Below, piece after piece: positions 1-64,000 of a stretch of DNA of 64,000 nt (position 1 is the first letter of the stretch; each line of letters begins with the position of its first letter). Made by a program: the position numbers and the translations under genes. The notes beneath the pieces were generated by a model. The model made no database searches. It was not told the origin of the DNA and saw nothing but the letters and a program-made list of their open reading frames with translations. Origin of the DNA: Fragilariopsis cylindrus CCMP1102 (Eukaryota > Bacillariophyta > Bacillariophyceae > Bacillariales > Bacillariaceae); assembly GCA_900095095.1 (NCBI GenBank), contig FMBT01000399.1:62001-126000 (forward strand), given 5' to 3'.

Positions 1-508
1 TTTCTGTGTTACTATTATTATCAATGGATGGTGGTGACGGTATTCGTTGTAATAGAACAAGCCATCTTTCGTCTTCAATTTCCTTTGCTCTTCGTATAGC
101 ACCCACATTTTCTTCGGACGGGATGAGATGTTTTGGTAAACTGCTACTACTATTACTATCAATTTTCAATTGGTGGTAGAATGCTTCTGTTATACGTCCT
201 GCCATAATGTTAGCTCCAGCTAACAATGGTTTAGGGATTTTTAATGATGAGTCGTCGACTAGTAAAGTTTTTCCTATCGAAGATTGAATCTGTTTGTAAA
301 TTTTGTTCTCATCTTCAACTAAAACTCCTCGTAACAGTAATTCCATTTTCAATACGCCTATAAGTGCGTCATTTGCAGTAAGTGGTGGATTTGTCGTCGT
401 TGTCTCCTCCGATGGTGATGATGATGATGATGATTGATCAAGGTAACGTTCCTTCATAGAGGACAGGTAAGCCTTCAATTTCGCCGGTGATAGTGTTGAA
501 CTGCCCAT
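1..508 (-). CDS. Unknown protein, 3' end outside the window
   Basis: The minus strand is open from an ATG at 508 to the left edge, so about 169 residues are visible and the C-terminus is missing. The protein starts MGSSTLSPAKLKAYLSSMKE, followed by a Ser/Pro/Glu/Thr low-complexity patch and then a regular helical-looking part containing KMELLLRGVLVEDENKIY and, later, EIEDERWLVLLQRIP. No domain, signal peptide or membrane segment is recognised. The long open frame, the Ser run typical of genes in this window and a clean ATG support a real gene. Its 5' end faces the ATM1-type transporter across about 520 bp, so the two are divergently arranged. Function unknown. Confidence 0.6.
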   Translation of the reverse strand, partial: MGSSTLSPAKLKAYLSSMKERYLDQSSSSSSPSEETTTTNPPLTANDALIGVLKMELLLRGVLVEDENKIYKQIQSSIGKTLLVDDSSLKIPKPLLAGANIMAGRITEAFYHQLKIDSNSSSSLPKHLIPSEENVGAIRRAKEIEDERWLVLLQRIPSPPSIDNNSNTE

Positions 509-1028
509 CTTTGATCTCTCTCTCTCGTTGGTCGCTAGAAAAATCTTCGGGTTTCAATTCTAGCTGTTTCTGTATCAGAACTTGTGAGTGGCTATCTATC
601 CTACTTCAAGTATTCTTTAATTATAGACGATGAATCAGATAAAAGCAATTCATTGAAACTACTGAAAGCTAATGATTTTTATCTGAAAATCAAAAATCTT
701 TCTGAATTTCTAGGCCCTCCTTTTCATTTTTTTTCATTTTCGATTCATTCACGCGGCGGGATTAGATCGATCACTCACTGCACGTGCATGCCACAAGCAA
801 ATTTTTGTTCAGACCATCACTTTCAAACTTTTCCGCGAAGAACGATGTGCTGTTGCACTGTTGACTGTATCAACAAAGAATTATTTGCAAAAGCCAATAT
901 ACAGTAGCTTCCATACCAGTGTCAATATCTCTGTCACCTACGGCACCATAACCATTGGCAGATCCTTCGTTGCTATTGAAAATTCGTACATAATAGCAGA
1001 GTGAGTCGAATCGAGTCAAGTCAAGCCA
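509..1028. other. Divergent intergenic spacer
   Basis: Non-coding spacer between two genes transcribed away from each other, presumably carrying both promoters. It has a TCTCTCTCTCG run just outside the left gene. A 107-codon ORF at 584-907 lies here but has no recognisable composition or domain. No TATA-like box stands out. Confidence 0.5.
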
Positions 1029-3819
1029 ATGTCTTTTTTGAGGTCGTCGTCCACGACGAAAAAGATCTTGGGTTGTAATAATTACAAGTACTATTCGACT
1101 GCATCATTGTTGTGTATAACAAAACCGTCGACGACGATGCATCGTGCTGCATTTTCAAGTCTTCCATATTTTTCACGGTCGTCTTCTTCAACCTATAGTC
1201 GATGCCGATATACACCTGCATCGAAACTCACGACGAATGCGAATACGACGACGTCCACTACGACGATACACCGATGGAGTAGCTCAAATACTACAACATC
1301 CGACGAAGACGACAAGAAAAACAACAGCAACGAGTCAACTTTAGAAACGGTAGAACCATCATCTAGTGAAGTAAGAAAATCTAGGATACGAATCGCGAAA
1401 ACGCTAGGAAAACACGTATGGCCCAGTGATGATTCTCCTGAGTCTACATCACGCAAACAACGAGTCGTCTTTGCATTGAGTTTGATGATGGCAGGGAAAG
1501 CCGTGAATATACAGGTTCCATACATTTTCAAAAGTTTAGTGGATGCATTACAAATCGATACGGCAAATGCAATAGATGCAGCAAATACACTCACATCATT
1601 ATCGACGGATACGACGACCAATGCTGCACTTGATTTGACGACTGTTACTACAGCGACTGGTATACCTTTAATTGCCATACTTTTGGGATACGGTATGTCA
1701 CGAGGTGCTGCTTCAGGATTTCAAGAATTGAGGAATGCAGTTTTTGCTAATGTTACACAGGAGGCGATTCGGAAAGTAGGACAGTCTGTCTTTCAACATG
1801 TACATAGTTTGGATATGCAATTTCATCTTACATCCAAAACAGGAAATTTATCAAGGATATTAGATCGAGGGAATCGTTCTATCAGCTTTGTTTTGAATGC
1901 AATGGTATTTCATATTGCACCGACGACCGTTGAGGTTGGATTAGTTACAGGATTAGTATATTTCCAATTCGGTACACCCCATGCATGTGTCGTATTAGCA
2001 ACAATTGCAGCATATACAGGATATACAACGGCTATCACACAATGGAGGACACAATTTCGACGTGATATGAACCGGTTAGAAAATCAAGCTTCTGGACGTG
2101 TTGTTGATTCACTCGTCAACTACGAGACGGTCCAGTTCTTCAGTAACGTCCCCCATGAAGTGTGAGCATATTATTATTTAATTTACGTTGACCCGTGAAT
2201 TTGCAATAGTTTTTCGTCCATGATTTTGAAATGAAAAATAAAATACCAAAATCAAAAGCATTCGACGCTTCGTTTATCTCACTCTTTCGCATTCCTATCC
2301 ATCCCATTCCATCATACTTATTTTCTGCTACAAAATCATCATAGAGAACGCTACGAAAAGTCTCTCAGGGGGTATCAAACGGCTGCCCTTCAAGCACAAC
2401 AATCACTTAGTCTACTGAATTTTGGACAGGCAGCAATATTTTCAGTTGGACTCACAGGGATTATGATCCTGACAGCGCAGCAAATCGTGGATGGGACTGC
2501 GACAGTTGGTGACCTAGTACTCGTTAATGGACTTCTATTTCAGCTATCGGTTCCTCTTAACTTTATTGGTTCAGTTTATAGGTAAGTACCAAAAATAATA
2601 TATTCAAGCTGAGACACGAGAATGAAGAATGAATCGTCTTTACATTCATATCCGTACCAAAAAAACTCTAACATTCTAATTCTAATCTTTTTTTCCTTTT
2701 GTGTACATAGGGAAGTTCAGCAGTCTCTCCTAGATATGGAACAAACATTCAACTTGTTAGACACCAACTCACCCATTTACAACGATCCAACAAAGCTTGT
2801 TTATGATCCTAGCACGATGATGACTGATATTTCCTTCAATAACGTAGATTTTGCCTATCCTGGAAAGAGTGATCGACAGATTCTGAATAATCTATCATTT
2901 ACTATTTCCCAAGGCAAAACAGTGGCTTTCGGTACGTAGTAGATTCTATTTCGTTTCGCATTCTGATGGAAATTCGACGATTTGTTGATCATGGAGTAGC
3001 ATCATTGTCGTAATCTTGGGTGGATATTGCTACCCAATGGACAGAAAAGTCTGCTCATTGGCGACAGGATCGTCTGTTTACGAAATCATCTGAAGTTAAA
3101 TCCTTTAATAATAGTAATCAAAAATACTCACCATAACCTTTCCTAAATCTTTTCTTTTTCACAACAACAACGCCCCCCCCCCCCCCCCCCAAAAAAAAGT
3201 CGGAAGCAGTGGCTGTGGGAAATCAACGATTCTGAGATTATTGTACCGGTTTTATGACCCTTCCACTGCCACTAGTGAAATTTCTCTTGGTGGACACGAC
3301 CTCAAGGACATGTCCTTGGATTCCTTCCGCGAAAATATTGCTGTCATCCCACAAGATACCGTCCTTTTTCACGATTCTATAGGATACAACATACAATATG
3401 GGAACTTGAAAGCCAGTTGGGAGGAGGTTGTTGATGCAGCTAAGCGAGCAAAGATACACGATACAATAATGAGCTTTGCTGATGGTTATGATACTGTAGT
3501 TGGAGAGAGAGGTCTCAAGCTATCGGGAGGAGAAAAACAGCGAGTTGCTATTGCTCGAGCTATTTTAAAGGACGCACCGATTCTTCTCTGTGATGAACCC
3601 ACATCATCCCTGGATAGCCAAACTGAAATGGATATCATGAATAACATCAAGCAACTGGGACAAGGTCGTACGACCGTTATCGTTGCTCACCGTCTGTCGA
3701 CAATACAAGATTGCGATGAGATAATCGTACTTGATAAGGGAAGAGTAGTTGAACGTGGAACCCATCAGGAACTTTCCGAGCTTGGAGGTCGCTATACCGA
3801 ATTGCTGTCAGTCCAGTAG
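1029..3819 (+). CDS. ATM1: Mitochondrial half-ABC transporter, ATM1/ABCB7 type
   Basis: Four exons: 1029-2161, 2345-2581, 2711-2931, 3200-3819; all introns are GT-AG and the joined frame gives 736 residues, a normal size for ATM1/ABCB7. In this family the homodimer sits in the inner mitochondrial membrane and exports a glutathione-linked sulfur compound needed for cytosolic Fe-S assembly. The N-terminus is Ser/Thr/Arg/Lys-rich, consistent with a mitochondrial presequence. A six-helix membrane domain follows from about residue 150, with the family stretch [13 protein letters not shown] across the first splice junction and [15 protein letters not shown] across the second. The nucleotide-binding domain has Walker [10 protein letters not shown] (about 532-540), signature [14 protein letters not shown] (about 638), Walker [13 protein letters not shown] (about 660) and the H-loop HRLST. 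All catalytic motifs are intact. Family assignment is firm; the transported substrate is from family knowledge only. Confidence 0.93.
3173..3198 (+). repeat. C18-A8 homopolymer tract at an intron acceptor
   Basis: Eighteen consecutive C followed by eight A sit directly before the AG acceptor (3198-3199) of the third intron of the ATM1-type gene. The tract replaces the usual T-rich polypyrimidine stretch. Its length may vary between alleles or be uncertain in the assembly. Confidence 0.85.
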
Positions 3820-4549
3820 TAGTAGCTCATAACTTATATAAGTCTTCTTGAACTCCCACAGTCTTCTCTGCACTAGCTAGCTACTAACTGCATGCCAAAA
3901 ATAGATCTTGATATTTCGAAATTAATAGCGTCGATTATAATTTCATAATCCATCTTGGTCTTTCCTAGAGACTCAATCACATATTATTTGTATGGATGTA
4001 AATGATACATTTTTCTAGTACTTTTGTTCATTCCAATTTGGGCTCACGATTTCAATGATTCTCCATCACTATCATCATCATCATCATCATAGCCATCATC
4101 TCTTTTATTCATTGAATTGATCATGTTGCATCTTCCCCCTTTGTGTGTATATTCAATATAGATAGAGGATTGAAGTAGATTTTAGTGATGTTATGCTTCA
4201 TACTTTATTGTTACGTATAGTGCATAGGAAAAGTATGTACATAGTAGAATATACACTTCGTCAATCCGCGAACCGCACGCACATTTCGTACACGTAAAGT
4301 TCCGTAAACCGTACGAGTGTATTACAATACGCAAACAATCAATACGAAATTGTCGTCGAATAAAGACACCCACAATGAATAGATCGGAAAAGCATATTAT
4401 TAATTAAAACGAGACAGAAGAGAGGAATAGATAAAGAGAAAAAAGAAAAGGAAAGAGGAATCGAAATAACGAGAGCCAGCGAACTGCATCAGCAAAACTA
4501 AGTTACTTTTACAACAGCTATTCAATTCTTACGACAACAATAAATAATC
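3820..4549. other. Spacer between two plus-strand genes
   Basis: Holds the presumed 3' UTR of the ATM1-type gene and the promoter of the next gene. It contains an imperfect TCA repeat near 4068-4092 and a purine-rich stretch (4405-4470) just upstream of the next start codon. No coding signal was seen. Confidence 0.5.
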
Positions 4550-5884
4550 ATGCCGTCCGGAAAGAAGAAAGCCGACGCCCACAAGGTGTCGAAAAAGGCA
4601 GAAATGAAGAAGAAGAAAGGACAAATTGAGGACCGAACATTTGGATTAAAAAATAAGAAAAATTCTAAGAAAGTACAAAATTATGTCCAGTCTGTCACAC
4701 ATAGTGTAAACAACTCTGGAGATCGAAAAGAACGGATGGAAGCAGAAAAAAGAAAGAGGGTAATAGCTCAGAAAAAAGATCTGCAGAAAGCAAAGAAAGA
4801 AGAACAAGATGCTCTATTCAATGATGGTATGTGTGTGTATGTCGTGTGTGCGTGTCGTTAGTTGTTGGACACGAGGGGAATAACGTTCTTTTCTTAATTC
4901 AGATTTATTGCTCTGCGAACGACGTGGACTGACTCTCATAAAACTTTATTCACTTTATTTTATTCTGCATTGTTTTTTTTTCATTTCTTTACAATAATTT
5001 CCTGCAGCTTTGGGAGCACTCAGTAAGAAAAAGGGTACTAATTTCAAGGAAGGACAGGTAGAAGCTAAGGGAAGAGATGGAAATGACGAATCTAACAAAA
5101 AAGGAACTTCTCGAGCAATGAAAATGATGTTTCAAATGGATGGTATGTTTCTTTTAAAGATATGTTTCAAGTTATAATTGTTTGTTTGTTTGTTTGCTTG
5201 CTTGCTTGCTTTAAACGATGCTGTGAATTTTCGACAGTCGACGTGAAGTGATGGAAGTGTTTTTCTTTATTTATTTATCTTTATTTATTTATTAACACAA
5301 TCATTTCCGTGTTGTTGGTTCTAATTACTGTAATAGCGCAAGAGATGGAAGACAAACTAAGAGAAGATGTAAGTGAAAATTTTGATACTATTCTCCCTAT
5401 TCTCGCGAAGCTGTGACTTGATTATATGATTGTGAGAAAAATAAATGATATCATTATCTCATCTCTTTTTATTTTGTATAAATGTGTACATTTGCAGCCA
5501 AACTACGTTCCAACTCTTGAAGATGATATTGAGGCAGAACGACAGAAGAAAGTGAAAGAATTAAAGATAAGTGGAAAAGGAACGAAAGTTACACCAGAAT
5601 CATTTGCAATATGGCAAGAAGGGAAACGAAAAGTTAAAGCAGCGATTGCGAAGAAAATGGTTGAACGAGAACTTAGAAAGAAAAAGGGTGGAAAAGGACT
5701 GGGAGTTTTATCTGGACGTGCCCTGTACGAATACAAAAGAGATTTATTCAAAGATCCAACACCGGAAGAAAACGAAATAGCAGCTGCAGCTCAAATTGTT
5801 GAGGATGTGGCAACGAAAGTACAAACTGATTTATTCTTGGATGGTGATGACGATGTCAGCCTCGATGATATAGACGAAGAGTAA
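4550..5884 (+). CDS. ZC3H15: DFRP1/ZC3H15 (Tma46)-like protein without CCCH zinc fingers
   Basis: Four exons: 4550-4826, 5008-5142, 5337-5368 (only 32 nt) and 5498-5884; GT-AG introns join to 276 residues. The N-terminus (KKKADAHKVSKKAEMKKKK, then IEDRTFGLKNKKNSKK and VQSVTHSV) matches the start of human ZC3H15 and yeast Tma46, which bind the GTPase DRG1/Rbg1 and associate with ribosomes. The C-terminal half (NYVPTLEDDIEAERQKKVKEL, SGKGTKVTPESFAIW, VLSGRALYEYKRDLF) matches the DRG-binding DFRP region and acidic tail. The two CCCH zinc fingers that normally lie between these parts in the roughly 400-residue homologues are absent: the middle reads LGALSKKKGTNFKEGQVEAK and then a short helix. 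I infer a shortened form that keeps DRG binding. The lost fingers could alternatively hide in an unpredicted exon, but no CCCH pattern was found in the introns. Confidence 0.82.
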
Positions 5885-6348
5885 AATCAATCGATTTCGC
5901 CTACTGTATTTGTATACCGCTAGGTTAATAGTAGCGAGCGAAAATTAACCTCTCAGTTCTTTAGTGCACAATGTGCTCACGTTCAATTTCCAAACACGCA
6001 CAGTTTCTCGATCTACAGTTTGTATTCTTATTCGTTGTACACACCTATAACTTCCACCTAAAGTTTGATATACTTGTAACATAAATCAGAACAACTAAAG
6101 ATGCAAAGTATTATATTCAACATACAATCCAAGTATGGGGGGAAATAATAATGATGATGGAAAAACAATCAACAATTTAACTTATTGGAAATATTTTAAT
6201 TTAGAGCTTCTTTAAAATAAAAGCATTAGAAAGAAAAAAACGATACGTCTGTTGTTTATAGTCTGGTGGCTACAATTTAACTTTATTATTATTCGTCGTC
6301 GTCATTCATTCATTCATTTGTAATCATCCATAATCATTCATTCATCAT
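5885..6348. other. Convergent 3' spacer
   Basis: Spacer between convergent genes, expected to hold both 3' UTRs. It is AT-rich, with an imperfect CATT repeat near 6303-6354. No gene seen. Confidence 0.5.
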
Positions 6349-6954
6349 TCATTCGTCATCTTCGTCAAAGTCATCAGGATCAACTCCAGGATGTATTGCA
6401 CCCCATCCATATTTCTTTGCCAATTCCATATCTTCATTTGACAAATCACTACGGGGTTGTAGGCTAGATTTCAATTCATCTAACTTATCTGGTGTAAAAT
6501 CACCACGAATTGCACGTTCTCTCATATCACGTTCAACCTCCACAATTTGATCATGTAATTCTTGCCTGGTCCATGCTGACTTCGGTGGCTTTACTCGAAA
6601 ATCGTACCAGTCTGGCACGTATTTTTCACGAAATTCATCATCTTGTGCAATTTTACGTCCAAGGATTGGTGATATTACAAATGCTGCTGCTAAACTAATA
6701 AATATACTAAATTGTATTACATTTGCACTTCGATGTTCCTCTGATTTTTGTCGATTCTTGGATGGTAATAATCCCTTCTTGGCTAATATACGAGTTTGTG
6801 TATATCCCTTCATTTCCTTATTTGCATGACGTACTGCCGCATCTCGTTCTTCGGGTGTCAATTTGTTCGTGGTACTAAAATTAAAATGCTTATTGTTGCA
6901 TCGTAATCCGCTGCTTTTGCTGTTGTTTGTTGCGATCCTCTTTGCAATCATCAT
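6349..6954 (-). CDS. Small single-pass protein, probably mitochondrial, unknown function
   Basis: Single-exon ORF of 201 residues. The N-terminus MMIAKRIATNNSKSSGLRCN is basic and lacks acidic residues, as expected of a mitochondrial (or plastid) presequence. A charged helix follows, then one hydrophobic segment, VIQFSIFISLAAAFVISPIL, at about residues 79-98. After it come the aromatic stretch EKYVPDWYDFRVKPP, a predicted helix and an acidic end (DPDDFDEDDE). This layout fits a single-pass inner-membrane protein with a soluble C-terminal part, such as an accessory subunit of a respiratory complex, but I do not recognise the family. It is divergently arranged with the gene starting at 7378. 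Confidence 0.7.
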   Translation of the reverse strand: MMIAKRIATNNSKSSGLRCNNKHFNFSTTNKLTPEERDAAVRHANKEMKGYTQTRILAKKGLLPSKNRQKSEEHRSANVIQFSIFISLAAAFVISPILGRKIAQDDEFREKYVPDWYDFRVKPPKSAWTRQELHDQIVEVERDMRERAIRGDFTPDKLDELKSSLQPRSDLSNEDMELAKKYGWGAIHPGVDPDDFDEDDE

Positions 6955-7377
6955 CGTCGGAGCGATGATACATTGTTGACGACATTTAAAAATATATACA
7001 GTGCAACTGCAAGCGTAATGTAATGGGTCCGTTTTAAATTAGACCAGCAGTGGTAGTCTTCTTGGGTAATTCTAATGTAATGGGCCGTTAAAATGCCATG
7101 TTAGTATGATGATTCATTCTTTCGAACACATTTTATTTTTGTGATTTATTTGTTCTCGTTTCGATCTTAGTCAGCGCGATATAAATTCAATTGTAGGAGG
7201 GCCCTGAATTCCATTCACGAATGCTGAATGTGTGAATGAATGATGTTCGAAACTTACATTTAGATATTTAAAATTTATGGTTTGCTTATTCTATCTTCTG
7301 ATTCATTGTTCTTCATAATAATATTTGAACTTCTCAGCAAGTTCGAAAGTAACTGTGTGGTCCAACAAAACATCATC
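6955..7377. other. Divergent promoter region
   Basis: About 420 bp between two oppositely transcribed genes. The phrase 'taatgggtccgttttaaatt' at 7020-7039 is partly echoed as 'taatgggccgttaaaa' at 7077-7092, a weak direct repeat that could be a regulatory site. No other structure seen. Confidence 0.35.
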
Positions 7378-8253
7378 ATGTCGTCGGAGAATAATATTGA
7401 CAACGACTACGACGATGAACAGCAACGATTTCTTGTTAATGGGACACCATTTCTATCGTATCAAGACTTGACAACCATGATCGGAAAGCTGGAACCCAAG
7501 AAGACTACAAAAACAAACAACATTGCCAAGACAACCAATAATAGCATCATGAAGCGAGAAAAACGACGACGGCAACATCATGACAATGATAAGGATCAGG
7601 ATCAGGATCAGTTGACAACAATATTAACATCGAATAATAATGAATCATTGCCATCATCATCATCGCTCCCTCTACTACCAAATGAAATAATTAGGGATAT
7701 TGCTATATATTTTACAGTAAAGAAATTGGACCCCACAAAGACTCGTGCTATCGGTTGTTCTTCATCATCGTCGGAACTCCATGAACTGAAAGAATGTCTA
7801 ATCGATTCGTCGTCATCATGGTGGATTAGTTCCATCAACGAAGGATCGTTCCATAATGGCAAGGGTGAAGAATATGTGGAATTTGAATTGGATAATACAA
7901 AAATTGTACGTTTAAGTACAGTATCAATCTCTATACCTATGTTACCTACTGGTCCACTCAGCGTTCGTACAATGCGACTAGATTGTTGCGCTGCAAGCAA
8001 TAATAATAATAATAATAATAATAGTAATAAAGAGCAACAGTGGAAACCAATTACACCTATTCTTACAGTGGATAATAGAAATGGTTGGCAAAGAATTGAA
8101 TTGAATGAACCAATTGATGCACAATATATACGACTTGTTTGTCTTAGTAATCAAGCATCAAGGCTATTAGACAACAACGAGATCACCGAGATCAACGATA
8201 CTTATGGGCATGCTATGACAGCTGTTGGTTTCTTTACCGTAAAATTTGAGTAG
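7378..8253 (+). CDS. F-box-like protein with a discoidin/DOC-like beta-sandwich
   Basis: Single exon of 291 residues from the ATG at 7378; an in-frame ATG at 7282 would add 32 weakly supported residues, so the inner start with MSSENNID is preferred. A basic, Asn/Gln-rich region is followed by SSLPLLPNEIIRDIAIYFTV, which resembles the start of an F-box helix. The C-terminal half (WWISSINEG, VEFELDNTKIVRLSTVSISI, WKPITPILTVDNRNGWQRIEL, AQYIRLVCL, ending in TAVGFFTVKFE) has the alternating-strand look of a galactose-binding-like domain. A similar layout occurs in plant F-box proteins of the At4g00755 type. If right, it would be an SCF ubiquitin-ligase substrate receptor. The F-box part is weak; the beta-sandwich is moderately likely. 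It is convergent with the dsRNA-binding gene, 162 bp away. Confidence 0.6.
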   Translation: MSSENNIDNDYDDEQQRFLVNGTPFLSYQDLTTMIGKLEPKKTTKTNNIAKTTNNSIMKREKRRRQHHDNDKDQDQDQLTTILTSNNNESLPSSSSLPLLPNEIIRDIAIYFTVKKLDPTKTRAIGCSSSSSELHELKECLIDSSSSWWISSINEGSFHNGKGEEYVEFELDNTKIVRLSTVSISIPMLPTGPLSVRTMRLDCCAASNNNNNNNNSNKEQQWKPITPILTVDNRNGWQRIELNEPIDAQYIRLVCLSNQASRLLDNNEITEINDTYGHAMTAVGFFTVKFE

Positions 8254-8415
8254 AAGAAGCCAAACTTATATATATTAGAATTGTATATTAATAGTATATT
8301 TATTATATTCATTGTCTCAATAAATACTAGTTTGTTTTCTATTGTCTTGAAGCAAGTGATACGATGAATGACTGCGCCATACTGTAATGTATTTGAGATA
8401 AAAGGAGGAAGGGTT

Positions 8416-11400
8416 TCATTCAAATCTCGATCGCTTGCTTGGTTTTTCGCGTCTTTTTTCCTGTTTATCATTATTTGGTGTCGATGAGTCACTCTCTTCG
8501 ACGCCTTCGACTTCCTCTTCAACAGGTTGTAAACAGGTCTTACTAACAAAAGTTTCGTCAAGAGGTGGAGGTAATTCTGCGCTATCGTCCCTATTCATTT
8601 TATGTCGAAGGTGGACTTCTTCTTCTTCTTCTTCTTTGAGTGGCAAAGGTTGCCTCAACGATTCAAGGTGTGGTGGATTCAAGATCTGCTGAATGCAATC
8701 CTTTCGAAGAGTCGTATATGATGATTTTGGTGGTGACGAGATGAGATAGCATCCCATATACTTCGCGAATTCAGAAAGGGTTTCAATGAAACGTTCTTTG
8801 GGTTGGTGAGAATAACTCGCAATCTGAGCAATTCGTAGTATCTTTCCCTTTTGCATGGAAAATCCAAGAGTGAGAACAGCACATCCAAGAGGAGGGTCTT
8901 CGTGAAATGCCCGACAAAGTAGGAGAACGATCGTTGATGATGGTTCCTTGTCAGAAGCCGAAATAGTTACAGACGAAAGGCTTAAATCAGCAAAATCATC
9001 GGCGTGTGATGATTTTTTGGTTCCAAATAGCTTTTCTACCCAGTATTCATCGTCACCGCTTGCTTTTCGTAATACGGTCCTTCCCACATCATCTACAGTC
9101 AGTTCTTCTGGCAAAGATCGTCCTTCCTCGTCATGCTCGTTGAGCTTTTGTAATGCGACGTCAATTCTTTCTTCTAGCTGTTGCTGACGGCTCAATTGAC
9201 GTACCAGGCCCGCTTCTTTTGATGCAACGATGTTATTAGTATTGATGTTATTGTCACATCCAGATGAAACGCTGTTTGTCAAATCTCCAAGCGAGGACAA
9301 GATGCATATCTTAATACTATCTGGAATTTCTATTGTATTACTCTTCGATAACGATTCAAAAAGGAAGTTCGGTGCAACATCATTGTCGTCTGGATTATTT
9401 GTGGGGGATCGATTATTTGTTGCATTGGACATCCCTCCTCCTCGCTTTGATTGTTGTTGTTTTAATGCTCTGCTTGCTGCATATTTTTCTCTTGCCGCTT
9501 CTGCAGCTTGTTTTACATCAGCCATTCCAACACAATCCGGAAATAACATGGCTAATAATTTTGCAGCCGCAGTGTGTCTAGCTTCACGTTTTGTACCTCC
9601 TACACCATATGACCGCAGAACTTGATAACATTCTCGAGGTTGGGTTGTGTTTGAAGATCCATCGAAGGAATCCACATCTGTTTCGTCTGTCTCAGTATTA
9701 TCAATTCGTAATTTCAATATTCCAGTACATTCAAAGGAGCCACGAGGAAAGACAGTTGACGAGTCATTAATGGGTATTCCTGCCTTTCGTTTCAACTTCG
9801 AATGCTCTCCTTCTCCTTCTCGTTCATTAGTTATGGTTGAAACTTGGTACGTGTACTCTGGCGGTTCTGTTAGTCTCTCATCAATTTGCACCATAGCATG
9901 AAGTAGAGAGCTACACACAGAGGCTCCTCGAGACGCATAGTAGGAATTTTCATCTTCATCGTCAGAAGTAGTCGATGTTGTCCCAGGGTACACATGAGGC
10001 CATTTATGCCGCTTCCTCGAGTCTTGAACTTCTGACAATCCGCTGATATTCCTTTCTTTTTTGGTCTCGCTTTTCTTCTTCATGTCGTCATCATTATTAT
10101 GGCCAATCGCTAATTGTTTTGCAAGATTGGGCGCCAATTCTTCAAGAGAGGTGATCGTCCCTATAAGTGACGATCCTTTTGATGTACGTCGCCGTTCAGG
10201 TTGACTTTTCGTCGTCGTTACTGTTCCAGGAAGTCTGATCAATATACCAGAATCTTCATCGAATTGAACACCGGGTAGCAATACTTGTAAGGTTCGACGA
10301 GACGCTTCGTGTTTGGCAGAGGCCTTGGTAATTCCCACACCAATTCCCATTTCAACACCATCTATACTGATAGTCATTTCAAACAAATTGTCGTCAAATT
10401 CTAATCGTCTACGTTTACCCTCTTCCACTTTTATATCAGTAAAAATAGGTGCCGTTCGACGTTTTCCACACCATTCGTATAGGGCACTTACTCCTGTCTT
10501 ACCCAGCAAACTTTCGTCGTTTGGTTGCCGTTGTTTCTTTTTGGTAATACAGGATGCACTACCACCATCACTACTGGAACTAGCTGTCATGGCAATTTTC
10601 CGATTGCGACGACGATTTCTGTTATAATTGTCATCATTATTGCTATTGTTATTACCGGAATCATTAGACCCTGCACTATTCCAAAATCTTCGACGACGGC
10701 GTCCTCTTTTTTGCTGACCTTGTTGTTGCGACAAAATTTCAGCAGCAGCATCAGTATGATTACATGTAGAATTGGAACAATGTTGGTGAGAATCATTGAA
10801 TGTTTCTCTTCGAACATCAACGTTGTTGTTTGCGTGATTATTATTATTATTATTATTGTTGTTGTTGTAGTTGGAAGGTGGCATGCGTCTTTGTTGCTTC
10901 CGACGACGATGATGATGATTGTGATGATGGTTAGTACTACTCCGGTTCTCATCCTCATCCTCGTCTGGATGATGACAGATGCGATCGTCATTCCCATCAT
11001 CAACATCAAAATTAGTATTATTATTGTTATCGCCACTTTGTTGTAACGGTTGCGATTGTGTAGGTGTTGTTACTGAAGATCCATATGGAGATACTGAGTT
11101 CTGCATCAGATGTTGTGGATAGACGAGCGTTGGCGATGGAATCATAGGATACTGGTGGTGGTGGTGATGATGATGATGCTGATGCTGATGATCGGGACCA
11201 CCTGCCGCTAATACCGTAGAAGCTAAATCTGTTGCAATTTGAGCAGCAGTCATTGCAGCTGCTGCTGCTGCAGAGGCATAGGCTGCCGCATGATCTCTCA
11301 TTTGAGCCTCGTAAAATTGAAGCAAGGCTGGATTACAATTTCCATTTATTAGTACGCCGCCAGACGATGGAGAGTGTTGAGGAGGTAGTGGTGGGGGTGA

Positions 11401-11637
11401 CCAAAATGGCTGCAACATTGGAGGTTGCATTTGCAGTTGCATTTGCTGATGTTGTTGCTGTTGTTGGAAGTTCATACGATGCTGATCTGCATCATTATAT
11501 AAATTATCTACAGAAGGCGTAGGAGCAACAATAGGAGGCACGGAATCATTGTCGACAGCAAGCGTTTGATCCAGCATATTTCTTGAACCTTCCTGCCGCT
11601 GGTCCGTTTGTGTTTGGCCGTTTCTATCATGGTTCAT
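8416..11637 (-). CDS. Large double-stranded-RNA-binding protein with GNAT-like C-terminal domain
   Basis: Single long frame; the first in-frame ATG is at 11637, giving about 1073 residues, and the 19 codons upstream have only a GTG. The N-terminal third is low complexity (Gln, Asn, a His run, Arg/Lys-rich RGRRRRRF). A dsRBD-like unit follows at about 377-460 (GVSALYEWCGKRR, FEMTISIDGVEMGIGVGITK, SAKHEASRRTLQVLLPG). A second, interrupted dsRBD-like unit lies at about 570-705 (SVCSSLLHAMVQIDERLTEP, then YQVLRSYGVGGTKREARHTA plus AAKLLAMLFP) with acidic insertions between strand and helix. The region at about 866-967 (STIVLLLCRAFHEDPPLGCA, KGKILRIAQIASYSHQPKER, FIETLSEFAKYMGCYL) has the strand-turn-strand-helix pattern of a GNAT fold but no clear acetyl-CoA loop. 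The dsRBDs are likely; the GNAT-like call is inference. The role could be RNA editing, processing or silencing, but no catalytic domain is certain. Confidence 0.72.
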   Translation of the reverse strand: MNHDRNGQTQTDQRQEGSRNMLDQTLAVDNDSVPPIVAPTPSVDNLYNDADQHRMNFQQQQQHQQMQLQMQPPMLQPFWSPPPLPPQHSPSSGGVLINGNCNPALLQFYEAQMRDHAAAYASAAAAAAMTAAQIATDLASTVLAAGGPDHQHQHHHHHHHHQYPMIPSPTLVYPQHLMQNSVSPYGSSVTTPTQSQPLQQSGDNNNNTNFDVDDGNDDRICHHPDEDEDENRSSTNHHHNHHHRRRKQQRRMPPSNYNNNNNNNNNNHANNNVDVRRETFNDSHQHCSNSTCNHTDAAAEILSQQQGQQKRGRRRRRFWNSAGSNDSGNNNSNNDDNYNRNRRRNRKIAMTASSSSDGGSASCITKKKQRQPNDESLLGKTGVSALYEWCGKRRTAPIFTDIKVEEGKRRRLEFDDNLFEMTISIDGVEMGIGVGITKASAKHEASRRTLQVLLPGVQFDEDSGILIRLPGTVTTTKSQPERRRTSKGSSLIGTITSLEELAPNLAKQLAIGHNNDDDMKKKSETKKERNISGLSEVQDSRKRHKWPHVYPGTTSTTSDDEDENSYYASRGASVCSSLLHAMVQIDERLTEPPEYTYQVSTITNEREGEGEHSKLKRKAGIPINDSSTVFPRGSFECTGILKLRIDNTETDETDVDSFDGSSNTTQPRECYQVLRSYGVGGTKREARHTAAAKLLAMLFPDCVGMADVKQAAEAAREKYAASRALKQQQSKRGGGMSNATNNRSPTNNPDDNDVAPNFLFESLSKSNTIEIPDSIKICILSSLGDLTNSVSSGCDNNINTNNIVASKEAGLVRQLSRQQQLEERIDVALQKLNEHDEEGRSLPEELTVDDVGRTVLRKASGDDEYWVEKLFGTKKSSHADDFADLSLSSVTISASDKEPSSTIVLLLCRAFHEDPPLGCAVLTLGFSMQKGKILRIAQIASYSHQPKERFIETLSEFAKYMGCYLISSPPKSSYTTLRKDCIQQILNPPHLESLRQPLPLKEEEEEEVHLRHKMNRDDSAELPPPLDETFVSKTCLQPVEEEVEGVEESDSSTPNNDKQEKRREKPSKRSRFE

Positions 11638-12012
11638 CCTATTTAAAGAAAAGTGAAACGGAGTTTCCTGTTTAGATAAGGCTGCCGATGACACTGATGT
11701 CGAGATTATGCATCGATAATACGCATTTCACTTTCAACATACACAAGACTTTCGAATTTAGTTTTTGTTCATTGTTGTTACTGTTGAATGTTGTAACGTT
11801 GTAACTTGTATCCCACACATTTTAAATTTCAATCAAAAGACTTTTGAACTGGTACAAAGAAATGTGTTGATCGTAGTTTGTGTGGTATGATCATACCTTC
11901 GAACCTACATTTTACTAGGATGTATATCTATATTACAACATCTATCACCACAACTATTGCGTATGTCAACGACGTACGGACAGTTTTAGAAAAATAAAAA
12001 TAAGACAATAAT
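11638..12012. other. Upstream region of the dsRNA-binding gene
   Basis: Non-coding stretch between the dsRBD gene start and the transposon target site. The transposon is inserted about 375 bp upstream of that start codon and so may separate the gene from distal promoter elements. No specific motif identified. Confidence 0.4.
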
Positions 12013-12020
12013 ATGAACAT
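12013..12020. repeat. 8-bp target-site duplication, left copy
   Basis: ATGAACAT immediately outside the left inverted repeat; identical to 18214-18221. Confidence 0.92.
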
Positions 12021-12051
12021 CAGGGGTAATAATCTATACGGGGTGCGTCAC
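12021..12051 (+). repeat. Left 31-bp terminal inverted repeat
   Basis: Starts CAGGGGTAATAATC and ends GGGTGCGTCAC; 31 of 31 bases match the reverse complement of 18183-18213. Further inward, the AACTAGATAACACTAGTTAA block near 12152-12171 has an imperfect inverted counterpart near 18086-18107. Confidence 0.95.
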
Positions 12052-12417
12052 GATCCGCGCGTCGCGTATAATTCGTCGCACAAATAAATTTAGTATGATG
12101 TACCCAAATAAGGAAATTTTCCCCAAAATCCATTTTTTAAGATTTTTTTTAACTAGATAACACTAGTTAACTATACCATTTTGGACCACATATAACATAC
12201 AAAAAAAACAAAAAATAAAAAAATTCAAAACACTTTTCTAGACCGTATTTCTATGCCGGTTCTGAAAATATCCTCTATTCATGGCTAACTATCATAAATT
12301 TAGAAAACTATTACACCTCAAAAACACTAATTTATCTACAATAAAAATAATAACAATAATACATATAGATCCGTTTTAAATATGATTTACTAATAAGGTT
12401 CAATAGATTTTACATTT

Positions 12418-15400
12418 CTACTTAGTCCTTACTGTTTTCTTTCTGTCCATCCCTTTCATTTCACCTCTGAAACTCAAACCAGATATATTATGCTTGGTTC
12501 CACGGGATGTAAGCTTCCCACGCAATCCTTTGAATACATCTTCAAATTTAGTATGTACTGTTTTCTTCACTACATACTCAAACATTTTCTTCCTGTCACC
12601 CTCAGTAACACACTGAACCTTCTCAGATGACACTTTCCACATTTCCCACAATGGGGTGTTATTGAGTATGGCTTCCTTCTCTAATCTTAAAACTTCCATC
12701 TTTGACAGTAATTTACCTTCAGTCACAGAGGATGATAAACTATCCATCAACATGTACCCAAATTCAAGAAACTCCTCCCTAACTAGAGTCATGTGTCCTC
12801 TATCTGATGTTCTCATTGTGTCATGGTAACAATTTTCCAAATAGTGGTCGCTTAAAGCTGCTTCACTCTTGTACATTCTCATTGCTGAAAGGAACTCAAT
12901 TTCTTTAGTCAATTCTGCATATTTCTCTTCATCATCATTACGTCTAAACCTTTCCTTCATTTTTGCTTTTCTTGCATGAAACACTGCCCAACCAAAAATA
13001 GAATTCACATCTCTATAGTGAAATGGCTTCTCTTTGTTACTGTTTTTTCTCAACAGCTCCGCCCGTTCAATCATGCCTGCCCACAACTTCTGTTCAATTG
13101 CTTCATCAAGAATTTGAATAAGAGCTATTACTCCCATCCTGTCGCCAATGGGACATGTATCAGAAACAAGACCCTCCAAATCTTTCTTTTCCACCAGTTC
13201 CCATATCTGGAATTGATACGATACTGCCTTTTTTTCATCATTATTCTTTGCTCCTGATTTGGCGTCACCCGCTTTTGCAAGCATATTCACTAGTTTCCAA
13301 TTAATTTGTTGGCACAGTGTATCAAAATGGCCTTCTTGTTTCCCATTCATTACATTTTCAAACCAACTTCTTGCTGGTCCAATACTAGACAACTTTGCAA
13401 ATTCTCTAAATGAGTGAGTTTTTAATAAGAGAGATGAATAGCTCTCAGTAGTCTCTTCTGTACCAACCATATTCATAAATTGTCTCACACTGTCGTCAGC
13501 AGCAACATCTTTTGGGAAAATTAATACTTTCGTTCCCAGATTAGGTACAATTTCCAAATCTCGTTTTTTAATCTGTTCGTTTAACCATTCTTCTCTCCTT
13601 TTTGGTCCTGTTGTTGAGTCATATGGAGCCTTCTTCAAGGTTTCATTTTCATTACTAATATCATCATTAGAATAGCATGTACTTTTCTTGGAAGCCATTT
13701 TAACATCAGACTGTATGTTGCTTGTAGTCAAGGCCTTTGAAATATCTCTTGCATTATCTCTTGAAAGGGACCTCATAAAAGAAAAGAAAGCTTCAATTGA
13801 ACTTTGATTAGAATGAAGGAAAGGCACAAACACAATGGAAGTGTTTTTTGATAGCAAATTCTCTGCATATTCCAAAAAGCCTGTGATAGCCACTTTTAAG
13901 TTTCTATACGTTATATGGGCTACAAACAGCTGATGCTTCTTCTGCACTACCCAAGTGCGCGGCTCCTCTCCCATCATCCATACTTTCCATTTATCAAAAT
14001 AAGTTATACATTTTTCCATGGCTTTTCTTTCAGATTTTATGTTCAGACTCAGATGAATCTTTCCATCTGTCATGCGGAATTCCCTAACCTCACGTCCCAG
14101 AGTAAGATGAGCACGTTTGTTCAGAAACCTAGCAATGAATATAAAATGTACATAGCCAGAAAATTCTATCTGTGCCATCATATCTTTTAGCTCCTTTGCA
14201 ACTTGTGATCCATCAGCAAAGACAACTTCCATCAGTAAGCTTATTTTGTCCAGTAACAATTCAGCTTCAAATCCAATTTTAACACAGTACTCTTGGATGA
14301 TGTTGTCAAAGAAATTGCTGTTGAGGCCTAGCTTCTGTCTTAAAACGTTTAACTGGTAGTTGATAGTATCATCTGTAAATATCACCTTTGCATAATGCAC
14401 ATTCATCTTACTCCACTTATCAAGATCAACCGCTTGAAAGGTAAGTTTTGGCAACTCTCGAACACAACGGGACTCTATCTGATTACTTACAACCAAGTCA
14501 TACAAGTCAGTAATATTCTCCCACTTGATTTGGTTACCATTATTCACTAGCTTTCTCTTTCCTTCTGGAGGCGCTCGGCCAATAAAGAACTGATTTCTCA
14601 TGTTCTTTAGTCCATGGACTAAGCAAAGAATTATAAATATCAACTCCTCTGGGGTTAAAGGATTCCGAAAAGAGACAGAGTCCTTCTTTAGTAATCCCTT
14701 GCATAGTTTAAGACATTTTCCTCTAGTGATTAATGTAAAAGCGCGAACATTATTTGGGCCAGCATCAGATACGAAACCCTGCACACTCAGACCAGCCATC
14801 TCACAGCAAGTTATTACATGTAGTATCTGTTTGACAATTGTATCACCATCCAGACTACCACAATTAAGAAAGTAAGCAATGTTCCAGGATTGATTTTTGC
14901 CTGTCCTGGCTCTGAAAACATTTGCTTTTGAGGCAGCTCCAACGTAGGATGTTTCTTCATCGTCTAAGTTTACACAAACATCATCCAAATTATCAATTGG
15001 ACCAACATTGGGCGACTCGTTATCCTCAGTAATACATTGTTCTGCCATTGCTTCAATTTCTTCAGCAAAATTCAAACTCGTTGCATTTTTAGTTGGAGTC
15101 AAACCATAAATGTCGTTAGTGGTGCAGTTGAACCAGATACCACACTTTAATTTTATTTCATCAAACATGAGTTGTACTGGTGTAGTTCTGTCTTTCAAAG
15201 CACCGATGTCTGCTAGAACATCATAGAACATTGCACAGTACAATGGACAGTGCCAGCTTTCACCAACTCGAATATGTGCATATTCTCGTTGTACTGTTCT
15301 TAGACTAGGAACACATTCGATTGAGCGTTCTCTTAACTTGTTTAACCCTTTCCGTCCATCTTCAAGAAAAGTCACCAGTGCAGTACGCATCATACGGGAA

Positions 15401-15663
15401 TCAAACTTTATTGATTTCTGTTTTCCAGAGATCTTTTTGCACTCATCTCCCATCATTCTACCTATCCTAGTAGCATATTCTTTTAGATGATCAGCTTGGA
15501 TATTATATTCGTCCTTTAGTAGTTTCGACTTCAGGAGAACATTCAAAATTTTGGTTTCTAGTTGTACATTTTGTTCTTCGCTTCCCATGTACTCGAATAC
15601 CTGCTCTAGTACAGCTGGTATCTGGTCTTTGTCAAATGTAATGCATTCATCTTCCCTAACCAA
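12418..15663 (-). CDS. P-element/THAP9-like transposase, catalytic part (ORF2)
   Basis: Open frame of 1081 codons with no upstream ATG; its first codon as given is TTG and the first ATG is near 15585, so it may be expressed as a continuation of ORF1. Family landmarks in order: VQLMFDEIKLKCGIWF, whose Asp/Glu fit the first catalytic acidic position; SWNIAYFLNCG; GLSVQGFVSDAGPNNVRAF, the second acidic position; LVHGLKNMRNQFF, corresponding to the 'H-hhK-hRN' motif of P transposases; and SNQSSIEAFFSFMRSLSRD, corresponding to the C-terminal catalytic Glu region. This order matches P/THAP9 transposases, which cut DNA with an RNase H-like domain. There are no internal stops. A hAT transposase is the main alternative, but no hATC dimerisation region is seen. 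Confidence 0.82.
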   Translation of the reverse strand: MVREDECITFDKDQIPAVLEQVFEYMGSEEQNVQLETKILNVLLKSKLLKDEYNIQADHLKEYATRIGRMMGDECKKISGKQKSIKFDSRMMRTALVTFLEDGRKGLNKLRERSIECVPSLRTVQREYAHIRVGESWHCPLYCAMFYDVLADIGALKDRTTPVQLMFDEIKLKCGIWFNCTTNDIYGLTPTKNATSLNFAEEIEAMAEQCITEDNESPNVGPIDNLDDVCVNLDDEETSYVGAASKANVFRARTGKNQSWNIAYFLNCGSLDGDTIVKQILHVITCCEMAGLSVQGFVSDAGPNNVRAFTLITRGKCLKLCKGLLKKDSVSFRNPLTPEELIFIILCLVHGLKNMRNQFFIGRAPPEGKRKLVNNGNQIKWENITDLYDLVVSNQIESRCVRELPKLTFQAVDLDKWSKMNVHYAKVIFTDDTINYQLNVLRQKLGLNSNFFDNIIQEYCVKIGFEAELLLDKISLLMEVVFADGSQVAKELKDMMAQIEFSGYVHFIFIARFLNKRAHLTLGREVREFRMTDGKIHLSLNIKSERKAMEKCITYFDKWKVWMMGEEPRTWVVQKKHQLFVAHITYRNLKVAITGFLEYAENLLSKNTSIVFVPFLHSNQSSIEAFFSFMRSLSRDNARDISKALTTSNIQSDVKMASKKSTCYSNDDISNENETLKKAPYDSTTGPKRREEWLNEQIKKRDLEIVPNLGTKVLIFPKDVAADDSVRQFMNMVGTEETTESYSSLLLKTHSFREFAKLSSIGPARSWFENVMNGKQEGHFDTLCQQINWKLVNMLAKAGDAKSGAKNNDEKKAVSYQFQIWELVEKKDLEGLVSDTCPIGDRMGVIALIQILDEAIEQKLWAGMIERAELLRKNSNKEKPFHYRDVNSIFGWAVFHARKAKMKERFRRNDDEEKYAELTKEIEFLSAMRMYKSEAALSDHYLENCYHDTMRTSDRGHMTLVREEFLEFGYMLMDSLSSSVTEGKLLSKMEVLRLEKEAILNNTPLWEMWKVSSEKVQCVTEGDRKKMFEYVVKKTVHTKFEDVFKGLRGKLTSRGTKHNISGLSFRGEMKGMDRKKTVRTK

Positions 15664-17059
15664 CTTCTTTTAGGGTAAGTTTGTATTTACGTATTGTTAC
15701 ATTCTGTGAATGAATCAATTTTGACATATAGCGCAGTCTATTTCTCAGTGCAGGAGGAGACATTGAAGAGAAGTTTACTGTTGATGATGCCTGCACTCTG
15801 CTCACAGCCATAATTTCAATCTTCTTTTCTCGCCTAGCACACCGTCTAAAAAGTTCATAACAGAATAAGCACAGCTGTCTACCAGTTACTCTTTGTTGTA
15901 TTATGAATAACTCACAACCATCTGGTCTTGCAGTGGACAAGCATGTATGCAAAAATGCTTTAGGAGCCAGCTCAAAAATGGTTATTTGTTGATCAGGATC
16001 AAAATGATACTCTGATGCAACATAATTCAATATACGGCGCACAGACTTTGCAAAGGGTTCCAAATTGTCAGCATCGTAGTGTTGCAAGTAACATTGAGCT
16101 AAATATTCCCTCTGAATTTCCGGAGTTGGGAACGGATCATCCAAAGTTGGTGGAACATGAGCAATCTTCTGTTTCTTTTTATCAGACTCATGCTCCACTT
16201 TTTTATCTGTAGAAATGCGGAGTACATTTGATGGTTTCCTGTCTTCTTCTGATTTATTTGGTGTAGAATATTCAGTGTCATTGGCCAATGCTGTAGGATG
16301 CGTCCTTTCATCTAACAGTTGTCCAGCTTCAATAAGTGTATTTGTTTGTTCTTGGATTGGAACGCACACATACATTCCATCAAATGCAGAAATGCCAGAA
16401 TCATCAAATTTTCGATCAATTTTAGTTGTCAAAAATTGGACTGTATTACGATATTCTTTAAATCTGTTACTACTACGTAGTTTATCAATCTGATAGACAT
16501 TGTCAGTTGTTAGCAGAGTTGTTGCCGGTTTTGCATTCACCCCAATTTCCTTCCACAAAGCTAATGGGAAATGGTGCCGCGCAACACGGAACCTATTTGA
16601 ATATTTTGTTTGCATTTTTTTTGGTACTTTTAAAGAGCAGAATACCCCAGCACGAAACAGTAAATTTTTGACAAGTATGACTGTTTTCTTACTGGTAGAG
16701 GCCTTCCATGTAAATGAAGGTCCTTTCCAAGGGTGTCCATCATTTCCATGAAGAAAAAATTGCTGTGAAACAACTCTGCATTTCTCCCATTCACATATGC
16801 ATCCAAAATCTGGCATTACCTGTGATGCTTTTTTTGATGTAGCATAAGGTACTTTTGTGGTTGGAGATGCATCGCCAGGTGATTTCATTCCTTCTTCAGT
16901 TACTTGAAGTGAATCACCATTATCACTTTCAATTTGTGGATCACAAAGATCGCAAAAGGTATTAAAATTTTGTGCTTGAGCTTCCATCTTGAAAGAATCG
17001 TCTTCAGCTCTGGCACTATTATCATTACTATCATTATTATTATTACTAATATTATTCAT
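15656..17059 (-). CDS. Transposon ORF1: zinc-finger-like DNA-binding and coiled-coil part
   Basis: Open frame of 467 codons starting at an ATG (17059). After an acidic N-terminus with CDLCDPQIE, a probable zinc-binding unit contains GCICEWEKCR and, about 65 residues on, YSNRFRVARHHFPLALWKE. The spacing and the final HHF recall a THAP finger (C-x-C ... C-x-x-H), but the third Cys position is not obvious, so it is called THAP-like only. Later come a second Cys cluster (RQLCLFCYELFRRCARREKK) and a helical SPPALRNRLRYMSKLIHSQN region like the leucine-zipper of P transposases. The frame ends 8 nt inside ORF2. Order and strand suggest ORF1 and ORF2 are the two halves of one transposase. Confidence 0.72.
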   Translation of the reverse strand: MNNISNNNNDSNDNSARAEDDSFKMEAQAQNFNTFCDLCDPQIESDNGDSLQVTEEGMKSPGDASPTTKVPYATSKKASQVMPDFGCICEWEKCRVVSQQFFLHGNDGHPWKGPSFTWKASTSKKTVILVKNLLFRAGVFCSLKVPKKMQTKYSNRFRVARHHFPLALWKEIGVNAKPATTLLTTDNVYQIDKLRSSNRFKEYRNTVQFLTTKIDRKFDDSGISAFDGMYVCVPIQEQTNTLIEAGQLLDERTHPTALANDTEYSTPNKSEEDRKPSNVLRISTDKKVEHESDKKKQKIAHVPPTLDDPFPTPEIQREYLAQCYLQHYDADNLEPFAKSVRRILNYVASEYHFDPDQQITIFELAPKAFLHTCLSTARPDGCELFIIQQRVTGRQLCLFCYELFRRCARREKKIEIMAVSRVQASSTVNFSSMSPPALRNRLRYMSKLIHSQNVTIRKYKLTLKEVG

Positions 17060-18182
17060 ACTATCAGTGTTGTTGTTACCACTCTATAGTATAGAAATAT
17101 TTAGTAAAAATCGGCAAAGCAAACAACAAAATGTGTGAGCAAATTTTGTATCAACAGCTCTGGTAAAAGTATTGCGCGTACGAGAATTCAGATGGAAAGC
17201 CAGAGCTTAGCAGACCATCCCACACCCCCATGTGGTTGATTGTTGTGTGGCACTATGTATGTGGAAAAATGGGTACTCTATCAGTAGATTCTGATCAACA
17301 ATGTTGTGGCACCAAGACTGAATGTGGAATGAAATAAAATGCTTCTACCCGTAGTTTAAATTATACTACACTAAATATGTATGAGGCTACTTGTTGTGTA
17401 TGACTACTTGAAGAACTAATTCAATTTTACACTAGGCTCACTAGGCTAACTTTCAATTTTTGCAGGCAACACATTCTGAGTTTGTACTAGTAAAGAAATC
17501 AAAGTTTCAATTTTTGCAGGCAACACATTCTGAGTTTGTACTAGTAAAGAAATCAAAATTTCAATTTTTGCAGGCAACACATTCTGAGTTTGTACTAGTA
17601 AAGAAATCAAAGTTTCAATTTTTGCAGGCAACACATTCTGAGTTTGTACTAGTAGTAAAGAAATCAAGATTTCAATTTTGTTCGGCGACCCTACCCTATA
17701 CATATAGGCATGATTCTGACTTTTGTGGGCTTTGTAACCATCGGTGAAATTATTACTAGTAGAACCGCGACGAATTCGTACCCTGGGACATGGCAAATGC
17801 AACCAAATAAGGGAAAATATATGCTCTTAAAGTGTGTTTTTTGTTAAAAAATAACGGGGAAAAACTAAATCATGTCCTGAAAAAAAAACTAAATCATGTC
17901 ATAAAAAATTATTATGAAAAAAAATCCTATCCGTGTTTTAATCCACCAGAACGAACCGATCCACTAAAGTTAGTCGTGAATGGAGGTCAATGTTTTATGG
18001 TTGAATCATGGGTCTGTGCACCAATCAAGTTTAGGGGGTCAGAGCTGTACAGGAAGTCAAACATAAATGAGGTGTTTTAATCACTTTTTAACTAGTACTA
18101 TCTAGTGAAAAAAAATGCGCAAAAATTAATTTTGGGAAAATTTCTTATTTGTGTGCATCATACTAAATATCAAAATCGCGCA
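17060..18182. other. Transposon 5' non-coding subterminal region
   Basis: About 1.1 kb between ORF1 and the right inverted repeat; probably holds the transposase promoter and protein-binding sites. It contains the 54-bp tandem array (separate entry) and A-rich runs at 17879-17925. Small ORFs here (for example 17832-18080) show no recognisable features. Confidence 0.5.
17451..17690 (+). repeat. 54-bp tandem repeat, four copies, inside the transposon
   Basis: Units containing GCAGGCAACACATTCTGAG start at about 17462, 17516, 17570 and 17624; the first three are almost identical and the last carries an extra TAG and diverges at its end. As 54 is a multiple of three, repetitive ORFs run through it on both strands; these are shadows. 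Transposase binding sites or a minisatellite expansion are both possible. Confidence 0.93.
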
Positions 18183-18213
18183 GTGACGCACCCCGTATAG
18201 ATTATTACCCCTG
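18183..18213 (-). repeat. Right 31-bp terminal inverted repeat
   Basis: Exact reverse complement of 12021-12051, ending ATTATTACCCCTG. Confidence 0.95.
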
Positions 18214-18221
18214 ATGAACAT
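18214..18221. repeat. 8-bp target-site duplication, right copy
   Basis: ATGAACAT immediately outside the right inverted repeat; identical to 12013-12020. Confidence 0.92.
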
Positions 18222-18665
18222 ATTAGTCTATTAAAATTTAGCAATTGTTTCGTAGAAGCATGTGTATTACTTTGTTGAGGCTACGCTAGCTAGCATATCA
18301 TATATAACGAGACATGGACAATTTTTTGCTGTTCTTGTTGCTGTTGCTGTTGCAGTCGCCATTTCGCTAAGACCGAAGAATTTATCATTGACTAAAGTTT
18401 TCCAGGTAATATCGAAAAGTCAATCAACAAATAAGGCACCAGTGAGTGTGCCCCATACAATAACACCGAAGATTTACTGGCATGTGCATATTTAAGGTGA
18501 TTGGAAAGAAATGCTCGACTATTAGAGTAAGGCCAATTATAGTTATAAAAGTAAAACAGATTGAGGAGCGATACGGTGATGGCTAGTACAAATAGTTTGT
18601 AGTAATGTAGAATAATAAAGTGGTGGTTTGACTGCAATAATAGATAACATGTTATATTAAATCAT
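18222..18665. other. Spacer between transposon and PS-repeat fragment
   Basis: AT-rich non-coding stretch with a short GTTGCT microsatellite near 18326-18352. No gene seen. Confidence 0.4.
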
Positions 18666-18666
18666 A

Positions 18667-19363
18667 CTACACATTGACAGTTATTGAGGCTGTTGCATTT
18701 TCTATTACGAATTCAATCGCGCACTCTTCAACTCTAACGTTTGTGGTGTTTGTTGCGGTCACGTTTGTTATCGCTGTTGCGGTCGCTGTAGCGGTCGCTG
18801 TAGCGCACGCCTCTTGGCCCGCTGGTGTGTATGCCGTTGCGATTGCGATTGCAATTGCTGATCCGGTTGCTAATCCGGTTGCTGTTGCTGTTGCTGTTGC
18901 TGTAGCTACCCCGTTAGGCGCTTTTACTGTAGATATTGCTATACCTGTCGCTGTTGCGTAAAATTCGGGCGATGATAGTACTGTTGCGGTCGATGTTGCA
19001 GTTGATGTTACGGTCGATTCTGCTATCGATATCGGTGTCGCATTACCTATCACTGATGCAGTCATTTCTTTTGCTGCTGTCGGATCTCGAAATCCCCAAC
19101 TAGGGGGCAGAACTCGGTGCACCACTCGGATCAAGGCTAGGTTTGAGGCTAGGAACAGAACTTGGTGAACGACTGGGCGCGAAGCTCAGAATGGAACTGG
19201 GAAGAGTACTTGGGACAGCATTGGAAACAGAGCTCAGTGTACTGCTCGGATCGAGACTGTGAACGGCGCTGGGAGAAGCACTTGAATCAGTGCTTGGATA
19301 TGCACTAGGAATCGCACTGGGAGCAAGACTAGGGGCAGCACTTGGATAATATCTATTTATCTT
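18667..19363 (-). pseudogene. Broken fragment of a PS-repeat protein gene
   Basis: Reading the minus strand from about 19360, one frame gives a Pro-Ser repeat (SAAPSLAPSAIPSAYPSTDS, later SSVPSLKPSLDPSGAPSSAP) closely like the 2233-residue neighbour. That frame meets a stop near 19090. An overlapping frame then runs 19134-18667, encoding Ala/Thr repeats (VATATATATATGLATG, ACATATATATATAITNV) and ending ENATASITVNV. The PS part and the AT part look like successive segments of one C-terminal region now in different frames, and there is no start codon or signal segment upstream. I infer a truncated, frame-broken duplicate of the neighbouring gene. A downstream exon of a spliced gene is the alternative; no clean splice pair was seen. 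Confidence 0.55.
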
Positions 19364-19436
19364 TGAAGAGTGAGCTTTTTTTTCAAACTATCATTTGCTA
19401 GATCCAATCCCACGATGATTGGTGAGTCACAGTTAA

Positions 19437-22400
19437 TTAGTTGAACCTACTGGGACAAACAATTGCGGCTTCTGCAGGAGTATCTTCTTGAATGTCGCCG
19501 TCGCATTCTTCACTGCAGGAATCTTCCGTTATGCACGAACCGGCTGCGAAAACCAAAGAAGCACACTTGCAGGAGTTTTTGCCGGTGCAACTACCGGCTG
19601 CAGAGGAGAAAGTAGCTTTGGTTCCCCAACATGAACCCTCACCAGTACAAGAACCAGCAGCAATGGAACCACCAGCTTTGTAGCAGGAACCCTTGCCAGT
19701 ACAAGAACCAGCAGCAATGAAACCAGTAGACCTGTAGCAGGAACCCTCTCCAGTACAAGAACCAGCAGCAATGGAACCTTCGCTCACTGCAACACAGGCA
19801 TCCCCGCCAAGACACGCATCAGCCGCAACATAGATGGCTAAACATTGGCAGTTTGTGCCTGGACCAATGCAACTTCCGGCGCCAACTACGATAGGATACG
19901 AACTGGGAAAGGCGCTACGAGAAGCACTAGAATCAGCGCTTGGATACGCACTAGGAATTGCACTGGGAGCAACACTAGGAGCAGCACTTGGATCAAAACT
20001 TGGGATGAAACTGGGTGCTCTGGGCGATAAACTTGGACCTGAACTGGGCAAGCTACTCTGTGACTCACTTGGTCCAGAGCTAGGACTATCACTTGGAAAC
20101 AAACTGGGCTTTGTACTCAGAACTGCGATTGGAACCGAACTAGGAACAGTGCTAGGAGAAGCACTTGAATCAGCGCTTGGATTTGCACTAGGAATTGCAC
20201 TGGGAGCAACACTAGGAGCAGTACTTGGATCAGAACTTGGGATGGAACTGGGTGCTCTGGGCGATAAACTTGGACCTGAACTGGGCAAGCTACTCTGTGA
20301 CTCACTTGGTCCTGAGCTAGGACTATCACTTGGAAACAAACTGGGCTTTGTACTCAGAACTGTGATCGGATCTGAACTAGGAACGGCGCTAGGAGAAGCA
20401 CTTGAATCAGCGCTTGAATTAGGAACGGCGCTAGGAGAAGCACTGGGAGCAACACTAGGGGCAGCACTTGGATCAAAACTTGGGATGAAACTGGGTGCTC
20501 TTGGCGATAAACTTGGACCTGAACTGGGCAAGCTACTCTGTGACTCACTTGGTCCTGAGCTAGGACTATCACTTGGAAACAAACTGGGCTTTGTACTCAG
20601 AACTGCGATCGGATCTGAACTAGGAACAGTGCTAGGAGAAGCACTTGAATCAGCGCTTGGATATGCACTAGGAATTGCACTGGGAGCAAAACTAGGGGCA
20701 GCACTTGGATCAGAACTTGGGATGAAACTGGGTGCTCTGGGCGATAAACTTGGACCTGAACTGGGCAAGCTACTCTGTGACTCACTTGGTCCTGAGCTAG
20801 GACTATCACTTGGAAACAAACTGGGCTTTGTACTCAGAACTGTGATCGGATCTGAACTAGGAACAGTGCTAGGAGAAGCACTTGAATCAGCGCTTGGATA
20901 TGCACTAGGAATTGCACTGGGAGCAAAACTAGGAGCAGCACTTGGATCAAAACTTGGATCAAAACTTGGGATGAAACTGGGTGCTCTGGGCGATAAATTT
21001 GGACCTGAACTGGGCAAGCTACTCTGTGACTCACTTGGTCCTGAGCTAGGACTATCACTTGGAAACAAACTGGGCTTTGTACTCAGAACTGTGATCGGAT
21101 CTGAACTAGGAACAGTGCTAGGAGAAGCACTTGAATCAGCACTTGAATTAGGAACGGCGCTAGGAGAAGCACTGGGAGCAACATAAGGAGCAGCACTTGG
21201 ATCAGAACTTGGGATGGAACTGGGTGCTCTGGGCGCTAAATTTGGACCTGAACTGGGCAAGCTACTCTGTGACTCACTTGGTCCTGAGCTAGGACTATCA
21301 CTTGGAAACAAACTGGGCTTTGTACTCAGAACTGCGATCGGATCTGAACTAGGAACAGTGCTAGGAGAAGCACTTGAATCAGCGCTTGAATTAGGAACGG
21401 CGCTAGGAGAAGCACTGGGAGCAACACTAGGGGCAGCACTTGGATCAAAACTTGGGATGAAACTGGGTGCTCTGGGCGATAAACTTGGACCTGAACTGGG
21501 CAAGCTACTCTGTGACTCACTTGGTCCTGAGCTAGGACTATCACTTGGAAACAAACTGGGCTTTGTACTCAGAACTGCGATTGGATCTGAACTAGGAACA
21601 GTGCTAGGAGAAGCACTTGAATCAGCGCTTGAATTAGGAACGGCCCTAGGAGAAGCACTGGGAGCAACACTAGGGGCAGTACTTGGATCAAAACTTGGGA
21701 TGAAACTGGGTGCTCTTGGCGCTAAACTTGGACCTGAACTGGGCAAGCTACTCTGTGACTCACTTGGTCCTGAGCTAGGACTATCACTTGGAAACAAACT
21801 GGGCTTTGTACTCAGAACTGCGATCGGATCTGAACTAGGAACAGTGCTAGGAGAAGCACTTGAATCAGCGCTTGAATTAGGAACGGCGCTAGGAGAAGCA
21901 CTGGGAGCAAGACTAGGGGCAGTACTTGGATCAAAACTTGGGATGAAACTGGGTGCTCTTGGCGCTAAACTTGGACCTGAACTGGGCAAGCTACTCTGTG
22001 ACTCACTTGGTCCTGAGCTAGGACTATCACTTGGAAACAAACTGGGCTTTGTACTCAGAACTGCGATCGGAACCGAACTAAGAACGGCGCTAGGAGAAGC
22101 ACTTGAATCAGTGCTTGGATACGCACTAGGAATTGCACTGGGAGCAAGACTTGGGGCAGCACTTGGATCAAAACTTGGGATGAAACTGGGTGCTCTGGGC
22201 GATAAACTTGGACCTGAACTGGGCAAGCTACTCTGTGACTCACTTGGTCCTGAGCTAGGACTCAGTGAAAGACTTGGAAGGGAACTAGGAGCAGCATTTG
22301 GTGAAAAACTTGGAAGAGAACTTGGTGCAAAACTGTTGCTTGGTTCTGTAGTTGCAGTAGGTTCAGAACTTGGTGCAGCACTTTTGGTGGGTTCATTACT

Positions 22401-25400
22401 TAAGCTTGGTTGATTACTTGGCAAAGAACCCGTTGACAAACTGGGGGCGGAACTAGGTGCGCCGCTTGGATGAACACTAGCAGTAGTAGTAGTTGTAGGA
22501 AGCTTATTGTTTGTAGCAATATATTCACCACTTGGTGCAAGACTTGGATTGGCACTTGGTACAACACTGGGCACAGCACTTGCGGACAAACTAGGAGTTG
22601 TGCTAGGAGCAGAGCTAGGAACAAAGCAACGAGCAGAGCTGGGAGCAGAGCTGGGAACAGAGCAATAAGCAGAGCTAGGAACAGAGCTAGGCACAGAACT
22701 TGGCTTTTGACTTGGAACAGCATTAGGCAGTGAGCTTGGCTTTGAGCTCGGGACGACACTTGATAGCATACTTGGTGCAAGACTTGGTTTTTGACTCAGT
22801 ACAGCACTAGGCAATGAACTTGGTTTCGAACTAGGGACAGAACTTTGAGCTCTGCTCGGATCAAGACTAGGAAAAAAACTAGGAACATCACCTGGCACAA
22901 AAGTTGAAATGGAACTAGGAGTAGCACTCAGTGAATGACTTGGAAGGGAACTAGGAGCAGCACTTGGTGAAAGACTTGGAAGAGAACTTGGTGCAAGGCT
23001 GTTGCTTGGTTCTGTAGTTGCAGCAGGTTCAGAACTAGGTGCAGCACTTGTGGTGGGTGCATTAGTTAAGCTTGGTAAATTACTTGGCAAAGAACCCGTT
23101 GACAAACTGGGGGCGGAACTAGGTGCGCCGCTTGGATGAACACTAGCAGTAGTAGTAGTAGGAAGCTTATTGTTTGTAGCAATATATTCACCACTTGGTG
23201 CAAGACTTGGATTGGCACTTGGTACAACACTGGGCACAGCACTTGCTGACAAACTAGGAGTTGTACTGGGTGCAACACTCGGATCAGTTGGAACGGAGCT
23301 AGGTTCAGCACTCGGTGAATGACTAGGCTCGAGACTTGGAATGAAACTGGGCTCAGCACTGGGCAATGAGCTCGGTTTAGAAGGAGCAGCACTTGGTGAA
23401 AGGCTTGGAAGAGAACTTGGTGCAAGGCTGTTGCTTGGTTCCACAGTTGCAGTAGGTTCAGAACTAGGTACAGCACTTGTGGTGGGTGCATTACTTAAGC
23501 TTGGTAGACTACTGGGCAAAGAACTTGGTGCCAAACTAGGGACGGAACTAGGTGCGCCGCTTGGATGAACACTAGCAGTAGTAGTAGTAGGAAGCTTATT
23601 GTTTGTAGCAATATATTCACCACTTGGTGCAAGACTTGGATTGGCACTTGGTACAACACTGGGCACAGCACTTGCTGACAAACTAGGAGTTGTACTGGGT
23701 GCAACACTCGGATCAGTTGGAACGGAGCTAGGTTCAGCACTCGGTGAATGACTAGGCTCGAGACTTGGAATGAAACTGGGCTCAGCACTGGGCAATGAGC
23801 TCGGTTTAGAAGGAGCAGCACTTGGTGAAAGGCTTGGAAGAGAACTTGGTGCAAGGCTGTTGCTTGGTTCCACAGTTGCAGTAGGTTCAGAACTAGGTAC
23901 AGCACTTGTGGTGGGTGCATTACTTAAGCTTGGTAGACTACTGGGCAAAGAACTTGGTGCCAAACTAGGGACGGAACTAGGTGCGCCGCTTGGATGAACA
24001 CTAGCAGTAGTAGTAGTAGGAAGCTTATTGTTTGTAGCAATATATTCACCACTTGGTGCAAGACTTGGATTGGCACTTGGTACAACACTGGGCACAGCAC
24101 TTGCTGACAAACTAGGAGTTGTACTGGGTGCAACACTCGGATCAGTTGGAACAGAGCTAGGTTCAGCACTCAGTGAATGACTAGGCTCGAGACTTGGAAT
24201 GAAACTGGGCTCAGCACTGGGCAATGAGCTCGGTTTAGAAGTAGGGACAGAATTTGGTTCGCTACTCGGATTATCGCTAGGAGCAGAGGTCGGGATATTA
24301 CTTGGTACGGTACTTGGTATGGTACTTGGACGTGAAGTAGGTTCTAAATTTGGCAAGAGACTTTGTACAAAACTCAGTGTACCAATCGGATCAAGACTAG
24401 GGACAGAACTCGGCACTGAGCTTGGCGTGTCACTAGGTCTAATAGAAGGGATAGAAGTTGGCAATTGGCTGGGTTTAGGCGAAGGAGCAGCACTTGGACT
24501 AAAATTAAAACTCGGAGCCGGACTTGGGGTTGGGTGTAGCTCTTCTGTTGGATTGATACTTCCTGAAGGCAAAGAACTCGGATTACTCGATGGTTGAGCA
24601 CTCGGACCAACACTCGGTGTTACGCTTGGATCCGCACTAGAATCCGCACTAGGAACAAGGCTAGGACTAGGGATAACGCTCGGATCAAGACTTGAGATGT
24701 AACTAGGAGCATTACTTAGGACAATATTGGGGACAGAGCTTGGTGTATCGCTTGGATCAAGACTAGGAACGGCGCTAGGAGATGTAAGTGAATCAGCGTT
24801 TGAATTCTCACTAGGAATCGTACCAGGAACCGTACTAGGAATCGCACTGGGATCAAAACTAGGGACAGCGCTTGGATAAAGACTTGGGATGAAAGTAGAT
24901 GCCGCACTCGGTAATAAACTTGGATCCAAGCTGGGCAAGCTACTCTGTGACTCACTCGGTCCTGAACTAGGTCTATCACTTGGAAAGAAAATGGGCTCCG
25001 TACTCGGAACAGGTTCCAAGCTAGGAACAGAACTCGATGCATCGGTTGGTGACGCAGTTGGCGATACTGAGGGCGCAGTAGATATTTTAGTAGGCGTCGT
25101 AGTAGGTGCAACAGTAGCTGACATAATTACAGAAGATGGAGAATCAGATGGTGCAGATGATGGTTCCTCGGTTGGACTACTGGAAGGCGAAGACGTCGTT
25201 GAAGATGATGTTGGTTTATTAGTCGGATTTATTGTAGGGGTACGAGTCGGGAAATATGCTGGTAAGATAGTTGGAGGTCGATTATTGATTTCTTTACTCT
25301 TTTTCTCTTCTTTGCTTTTTTTTCCTTTACTTTTATCGTCACCTTTGCCTTTCCCTTTACTCTTTTCACTTTTCTTGCTGTTCGAACCCTTCCCTGAGCT

Positions 25401-26138
25401 TTTTTGTTTGTAGTAGTTGTTGTTGTTGCTGTTCGTACTTTTGCTATTTTTCGTTTCGACGACTCTATTATCTATTGATTTCGATGTCTTCGAATTCTCT
25501 ATTTTGCTGTTTTTCCCTTTACTTTTATCGTCTCCTTTCCCTTTCCCCTTACTCTTTTCACTTTTCTTGCTGTTCGAACCCTTCCCTGAACTTTTTTGTT
25601 CGTAGTAGTTGTTGTTGTTATTGTTGCTGTTCGTATTCTTGCTATTTTTCGTTTCGACGACTCTACTATCTATTGATTTCGATGTCTTCGAATTCGACCC
25701 CTTTCCTTTTCCTTTCGAAGCCTCATTTAGTTCACGTTCTAGTCCTTTGCCTTTGCATTTACTCTTTTTGTTTCCTTTGCCTTTTCCTTTTGATGTCGGT
25801 TTTAGTTCACGTTCCAACAATTCGCCTTCATGGGCACTGTCGTCGACAACTTTCTTCGAATCAGTGTATCTTCGTAACATCCTAGTATTAGTAGTAGTGT
25901 GGTTGGTACCAATTCTAATGGAACGAACATTCTCACCTGAACGAAGGATGCTGGAAAAAAATGAACCTGATCCAATAACAATTATTACTATTAATAACAG
26001 CGACACAACAGAACAGAACAACGAATTACTTCTTCGAAAACAACGCGTTCGATGCTGTTGCTGTTGTTGTTGATAATGATGATGATGATGATCATTCACT
26101 CCATGATTCTGTAGTGCAGTAGTGAGTGATTCGTGCAT
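19437..26138 (-). CDS. Giant PS-repeat protein with silaffin-like Lys/Ser/Gly region, cell-surface or biosilica type
   Basis: Single frame of 2233 residues. Order: His/Gln-rich N-terminus; hydrophobic segment SVVSLLLIVIIVIGSGSFFS at about 43-62, a signal anchor or uncleaved signal; residues about 105-290 rich in SKGKGKG, KSKGKGKGDDKSKGK and poly-Asn; then about 1750 residues of Pro-Ser repeats of the PSAAPSVAPSASPS type; and a C-terminal Cys-rich tail with GSIAAGSCTGEGSC-like units. PS repeats are probably O-glycosylated and extracellular. Lys/Ser/Gly-rich clusters resemble those of diatom silaffins and cingulins, which guide silica deposition and bind polyamines; that link is inference. The coding DNA contains two tandem-repeat blocks (separate entries). 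No recognisable enzyme domain. A start at 26138 is supported because the hydrophobic segment follows at the expected distance. Confidence 0.82.
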   Translation of the reverse strand: MHESLTTALQNHGVNDHHHHHYQQQQQQHRTRCFRRSNSLFCSVVSLLLIVIIVIGSGSFFSSILRSGENVRSIRIGTNHTTTNTRMLRRYTDSKKVVDDSAHEGELLERELKPTSKGKGKGNKKSKCKGKGLERELNEASKGKGKGSNSKTSKSIDSRVVETKNSKNTNSNNNNNNYYEQKSSGKGSNSKKSEKSKGKGKGDDKSKGKNSKIENSKTSKSIDNRVVETKNSKSTNSNNNNYYKQKSSGKGSNSKKSEKSKGKGKGDDKSKGKKSKEEKKSKEINNRPPTILPAYFPTRTPTINPTNKPTSSSTTSSPSSSPTEEPSSAPSDSPSSVIMSATVAPTTTPTKISTAPSVSPTASPTDASSSVPSLEPVPSTEPIFFPSDRPSSGPSESQSSLPSLDPSLLPSAASTFIPSLYPSAVPSFDPSAIPSTVPGTIPSENSNADSLTSPSAVPSLDPSDTPSSVPNIVLSNAPSYISSLDPSVIPSPSLVPSADSSADPSVTPSVGPSAQPSSNPSSLPSGSINPTEELHPTPSPAPSFNFSPSAAPSPKPSQLPTSIPSIRPSDTPSSVPSSVPSLDPIGTLSFVQSLLPNLEPTSRPSTIPSTVPSNIPTSAPSDNPSSEPNSVPTSKPSSLPSAEPSFIPSLEPSHSLSAEPSSVPTDPSVAPSTTPSLSASAVPSVVPSANPSLAPSGEYIATNNKLPTTTTASVHPSGAPSSVPSLAPSSLPSSLPSLSNAPTTSAVPSSEPTATVEPSNSLAPSSLPSLSPSAAPSKPSSLPSAEPSFIPSLEPSHSPSAEPSSVPTDPSVAPSTTPSLSASAVPSVVPSANPSLAPSGEYIATNNKLPTTTTASVHPSGAPSSVPSLAPSSLPSSLPSLSNAPTTSAVPSSEPTATVEPSNSLAPSSLPSLSPSAAPSKPSSLPSAEPSFIPSLEPSHSPSAEPSSVPTDPSVAPSTTPSLSASAVPSVVPSANPSLAPSGEYIATNNKLPTTTTASVHPSGAPSSAPSLSTGSLPSNLPSLTNAPTTSAAPSSEPAATTEPSNSLAPSSLPSLSPSAAPSSLPSHSLSATPSSISTFVPGDVPSFFPSLDPSRAQSSVPSSKPSSLPSAVLSQKPSLAPSMLSSVVPSSKPSSLPNAVPSQKPSSVPSSVPSSAYCSVPSSAPSSARCFVPSSAPSTTPSLSASAVPSVVPSANPSLAPSGEYIATNNKLPTTTTTASVHPSGAPSSAPSLSTGSLPSNQPSLSNEPTKSAAPSSEPTATTEPSNSFAPSSLPSFSPNAAPSSLPSLSLSPSSGPSESQSSLPSSGPSLSPRAPSFIPSFDPSAAPSLAPSAIPSAYPSTDSSASPSAVLSSVPIAVLSTKPSLFPSDSPSSGPSESQSSLPSSGPSLAPRAPSFIPSFDPSTAPSLAPSASPSAVPNSSADSSASPSTVPSSDPIAVLSTKPSLFPSDSPSSGPSESQSSLPSSGPSLAPRAPSFIPSFDPSTAPSVAPSASPRAVPNSSADSSASPSTVPSSDPIAVLSTKPSLFPSDSPSSGPSESQSSLPSSGPSLSPRAPSFIPSFDPSAAPSVAPSASPSAVPNSSADSSASPSTVPSSDPIAVLSTKPSLFPSDSPSSGPSESQSSLPSSGPNLAPRAPSSIPSSDPSAAPYVAPSASPSAVPNSSADSSASPSTVPSSDPITVLSTKPSLFPSDSPSSGPSESQSSLPSSGPNLSPRAPSFIPSFDPSFDPSAAPSFAPSAIPSAYPSADSSASPSTVPSSDPITVLSTKPSLFPSDSPSSGPSESQSSLPSSGPSLSPRAPSFIPSSDPSAAPSFAPSAIPSAYPSADSSASPSTVPSSDPIAVLSTKPSLFPSDSPSSGPSESQSSLPSSGPSLSPRAPSFIPSFDPSAAPSVAPSASPSAVPNSSADSSASPSAVPSSDPITVLSTKPSLFPSDSPSSGPSESQSSLPSSGPSLSPRAPSSIPSSDPSTAPSVAPSAIPSANPSADSSASPSTVPSSVPIAVLSTKPSLFPSDSPSSGPSESQSSLPSSGPSLSPRAPSFIPSFDPSAAPSVAPSAIPSAYPSADSSASRSAFPSSYPIVVGAGSCIGPGTNCQCLAIYVAADACLGGDACVAVSEGSIAAGSCTGEGSCYRSTGFIAAGSCTGKGSCYKAGGSIAAGSCTGEGSCWGTKATFSSAAGSCTGKNSCKCASLVFAAGSCITEDSCSEECDGDIQEDTPAEAAIVCPSRFN
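19890..22290 (-). repeat. Coding minisatellite A: about ten units of 237-249 bp
   Basis: On the plus strand the landmark GGGCTTTGTACTCAGAACTG (or a near match) recurs at 20106, 20343, 20586, 20823, 21072, 21315, 21558, 21801 and 22044. Every interval (237, 243, 237, 249, 243 x 4) is a multiple of three, so the reading frame of the PS-repeat protein is kept. Units encode PS repeats such as SDSPSSGPSESQSSLPSSGP. Confidence 0.93.
22300..24250 (-). repeat. Coding minisatellite B: 429-bp units, nearly identical
   Basis: The landmark GAACACTAGCAGTAGTAG recurs at 22472, 23138, 23567 and 23996; the last two intervals are exactly 429 bp (143 codons). The unit encodes a PS stretch interrupted by SGEYIATNNKLPTTTTASVH. 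Very high similarity between units suggests recent duplication or gene conversion. Confidence 0.92.
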
Positions 26139-26985
26139 ATTACTACTGTACTGTTCATTCGAAGAGTACTATTACTACTGCTTGGTTGTTGTTAGCATAT
26201 TTGCATCTCTCTTTTTTCAATATTATGACAGCACATCCAACGGTTGTTGTTAGCATATTTTTGTATCTCTCTTTTTTCAATATTATGACCACACATGCAT
26301 CGACACATGCATCGAAATCATATATATTATAATGAAGATGATCTTGTTACGGCACGAAGCGTGTCACATCGGCTTATATGTTCATTGTAATTGTATATAT
26401 ATAAATATTACATACAAACAACGGCCGTTTTGATAAAGCGACTGAATCCCTTTCCATCCTTATTCCCAACCGCGACGAACAATTTTGATATTATTTACAC
26501 AAAATTCTACGAACACAATGACGCGCAGATCTCTGCAATAGTATCACAGTTTACGTTTCCGGCAGTTGAGAACAATTTTTGGTGTCTAATTAATATGCTT
26601 TGATGAAGTTGAAGTTCTATCAACTCCTTAAATATCTCTTTTATTACCCCACTCAGTACGCAGCCTTAAATTAGTTCTCGTAACCAATCTCAAGCCGTCA
26701 TTTATGTTATGTCGAAGCGCGTACACGTGCATTAAAAAGATTATGTCTGAATTTCGCACCATACAATACAGTATTTGCACAGGTCGTTCTATGATGTTCT
26801 GCTGACGATACAAAAGTATACGGTATTTTCTACTATGAGTCATACTATGATGTTATTCTGACTAACAATTAACATTTTACTATGTTTGTTTGTGTACGAC
26901 TTGTATTATCTATCAATGTCTAAGACGCGACGATGTGAGCTGATTTCATTGTTTATTGAAGAAGAAAACAACAATTTTGCAGAAT
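26139..26985. other. Non-coding region upstream of the PS-repeat gene
   Basis: Presumed promoter side of the PS-repeat gene followed by sequence with no long ORF. It holds the 58-bp direct repeat noted separately and an ATATATATAAATAT run at 26393-26406. No gene seen. Confidence 0.4.
26184..26296. repeat. 58-bp direct tandem repeat, two copies
   Basis: GGTTGTTGTTAGCATATTT starts at 26184 and again at 26242, and both copies continue to CTCTCTTTTTTCAATATTATG with few differences. It lies just upstream of the PS-repeat gene start and could be promoter duplication or neutral. Confidence 0.85.
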
Positions 26986-28650
26986 ATCACTAAGTGGTGC
27001 ATTTTCAGATTAGGTGCATGGTGACTGTTCCTTCGATTTAGTCTTCAATCTTGTTTTTCAATTGTTCTGCTGAATTCATTTGCACTGGATAGTTGCCATT
27101 TCTTTCTGACCTCGTGGTCCTCATGCATGGTTGATTAGGTGTCTGTATTCTAACATTTTGCCTGCTGTTTCATCGAATACAGCCATTGCATGGTGAGGTA
27201 GTAGTTCATTTGCCATTGTTGTTGATTTGATATGAGTTGCGGTTTTTGCTTGTAACCTTAATCTTGTTAACTGTTGTAATTGATCTATTGCAGTGTCAGC
27301 TGTTACTCTATACCGTTCAACTGTCTTGTGTCTGAGCTCCTCTGATCACTGTCTTTGTATTCTACCATGTAGTATTGAGTTGCTCCTTCAGCATGATTTA
27401 ATTAATGATCTCCTGGTGATGCTATTAGGCAGTTCAATACTTTCTTTTCAATTTCTTTCATGGGATCGTTTGATGCTTCGATTTGTCTAGTTGATGTAAT
27501 GCAGGGAAAATTCCAGCTTTTTTGGGTTCATCATACATTATTTCTTCACTCTGTATCATTTTATTAATGATTCTTTCTTTCTGATATTTTGATTGCTACT
27601 GTATTGATCGTATTTTAATTGCTACTGACTTCACTATTTGATTGTTTGCACATGCAAACTTCATTCGATTGTGACTATTTTTATGGTTGTTCATTTGGAA
27701 AGAAGGATCCTGTTCCTGTTGAATCTGCTAATGTAGTATCAACTGTGGCTGGATTTTCTAGTATTGTTTCTAGTGTTGGTTTATAGAGTTATATATTGCT
27801 CAAGGAATGACATTGTAACCTGTTGTTAACAGGATTCCTGTTATAAGGAATTTTTTGCCGTTCTATTATTAATTATTTTTGCTACTATATTTCAATTATT
27901 TTGTCATGCCTCCAACCTCTTCATGGTCTGAGGTGTAAGTTGCTGATGGATCCATTCATGGTATTTGTTGCTGTTTTGTCCTGTGTTTTTCTGTGTCTTT
28001 GATGTATAAACAGGTCAGACTGGTATGTTTGATGTCATGCATACCCACAAGTCCAACAGTAGTTTTCTCACTTTCGGCTTGTATGCCATTTTCAATTGCT
28101 GGGGGAACCCCCCCCCCCCCCCTGCTTTCTTGTTGTTCCACCTCTGCTTTCTCCACTTTCAAGTAACTCAATTCTGTCAGTTAGTGCTTTGGTTGTTGCT
28201 GCAGTGGAATCCTACTGGGTTTTGTTGTGGTTGTGGATGTTTTACCATTAACACAGTATATATATATATATATATATTGTTGTGCTTGTTGTTTTTCTAA
28301 TTGTACAATTTTGTCATTTGCTTCTACTGTTGCTTGTGCAGGAATCTGTTGGTTCTATTTGTTTTGATTGACCTGTTCTTTTTACTGCATTATCAATTCC
28401 AATTGTTTTCAATGTTCCTGTGTCATTTTTGTTTCTATATATGCTTGCCTTTGTAAAGTGGGATTTGAATTTCCTTCAAGTTTTCTCTACTCTGGCTAGT
28501 TTTTTTCAAGCTTTGATGTCTGATGGTGTCAATCCGTAGTTGGATGTTCTCTTCAATGTTTGATGAACACACAACTGCATTTAACAGCTTTTCAGCTATG
28601 GCCTGATATTGGGGCACTATTTTGAGGTCTTTTTGCTAGAAGAAATAATG
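26986..28650 (-). mobile_element. Fossil Copia-like (Ty1/Copia) retrotransposon fragment
   Basis: The minus strand carries scattered Copia-like coding similarity: glutamine-rich coiled-coil gag-like pieces on the right side, and near 27110-27220 a piece like the segment just before reverse transcriptase in diatom Copia pol (short matches such as YRHLI). It is heavily broken, with well over ten interruptions, and incomplete: no reverse transcriptase core, integrase or terminal repeats were recognised. It looks old. Family assignment rests on short matches, so it is tentative. Confidence 0.45.
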
Positions 28651-28897
28651 TGGAAGATAACAAATTCCACTCAGTTCAAATTAAAAATTGCAATTGGTCA
28701 AATTGGTTGACACCGGCTGTGAGAAGAAGGCAAAGCAAGAAAGATATCTATTTAAAGTGACTGAAAGGCCAGAATTGAATAACAAACAACAATTCAAATG
28801 TTTTTCTTCTGGTGCAGGGGCGGAGGAACAGGGAACAGCAGAGTCATAAAAAGTATTGAATTCATTACAAAATCAATGGTAATAGCTGTTTCAGGCA

Positions 28898-29884
28898 TGT
28901 TCCGGCTCGATGCTGCGTTTTCTGGGACACTCGCAACTAATTTTTTTAATGCGCGATAGACTCGCGACAAGGAAAATTCTTCAAAATTATTAAGAATTGA
29001 ATGGAAAATTATCCCATCATCATTACAATGGGAATGTATTGAATCGAACCTCCATGGATATCAATCTATTTAACATAAGCTTATGAGACGAAATATAGGT
29101 ATCTGTACTGTTAAGAGAAGAAAAAAGTTTTGGTGTGATTTGGTCATCTGGAGAAAATTCTATGACCATTTATATGGGTGGCAGGCAGATTTTGGAAATG
29201 CCACAAGAGGTGCATAAGAGAGGAAGATTGAAAATTTAATAATGGACTAATAGAAAAAGTGCTAGTACAGATGTCTCTATTAGTGTTATATTAGTTAATT
29301 CGATAATTTTTACTGTTATTGTTATATTAAAAGAGGACCCATTATCAACGGGCATATTGGACGTGTTTTTTCAAAAAACAAATATTATTCGTGTCTTTAC
29401 TAAGAGAGAGTGTATGTACTCAAAATAAGCCCAAATTAAACCGCACCTCTTCGGTTCTATTAACAGTACAAATATCTATATTTCGTCTTGTAAGCTTCTA
29501 TTAAATAGATCGCTATCCATGGAGGTTCGATTCAATACATTCCCATTGTCAATGTGTTAGTAAGGAAAATTCCTACTTTCGCTGCATTGGTGCGCGTAAC
29601 TTATTACTTTCAACTTTGACGACTTGTACCCCATATGGGGGAAATTCTCCTTAAATAAGTACCAGGGCTTTGCCGACACCACCTACACCTGTCGATGCAC
29701 CTTGATTCAATGCATGGATTATGATTGGTCAGTTATAGGAAAGAAGAGCTTCCGTAGAAGCTAAAAATGCCCCCAATTGTTAGTACTTTCACTGCATAGC
29801 GCGTGTTGTAGAGGGTGTAAAACAGTCCCGCGGACAGGCAAACGTCACACAGGGCGAATATCCACACAGCATCGAGCCGGAACA
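28898..29884. repeat. Outer inverted pair TGTTCCGGCTCGATGCTG, about 1 kb apart
   Basis: 18 bp at 28898-28915 are the exact reverse complement of 29867-29884, with weak extension outward (CAGGCA versus AAGGCG). They enclose the inner foldback arms, so they may be the ends of a roughly 1-kb non-autonomous element. No target duplication was found. Confidence 0.7.
29018..29553. repeat. Foldback/MITE-like inverted repeat, arms about 100 bp
   Basis: Left arm 29018-29114 and right arm about 29454-29553 are inverted copies at roughly 85% identity, sharing the block GGGAATGTATTGAATCGAAC and later GACGAAATATAG. The roughly 340-bp loop has no ORF. A transcript through it would form a long hairpin. Confidence 0.85.
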
Positions 29885-30232
29885 CGCCTTCAGCATCATT
29901 GTTGACAGGATCTCAATACTCCTGCTATGCTATGCTGTCAGTATCAATTTTAAAACAAGCTTATGCAATATGGAAACCTTTAATAGGAACAGGTGGTCAA
30001 TTATTCATTGGAAGATAGGATCTTGATAAGAGGCAACAATAATAGAGATTGAATGAGGACTAACTTACTTGTAGCAATGCGTTGTGTTGTCAGTTGTAAA
30101 CGTGACTAAATTCATTCACGCGAAATGATCGATGATCAAATACCGGTAACAACATAAACACATAAACAACGACGAGTACAACAGACAATAGACATAGGTG
30201 TTAGGACATAGTCTGTGTATTAATCATCAAAG

Positions 30233-32694
30233 ATGACGACCGCCGCGACCGCAGAATCAGATTTAACAGTAGCACCAGCATCAGGAGGAACTTTCCCTCT
30301 TTTGCCATCGACATTACTACAAGAATCATCGTCATCGACGACGACAGCAGAACCCTTTAGCGAAGAAGAACTTTCTAATGATCTTGCTCTTTTCCTTTCG
30401 AATCCTAGCCTGAAGGCAGCCCTTGCCGATGGATCATTAGATCTCGCAAGTTACTCTTCTACCGTAGAGGGGGAGCTGGTTGAGTTAGAGACTAAATGTA
30501 TTGAGGCATATAGGGAAAAGACTACGGAAATTGCAGGTCTTTGTAAAGAACTTGAAAATTGTGATGGTATATTATTGGGCTTGCAAGAAATGTTACTTGG
30601 ATTCCAGGCTGATCTAGGTGGTCTTAGTGGAGATATTCGGAAATTACAAGAAACTTCGAAACGACTGGGAATTCAGCTTCATAACAGGAAAAACGCTGCT
30701 TTCGGGTTACGAGACTTCTTAGGAAAAATCATCCTCAGTCCGCATTTAGTTAATACAATTGTGAAGGGTCCCGTCAATGATGAATTTCAACAGGCTATTG
30801 TTCAACTATCACAACTTTATAGGGATACACACGAAGAAGAAAAACAAGACTGGTCCTGTGGAGAAGCACCGGTAGATACGGTGGCAGGAAAAGAAATGCA
30901 GGAACACATTCAACAACTTCGCCTTGTAGCAGTTTCGCGAATTCGAGATTTCTTCTACAAACAAATGACCTTACTTCGCAAACCACAAACTAATATTCGT
31001 ATCCTACAATCTCATGGACTATTACATTATGCTGATTTGTACGATTTCTTAATGGATGCATCACCTAATATTGCTCAAGAATTGTTCAAAGTTTACTACG
31101 GTTCAATGAGCAAGACTATGTATGCATTATTTCGGACTTATCAGGCACAGCTTATTCAACTCGATGCAACTAAGCATGCGGCTTCGCGTCAAGATGTCTT
31201 GGCGGTAGAAGATGCCTACTTACGAGATTCTATTACAACAAAGGCCAAAAATCGAGTTGATGTCTTTACGCTGGGTAATCGTGCCAATGTCCTTTCCAAC
31301 ACTCACGAAAATCCAATTGTTGCGCACGTAGCTTCGAGTGATCATAAAACTTTCCCATATGAACGCCTGTTGAAGAGCTGCCTACAACATTTAGTGGATG
31401 CTGTTACGAATGAACATGTCGTCTGCCTTCAATTCTTTAAGAGGGACGCATTCGAGGAACTCTTCCGGCCCACTCTACAACTATTGTTGGAACAATTGGA
31501 AAATTATCTTTTTGAATGTTGCGACGCCCTCTGTATTTTGCTTATGATTAAGGTCACTCATCAGTTTCGACGGTCAGCTCAATCGAGGAATATTCATCAG
31601 ATGGATTCATTCTTTGATCAAATTACTCATCTGTTATGGCCAAGACTCAAGACAGTAATGGAATTGCACCTTCGATCGATCAAACAAGGCACGGCTGTGT
31701 CTCTCGGATACGTTCCTCCAAATCTTCATGCTCATTACGTTTCTCGTCGATTTGCAGAATTCACTTGTAGTGTACTTGTGATATTACAAAAAGGGAACAA
31801 GGCACCGCCACCACCAGGGTCTCCTCGTAAAAATAGCATCGCTGGACATACTACTTCTATGACGACAACTCCTGCTCCTCCTGCTACTCCTCCTCATCTA
31901 TCGGAAGGGCGGATGCAAAAAGCTGCCCCTATTAAATCTAGCGCTGGAGACATGCTCCTACAAGATTTGAACGAATTACTGGAGGAATATATTGCGCTGC
32001 TTGAACGTCTTTCAGATGAACACACGGTCAATATTAAGAAGATCGTCTTCATGATCAATAACTTAGACCAAGCAGTTTGTATCTTTCAAGAACGACGAGT
32101 TGCAGGTGGAAAAGAACTGAATCGTATCCTCGAACTTCTCATGCTTCAACGTGAGCTGTTTGTAGAAGAAGAACTACTCCATGGCTTTTCCAAAATGATA
32201 GCCTTTGTTCAGCAAACAGAGCCTAGTCTGGCTACAGGTTCAGCTACTGACCAAACAGTGAATATCCAAGTTGTAGAATCATTGGTGAGAGAATTCGCTT
32301 CTAATTGGAGATCGGGAATGGAGGCTATTAATCGAAATGTCCTAAGCTACTTTTCCAATTTTCGAAATGGTATGGAGATTCTTAAGCAATGCCTCACACA
32401 ACGTAAGTTACATATACATATTGAAGTTTTTATGTACTATACAACTTTTCATAGTGAATGAGATCTTCTCTGTATTGTGACGATCTCCTTTGCTACATGT
32501 TCTTCTAATACGATGTATTGTTTTTTATGTCTTTTCTATCAATATAAATTTGATATTTAGTACTTCTATACTACACGAGATTTCAAGACGTTATTCGCAA
32601 AGTTTATAAACGACAGCCTCCCGCTTTTACCAAAGATCTCGTATCAACCACGACTATACTTTCTGAAATAAAGAAGTATGCGCTAGCGATATAA
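30233..32694 (+). CDS. VPS52: Vps52, subunit of the GARP/EARP tethering complexes
   Basis: Two exons, 30233-32402 and 32561-32694, joined by a GT-AG intron; 767 residues, the usual Vps52 length. Vps52 is a core subunit of GARP (with Vps51, 53 and 54) at the trans-Golgi and of EARP on recycling endosomes, tethering vesicles for retrograde transport. Diagnostic parts: GDIRKLQETSKRLGIQLHNR (coiled-coil start), KIILSPHLVNTIV, RVDVFTLGNRANVL and the conserved C-terminus LTQLLLYYTRFQDVIRKVYK, which is only restored by the splice. A Pro-rich insertion (PPPPGSPRK, PAPPATPP) at about 525-560 is a low-complexity loop. The start ATG has an A at -3. It is convergent with the Der-like gene, 165 bp away. 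Confidence 0.93.
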
Positions 32695-32859
32695 AAAATC
32701 AGAGATTTTTTCGTTTGGAAAAGAATTTTAAATACCAAAGAAAATACTTACTATGATTGATTATGACTTTTTTAATATCTCTATTCTTTCTATAATACTT
32801 TTAGATCTTAGCCCAAAATTAATCACTGGAAATTATTTTTTTAAACTATTAGAAAGAAT

Positions 32860-35070
32860 TCATAACTCGTGGAAGCACGAAGCTGTAGTATGAATTGTTC
32901 TATTTTTGGATTTTCTGCGACTAGTATTTTTCCAATTTTCAACACGCCGTTGAAGACGAGCTTTTCGACCACCAAGACCAAAGCCGGAGCGTTTCTTTTT
33001 ATTCGCGTCGTATGGGTTCACCTTTGAACTTGTTTTCACAACTAACCGAACTGGCATACCATACAGCTCAAATGAATCTTGAAACTGACGCGTTAGATAT
33101 CGCAAGTATGGTTCTGGGAAGCTTTTCACATTCGAAAAGATAATGAAGGTCGGTGGCCGTCCTTTGGTTTGAATGATGTACTTAAGTTTTGCTCGGACAC
33201 CCGCAACATAAGGCGGCTGTAATCCAGTTACAACTTCTGCGAGCCATCGATTGAGTAGTCCCGTCGAGATAGTCCGAGCCCATCGGTTTCGAGCATCCAA
33301 TGCTGCTGGTAAGACATGTTCGATACCTTTACCTGATATGCAACTCATAGGAACAATAGGTATATTACGAAGTATCGGGATTCGCGATTCTATCTGTTCT
33401 CTAACGGAATTGGCAAAATCACGAGAAGTGTATGTACTAGACATTTCAATAAGGTCCATCTTGTTCGCCGCTATGACTAATGCTCGACCTTCATTTAGAA
33501 CAGCATTACAGATTGCAAGTTCTTGTCTTTGAATGAATAATTCCTTCGCATCCAGCACTAGCACAGCAACTTCAGCAACTTTCATAGCTCTCAAAGCATC
33601 TGCAACAGATTGGTCCTCAATTGAATCATCATCCATTTGCATTCGCTTTGTTAATTTTCTAATTCCAGCCGTGTCTACCAATTGTACAAGCTGACCGTCC
33701 CAATCCCATTCGACAGCAATCGCGTCCCGTGTGAGACCAGGTGTCGAACCTGTCAACACACGATCACTTTTCAAAAGTCGATTGACTAATGTTGACTTCC
33801 CGACATTCTGTCTGCCTATTATTGCTATTTGCAATGGTTTTTGGTCTCCATCCTTTCCACTTGAAATTTTCATTACACTATTCTCAGATACTTCGTTTGC
33901 TGTTGTTGTATCAGTATTATAATTTTCTTGGTTATACTTTGCTTCCTTCTCTGTCTTAAGTTTTTCAATCAAAATCGCGATATCTGCCAAACCATCACCT
34001 TGTAATGCTGATATTGGAATTGCATTACCTAAACCTAGTCGTAAAACATCACGGAGATTTTCCATTACTATCGAATCCTCGTCATGTGCCCACGAATCCC
34101 CCTCTAATTTATTGGCTATTAGGGAGACATTTGAATGTTTGCCTAATTTTCGTAACCATCGTGCTGTGATAAGTAAATCTTGACTCACACCTATTCGTGC
34201 ATCCCATAGTAATAAGACCTGACAATTTGAGAATGTATGATTGATTGGAACGAGTACAAGAGAATAATTCCGGGAGGGAGATAGTAATTAGTGAGGAATA
34301 GCAATAGTCGTCAGTTGCGATCGACACGCGAAACGTAGACGTTGACGAATGAATATTTGCGATCGTCATGTCAATGTCAATGCCAATGTCAATGTCAATA
34401 TCAATGTCAATATCAATGTCAATGTCAATGTCAATGTCATCCATTCGACATCATGTTTTCATTTCATTTCGTTTCGTTTCGTTTCGTTTAACGAGCGCAG
34501 CATACGTACTAGATCACTTTTCTTTGCTGCTTCTAAAGTTTGTTCCATCATCGCACGTTCTAGAGCATGTTTTTCTGACTTTGACTTGCCAGCTAATGCT
34601 TGTATTCGATCCCCATCAATACCTGCTGTATCCATCAACGTGAATTCTGTTCCGCCTATTCTTCCCCAACATTCACGCCGATCTCGTGTCGTACCGGCAA
34701 TAGAAGAAACAATCGCATTTCCTTTCGAGGTATGTTTGCTCGAAATCCGTCCCTTGATACCTTCTTTTCCACCTCGGTTCGTTCTTTTGCTACTGCCCAA
34801 TTTATACGCTCTATTTCGTTCTTTACATTGTAGTCTATTGAACAGAGTACTTTTTCCTGCGTTTGGTGGACCAAGAATCGAAACGGTAAAGTTGCTATTT
34901 CGATGATCATTGTTCTTGTTATTATTATTTTTCGTAGACGACGATAGCCAATGTGTTTGAAAGTTAGGAACTGTTGTTGTCGCTATCGTCGTTATCTTTG
35001 GGCAGGAAGGCAGAAATATTCTAGTTCTCCCGGCAACAACATACTGCGTCGTCGATCTCATGCAAAACAT
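32860..35070 (-). CDS. der: EngA/Der-type double-GTPase ribosome-assembly protein, probably organellar
   Basis: Two exons: 35070-34510 and 34218-32860 (minus strand), GTACGT...CAG intron of 291 bp; 639 residues from the first ATG at 35070. Der is a bacterial-type GTPase with two tandem G domains and a KH-like tail that helps mature the large ribosomal subunit. First domain: G1 [10 protein letters not shown]3 DTAGID, G4 NKLE (normally NKxD). Second domain: G1 [10 protein letters not shown]3 DTAGIRK, G4 NKMD. The KH-like tail includes [20 protein letters not shown]. The join restores [20 protein letters not shown]. The first G domain carries an extra loop ([15 protein letters not shown]). A basic, Ser/Thr-rich N-terminus suggests targeting to mitochondrion or plastid; which one cannot be told. 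Confidence 0.9.
34369..34438. repeat. TGTCAA hexanucleotide microsatellite within the Der intron
   Basis: About eleven TGTCAA units with occasional TATCAA or TGCCAA variants, followed by a short TTTCG repeat at 34468-34488. It lies wholly in the 291-bp intron (34219-34509), and the Asp-Ile or Asn-Val ORFs through it are shadows. Confidence 0.9.
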
Positions 35071-35780
35071 TATCACTTTCCTCTACTACTGTAGGCCCTG
35101 GTTTTTTGAAAAATCTAGTATTGAAAGGATTGCACTACGTTGATCGTTAGAAATCGCAATGGAGTATTTTCTTCTTCGGCTTCTTCGGTGTAGAGGAGGA
35201 GAGGAGATGATTGACTTCACATCATATATTTTTAAATTTACTGTACATCATAATTTTGTTTGGCTTCGATTGATTTTACAACAACGAATCACGGCTATTT
35301 TCTCTATTAGGGACTCAGGACATTCAACATCGTCTGTTCTCCTCATACGTTTCATAATATAATATTCACGAAAAAATCATCGGTGACACGAGGACTTCAA
35401 GATACAAATAAAGCGACGACTACGACAAGGAAATACATACCTTACTACTGTACAGTGTAGGACCTATGTCAAACAAAACAAGTGCATAGATTCATTCAAC
35501 TAATCAATCACCAAACTGAGAAGTACTACCATTAGACGAAGCAATATCATACATCCCTTGCGTAGTGACACTTGACACTTACATAACATTGAACCAGTGC
35601 GTTGTGGCGTTGTTTGTGGTTGTGGTTGTGGATTCCCATTATTTTACTTATTGTTTCTGTCATCATTCTACATCGATACCGAATACGGTTGTAAAAGTAG
35701 AATACAATAGGTTCACAGCACAATCGCTGTAGGAGGAATATATAAATTGACATTGGTTTGTAGGAACGAAGCATAAATAT
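35071..35780. other. Divergent spacer between Der-like and TLC-like genes
   Basis: Non-coding 710 bp expected to hold two promoters. Only short, unconvincing ORFs (35159-35362, 35547-35774) occur. No motif stands out. Confidence 0.4.
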
Positions 35781-37910
35781 ATGACAGAAGTGGGGGTGTC
35801 ACTGGCATTGAGACGTCATAGAAGTCTTATTGGTTCTAAAAAAGATTTTGGGAAAACAAAAACGACGACGACTAATAATAACAATAATATAAAACTTGAC
35901 AAGGAGAAACGAAAAAGACGACTGCGATCACCACCGTCACCTAGATTTTCGCAACAATATGTTGTTGGCGATAATGGCATCATCGACAATAATGACAAAA
36001 AGAAGCAAAAATCGAAAAAGAGGAATGATATAATATTGGACGGTGGTGGTCCATCCTATTCATGTTGGAGAATACTCTTTGAAGGGGCGGCTCTCTATAT
36101 ATTCTGTATGGTCCTTCCTAATCTTTTTGGGATAATCGTTCGTTTATACCAAACATTTCTACAAAAGGGTGGTATAATCTTCTATCAGATTATAGGATAT
36201 ATTTGTTCCAAGTCATGGTTAGTCGAATCACAAAGATGTCGAATGTATCTTCTATACCTAAACAACGACGACGACATATCATCAATGAAGTCTTCTGGTT
36301 TAGCACTAGATGCTGGTATATCAGACGTTGCGATTGTTATTTTACTATCATTGTCTATGGCTATAACGCGAGTCGCTCTTGTTCACTTTCTTGTTCCGAA
36401 CTATAGACAACCAAAGCGGTTGGAGGCTTTAGTCCAATGTAAATCAATACACCTATTAGAATTTGCCTATTCAGGGTCGGTAACACCAACAAAGATCACG
36501 CGAATGAAGAGTTTTGCCAACGATAGCGCATTTGTTGATGGAATGCAAATGCCAAACCTTAATGGCAACGAAAGAGAATGTGTAGATGATTATGGTAATT
36601 ATGAGGATGAGGATGATGTCCAAATTGCTAATAGTAACGAGGATGGTAACGACGATGCTGATGTAAACAACATAGAAATTAGACCTATGTTTCCTTCTGG
36701 ATCATTGTCTCATCTAGATCGAAAGAAAAGTGAAACACAACTACACAACATCTCAACGCTGGATCACCAAAGACCAGTGAACGACCAGAATGATAACGAA
36801 TGGCTGTTTGATCATGATGAGGATCAAGGCAATACGACTGCTAATGATCATGAGACTGCTAATGATAATGATGATGCTCCATCAGTATCATTTGGTCTAT
36901 TGACAAGAAATTCTGCACAAAACCTCCAAGCATTACTTGAACAGGCATCTCCATCAGCATCTGCTATCGTAAAACAGCAGAAAGGAGAGGCGAGGAGGAG
37001 CAGTCAAAATAATTCATCCAAAAACGAACCAACAGGAGATAGAATATATGCTGCACCTAAGTACGCTACTGCAGTTTTCCGTCTTATATATTGCCTCGTT
37101 AGTTGTCTAATTGGACTTCGTTATTTTGGATCAGCCAATTTTTGGCCCCCGGCACTAGGAGGAACGGGCAATACTCGGAATTGTTGGGATCTGTCATCTG
37201 TGGGGGTTACTAATATCGTCGATTCTGATTTTGATAGTTCCAATACTGTATTGCGACGATATTATCTCATCCAGGCATCCTATCATGTTCACAGTGCAGC
37301 GTTTCACTTGTTAACGTCTATTCTCCTGTGGTTCGTTTCCAAGTCATCAAAGAACAAGCAAGAATCGTCTCCCAGATTTCTTGGATTCATTCCAATTGGA
37401 ATGTTTACACTATATAATGTCCAAATCTTCTTTCAACATATATTTTTACTCGTGTTGATTTTTGGTACGTTCCTATTCTCATCAACACGACGGTTGGGAG
37501 CGATTGCTATGGTTGCCTTTGATGCCAGTAGTCTATTTTTACATTTGTTACAGCTGGGGATCAACGCACCACATGAAACATCAAAACAAAGAAGAATCGG
37601 GGCGTGGTTTTACTCAAGCCGAAAGTCGGTTATTCTTATATTACATCGATTCCTGGTCATACCTTCATTCTGTTACGCAAGATTTTATGTATTTCCTTTC
37701 GTTGTGTGTTATTCTGCATTGGAAGAATCACAAGATTGGTTACATCAGCTAGAGAATATGCTAATTCCAGGTACAGCTAAATTCATTCATGGATTATTTG
37801 TAATTGCATTCCTACTATTCCTTCTGCTGAATCTAACTTACTTTTGGAGATTATTAAACCATCCTCACGTTACGTATACACTTCAACAACAACAAATAAA
37901 GATAATCTAG
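35781..37910 (+). CDS. Multi-pass membrane protein with a degenerate TLC (TRAM/LAG1/CLN8)-like domain
   Basis: Single exon of 709 residues. Basic Asn/Lys-rich N-terminus, then membrane segments at about 90-120 (ILFEGAALYIFCMVLPNLFG), 180-205 (DVAIVILLSLSMAITRVALV), and at least five more after residue 430. Between them lies a 200-residue acidic, Asn/Asp-rich soluble loop. The motif PKRLEALVQCKSIHLLEFAY before the loop and the later YHVHSAAFHLLTSILLW, FSSTRRLGAIAMVAFDASSL, FLHLLQLGINAP resemble LAG1/ceramide-synthase-type proteins. The Lag1 signature His-Asp pair appears as Phe-Asp (VAFDASS), so sphingoid N-acylation is doubtful. TLC-like is my best guess; it would act in the ER membrane. It ends 396 bp before the convergent LRR gene. 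Confidence 0.55.
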   Translation: MTEVGVSLALRRHRSLIGSKKDFGKTKTTTTNNNNNIKLDKEKRKRRLRSPPSPRFSQQYVVGDNGIIDNNDKKKQKSKKRNDIILDGGGPSYSCWRILFEGAALYIFCMVLPNLFGIIVRLYQTFLQKGGIIFYQIIGYICSKSWLVESQRCRMYLLYLNNDDDISSMKSSGLALDAGISDVAIVILLSLSMAITRVALVHFLVPNYRQPKRLEALVQCKSIHLLEFAYSGSVTPTKITRMKSFANDSAFVDGMQMPNLNGNERECVDDYGNYEDEDDVQIANSNEDGNDDADVNNIEIRPMFPSGSLSHLDRKKSETQLHNISTLDHQRPVNDQNDNEWLFDHDEDQGNTTANDHETANDNDDAPSVSFGLLTRNSAQNLQALLEQASPSASAIVKQQKGEARRSSQNNSSKNEPTGDRIYAAPKYATAVFRLIYCLVSCLIGLRYFGSANFWPPALGGTGNTRNCWDLSSVGVTNIVDSDFDSSNTVLRRYYLIQASYHVHSAAFHLLTSILLWFVSKSSKNKQESSPRFLGFIPIGMFTLYNVQIFFQHIFLLVLIFGTFLFSSTRRLGAIAMVAFDASSLFLHLLQLGINAPHETSKQRRIGAWFYSSRKSVILILHRFLVIPSFCYARFYVFPFVVCYSALEESQDWLHQLENMLIPGTAKFIHGLFVIAFLLFLLLNLTYFWRLLNHPHVTYTLQQQQIKII

Positions 37911-38305
37911 ATATACTGTACCGGGTCAAACGCTAAAGATAGGAATGTGAAGGACGATTAAATATTTGATGTGTGTGTGTGTGCCATAAGAAGCATTAGT
38001 AGAGAAATTCGTTAGCTAACTAATTTACATACATATATACAATACTGTATTATAGTGTGATACAATAATGAGAATAGTTATAGTCAAATTAATGATATTT
38101 CATCTAAATAATAATTTATATATGTATGTAAATTATAATATGTATGTATGCAGTATTTTATGTATCAATTCTTATGTAGTTCGTCATTCTCGTTCTTATT
38201 GCCATTGTCATCATCGACTATGATGCGTGTGTTGTTCATAGAGAATATTATGTTATGTTATATTATATTATATTATATTATATTATATTACATATTCAAA
38301 TATAA
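37911..38305. other. Convergent AT-rich 3' spacer
   Basis: Contains a GT run at 37972-37982 and a TATTA repeat at about 38248-38291. No gene seen. Confidence 0.5.
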
Positions 38306-40011
38306 TTAAAAGCATTGGGTGCAACAAGAAGGTGATTTACAAGTAACAGCCTTCTTACAATCACTTGTTAATGATTTGTATTCATATTCTGACTTGTCAA
38401 CAGCAGAGCATACCCCCTGGGGCATATCACCATTCAACTTGTTACCGTGTAACTCAACAACTTCTAATAATTCCAGTTTATTAAGAGCTACAGGAATAGT
38501 ACCAGTAAGTTCATTGTTGAACAACCAAAGACGGCGTAGTTCATTTAAATTTCCAAGTTCATCTGGAATTTTTCCTGTAAGTGTCGCATTTGCGAGAGAA
38601 AAAGATGCAAGTCCGGTCATCAAACCCATTTCAGAAGGCAAAGTACCAGTAACATCATTGCCATCTAACCACATGGCAACTAAGGGAGAGATTTTAGTAG
38701 AAGAGTAAAAAGATTTAATAAAAAGAAAGACGACAGCAAAATTGTGAGAAAAAAGAACATACTGTAAATTTATTAACCATCACCGTCAGTCAGGCAAAGA
38801 TAAAAGAGGAGGAAATATAACTTACACATATTATTGAATTGTCCAACTTTCAAAAAATCTAAATTGAATGCCATATTATTTCGACGGAGGTAACAATACG
38901 TAAGTTTATCCATTGTTGTGATCGCAGTTGGGAATGGTCCAGTAAAGTAATTCGATTCCATTTCCAAGTGTGTTAATTTTGTCATTGCACCTAATACTGT
39001 ATCATCACCACCACCACCATCTAAATCACCTTCAAAGATATTATAACTTAATCGTAATTTTTCTAAACTCGTTAATGATTTAAATTGTGGTGGCAATCCT
39101 TGATCATGAAATAAATAATTATCATCCATTAATAATGTTTTTAAATTTTTCAATGGAGTGAATGCATCAAAATCTCCATCTCTCATATGCATAATATTAT
39201 CAGTAAAGTCTAATGATTCAATATTATTAGCAATAATTGAAATATCCACAGGAATCTTACCAGATAATCGATTACGTTCAAGGAAGATGGCAGTAATAAC
39301 CTTATCTTCATTACATTCAACACCCATCCAATCACAAGAATGTGCATTCGACATCCAGTTGTCGGCAACCTTCCATGCACCAGGATCTTCAACATGAACC
39401 GATGGAACCATGTTCGTGCTATAAAATAAGCAAGCAAGGAAGAATCGTTGAAGTTTTTCTGTATGTTCCATAGAATTAACGCCCTTATCTCTTGCTAGGA
39501 ATATCATTGCCTGTCGTTGTGGACTATCTTCCCCGGGAGATTCATTTAGTAAAGTCTTGTCTAAATTATGACGATCATATGTATTCATAAGAGAAATCTT
39601 CAGTACAGCTAATATATCTTGATCGACAGTGCTTGCTTCAAACTTGACAGGTGGTACACCTGTACCAAAACTATCATCGTTGTTATTATTTCTGTTGTTC
39701 AAGGAATTCCCACCATTATTCATATTACTACTTGACTCCTTTCCAACACTACCAGCCAATACACCAATTAACACTATCAGAACAACACCACATACAGCAA
39801 CTGCCCATTTATTATTACGAACTAATGCAATAATAGCAGCACGACGATATCTTGGTGATTTTTCATTTGTGTAACCTTCATCTTCAGTAGCTGGTGCCAT
39901 GTTTGTTTCCGAGTTGGGATAATCACCACTATTAGTGGGAGGATAATCAGCGGAATAATCTTCAACATCTTCTAATTGTAGGTCATTGTTATTATCGTTA
40001 TCGTAGCTCAT
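38306..40011 (-). CDS. Single-pass leucine-rich-repeat surface protein (paralogue of 47123-48706)
   Basis: Coding exons 40011-38826 and 38679-38306, GT-AG intron of 146 bp; 519 residues. An additional GT-AG intron at 40046-40180 lies in the 5' UTR, which supports MSYDNDN at 40011 over the longer ORF. Cytosolic acidic N-terminus, then one membrane helix (WAVAVCGVVLIVLIGVLAGS, about 87-106), then a large outside part. It has the plant-type LRR N-cap with the WMSNAHSCDWMGVECNEDKV motif, LRRs of the NxLxGxIPxxL kind (for example NRLSGKIP, NDVTGTLPSEMG, ELTGTIP) and a C-terminal Cys cluster ending CKSPSCCTQCF. No kinase domain. Such type II LRR proteins are common in diatoms and may be adhesion or recognition receptors; the ligand is unknown. 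Confidence 0.82.
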
Positions 40012-40045
40012 GGTGACTTGACTTTTGTTGTATTTATTTGTTTGC

Positions 40046-40180
40046 CTGTAAGAGAAGTTTATTTCAAAGTTTTCACGTGTTACACCCAAAGTTTCTTTTG
40101 TGAAGTAAGGAATAGAGAAGAAGGAATAAAGTTAAAAGTAGTGGGAAAACAATGCGTATAATTACAAACACATAACTTAC
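40046..40180 (-). other. 5' UTR intron of the LRR gene
   Basis: GTAAGT donor at 40180 and TACAG acceptor ending at 40046 on the minus strand, 35 nt upstream of the chosen ATG. Predicted from consensus only. Confidence 0.55.
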
Positions 40181-41662
40181 CGTACAAAGCGAAGAGTTTT
40201 GACAAACAGCGTGAAGATAGATACAGCGTGGAGAGAGGAATTAAATTCAAAAAACAAATAAATGTGAAAGGAAGACAGTCACGTGTGAAAATAGGAAATT
40301 CAATTCCAAGATCCAACGGCTATGTAGAAACCACATACAAAAATTACAAAGACGTGTGAGTCGCCGAAAATCATTATATCGATTACTTACAAGAAAAATA
40401 ATACACACGTGTATTCTTGCGAGCTAGACAAGTCACTGTCACATAAGTAACCAATGTGACACACTTCTTCTTGGAGATGATTCGTGGAACAAAAATGTAC
40501 TGCTGGACTCTAAAATGTTCGAGGTGTGCTTGAGCAAGATTGTTGGCAACGCAATACTACAGTCAGATTTGGCCTTTAGAAGCAGAGAAAAGGCTGGTGC
40601 CGCTGAGAAGGAGGAGTACAAGAAGAAGAATATGGTGGATGAGAAGACAGAGGCAATGTTGGCAGTCTAGTGGAGGGGACCAAAGAGGACCCAAAGAGAA
40701 AGAGGTTGAAAAGGCTGCTGCTAAGATGGCATAGAGGACAAGTAGAAGATCATTGAGCTCCATTGTGGATAAAAAGATAGAGAGAACACCGGAAACCAAG
40801 CCAGGGACCAAAGAGGTGGGGCTATGACAAACATAAGAACTTATTTCGAGTCCCACTTTGGTAAGAACACACTTTTTGCCGCAATGCTTCCACTATCATA
40901 GAAAAGAAGGATGCCTTTGTAGACTACTATACAAAAGATGGCCGCATTGTAGAGGTTTGCCAAGCTACGCATCCCAGCAGCAGGATTCTCAATTGTATTG
41001 AAGACAACTGTGAAATCCACAATATAAGCTCTTGATCAAACATTACTTAGGAAGCACAGATGATCAATTCCTTCTTTGCTTAGTCCATGAAGCTCCCCAA
41101 GATGGACTCAACGTGAATTGTACTATTGAATCAGGAGGACGACAATGGAATCATCATCAATGATGATGATTTATAGTATCAATACTTACCGAAATGACTA
41201 TGAATAGTAGTAGTAGTAGTAGTAGTAGTAGAGTTGTATATTATATTATATTATCATATTTTTATTATGATAGGTAATGTGCAAACTTATCACAACTTCT
41301 CTTACGAATGAACATACAATTTTGAATGACTTAACTTGGTGGGTTAGGTATATGATAGGATGTAATATTCCATACCACATCACATAACATCACATAACAA
41401 CCAATAACATCCCATTTCTCATATCATTATATTCTTAGACCTTCTTGCAGATGTAACGTCTGGTCTTCGTAGGGCTCGTTCGCTTCGCTACCGCAAAATC
41501 TGAATTTTGATTTTCTCACAGAATCAAAAAAAAAAGCTGATCAATAAAATAATTGCCTAAATGATGAACCAAGAAGTCGAATAAGAGCTCTTTTTATAAA
41601 GTTCAGCTGTACAAGTATCAATTTTATTCTCAGAGTAGTTTTCAACTTCATACAGTATCCCA
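40181..41662. other. Spacer with an unclassified broken coding remnant
   Basis: The first part is LRR promoter. Between about 40505 and 41130 the plus strand reads as charged, Lys/Glu-rich fragments (for example EKAGAAEKEEYKKK) and an Asp/Tyr-rich piece (KKDAFVDYYTKDGRIVEV) broken by several stops; the compositional bias suggests a decayed gene or transposon fragment of unknown family. A TAG microsatellite lies at 41206-41231. The last 400 bp should hold the PPR promoter. Confidence 0.4.
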
Positions 41663-43900
41663 ATGAAGAGATGTTTATGTCAAGGACGCTTTGATTTACT
41701 ACGTATTTTTCCGTCGTCGTCACTATCACCACGACCATCAACACCCAGGTATTATTTTTCAGCAGCATCTCCCCGTCTTTACGAATGGCGACTGCAGCAT
41801 GTTCGGCTTCTTCGTTGGACTTATGATTCGAATCGCCGTAGCAACAACGACCAACAGCAAAGAAGCTTGAAACATGCACTTCAAGGAAGACGTCTTTTGT
41901 CCTCAGCTTCTTCTGATGCTGATGCTGCAGAAATTACTACAAGTAACAGTACGGATAGTACAAGTACGCCAAATGTCACGACGACGACGACGACGACAGT
42001 GGAATCATTATCGAGTATTTCTCCCGACAATAGCAACGACGACGATGATATGATATTAGAAATAGTAACAATCATTCAGCAAAAGCTTAAGGAAAGTTCC
42101 GTCGAGATCGCTGCCCAAATATTTTTCGATCATTACCACAATATCAATAACAGCAACAATAACAATAATATTAGTAAAAATAAGAATTCTAACAACGACC
42201 CGCATTTGGGACTTATTGACATCCTCAACAATTTAGACGAGAACCCACAACAATCTGAAGCATTTTTGAAAGCAATACAAGAGCATGCCAACAATAACAC
42301 CAACAGCAAAGATACATCAACCACTACTACTACTACTACTACTACATTTCGACCAACGATTGATCACTATCGTATAGTCTTAGATGAATGGTATAACTTC
42401 AAACTACCCAGTGCAAAGCGGAATCAGGCATTATTAGACTACATGAAACAGTATGCCGGTATAAATTACGAAACAGAAACATGTAATTTAGTTTTAAAGA
42501 CATGGGCGAAGAAGGGTAATGCAGAAAGAACTCAAGATTTTTTAGATACAATGATTAAAAAGAAGGTACCGGTGGATATAATATCATACTCACATCTTTT
42601 ATTGGCATGGTCAAAGTCAAAATCACCTTTAGCAGCTAAATGTGCCGATGATATTCTACAACGTATGGAAGCGTACACAAATTTTGAACCTAATTCAGTA
42701 TGTATCTTACATGTTACTGAATGTTGGTCTAAATCAAAAAGGTTAGGAGCAGAATTTCGAATTGAAGAATTATTTACAATATTGAGACAACGACTAACAC
42801 AAGAAATAAAGAATAAGAACGATAAATCAACGAAATTATCATCATCATCATCATCATCATTATTATTATTAGATCACAACAATAATAACGATTGTGATAT
42901 AAAAAATTTGCAACAAATCTTTTGGAACGTTCTTCAGGCATACCAGAACGTTGAGAACGCACATCGTGCCGAAGAATTGCTATTAGATTTTGTTGATGAT
43001 TATGAAAACAAAAATAAAATATTTCCTCCAACGACTGGAATGTATCTTTCCGTACTAAATTCCTGGAATAAATCAGCATCTACGAATCGCGCTACTCGGT
43101 CAGAAAAACTTCTTCAAATGATGGAAAAGAATAGTACTAATAATGTATCATTATTCCCCCAACCAAACATAGAATGTTACACTGCTGTGTTGAATTGTAT
43201 CGCAAGCTCAAAAAAGTCAGATGCAGCTAAGAGTGCTGAAACGTTATTACGTCGTATGGATTTGCAAGAAGAAACTAAACCTAATCTTATATCATTGACT
43301 TGTGTTCTAATTGCGTGGGCTCGTTCTGACGATTTGAATGCACCTATCGAAGCAGAACGGATCTATGAAGAGATTCAGGATCGAGGGTTGAAACCGGATC
43401 GGTTTGTTTTTGCGGGTTTGATCACCGCCTGGGGACGAAATAATAGTGAACGTGAAGATCCCATGATCAAAGTTGAAAATTACTTTCAACGTATCAAAGA
43501 TATAGAACAAGAACAATCATCAATACTGTTACCGTCGGAAAATAATGGTGAGAAGGTATCTTCTTCTTATAAGGCTACCGTCGTAGAGTACACTGTGGTC
43601 ATTCAGGCATACGCAAATTATGTTTCAAGAAACATTGGTAAGTCAAGGGAGTCAGTAGAAAGAGTCGAGTCGCTATTAGATGAAATGCTGAAGTCGGAAG
43701 ATAAGAGTTTGAAACCGAACATTTTGACTTATGCTGCCGTACTTAAATGTATTGCAGCAGCTCGGCGTGTACCTGATCGTGGTGACCGTGCCGATATAGT
43801 TCTTCAGAAAATGTACTCGGAACAAGTAGAGATTACTCCGTACATCATTAACCTCGTAAAGAGATGTAAAAATATTCGAAAAAAGTCGACACAGAAATAA
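41663..43900 (+). CDS. Organellar pentatricopeptide-repeat (PPR) protein
   Basis: Single exon of 745 residues. The N-terminus is Arg/Ser-rich (RIFPSSSLSPRPSTPRYYFS) and fits targeting to mitochondrion or plastid. Low-complexity Ser/Thr/Asn regions follow, then from about residue 230 helical hairpins of about 35 residues: TCNLVLKTWAKKGNAERTQD, IISYSHLLLAWSKSKSPLAA, NIECYTAVLNCIASSKKSDA, LISLTCVLIAWARSDDLNAP, RFVFAGLITAWGRN and ILTYAAVLKCIAAARR. The '..Y..vi.awak......A..ll..M' pattern is that of P-class PPRs, which bind single-stranded organellar RNA and aid its processing, stability or translation. No DYW, SMR or PRORP domain is visible. The target RNA is unknown. Convergent with the translocator gene, 147 bp away. 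Confidence 0.85.
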   Translation: MKRCLCQGRFDLLRIFPSSSLSPRPSTPRYYFSAASPRLYEWRLQHVRLLRWTYDSNRRSNNDQQQRSLKHALQGRRLLSSASSDADAAEITTSNSTDSTSTPNVTTTTTTTVESLSSISPDNSNDDDDMILEIVTIIQQKLKESSVEIAAQIFFDHYHNINNSNNNNNISKNKNSNNDPHLGLIDILNNLDENPQQSEAFLKAIQEHANNNTNSKDTSTTTTTTTTTFRPTIDHYRIVLDEWYNFKLPSAKRNQALLDYMKQYAGINYETETCNLVLKTWAKKGNAERTQDFLDTMIKKKVPVDIISYSHLLLAWSKSKSPLAAKCADDILQRMEAYTNFEPNSVCILHVTECWSKSKRLGAEFRIEELFTILRQRLTQEIKNKNDKSTKLSSSSSSSLLLLDHNNNNDCDIKNLQQIFWNVLQAYQNVENAHRAEELLLDFVDDYENKNKIFPPTTGMYLSVLNSWNKSASTNRATRSEKLLQMMEKNSTNNVSLFPQPNIECYTAVLNCIASSKKSDAAKSAETLLRRMDLQEETKPNLISLTCVLIAWARSDDLNAPIEAERIYEEIQDRGLKPDRFVFAGLITAWGRNNSEREDPMIKVENYFQRIKDIEQEQSSILLPSENNGEKVSSSYKATVVEYTVVIQAYANYVSRNIGKSRESVERVESLLDEMLKSEDKSLKPNILTYAAVLKCIAAARRVPDRGDRADIVLQKMYSEQVEITPYIINLVKRCKNIRKKSTQK

Positions 43901-44047
43901 TAATAAGCTATGAATGGTACCATCGTCTTACGGACAGCATAAGTTCAAAATTTTACTATTTTTTTCTACTAATTTACACTGTGCACGGGTAGCTTCCTAT
44001 GCATTTTTCGTAATAAATTTGAAAGTAATTCATAAGTTTTTCCGGCG

Positions 44048-45499
44048 CTATCGTTTCCGTACGGCTGTATCCTCCCTGGAAGAAATAAGCTCGACATTTT
44101 CTTCGTCGTCTGTACCTGCTCCTCCGTCTTCTATGTCTGCATCATCAGTCTTATCGTCATCACTTTCTTCATCAAGTTTTACGTTTTTGGTACTTTCTTC
44201 TCTCTTTAATTCTGACTTTACAGACTGTTTTTCCAAAACAGAAACATACGAATATCGAGCCGATCCCATTAATACTACAATTATCCCCAAACCATTCATA
44301 ACAGTTATAGGCGTTTCAAAAATAATGGTCGAAACGGCAATCATTATAACTTGTTTTACATTTGCAGCAATGCTAGCATACAGAGAAAAAGATAGAGAGA
44401 GAGAGATGAAATATATGAATGTTGTGAGATGATGGGGAGAAAGACACGCAAATAACACTTTTTGTTTTTGTTTGTAGCTCGGTGGATTGGTATGTACTGA
44501 GTCATGTTACTCACCAGAGTGTTAATGGTGAAGTCATTTTATTAGCCATTAGTGAGCAAATGTTCAGTGAAAAGGAGAAAAGACCACTTAATAGGACTAC
44601 TCCCATTACGTAGTAATTCGAATATATCTCTGGACGAGATGCAATTGCCGCAACTTCTCCATTCAACACGCTCAGAATGATACACCATCCCATTGCTAAA
44701 GGTGCCATATGACCAAGTAGATCAACAGGATGAAGCTTCAATGAGCCTGTTAACATTTCACCTGAGGCAACAACTTTTAATGCTGCCAATACGACACATA
44801 AACAGGTATAGAAAAATCCTAACGTAGTGAAAGTCATATCTCCCCAAACTGCCATTGCGACACCGATAATTATTGGAATGACAGAAATAATACGATTGGA
44901 AGATATGACTTTCCCAACTATGATACCCATAATGATAGTAAGAGCTGGAACTGACGATCGCATTACCTGATTAAAATTCACCGACACATGGCGTAATGAG
45001 ACGTTCCCGATGGCAATATTTAGTGAAAAAATTATAGAAAACCCAATGATACTTCGTTTACCAGCACTGTCTAGTGTTTTTCTTTCAATTTTTCCAAGTA
45101 GACGCTGAAATATACCAGTTGTACCAGTTGTTTTGTCATGTTTCAGGCTCATAAATACAATCTGACTACCAATAGAATTACAGACCATATGAACGAAGGA
45201 TAGAAAATATGGATAGTGAAAATCAACTACTGAAAAGGCGGCCTTATTTAGAAGAGTAATACCAACATTATTGGCCGTCCATATCATTAGCCATAAGCTA
45301 TAGTTTTAGTAGAATAGACGAAGAAGACAATAGTGTGTACAATCGATACGAGAAAGTGAGAAGAAGTAGAAAAGAAAAGAAAGTTGTATTACTCGGCGAT
45401 TACATCGGACTGGACAATACCGATTTCACATATTTGTTTAAAGGATACTACTCACAATGATGCTTCCCACAAAAAGCTGAGTCTCCCATAACGATACAT
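44048..45499 (-). CDS. Triose-phosphate/phosphate translocator-family (SLC35/DMT) transporter
   Basis: Three exons on the minus strand: 45499-45456 (44 nt), 45297-44515, 44372-44048; GT-AG introns, 383 residues. The tiny first exon starts [14 protein letters not shown], and only its phase continues into [20 protein letters not shown], the conserved first helix. About ten membrane helices follow, with [20 protein letters not shown] (the family's VSFTHVIK-like motif), and the second splice restores [20 protein letters not shown] (family S-L-T-x-x-x-x-x-x-K-R). An acidic C-terminal tail ([17 protein letters not shown]) faces the cytosol or stroma. The family exchanges phosphorylated sugars or nucleotide sugars at plastid or Golgi membranes; no plastid bipartite leader is seen, so a Golgi or ER location is more likely. 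Confidence 0.85.
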
Positions 45500-45944
45500 T
45501 TTTTATTGTTTGTCCGCTCCAGTCGATGTAGCTTCTCTAAATTTGTGCTTTAGGCGCAATAAAATTATAATCTTGATCTTCTCGTCTCTTTTTGTCCAAA
45601 CTCTCTCGCCTTTTCAATCTCTGTTCGAATACACAATTACACTTTGCCTCTCTCTGCTGTCAAGTTTTAAATTTTTTTGTGAATTTAAATAATTATGAAT
45701 TTACTTAACGTCACTTATCTCAAAAAGTCATTTGATGGAGATGACGAACAAAGGGGGATACTGGCAGGGGGGACAAGAGTAGAGGAAAACAAAACAGAAC
45801 AATTTGTCGCGCCAAAAAAACAACAAAAAGATTAGATAAAATTTAAAAGAACAATGACAATCACATCGAAAGGAGAAGGAATTCCATTATCAAGCCAACA
45901 CAAGTTTGTACATTGCATTTTGCATCGCACTTAGTTCTATCACC
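45500..45944. other. Divergent spacer between translocator and RNASEH2C
   Basis: Non-coding, about 445 bp, presumably with both promoters. A 60-codon ORF here is unconvincing. No motif stands out. Confidence 0.4.
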
Positions 45945-46620
45945 ATGACCATCGCCGACGAACAAGAGAATTCAGGCGCAGCAACATGTCATATGTTACC
46001 ATGTAACATAGATTATGAAGGAATGGCGAAAACACATATGTACTTCAAACCAATACTGGTAGAAGATGGTATTTTAGCATCGACTTTTCGTGGAAGAGGA
46101 TTGTTGGCAGCAACAACAACAACGACGACGACTCAAGAAGAAGGAGAAGAGAAAATCGAGGATGATGAAAATGAAAATGCTAGCGCTGTGGTTGCAAAAC
46201 CACATTTGCTTTCTATAGAAGAAAATAAGATATTTTCAAAGGTACGTACGGTACGGACTAGCTTTCGAGGAAGCGAAGCGAAGATGACACGATGGGCTGT
46301 ATAATAATATATAATATACAATCTAGAAAGAAGGCAGATAGATGATTTTTTTTTGCGATAGAATGATTCTTTAATCTCATCGATCATCTAATCTCATCTT
46401 CGTTCTGTTTGTATGTATGTATCTATCGTTCATTCATCATTTTCTATTTTCTATTTATTTCGCAAACCACAGGCATCAATAAGTAATGTGGTAGAATGGC
46501 ATCATGAACACAATCCTCAAACAATCAAATTATTTCATCAGGAAGAAAATTCTCGTGTGCAACTTGCAAATGATTGGCATGAGATTGCCAAAGCGGTGAG
46601 TTATTCTATCATACCATATC

Positions 46621-46660
<40 letters not shown>

Positions 46661-46857
46661 GATTCGACTTCAACTTCGACTTCGATACATAAAAGTTGCT
46701 GTTACTACTGATGTTCGATGGCAGAAGAAAATATATTGAATTTCTCACTTATTGCTTTGGTTTACTTCTATTACTGCAATACCTAAACATGCCTCTTTTT
46801 GCGCAAACACTGACTTCTCACACACAGTTACATGATCCGTTACCAATTGAAGAATAA
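45945..46857 (+). CDS. RNASEH2C: Ribonuclease H2 subunit C
   Basis: Three exons: 45945-46241, 46473-46595, 46828-46857 (30 nt); GT-AG introns, all phase 0; 149 residues, close to the human protein (164). The frame upstream of the ATG at 45945 has only a TTG. RNase H2 cuts RNA-DNA hybrids and removes single ribonucleotides from DNA; subunit C is a non-catalytic scaffold that pairs with subunit B. Diagnostic parts are CHMLPCNIDYEG followed by MYFKPI and STFRGRGLL, matching the family's 'hLLPC ... F.p ... v.FRGR.L', and the C-terminal VVEWHHEHNP, ANDWHEIAKA plus LHDPLPIEE. A Thr/Glu-rich loop separates the halves. The second intron carries a TTA repeat at about 46620-46659. Confidence 0.88.
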
Positions 46858-47122
46858 AAATGAGAGAAGCCAAATAAGCACTACGTACGTTAGAGGTCTA
46901 ATGTAGAAACAAACTGCAGAAGGTTGTTATACTATCAACTTTGATTTTTCTTTAAATAACAAGGGCAGCGATTACATGTATTGACGAAATAAATTAACAA
47001 AAGAAAATAGCATTATTAAAAAAATATGTTTTTAATTATTATTTATTTATTTATTACATTCAAAATTAATATGGTAACTTAGGTAGTAGGTAGCGATTAT
47101 ATGATTATGATTATGATTATTT

Positions 47123-48706
47123 CTAAACGTTACACTCAAATCCGCAGCATGTACAACATTCATCGGTACAGGTAATAGTATTACCACTATCACAATCAGC
47201 ACCTAATTCTTCCAATCGGCCAAACGGTCGTCTTCGTGCACAAATACTGGCTGGCATATCACCAACTAATTCATTATTATGTAATTTTAGAATTTTTGTG
47301 GATACTGAATTACCAAGTTCTGACGGAATTGCTCCCGTCAATTTATTATCATTCAACCATAATTGAATCATATTAGTCATTGAACCAATCTCTGATGGGA
47401 TTGATCCAGACAAACCACAGTTGGCTGTAGAAAATGATGCAAGTTTACTTAAATTACCAATTTCAGATGGAATTGTTCCTTCTAATCCTGGATTATCATC
47501 TAACCATAATTCATAGATGTTTGTCATAGATGGAATAAAATCAAGTCCGCCCACTAAGAAACTATATCCAGCATATAAGTATTCCAATTCAGGTAATTGG
47601 ATTAATTCGATTGGTAATGATGAATTGTACATATTTCCGTCCATAACTAAATATTTCAAGTTTGATAATTTCACAAACGCTCCACCCGATTGTGAAATAT
47701 CACCAAAGAATAAACTGTATGAAAAATCTAATTCCTTCAACGCAGTTAATTGTCCAAATGCTGATGGGAATCCGTCATATTCAAATGATGTTGTACCCAA
47801 AAATAAATATTCTAAATTTGTTAACTCGCCCAAAAATGAAGTACCAAGTTCATCAGCATTATGTACAATATTGTTATACAAATCAATTGTTATTAATGTT
47901 TCTTTGAGTAAAGCAGTTTCTGGTGGAAAGGATCCTGTCAATCCATTTGTATCTAGTTCAATTTTAGTAATTTTTCCACCTTCATTACATGTCAATCCAT
48001 GCCAATTACTACAAACATCCTCGCCGGTTCCTAACCAACCCCGGCTACTAAACCAACCAGGAATAGTAACATCAGCACCAAATTGGATATCAGTCCAATC
48101 ACTACGCACTGCATAGGTCGCATAATATATACATGCCAAGGCATATAATTGTGTAGTTTGTTGTTCGGTTGTCATACGACTACCATCTTGAATAGGAAAA
48201 TTTTGCGTCATAACCCATTTCTTTGCACGGTACTGATACGTATTTGTCTTATCTGCATATGGTGTGAATTCATTTCCACCATACCGAGCTATACTATTGA
48301 TAATATCATTAATTTCATTTGCATTTGATGCAGTTGGACCAGGTGATAGTGTAGGATTACCAGCGTATGTTCCACCAGGAGAAGGTACAGGAACATTATC
48401 AGCATTATTATTATTAACACCGTTGGCACTAAACGGGTTGTTGTCCTTCTTCGATGACGACAAAACACCGAACGTAGCTCCAACTACGGCACCAATCACC
48501 ACAACTACAAGAATAGCAAGACCAATCCAAATTTTGCGCCGAGAAGCAGAAGAAGAGGACTTGTCTGTTGAGTCAGCGTTGTCGATGTCCACATCGTCAA
48601 CATCGTAGTCGTAATCACCTTGAGGTAAAGGTAACTCGTTTTCAGAGTTATTGACTTCGGTCTCTTCATTATTAGAATCAAATTTAAGCCAATTTGCGTC
48701 TGCCAT
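47123..48706 (-). CDS. Single-pass leucine-rich-repeat surface protein (paralogue of 38306-40011)
   Basis: Single exon of 527 residues. Acidic cytosolic N-terminus (DYDYDVDDVDIDNADS), one membrane helix IWIGLAILVVVVIGAVVGAT at about 60-79, then an external part. It repeats the paralogue's plan: an N-cap with LGTGEDVCSNWHGLTCNEGG, about ten LRRs (NGLTGSFP, PGLEGTIPSEIG, CGLSGSIPSEIG, NKLTGAIPSELG, NELVGDMP) and a C-terminal Cys cluster (CTDECCTCCGFECNV). No kinase or Toll domain. The shared layout with the gene at 38306 and the same orientation suggest an old local duplication with loss or gain of introns. Likely a cell-surface recognition or adhesion protein; ligand unknown. Confidence 0.85.
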   Translation of the reverse strand: MADANWLKFDSNNEETEVNNSENELPLPQGDYDYDVDDVDIDNADSTDKSSSSASRRKIWIGLAILVVVVIGAVVGATFGVLSSSKKDNNPFSANGVNNNNADNVPVPSPGGTYAGNPTLSPGPTASNANEINDIINSIARYGGNEFTPYADKTNTYQYRAKKWVMTQNFPIQDGSRMTTEQQTTQLYALACIYYATYAVRSDWTDIQFGADVTIPGWFSSRGWLGTGEDVCSNWHGLTCNEGGKITKIELDTNGLTGSFPPETALLKETLITIDLYNNIVHNADELGTSFLGELTNLEYLFLGTTSFEYDGFPSAFGQLTALKELDFSYSLFFGDISQSGGAFVKLSNLKYLVMDGNMYNSSLPIELIQLPELEYLYAGYSFLVGGLDFIPSMTNIYELWLDDNPGLEGTIPSEIGNLSKLASFSTANCGLSGSIPSEIGSMTNMIQLWLNDNKLTGAIPSELGNSVSTKILKLHNNELVGDMPASICARRRPFGRLEELGADCDSGNTITCTDECCTCCGFECNV

Positions 48707-50793
48707 TTTAGTTTCTTTTCTTTTTTATCTGTTTCCTGTTGCTGTAATTGCTGTAGTTGCTGTAGTTGTTGTGGTTGTTGTAGTTGCTGTAGTTGTTTTA
48801 GTTGTTGTAGGCTATTTGCTTTTGAAGAAGAACAATACGACTATTCTTTTTGAGTTGAAACTGTAAACTTCACGACTTTTGCTGACTGATCATTGATTTG
48901 ACTTCTAAATACCTTCCAGCAACGATACGCGTACGGTATTGGTGCAGTGAACAATAATCTTGAAAAATTTACAAACAAAGCGTTTTAATCTTGTGCTGGA
49001 TTTTTCAATGGATCTATTGTGGTCGCGTCATTTTTTGTATTGAATTTACATACTCCTAAGCATTCAATAAAGAACTGAATCAATCGAATCATCAAGTGAT
49101 CGGAAGCACTGTGACATCATCAAGTGTTGATACAATAGAGATTAAAGACTAAGGGGTATGGTATACTCCGAATGCGCGCTAATTTTAGATGAACAGACAA
49201 ACAAACACGTGCTGTGATGTGGAGTTGACAAACCTACAACTTGTACGTATGGTTGATACCATCGCATCGATACTACCATATAACGTACAGTACTACTGTA
49301 CACGAATACAGTAGTTGTTTGTGTGTTTGGTGTTTGATTTATCTTTTGATTACTAGTACAACAGTAGTATGTAGTGCACAATCAATATCATATTGTGCTT
49401 GACACAAAAACTGGTACAATTACTTTAACAATATAAAATCACTCTCTTGAAAATTTAGTAGAAATGAATATTATACCTCATGTGTTGTGTTCATTAATCT
49501 TGTTTGTTTGATCGGTTGATCAATAGATCGGTTGCTTTTTCAGAAAGAACAAAAAAAGGTGGGGTTTTAACATTTATTTTCATCGAATAAATATATGAAG
49601 GTTTTTCCTCTTGCATAAATTTGTGGAACATAATGTGTGATTTTGTCCCAACTTTTATAATCTGAAGAAGGGAAGATGTTAATGAGGTCCACTAGGTCCT
49701 ACACTATATTCATCATATACCACAGTATATGCAGAAAAGAATAAAGTTCATGGAGGGGGGTTGATTTGATTCTTTCCATGTGCCCTGTTCTATGCGGAAA
49801 CATAATGCAGTTGTCTGCATTATACGGTAGTATTTCCGAATAACTGAAGATACTGTAGGGCCGGGGGGGGGGGGGGGGGAGATGATTTTTCTTGATTTTC
49901 CTATCAATTTCTTTTTGCACGCTAGACAGATGGTACATTCAGCTTGGACATAGCTAGTTAGTCCTTTCCTACTACAGTACGGTGCCGTCATCCCCTTTTA
50001 TGGTGACGCATCGAGCGCTCACCTTAATCGTATTGCAGTCACGAACTAGCCATGACTGACGTCATCCGCCCAAAACGTAAGGGATCTTGTTTCTCTAGTA
50101 CGTGTGAAAATATGAAATTCCGACACGACACTAACGCGTACGTTTGTTCTCAGTACCGAATCAATGCTAAGAAGTACTACTAGTACACATGCCATGTTCT
50201 ACAAATAAATGATGTTGCGCTGTACAAGCTAAAGCATTTTTCTATCGACTGTGACGCCTGATTGCGAACGGGAGGATACGGTGATAGATATTCTGGGAGA
50301 TCTCGTGATGGCCTTGCTTCTCGATCTATTGTTGTTCACAAAGCAAGCGACTTGTAGCCTAAATTAAAAGTTTACCAGTTGTTATTACTTTGTAGGATTG
50401 AGTGAGTCGGTAAGGCAAAATGAACGAACGATCATATTAGCGTTGTGTGTTACCTTATTCGAGTATAGAGTAGTAGGAAAGATATGAGTAGCGCGTTTAA
50501 ACTCTGGTCTAATATTGAATACCTAGGAAAGGAAATCGTCGATGTCAATAGATAGACGGATATCGCTCCGACTTTGCTTTCGTATTATTACCATAGTGTG
50601 TGTGTAAAATTGATATTTTTTATCGACGAAGTACCTGTATCTAATAAAAATTCTTTTCCATATCTTCACAAAATTCATGACTTTTTTCTTTCTAATTTCG
50701 AAGTTATGGAGAAGCTGAGGTGAATTGATTTTGTAAAAGGTTGTGATTCAATATTAGTAGGCAGATTTAATAAGTCTATCGTGAAGGGAAAAC
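48707..50793. other. Long divergent spacer between LRR and KH genes
   Basis: About 2.1 kb without a credible gene. Holds a TTGCTGTAG-type microsatellite at 48738-48806 in the likely LRR 5' UTR or promoter and a G17 run at 49863-49879. The last few hundred bases precede the KH gene start. Small ORFs (49142-49381, 49699-49991) look spurious. Confidence 0.4.
49863..49879. repeat. G17 homopolymer
   Basis: Seventeen consecutive G in an intergenic region; comparable to the C15 at 28108-28122 and C18 at 3173-3190. Confidence 0.85.
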
Positions 50794-52923
50794 ATGAGCG
50801 TAAGTTTTTCGTTGTTGATTCGATTCTTTAATAAGTAGTTTTCTTGTTACGGGTATCGTATCCTTTTTGAGGTTTGGAAGATTTTTGAAGAAAATTCTAA
50901 TATTCTTTATCTACAAATTTGTCTTCATGGTACAATGTATTGCAGAATGATGGAAGAAGTCATCAGCAGGGTAATTATGGGGCACATAATCTTTCATACT
51001 TTGATCAAGGGACTACTGAAGCAGGATCTCTCCTCCGAACTCAGCAACAGCATCAGGAAGTACGTCAACATCAACAAGAACAAGCCTAGGGGTATCGGCG
51101 GATCAAGCCCAAGGTTCGGCATCGTCTCCTTCACAGTATTCGCAGCAACCACCTACTAATATGACCCAAACACAGCACGTAACCGAGACCATAGACGTTC
51201 CGACAACTTCCACCCACGCTGCAGAAGATGGAAAACAGAATCCTGCATCGTTCCAATCAGCGATAAAGTTGCTAGTATCAAATAACGTTGCAGGGTCTAT
51301 CATCGGGAGAGCGGGACAAACAATATCTGAGTTGCAAACTCAATCTTCTGCCCGAATAAAACTTAGTCAAACTGGGGACTACTACCCTGGTACGCAGGAT
51401 CGAGTGTGTCTTGTTCAGGGTCAACTTAGTACCGTGAAGCTTGCGGTACAGTTACTGTTAGAACGTTTTTATATGTTACAAGAGCAACAACACACCCAGT
51501 ATTTAGCTTGGCAACCGAAAAATGATGAACACGCTCCGACTCCGACGGGGTTTGATTTTGTTGTTCGATTACTGGTTCCTAGCTCAAGTTGTGGTATGAT
51601 TATTGGAAAAGCTGGGGCGAATATTAAACACATGGAAGAATCTTCTGGGGTATCTTCTGTGAGATTGTCTCCGAAGGACGGTCCTGATCAACCACAAGCA
51701 CAACAACATCAAACAAGGCCGGCAGGACCTGGAACACAAGAGAGAGTCGTGACGCTTACAGGACCAAGTAAGGAGAGCTGTACAAAATGTCTTTTCATTG
51801 TGATTGATGGTATGTTCGCAAACCATGAAATATCCCGATACACCAACATGACTACAAGTTATTCAAGACATCTTGTGCCAGGAACGTACACGCCTGCACC
51901 ACAACAACAACCAGGACGACCCCCTCACATGGGTCCCTCTCCGACTGGAGGATGGGATAGTCAAGATCCGTATGGTGACACACTCGTGATCAAAAAATCC
52001 ACTTCACAACCCGATCTTTCTCACATGTCAATAGAACAGCAGCGGCGTTTACAATCTCGAATCCATTCAGGTTCGTTCGTAGGAGGAGGAGGTGTTACTC
52101 AAATTGACCAGGGGAACCATCACTACAACAGTTCAATCAATCATTTATGGATTCACCCCAACGACCTTACAACTCAGAAATGCCACCACCACCGCAGATG
52201 ATGCCTAATCAAGATCGTGGGCAGCGATCGAATGCTCCAGTTGTTCCCATGTACCTTCTTGGAGGATCGAATCCAAGCCAGTTGGATCATCATCCCCAGA
52301 TATTAAGCAGTACTTCAGCTCCAGATCTACTGGCACTGCAATTCCAAGGCAGCTTACGACTGTCGGATACTCAGACTCTAGGTCCACCACCAGTAGATTA
52401 TAATCATTTTGCACCACAGATACCACAGCCTACACCACCAGGATTTACAGCCCAGATACTTGTACCGGATACTTTGATAGGTTCGATTCTTGGTCGAGGA
52501 GGTAGGACACTGAATGAATTACAATTACATTCCAACACGAGGATACGGATAAGTCAACGTGGAGAGTACGTTCCGGGAACAAGAAATAGAATCGTAACAA
52601 TTCGCGGACAAACTGCGCACAGTGTCAGTCTAGCTCAATATCTGATGAGCCAACGTATGGTATTACCACCAACAGCTACTTTTTCGGCAGGACCACCAGT
52701 ATCTCCTTCCTACCTCCAAACACAACTGCAGCATCAGCAGCAGCAACAACATCACCCTCCTTCTCCTCACAGATTTTCACCCCATCAACAATCATCTCCT
52801 TACAATGCAGCCCTGGATTTGCAGGCACAACAGCCTCAATCAGCGCAACAGAACCAAGTTTTGCACGAAACTTCTTTTCTACCGACTGATACTCATCCGT
52901 ATAATCCAGACAACGAGCGCTAG
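50794..52923 (+). CDS. Triple-KH RNA-binding protein (PCBP/NOVA-like), reading frame interrupted twice
   Basis: A first exon of only ATG AGC (50794-50799) is followed by GTAAGT and an acceptor CAG at 50945; exon 2 opens as Gln-rich NDGRSHQQGNYGAHNL. That frame meets TAG near 51088. A second frame carries the next part, open from before the ATG at 51161 to 52201, with KH1 (LLVSNNVAGSIIGRAGQTIS) and KH2 (LLVPSSSCGMIIGKAGANIK). A third frame (ATG at 52147, ends 52923) carries KH3 (ILVPDTLIGSILGRGGRTLN) and a Gln/Pro/His-rich tail. All three KH GxxG loops are intact. The family binds C- or U-rich RNA and controls splicing and stability. Each frame change equals one missing base; the second lies beside a GGGG run near 52111. 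Sequence error, a pseudogene or unusual splicing are all possible. The minimum safe protein is 51161-52201. Confidence 0.78.
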
Positions 52924-53338
52924 CTAGTCAGACTATCGAATAGAAGAATGATATGATAGAAAATTATACGCAGGGGCTGTGTATGTATATCGGTCGATGC
53001 CGCATCCCGAGGGGGCTACACCTTTAAAAATGGAAAAACAGCAGACGCTTAACTCCGATTTTTGGATGTTCCATCTTTTAACATCTCCTCTATAGTATTA
53101 TTAATAAAAAGCGTGTTTGTTGCCGCGTTCCTCTTCTACTACATTGTAGGCGACAATAAACAGAAATGTCGTTATGTTATTTATGTCTTACCGGAAGAAG
53201 TTTTAATGCACTAGTCGTAATATGCCTTGAACTTTGCTTTAGTGAATCGTATCACCTAAATAATAATTGTTTCAAAATGATGTGGTAGGTACCATAAACT
53301 TTCTGTAATTACATTGTGATCGGGACTCATCATCAATT
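52924..53338. other. Spacer downstream of the KH gene
   Basis: Presumed 3' UTR of the KH gene and promoter of the next gene; nothing notable seen. Confidence 0.4.
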
Positions 53339-54130
53339 ATGATTAACTATCCTTCTTCGTCAAATATGACATTATCTTCTCCGTCATTTCCTTCTGATTC
53401 AAGAATTGCTACTGCTGCTTTTGATTCGCCAGCGTTACTGAAGAGCTATCGTCCTTCACCAACGTTGTCGTTGCCTTCTTCGTTATTTCCTTCTGGTGCT
53501 ACTGCTACTGCTACTATTGATCCACTAGAGATACTGAAGAAAGAACCTTCTTCGACAGCATTGTCATTATGTTCTCGATTATTTCCTTCTGGTACAACTG
53601 TTGCACGAAGAACATCAGTACGATTATTACCAATGGTTCCGTGAAAAGAAACGATATCACGTCATTCTATGACACAACAAGAAAAAAGCAACTGTTGGTT
53701 ACAAGTATATAAATTCTTGATGATCAAACAAACGAATCATATAATAATTAAACAGATTCATCAAGAAAGGAATCGTATGATAATGGAACAAGTTGATGAA
53801 TTTGGTCAATGTTTATTGGATAATACTCACGATAGTGTGCATGGTCATCCCCATTCCCATAATACTAAGTCCTCATTATGTTTTCGTGGATTAGAATGGG
53901 GTATGGAATTCGAATCACTCCGTAAGAAATCTTTCAGATATGGTACATTAGAAGAAGTTTTTATTGAACAAGAAGCACACCATTTAGGGGATTATTATGA
54001 CGATGAAGCAATAGCCTATGCATACTATAGTGTATCTAGTGAATGTCAGTACCGAGCAGAGCGGGTTGCAATACAAGATAAAAAAGAAATTGAAGATTAT
54101 ATTATGTATGTTGATTATGAAGCAATTTAA
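53339..54130 (+). CDS. Diatom 'RGLE'-type protein of unknown function, with in-frame TGA
   Basis: One frame from the ATG at 53339 to the stop at 54130, interrupted only by TGA at 53642-53644. Before it: a Ser/Pro/Thr/Ala-rich N-terminus with two similar units (PSLFPSG and CSRLFPSG) and the basic RRTSVRLLP. After it: SRHSMTQQEKSNCWLQ, LCFRGLEWGMEFE, TLEEVFIEQEAHHLGDYYDD and EAIAYAYYSVSSECQYRAER. I recall the combination 'V-R-x-x-P ... M-T-x-x-E-K-x-x-x-W ... RGLE ... E-x-Q-x-x-x ... D-E-x-I-A' from large families of uncharacterised diatom proteins. The 8 or so residues around the TGA look additional compared with that pattern. Either the gene is interrupted, the base call is wrong, or 53669-54130 (153 residues) is translated alone. 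Confidence 0.6.
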
Positions 54131-54292
54131 TCATTTCGTATGAACGGCAATCAACATAACAAAAACGATCCCATAGTGAGGATAAACTAGACTAGAAGTA
54201 GAAACATTTTTGAAAGCTATAGATATATTTTTCTGATACAAGTTTAGTACATTACAATAAAATATGTCTTTCTAATTATTTTTATTTCAGTC

Positions 54293-55375
54293 TTAGTTTT
54301 TATCGTTATCATCGTCGTCGTCATCATCTTCGTCATCGTCATCATCATCGTCATCATCTTCGTCATCATCTTCGTCGGTTTGGAAAAAGGTATAACTAAG
54401 AGTAACATCAGTTACGTATGATACTTGTGGATCGTCTAACATATCTGGATCAATAAAGAAGAATACTGGCATATCAACAGTTTCACCGGGTAGGAGACGT
54501 TGTTCCTCGAAACAGAAACATTGGATTTTTTGGAAATATAAACCCATTTTCGGCGGGTAGACATTATAGGTAGCAACACCAGTTATAGCTTTATCAGATC
54601 GGTTCTTAACACGGAAAAATGACAATGCAGTTTCACCGGGTACCACTTTTACATCCAACGTAACCGGTGTAAACTCCCAGGGCATAATATCATTCACAGT
54701 GGTATCGAATCGTATTGTCACTAAATTCGCATCTTTCACGGGTCGTAATGTTGCTAATCGTTGTGCAGCATCTTCATCGGTCCAGGTATGTACCCGTACG
54801 CCGGATCCTGGTTTTTCTTTTGGTAGTAAATATTGGATAAATGATCGGAATAAATTCTCTACCATGGTTTCTTCTTGCTGCTGACCATCAAAATTTACTC
54901 TTTGTGTTGTTCCACCAAATCCTGTGGCTTGACAAAAAACTTTATATAAAGGAACAGATGCGTATGTTGCACCCAATGCACCAACTACGATTGCTGTCAT
55001 ATACCATGCAACTTGTACATTGCGTTCTTCGATTGTCACAGGAACCTTCCGTATCTTCTTTTTTCTTCTTAGAGTGAACCAGGATGGGAATGAGAAGGAT
55101 CCTTCACGTTTTTTACGATAATAATCGAAGGATCGATTTTGAGCACTACTACTACTATTTGCACGGCGACCTCCTCCTCGTCCTTTTGTTGATAGCGATG
55201 ATGCAACCTCATCCACCAAACCACGTCTACTTGAATTACAACAAGATAATGTTCCAGTAGTTTTAGTTCTACTTGTACTAGCAGCAACACCCCTTGATAA
55301 CGCCGATGATGACGACGACGACCGCAGAGCTGCTTGGCGATAAATCATCCCCGACGACTTAATAAGAACAGACAT
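54293..55375 (-). CDS. COX11: Cytochrome c oxidase copper chaperone COX11
   Basis: Single exon of 360 residues. COX11 is an inner-membrane protein whose intermembrane-space domain delivers copper to the CuB site of Cox1. Residues 1-110 form a Ser/Arg-rich mitochondrial leader; a membrane helix lies at about 126-145 (AWYMTAIVVGALGATYASVP), followed by the family motif PLYKVFCQATGFGGTTQRVN. The Ig-like domain has VRFDTTVNDIMPWEFTPVT-like strands, ATYNVYPPKMGLYFQKIQ, the copper-binding CFCF at about 287-290 and PVFFFIDPDMLDDP. All key residues are present. Unusual points: a roughly 35-residue helical insertion after RVNFDGQ and a C-terminal tail of about 35 almost purely Asp/Glu residues after the domain ends at SYTFFQTDE. 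Convergent with the RGLE gene, 162 bp away. Confidence 0.94.
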   Translation of the reverse strand: MSVLIKSSGMIYRQAALRSSSSSSALSRGVAASTSRTKTTGTLSCCNSSRRGLVDEVASSLSTKGRGGGRRANSSSSAQNRSFDYYRKKREGSFSFPSWFTLRRKKKIRKVPVTIEERNVQVAWYMTAIVVGALGATYASVPLYKVFCQATGFGGTTQRVNFDGQQQEETMVENLFRSFIQYLLPKEKPGSGVRVHTWTDEDAAQRLATLRPVKDANLVTIRFDTTVNDIMPWEFTPVTLDVKVVPGETALSFFRVKNRSDKAITGVATYNVYPPKMGLYFQKIQCFCFEEQRLLPGETVDMPVFFFIDPDMLDDPQVSYVTDVTLSYTFFQTDEDDDEDDDDDDDDDEDDDDDDDNDKN

Positions 55376-57012
55376 ATTGATAGATTTTTGATACCGTTAT
55401 TATCGTAGACGCAATTCTTCGACGAGCAATATTTTCGGGGTTGTCGTGTTGATTTATTAATTTCTTTTATTTCTTTATATGAATAGCCTGTGGGTTACAC
55501 CATCGTTGATTGCATGATTGTATGTTCGTTTTAAGAATGTGTCTTTCACAACAATTTTGATTTCAATCTGGCTGTACACCTTCCATTCGGTTCAAACACG
55601 TGTTTTTAATCGATTCGAGTCGTGCGTGAAGTGCCTACACTGCGCAGAAGATACGGTATACGGTATACCGGTATGGGGTTCATTCATGTAGGAATGATAG
55701 CATTAGCTTGATGTATCATATTATATTTCTTGGATTATTTATAGTAGAAAGCAATACCTTAGTACTAACATTAGTATCCTTCTTGGATGCTTGTCCTTCA
55801 TGATCAGTAATATCCATACACACTCACTTGTTTGACCTTTCAACCATTCATTGCACTAGATATGCCTTCTTCACTTCATTCCCTGCCTGTTGATGTTACA
55901 ACATTGAAGGAGGAGCGGAGTCTGCCAAAACTAACTATCATCATCATCATCAGAGACAATCTTAGAAGGTCCTGAAATGCAGATGCTAAGGTAAATCCAG
56001 TTGTAGTGATCATCATCTCTTTCAGATGTCAATTAATTTGTGTCCCTTTGAGGTCAGATAATGTCTTGTAGTTCATACTATACTGTTGGTGTGTTTCAGT
56101 TGTTGTTGTCGTTGTTGTTCTGTATTTTCTTTTCTTCTAGGTTTCAATGTTGTTGCTGCATTTTCTATGCTACCCCAACTTATGTTGAAAGATGTGGTAG
56201 GTATATATATATATATGGCTCCAAGTTGTATCAGTTCCATGGATAGTCTAATATATTGCTCCTCTTTATTCCACTTCCTATGGTTGAGCTCGGATGGTAC
56301 TCTATTATTAGTTTAGATTGATGAGATGAGAGATACATTATTTCTTTATGATAACCTTATTATTTAGTCTCTCTTTTTTGATATTCATCTTTTAGCTCTC
56401 AAATCGATTGGTATCCTGGCGTGTAATCAAACCAGTGATATACTAGTACTCTGATTGCTCCAGCCGATTTAATAAGGACAATACAAATAATAATGGATAA
56501 AGTTCTTATTATTATATAAAGATATAATTACTAGTTTATTATAGTACTAGTACACACATCATCTTCAACGCGTTATGTTTCTAGTGCGCGCGGCTACCGG
56601 GCAACCGTTATTTGATCCTCTTTTTTACACACGTTACAATACGTTACAGATCGCCAAACTTCGAGGTTTTTTACTCCATAATTGATTTCCAACAGACTCC
56701 GAAGATAAAAACGTCAAGCCCAAGACATTCTATGTGATTGTGCACGGTAAGAATGCCTACTGGAAGTACAGTATGTGAAATCGTCAAGCACAAAAATACC
56801 ACAGATACCAAAACTGCCTTCTCAAATCAAAGAAAAAAACACCTACTGTATCACATCATCGAAGTTCTCTTTCAACAAACAACTTATATTGTTCATACCT
56901 ACTGTATCACTCCCCACATTCATTCCTAATAAAGACTCCACATCACATCTCTTGGTGATAATATAATACCATAGACGAAGAATCGATACAACAACAACAA
57001 CAACAACAAACA
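55376..57012. other. Divergent spacer between COX11 and UBE2S
   Basis: About 1.6 kb without a credible gene. Contains a TACGGTATACGGTATACCGGTAT-like palindromic patch near 55653-55674, a GTTGTTGTCG repeat near 56100 and an AT dinucleotide run at 56201-56216. The last part, with CAACAA repeats to 57010, is the probable UBE2S 5' UTR. Confidence 0.4.
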
Positions 57013-57939
57013 ATGTCTTCATCTAGTATTGGTAGCAGCAGCATCGCTCGAGGCGCGTCGTTGTATCGACCATATAGTCGATCGAGTAGTACAAGTAGTA
57101 TCAGTTCAATTGAGAATTTACCACCACGGACCCTTGCAAGAGTATCGAAAGAGGTCCGTGATCTAATGAGATCTCCACCTGAAGGTATTAATTTAGTTGT
57201 GGATAATGAAACGGGACTACCAGCAAGCTTGGGTGAAATAGTGGTAAGTTTACTTCTTGATGTATTTCAAATTCTTTCCTCTGTCAAGCGCGGAAAAACT
57301 CTCGAAAAGAGAAACGGGATCGAAATAATATCTCATATCTATTTTCTATCTCATAATCGCTGTTGCTTCTTTCCCTATCAGGCCGAAATTGAAGGACCAC
57401 AAGGAACACCATACGAGAAACGATTCTTTCGTCTAAAATTAGTGCTAGGTGCTGAATTTCCAACGGCTCCACCCCGCGGATTCTTTTTAACTAAAATTTA
57501 TCATCCCAATGTTGATATGAGTACTGGTGCTATCTGTGTGAATACGTTGAAAAGAGATTGGTCACCAGAAACTACATTCTCTTATATTTTAAGTGTCATC
57601 CGTTGTCTATTAATTAATCCCTTTCCGGAAAGTAGTTTGAATGATGAGGCTGGGAAATTGTTTATGGGAAGTTATGATGAATATTCCAAAAGAGCGAGTC
57701 TTATGGCTGACGTCCACGGCCGGCCGCATTCTTCCAATGCTATGCCTGAAGGGGATGATGAATCAGATGGACGTACTGACTCTCCTACGAAACGAAAATC
57801 ACGAATGGAACCGGGTATGAATCCTCTTGCAAGTAAAAATTCTAACAGTATTTCATCTTCCAACGGGGGTGGTAAGCTTGGTTCGAAGCAAGCAAGTGGT
57901 AGAAGAATGAGTAAGAAAAAGAGTCTCAAGCGACTGTAA
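57013..57939 (+). CDS. UBE2S: Ubiquitin-conjugating enzyme E2 S
   Basis: Two exons, 57013-57243 and 57382-57939 (GTAAGT...TCAG, phase 0); 262 residues, against 222 in human. UBE2S extends Lys11-linked ubiquitin chains on APC/C substrates to drive mitotic exit. The UBC fold runs from about residue 34: ENLPPRTLARVSKEV, SPPEGINLV, then AEIEGPQGTPYEKRFFRLKL, FPTAPPRGFFLTKIYHPNV, with the catalytic Cys in GAICVNTLKRDW and LLINPFPESSLNDEAGKL. A Ser/Gly/Lys-rich linker leads to the extreme C-terminus KSLKRL, which resembles the human tail ending in ALRRL that docks on the APC/C. The 138-bp intron has no stop in frame, so an unspliced message would insert 46 residues inside the UBC fold; splicing gives the family-like sequence. 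Confidence 0.93.
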   Translation: MSSSSIGSSSIARGASLYRPYSRSSSTSSISSIENLPPRTLARVSKEVRDLMRSPPEGINLVVDNETGLPASLGEIVVSLLLDVFQILSSVKRGKTLEKRNGIEIISHIYFLSHNRCCFFPYQAEIEGPQGTPYEKRFFRLKLVLGAEFPTAPPRGFFLTKIYHPNVDMSTGAICVNTLKRDWSPETTFSYILSVIRCLLINPFPESSLNDEAGKLFMGSYDEYSKRASLMADVHGRPHSSNAMPEGDDESDGRTDSPTKRKSRMEPGMNPLASKNSNSISSSNGGGKLGSKQASGRRMSKKKSLKRL

Positions 57940-58432
57940 TGGTATGTAATGTCAGTCAGTCACTTCAATACAATATATCAAATTTAAAGAAGACTTGCAA
58001 ATTTAAATATTTGTATGGAATTGAATTGAATTGGATTGGATTGCTTTGGGAAGGAAATGTATATTACAGTGACATCAGAACGTTTGTTTGAGCTGCCAAT
58101 GAAATGAATGAGAGTTAATAATAGACCATCAGATCATATCAATTATGGCAACGGACATTATTATTGAATGGGTTAATTAAATAAATAATATCGCTTTTAA
58201 CAAATATATAAATCTCCTTCTGTCTCTACTACGTAAATTCTACAGAGTTCTTTCCACTTTTACATTCCATTAGCTTTATCAGATATTTTATTGAGTAGCC
58301 GTAAGCCAAAGATCCTTCCGCATCTCTCCAATAATAAAACTTTTTAATACCATGAATTATATTTCCAATAAGTACTGCACTTGTATGTCTAGCCAATGAT
58401 TCAGGGTGCCAAAAAAAAGGTATAGCAACTAT

Positions 58433-58468
58433 GCTCTCTCTCTCTCTCTCTGTCTCTCTTTCTTTCTT

Positions 58469-58503
<35 letters not shown>
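58433..58503. repeat. CT dinucleotide microsatellite
   Basis: About 70 bp of CTCTCT with an internal TTTC segment. An Arg-Glu repeat ORF on the minus strand through it is spurious. Confidence 0.93.
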
Positions 58504-58505
<2 letters not shown>

Positions 58506-60028
58506 CACACACATACACACGCACAATATTACTATTGTCTTTTTAATGTTTTGTGCCCAGTATAGCGCCTACCTACGCAAATCCATATCTTTCAATCATT
58601 AGGTTGATTTTATCATAGCATGCACTGTACCTATAATGTTTATCATGTCATTCCCAACTGGAGACAGGCTTAAAGTTGGACAGATGATGCCTTTTTATTT
58701 ATCTTCGCTCACTTTTAGACACAGATAGTGCAGCAACATTTGTTTGTGTTGTGCTGGTGAAGATCTGAAGTAACTGCTAAGCTAATGCAATAATAAATAC
58801 CAATAACTAAGGATTTGGCATGCAGTGTCAAAAACAAGGAAAAGGTTGAAATTTGTGGGGATTAATTTGGTCCACATTGTGGGATTTTCTATGGTGGAAT
58901 GCATATATAATAATAAACTATAATTACCATATTATTATTACTATCTCTCTTATTATTGTGCTGGTATATATGGTTTCAGTTGGGACTGGACCATATTAAA
59001 AGTTTCCAACCAAATGAAAAGTCAGTGTGTTATATCATCAAATGCTGGTCTGGGTATCAAAAAGCAGTTAGGTGTATGTTCCTTCTTCTATTCTCCAATT
59101 GAGTATCATCTTCTTCATTCCTGCATTTGTCTTGTGTTAGTATTTCCTGTTGTGGCCTCAATGGCTCATTGTTGCATTAGTTTTACTCCTGTATTGAGGT
59201 AAGGGTTTTGTTGTTGGTGGGTTATTTGGTTCCCTGACTGTTAGTCTTGTTTACCGGTGTCCTATTCTGATAATATAATATAGAGATTGGTTACATGGTC
59301 TTGTATTGGTGATAGTATGATAATTGTAAGCTTACTAGCTATTAGAGATGCCTCCATTGTATTGGATGTATCTCTATATCTAGCCATTATTAGAATGAAT
59401 CGTTTGCAAGTCATTTGTGAATCAATCTAGTTTTAGTCACATTATGCACTACACAAAGTCCTTCTAATGCCACACTTTGTTTGTGTGTGTGCATTTGGAA
59501 TGAATGAAGAATGTTCCATTCAATGTCACTGTAGCATTGTCATTGAAGTCTGGCTGTAGTTGAAGAAGAACCCAAATAATTGACTGTATGCTGATACAAT
59601 AAGCATCTTTTATCTCAACAAGAGATACTACGTTTTTGGTGCCGATTCTCCATTTAATTCTAGACATGCAGCATATTATTGTCTGTGTCATTAACTTCAC
59701 AGCACTTCCTGTCATCTTATCTAAGCCAATCCAACATGTATTATTATTTGTTTCTGCTGATAGTTGGCACCCTCCTGTCAAGTGGCAAAAATTTGCTGTT
59801 GCTGCAAATATTGCTGTAAAATCTGCATCATCATTCTCATCTGCTGGTCAAAATAACGGTGCTTGTATTGATTCACATACTTGCTCATTTTTTGCTTCCT
59901 TTAAGGAGCCAATTGAATCATTTTATTTGTTCTCCTCCTGCTGAGACTTTAAGAATTCATTGATTGACAATTGACAGGGTCCAGTCTCATGCATCAACAT
60001 GACTGCATGAGGTTGACATTTCTCATTT

Positions 60029-60171
60029 GGGGCACTCTATACGGCAATGTGGACGGATATTAAATTCCAGCAAACCAGATCTGTTCTAAAACACATCCAA
60101 TAATATGATAAATGTTATTGTGATTGTAAACTGCTAGAAATCCCATCCGTATTGCTGGTACAGAGTGCCCC
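60029..60171. repeat. MITE-like 143-bp element with 14-bp inverted ends
   Basis: GGGGCACTCTATAC at 60029-60042 is inverted at 60158-60171 with one mismatch, and the inner sequence (GGCAATGTGGACGGATAT versus the inverted ATCCCATCCGTATTGC) pairs imperfectly. No clear target duplication. Confidence 0.6.
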
Positions 60172-61344
60172 AAAACACTCTCTTGATGAATAAAAACAGC
60201 TCCTTCTTTACTGCGCACACTTTACACAGAGTAACTTGTACTTTTACATGCATTTTGGAGCAACAGCCAGTCATCAATCAATCAATCAATCAATCGATAG
60301 ACGGCAACAGACAAGACTTGGTGGCATCCTATTAATGCCTTCAAGATGATGTGAGGGATAATGGAGATGATGGTCCGCCCAGCGGCATGGAGGTGAACAG
60401 CAGCTGTTGTTGTTACTTATTTGGTGGGAGTTAATTCTACAGAGAAACAGGATTTTCTTTTCTTGAAAAACCACGTCAAACATACCCATTAATAATGGAT
60501 CCCCTTTCAAGGCTCTAATAATAAAACCAAACCACTATTAATACTTAATAATATAACAACAAGAGACCACACTCTATCTTGGCAAATTTCTTCTCATTAT
60601 TTCTACACAGGTCTCTTGTTGTTGTGACATTTCAAAATTTGACTTCATATCCATTTGCACCTACATTATTGGTTCTATTCCTGAATTCTTCTCCCCCAGT
60701 GATGATATGCACGTTATATTTGAACTGGTATGTTGCTCTCATCAGCTGTGATGTGGTTCTTTTTTAGATGTACCATTGGTGTAACAATACATGCCATCAT
60801 ATTAAAGGTACGGAGTTGGTATACTGCTGTATCCATACTATTCCCTCCAAATTTCACCTTTCAGCCTTGAAATAGCATGTAATCATAAAAATAAGCAGCA
60901 TAATATTTAATTGTAATTACAACTAGTTTTTCGAACACTAGGTATTATTTCTTTTTCTTTTTGGTGTTGGTGTTGGTGTTGCTGTTGCTGTAGGCATTGT
61001 AAAATCTTAATGGAGTGGCCAATATGGATGTGATTGCTGGTGTTGTGGCTCTTGGAGACAATGATATGTAGCACAGCTGATAAGTTTCACAAACAATCGA
61101 TGATTGTTGAAACGGGTTCAGTATCAAATAGGATTTGATATTCAGACAATCTTACTCTTCGGTCTTGTAAGATTCTGCTATGACGGTAAGAAAAGATACT
61201 CTCGATTCTTATAGACTGGTTGCGATGTTCTACCAGGATACTCTCCCTTTTAGAATGCTGAAAGTTCTTCCGAACAATGTTCACTCTGTAAATGTAGATA
61301 TTTCTATTATCTTTCCAGACAACGATATGTTCAAACGCAAAAGT

Positions 61345-61890
61345 TGTTATTAACACACTTGTTTAATTAGTCTATGGTTATTACAATTTCTCAACAATAA
61401 AAGACAGTAATTGTTCATTTCTCGTAATCGAGGTAATTCTGCTCTTTTCTTCGTATTTTAGTATTGCGGTTTCCAGTAACCTTGCATACAACTTTCTGTT
61501 CCTAACTCACTTCGCCTCAATGCATATATATCGCATTAGCGGTTCAAAGGTGGACATCGACATCTGTTCGACTTCCATATGTATAACACTCTTCATAATC
61601 GTGTTCTATGTATTCGGACACTCTTCCTAATCGTGTTCCGATTTGTATAAATATACCTAAGCACTTCTCTTATTTGCGCTCGGTTCCAATTGCTTCGACA
61701 ACTGCTTCGACAGTCACTTCAACTCCAACAGTACGATGTTGGCTTTTAGCTAACTTTCGGTTCTCTTTTATCTCAATAATGCATACACGTGCATTCTCAC
61801 TCACTAATCTCATCGCGCTCGTATTTCTACTCCGCGGGGCTTATGTACGACATATGACTCCTACGCTTGAGTACTATGTATAATTTAACA
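61345..61890 (-). mobile_element. 3' LTR of the Copia element
   Basis: About 546 bp, beginning TGTTAAATTATA on the minus strand at 61890, directly after a purine-rich GGGGAG stretch (polypurine tract), and ending TTAATAACA at 61345. It has the TG...CA ends typical of LTRs. The pol stop codon lies just inside the LTR start. The outer 5 bp (AAAGT, 61340-61344) would be the target duplication, but the partner end is outside the window. Confidence 0.75.
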
Positions 61891-64000
61891 CTCCCCATTG
61901 ATCGTAACGATTTCATCTAACTCTGATTGAGTAATGTATCGATCGACTTCTAATGTATCATCAAAATACAGCGCGGCCGTGTTACCTCCAAAATGAAAGA
62001 TTGGACGGATCAACTCGTAAGTACTTTGGTAACCCCAATGTTTCGTAAGTATATCCGCGATATTACTTTCCGATTTGATATGTTGCAGATTAATGAAACC
62101 ACTTGCAATTAAGCTTCTAACAAAGTGAAATGACAGAATGTTATGTCGTTTATGTAACTTTGCGTCAGGTATGGTTGCACTATTAATCATAGCATCATTG
62201 TCTCCCCATGCGTAGTCTTCCTCACCCACTGGTACTCCAAGGTATCGTAGATACTGTCGGTGATCAATGATCTGTTCGAAACAAGTTCGACATGCTAGGA
62301 ATTCAGATCCGTATGTTGCAGTCTCTGTAGTAGATTGTTTCTTGGAATACCAATCGACTGGAGTCTTGTTGTAGAAATGAACTACGCCTGTAACTGCCTT
62401 TCCGGAGAGTACGTCATGCATTAGATTTGCATCGAAGTAATGGGTCAAAACGATTCGTTTTCCCAGTGGAGGCGGTGCATCTTTAGGGATGTCTTCAGTT
62501 GGGTTTCCATATACGGAATGGCTCCAATCGTAAGGTGGCATTGGTGGAGTACCGGAATAATCTGGTTCATCAACTCGAAAGCGTAGTTTGAAATGCCTGA
62601 ACTTGCATAAGAATCCGTAGATACGTTTGATTCTTTCAAGATGTCCTTTTCTTGGTTGAGCCCTGAAACTTGATAAGGTCATTACTGCCGATTGAATATC
62701 CCATCGTCCTATAGAGATTGCCCATTGCATAGCTCCTATTAATGATTGATATATCTCAATTCCGTCTTGATCAAGGAATGCGGTTGTATCAAGCTCTGGA
62801 TGGTCTCCTTTTACTAACGGCGATCTGTACTTCTGTTTAGGCAATTCCTTGAAGACTTGCTTGTAGGCATCTTCCATCTTATCGACGTACCGACCTGGGT
62901 TCATACATAGAACTCCATCAGAGTCTCTTTCAAATCCACATCCTAAGTGGAAGTTAACTTCTCCTGAACCTTTCAGTTTGAAGTTGTACGGTGCTGACGA
63001 CAGCTGCTCGAGGAACTCTAACGGGTTCTCCATAATAATGCATAGGTCATCGACATATGTGGCCACATATTCGTACACATCTCTTGTGGGACATTTTCTC
63101 ATGAAAATACTTGACTCGGCTTTAGATGGAAAGAATCCTAGGTCTCGTAGACAGTCAGATAGCAAAATGTTGAAAGCTTTTCCGCTAAGTCGTAGTCCGT
63201 AAAGAGCCTTATCGATGATAAGAAGGTTTCCTTGTAGCTCCCCAAATTCTGGCCCTGCTTTGATACATACCTTTTCTGTGGTCTTTGCTTCAAGATAAGC
63301 ATTTCCAATATCAGTAGCCCATGGAGTCATGTTGTTCAGCTCTCCTAAGAATATGCATGTACGTAAGCCACGTAATGAAACAACACCTGAGTAAACAGAT
63401 TCAAGAGGTACATCCGTTAGATTACCATTAGCTACAACTCGAGCCTTGTGTCTGCCATCGTGTTTCACATCAAAGATAGTATGAACCTGAATCTTTCGAT
63501 ATCCTTCTGGTATCTTTGCTTCGTTGAATTTACCCTTATTCTTGAATACTGCATAGTCGGTTAGTTGCGCATGTTCCAGTACATTTGCTTCTTGCCATTT
63601 ATGGTTTCCGTTCCTTTCGTCAAATTCAAGGGCTTCCTTGTAATTGCGTGGTATAGAGAATCCATACTTGTACTTCGGAGTAACACGGAAGGAACGTAGC
63701 TTGGCTTGTTTCACAAGTCGTCGAATATGCTGATCTCGGTTAGCAATTCTTTTAAAGCGTTTCCATCCCTCTAACTCAAGTAGGTCGTGTTTCTTGGCAT
63801 ATATAGCAAGATCAACTGGGATATCCTTAGCAAGGAAGTCCAATGGTTCAACCGAAACTGCTCCAGTTTCCCAAGCCGTCTTGACATTATAGTCACTCCC
63901 CATTCTTTCCTTGTGTCCCACAGGAGTATGCACGTGTCCTAATATAGTACGAAACTTCCAATGATGTCCGTCTTCATTGTTTTCTTCTCTTTCGATGTAA
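61885..64000 (-). mobile_element. Ty1/Copia retrotransposon, pol C-terminal part, continues past the right edge
   Basis: The visible pol frame is open from the window edge to 61885 and looks whole over this part, with no breaks seen. In order it carries a region typical of diatom Copia elements (WETGAVSVEPLDFLAK, YAKKHDLLELEGWKRFKR), reverse transcriptase (RVVANG, TPWATDIGNAYLEAKT, LYGLRLSGKAF, YVDD at about 63046-63057) and RNase H (FDANLMHD, KKQSTTETATYGSEF, HIKSESNIADILTKHWG). Gag, protease, integrase and the 5' LTR would lie beyond 64000. The open frame and intact 3' LTR suggest a young copy. Confidence 0.92.

Follow-up and report, generated by a model that had tools for sequence, protein, structure and literature searches.

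A probable P-superfamily DNA transposon of a divergent branch, with an unoccupied insertion site, in a diatom-like genome

Structure of the element

The window (the whole stretch of DNA analysed here, 64,000 nucleotides in length) contains a 6,193-bp element at 12021-18213 which, to judge from its predicted protein, is quite probably a cut-and-paste DNA transposon belonging to a divergent branch of the P superfamily. We place it there because a P-type catalytic domain, PF21787, scores over its curated cut-off and because the catalytic residues follow one another in the order expected of P transposases. The inverted ends and the perfect 8-bp duplication described in the earlier note were borne out over 12013-18221. 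The terminal inverted repeat CAGGGGTAATAATCTATACGGGGTGCGTCAC occupies 12021-12051 on the plus strand and 18183-18213 on the minus strand, the two ends being identical at 31 of 31 positions, and the element is bordered by the direct duplication ATGAACAT. The features are as follows (strand in brackets where one applies):

12013-12020: target site duplication, left copy, ATGAACAT; a single copy stands at the empty site C608:93024-93031
12021-12051 (+): left 31-bp terminal inverted repeat, 31/31 against the right end
12088-12170: left subterminal inverted repeat, with arms at 12088-12122 and 12115-12170, whose complementarity to arms lying within 18088-18168 is 86% and 80%, respectively
12418-15663 (-): predicted catalytic and C-terminal part of the transposase, 1,081-aa frame, with D168, D300, C347-x-x-H350, E624 and PF21787
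15656-17059 (-): predicted N-terminal part of the transposase, 467-aa frame, of the same gene and out of frame with the remainder; C84 reads through the junction, and in family 2 a single frame covers both parts
17451-17679: 54-bp unit, repeated 4.2 times in tandem and lying upstream of the transposase frame
18088-18168: right subterminal inverted repeat, imperfect, 80-86% complementary to the left arms
18183-18213 (-): right 31-bp terminal inverted repeat, 31/31 against the left end
18214-18221: target site duplication, right copy, ATGAACAT, perfect over 8 bp

The copy had been called complete-looking, which is right for its ends and content and wrong for its reading frame, the gene being split by a short indel. 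It is structurally complete yet probably non-autonomous.

The unoccupied site

Both flanks of the element have a counterpart on C608 at 98% identity, the left one (window 9500-12020) at C608:90514-93031 and the right one (window 18214-20700) at C608:93024-95516, and the two matches overlap there by 8 bases. When joined, the flanks are identical to C608 at 1,023 of 1,040 positions, with one ATGAACAT and no element sequence. C608 carries the unoccupied site, probably on the other haplotype; a haplotype is to be preferred to a recent duplication because identity is 98% on both sides. With the site unoccupied there, the insertion is therefore precise and young, as the earlier description of a young-looking copy had suggested, and it is polymorphic within the assembly.

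One transposase gene in two frames

The two minus-strand frames of the window copy, 15656-17059 (467 aa) and 12418-15663 (1,081 aa), overlap by 8 bp; compared with C84, a sister copy, a short indel whose length is not divisible by three sets them apart. In C84 a single frame of 576 aa leads without a break from the 467-aa region to the beginning of the catalytic frame; the remainder of that copy is internally deleted. In C108, a related copy of a second family, both window frames align with one and the same open frame, of 1,522 aa. On this comparison of sequences, the two frames are best described as one gene, broken in the window copy. Thus, of the long uninterrupted transposase frames reported before, two long frames do exist, but C84 and family 2 mark them as pieces of one split gene. 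The 8-bp overlap could also be taken to mean that the element has two genes, with the frames encoding separate proteins or being joined by programmed frameshifting; this is highly improbable, given that C84 crosses the junction in one frame and C108 spans both regions in one.

Related copies in the genome

The host genome (67.9 Mb) contains at least 53 matches to an 800-base query taken from window position 12001. It was matched 24 times by the 26-base end core, with up to three mismatches allowed, and nowhere (0) by a control pattern read backwards, so the recurrence of the ends exceeds chance. Twenty regions were fetched, 12 of them with two recognisable ends of this family (family 1), which together with the window makes 13 elements for the duplication count. 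All 13 are bordered by perfect 8-bp duplications, at 11 independent sites; three copies (C273, C158:19277 and C95) that have one duplication in common and similar flanks were counted as a single site. For L011, which has two candidate right ends, the outer one was used, the inner one yielding no duplication. Eight loci with a single recognisable end each (L021-L028) were excluded from the count. The ends thus recur as ends of elements, and the recurrence at unrelated positions that the earlier note would have taken as a refutation was not seen.

The 13 elements range in size from 462 to 6,933 bp. The longest relatives of the window element are C84 and C63, with 91-96% identity to it over the three largest aligned blocks of each. 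The remaining copies have lost internal sequence or are miniature elements, inverted repeats being present inside some of them; these shortened and miniature derivatives have their ends and the length of their duplications in common with the full element. The longest element of the family, of 6,933 bp, has a piggyBac-like frame nested within it. Such a frame in the C63 copy (L010 4356-7172, 938 aa), that of a piggyBac-like transposase, matches PF13843 DDE_Tnp_1_7 with E 6.3e-22.

Family 2 (C108, C144 and C78) is 38-39% identical to the window family over the alignment of the two (A1), and its ends are distinct, the left one starting with CAGGGGTAATAA and the right one with CAGGGGTCATAA. Perfect 8-bp duplications border C108 and C78, two of the three copies; for C144 no perfect duplication was found. 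C108 and C144 share 99.87% identity over 6,205 aligned columns, and their flanks are unrelated. In C144 the longest stretch free of stops reaches 1,313 aa, short of the 1,522 of C108, and its 1,306 aligned residues are identical to those of C108 with no mismatch, while the gene of C78 is spread over two frames. The C108 copy lies inside another repeat, relatives of which, with no element in them, occur on C351, C580 (two places) and C279; in these the two flanks of C108 adjoin each other. A search of the genome with both flanks found no second haplotype of this place. Adjoining it on the right (L050 about 8149-8401) is a repeat of about 250 bp with many copies in the genome, several of them 97-98% identical, which is probably another miniature element.

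Superfamily assignment

The 1,081-aa frame matches the Pfam model PF21787 (TNP-like_RNaseH_N) with E 1e-7 and 32.7 bits against a cut-off of 24.6. This model represents the N-terminal part of the RNase H catalytic domain of P elements. It exceeds its curated cut-off in family-2 proteins too (C108, E 1.1e-7; C78, E 7.7e-8). In a six-frame search of the genome with the same model, seven candidates were scored and the window copy alone was listed, at 27.3 bits, with nothing in any of 14 control genomes; family 2 was missed by this search and matches as predicted protein only.

Residues D168, D300, C347xxH350 and E624 are invariant in A1, which has three rows. The order D, D, C(2)H, E agrees, at the level of sequence comparison, with the P signature D, D, [C/D](2)H, E as given in a published account (PMC8230255). 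The Pfam match covers residues 240-311 of the window protein and positions 64-135 of the PF21787 profile, the corresponding figures for Drosophila P being 212-316 and 12-137; counted back from the end of the match, D300 falls at about the profile position of D303 of the Drosophila enzyme. In an unguided hhalign alignment D300 is placed on D303 and CxxH on DxxH. Between H350 and E624 there are 273 residues, for which the model of the GTP-binding insertion, PF21788, was not listed.

Of the five P-type domains that the Pfam library finds in Drosophila P itself, it found a single one here. THAP (PF05485) gave no match in five proteins at a limit of E 10, and at the same limit the models for Tnp_P_element (the P-type HTH), the GTP-binding domain (GBD) and RNaseH_C were not listed. 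A C2CH pattern is absent from the first 250 residues of all five sequences scanned, C144 among them lacking the far N-terminus. Four of five N-terminal sequences contain instead a CxCxWxxC motif, the fifth being C144, which is without that region. Several hundred conserved residues follow the catalytic E. The assignment to the P superfamily made in the earlier note therefore stands on PF21787 and the order of the catalytic residues, while the canonical THAP and GTP-binding domains are undetectable.

Direct comparisons with the Drosophila enzyme gave scores near chance. The family profile scored below 16 of 500 shuffles of the Drosophila protein. Smith-Waterman scores were reached by 1 of 100 (BLOSUM45) and 3 of 100 (BLOSUM62) shuffles for the 1,081-aa frame, and by 3 of 100 and 20 of 100, respectively, for family 2. 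The hhalign score of 30.6 exceeded all 60 shuffles (maximum 27.8), at a probability, by the program's own estimate, of only 5%. We interpret these values as homology that is real but remote. Among the solved structures in PDB, the family profile A1 did not find 6p5a and gave a single match (E 0.66), not to a transposase; the window protein likewise gave a single match (E 0.89), again to no transposase. A single-sequence structure model of the 1,081-aa frame alone had a pLDDT of 34.4, too low for the fold to be read from it. In viral contigs patterns from the window protein matched nothing, and A1 matched 106 stretches, none of which was confirmed; in contigs of prokaryotic genomes A1 matched 97 stretches, again with none confirmed.

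Several of these observations would also suit a separate superfamily with an RNase H fold and an 8-bp duplication that is not nested in P, for instance a lineage sister to P and hAT, or one of protists, like Novosib: the four domain models without a match (THAP, P-type HTH, GBD and RNaseH_C), the near-chance pairwise similarity to Drosophila P, the conserved region past the catalytic E, the replacement of C2CH by CxCxWxxC at the N-terminus, and the CAGGGG ends, which are hAT-like. We consider this unlikely, though deserving some weight, as PF21787 exceeds its curated cut-off in three proteins and C(2)H after the second D is a P-superfamily signature, with the register being kept in the unguided alignment.

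hAT elements have an 8-bp duplication and a CAGGGG-like end. The present element fits them in both respects, and yet a hAT element is hardly credible here: a P-type Pfam domain is present, and no hAT domain, for dimerisation or other, was listed for five proteins at E 10, a limit to be read with the HMMER filters in mind, which drop most matches above about 0.1. Kolobok and KDZ elements are defined by a TTAA duplication and by the KDZ domain, respectively. The duplications found here are 8 bp long and varied, with no TTAA duplication of the Kolobok kind, and no KDZ domain was listed by Pfam at the limit of E 10.

Comparison with known elements

The Drosophila P element has 31-bp ends and an 8-bp duplication, as has the diatom element; the 8 bp are also given in PMC1562414. 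Its transposase (PDB 6p5a/6pe2) resembles the one predicted here in the DDE order, the C/D(2)H motif, PF21787 and a large insertion that follows the second D and precedes E. The two differ in that for the diatom element none of the models for THAP, P-type HTH, the GTP-binding domain or RNaseH_C gave a match, and in that its ends read CAGGGG. Its spacings are longer as well (132 against 73 residues between the first and second D, and 324 against 228 between the second D and E), as is the whole predicted transposase, of about 1,550 aa against 751. From the hAT superfamily the element differs in having a protein with no listed hAT domain.

Animal P elements with terminal inverted repeats of 27-31 bp, 8-bp duplications and MITEs are already known: those of Anopheles gambiae have repeats of this length, perfect 8-bp duplications and P-MITEs with the same ends (PMC1562414). 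The subfamilies described there are thus similar to the present family in the length of the ends, the duplications and the miniature derivatives with common ends; in contrast, their transposases retain a well conserved THAP domain (PMC1562414). The agreement with animal P elements in end length and duplication was counted in favour of P membership.

Proposed mechanism

With its frame intact, the gene would yield a single transposase of about 1,550 aa, whose active site, of the RNase H-like DDE type, is predicted to be split by a large insertion lying, as in P, between the second D and E. This protein would bind at the inverted ends, cut the element out and insert it at a staggered break in the target, giving rise to the 8-bp duplication, with the DDE site presumably responsible for both excision and strand transfer. 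The window copy inserted into one of two haplotype-like sequences, as the empty site shows. Since its frame is broken by an indel, this copy would either have moved in trans or have been broken after landing; the shortened and miniature derivatives presumably moved in trans too. The source transposase may be encoded elsewhere in the genome or the population, or may have been lost.

Host and distribution

A light-harvesting protein (L057) supports the diatom-like host proposed in the earlier note: among solved structures its best match is to FCPI-7, a fucoxanthin chlorophyll protein in structure 6ly5 (E 1.5e-87), presumably from a diatom. Matches to the chlorophyll-binding family listed for the genome number 104, a count that takes in fragments; another light-harvesting protein, L056, was uninformative on the host.

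P elements are classic animal transposons, and human THAP9 has the P-element transposase signature. They have also been listed for green algae. One review describes P elements as mostly restricted to Drosophila (PMC5791352), and a study of Cyclotella cryptica gives 12 superfamilies of DNA transposons, P not among them (PMC7466962). No report of P elements in diatoms appeared among the papers listed, which is a weak negative. The suggestion that the element would widen the range of P is accordingly uncertain, both for the earlier listing in green algae and for the undetectable canonical domains. It is possible, and we propose it only tentatively, that families 1 and 2 form a P-like clade, hitherto undescribed, that belongs to diatoms or perhaps to stramenopiles and has a non-THAP DNA-binding region, a C-terminal domain of its own, hAT-like ends and recent or continuing mobility. 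If so, such a clade could help to bridge P and hAT. Found in a diatom-like genome together with an allele that lacks it, recent copies that are almost identical and a relative whose frame is open, a P-like element would show this chemistry at work far outside animals and in the absence of a detectable THAP finger. The element offers a test of which P-element domains are ancestral, and might serve as a native mobile vector for diatoms.

Sequences next to the element

Right of the element, over window about 19884-22260, lies a repeated unit some 820 bp long, with apparently one extra copy on C608 compared with the window's contig, by a rough count from overlapping matches. To its left lies a minus-strand frame of 1,092 aa rich in Q, N and H (window 8416-11694), which starts about 320 bp from the insertion; the element may therefore sit in the promoter region of this frame.
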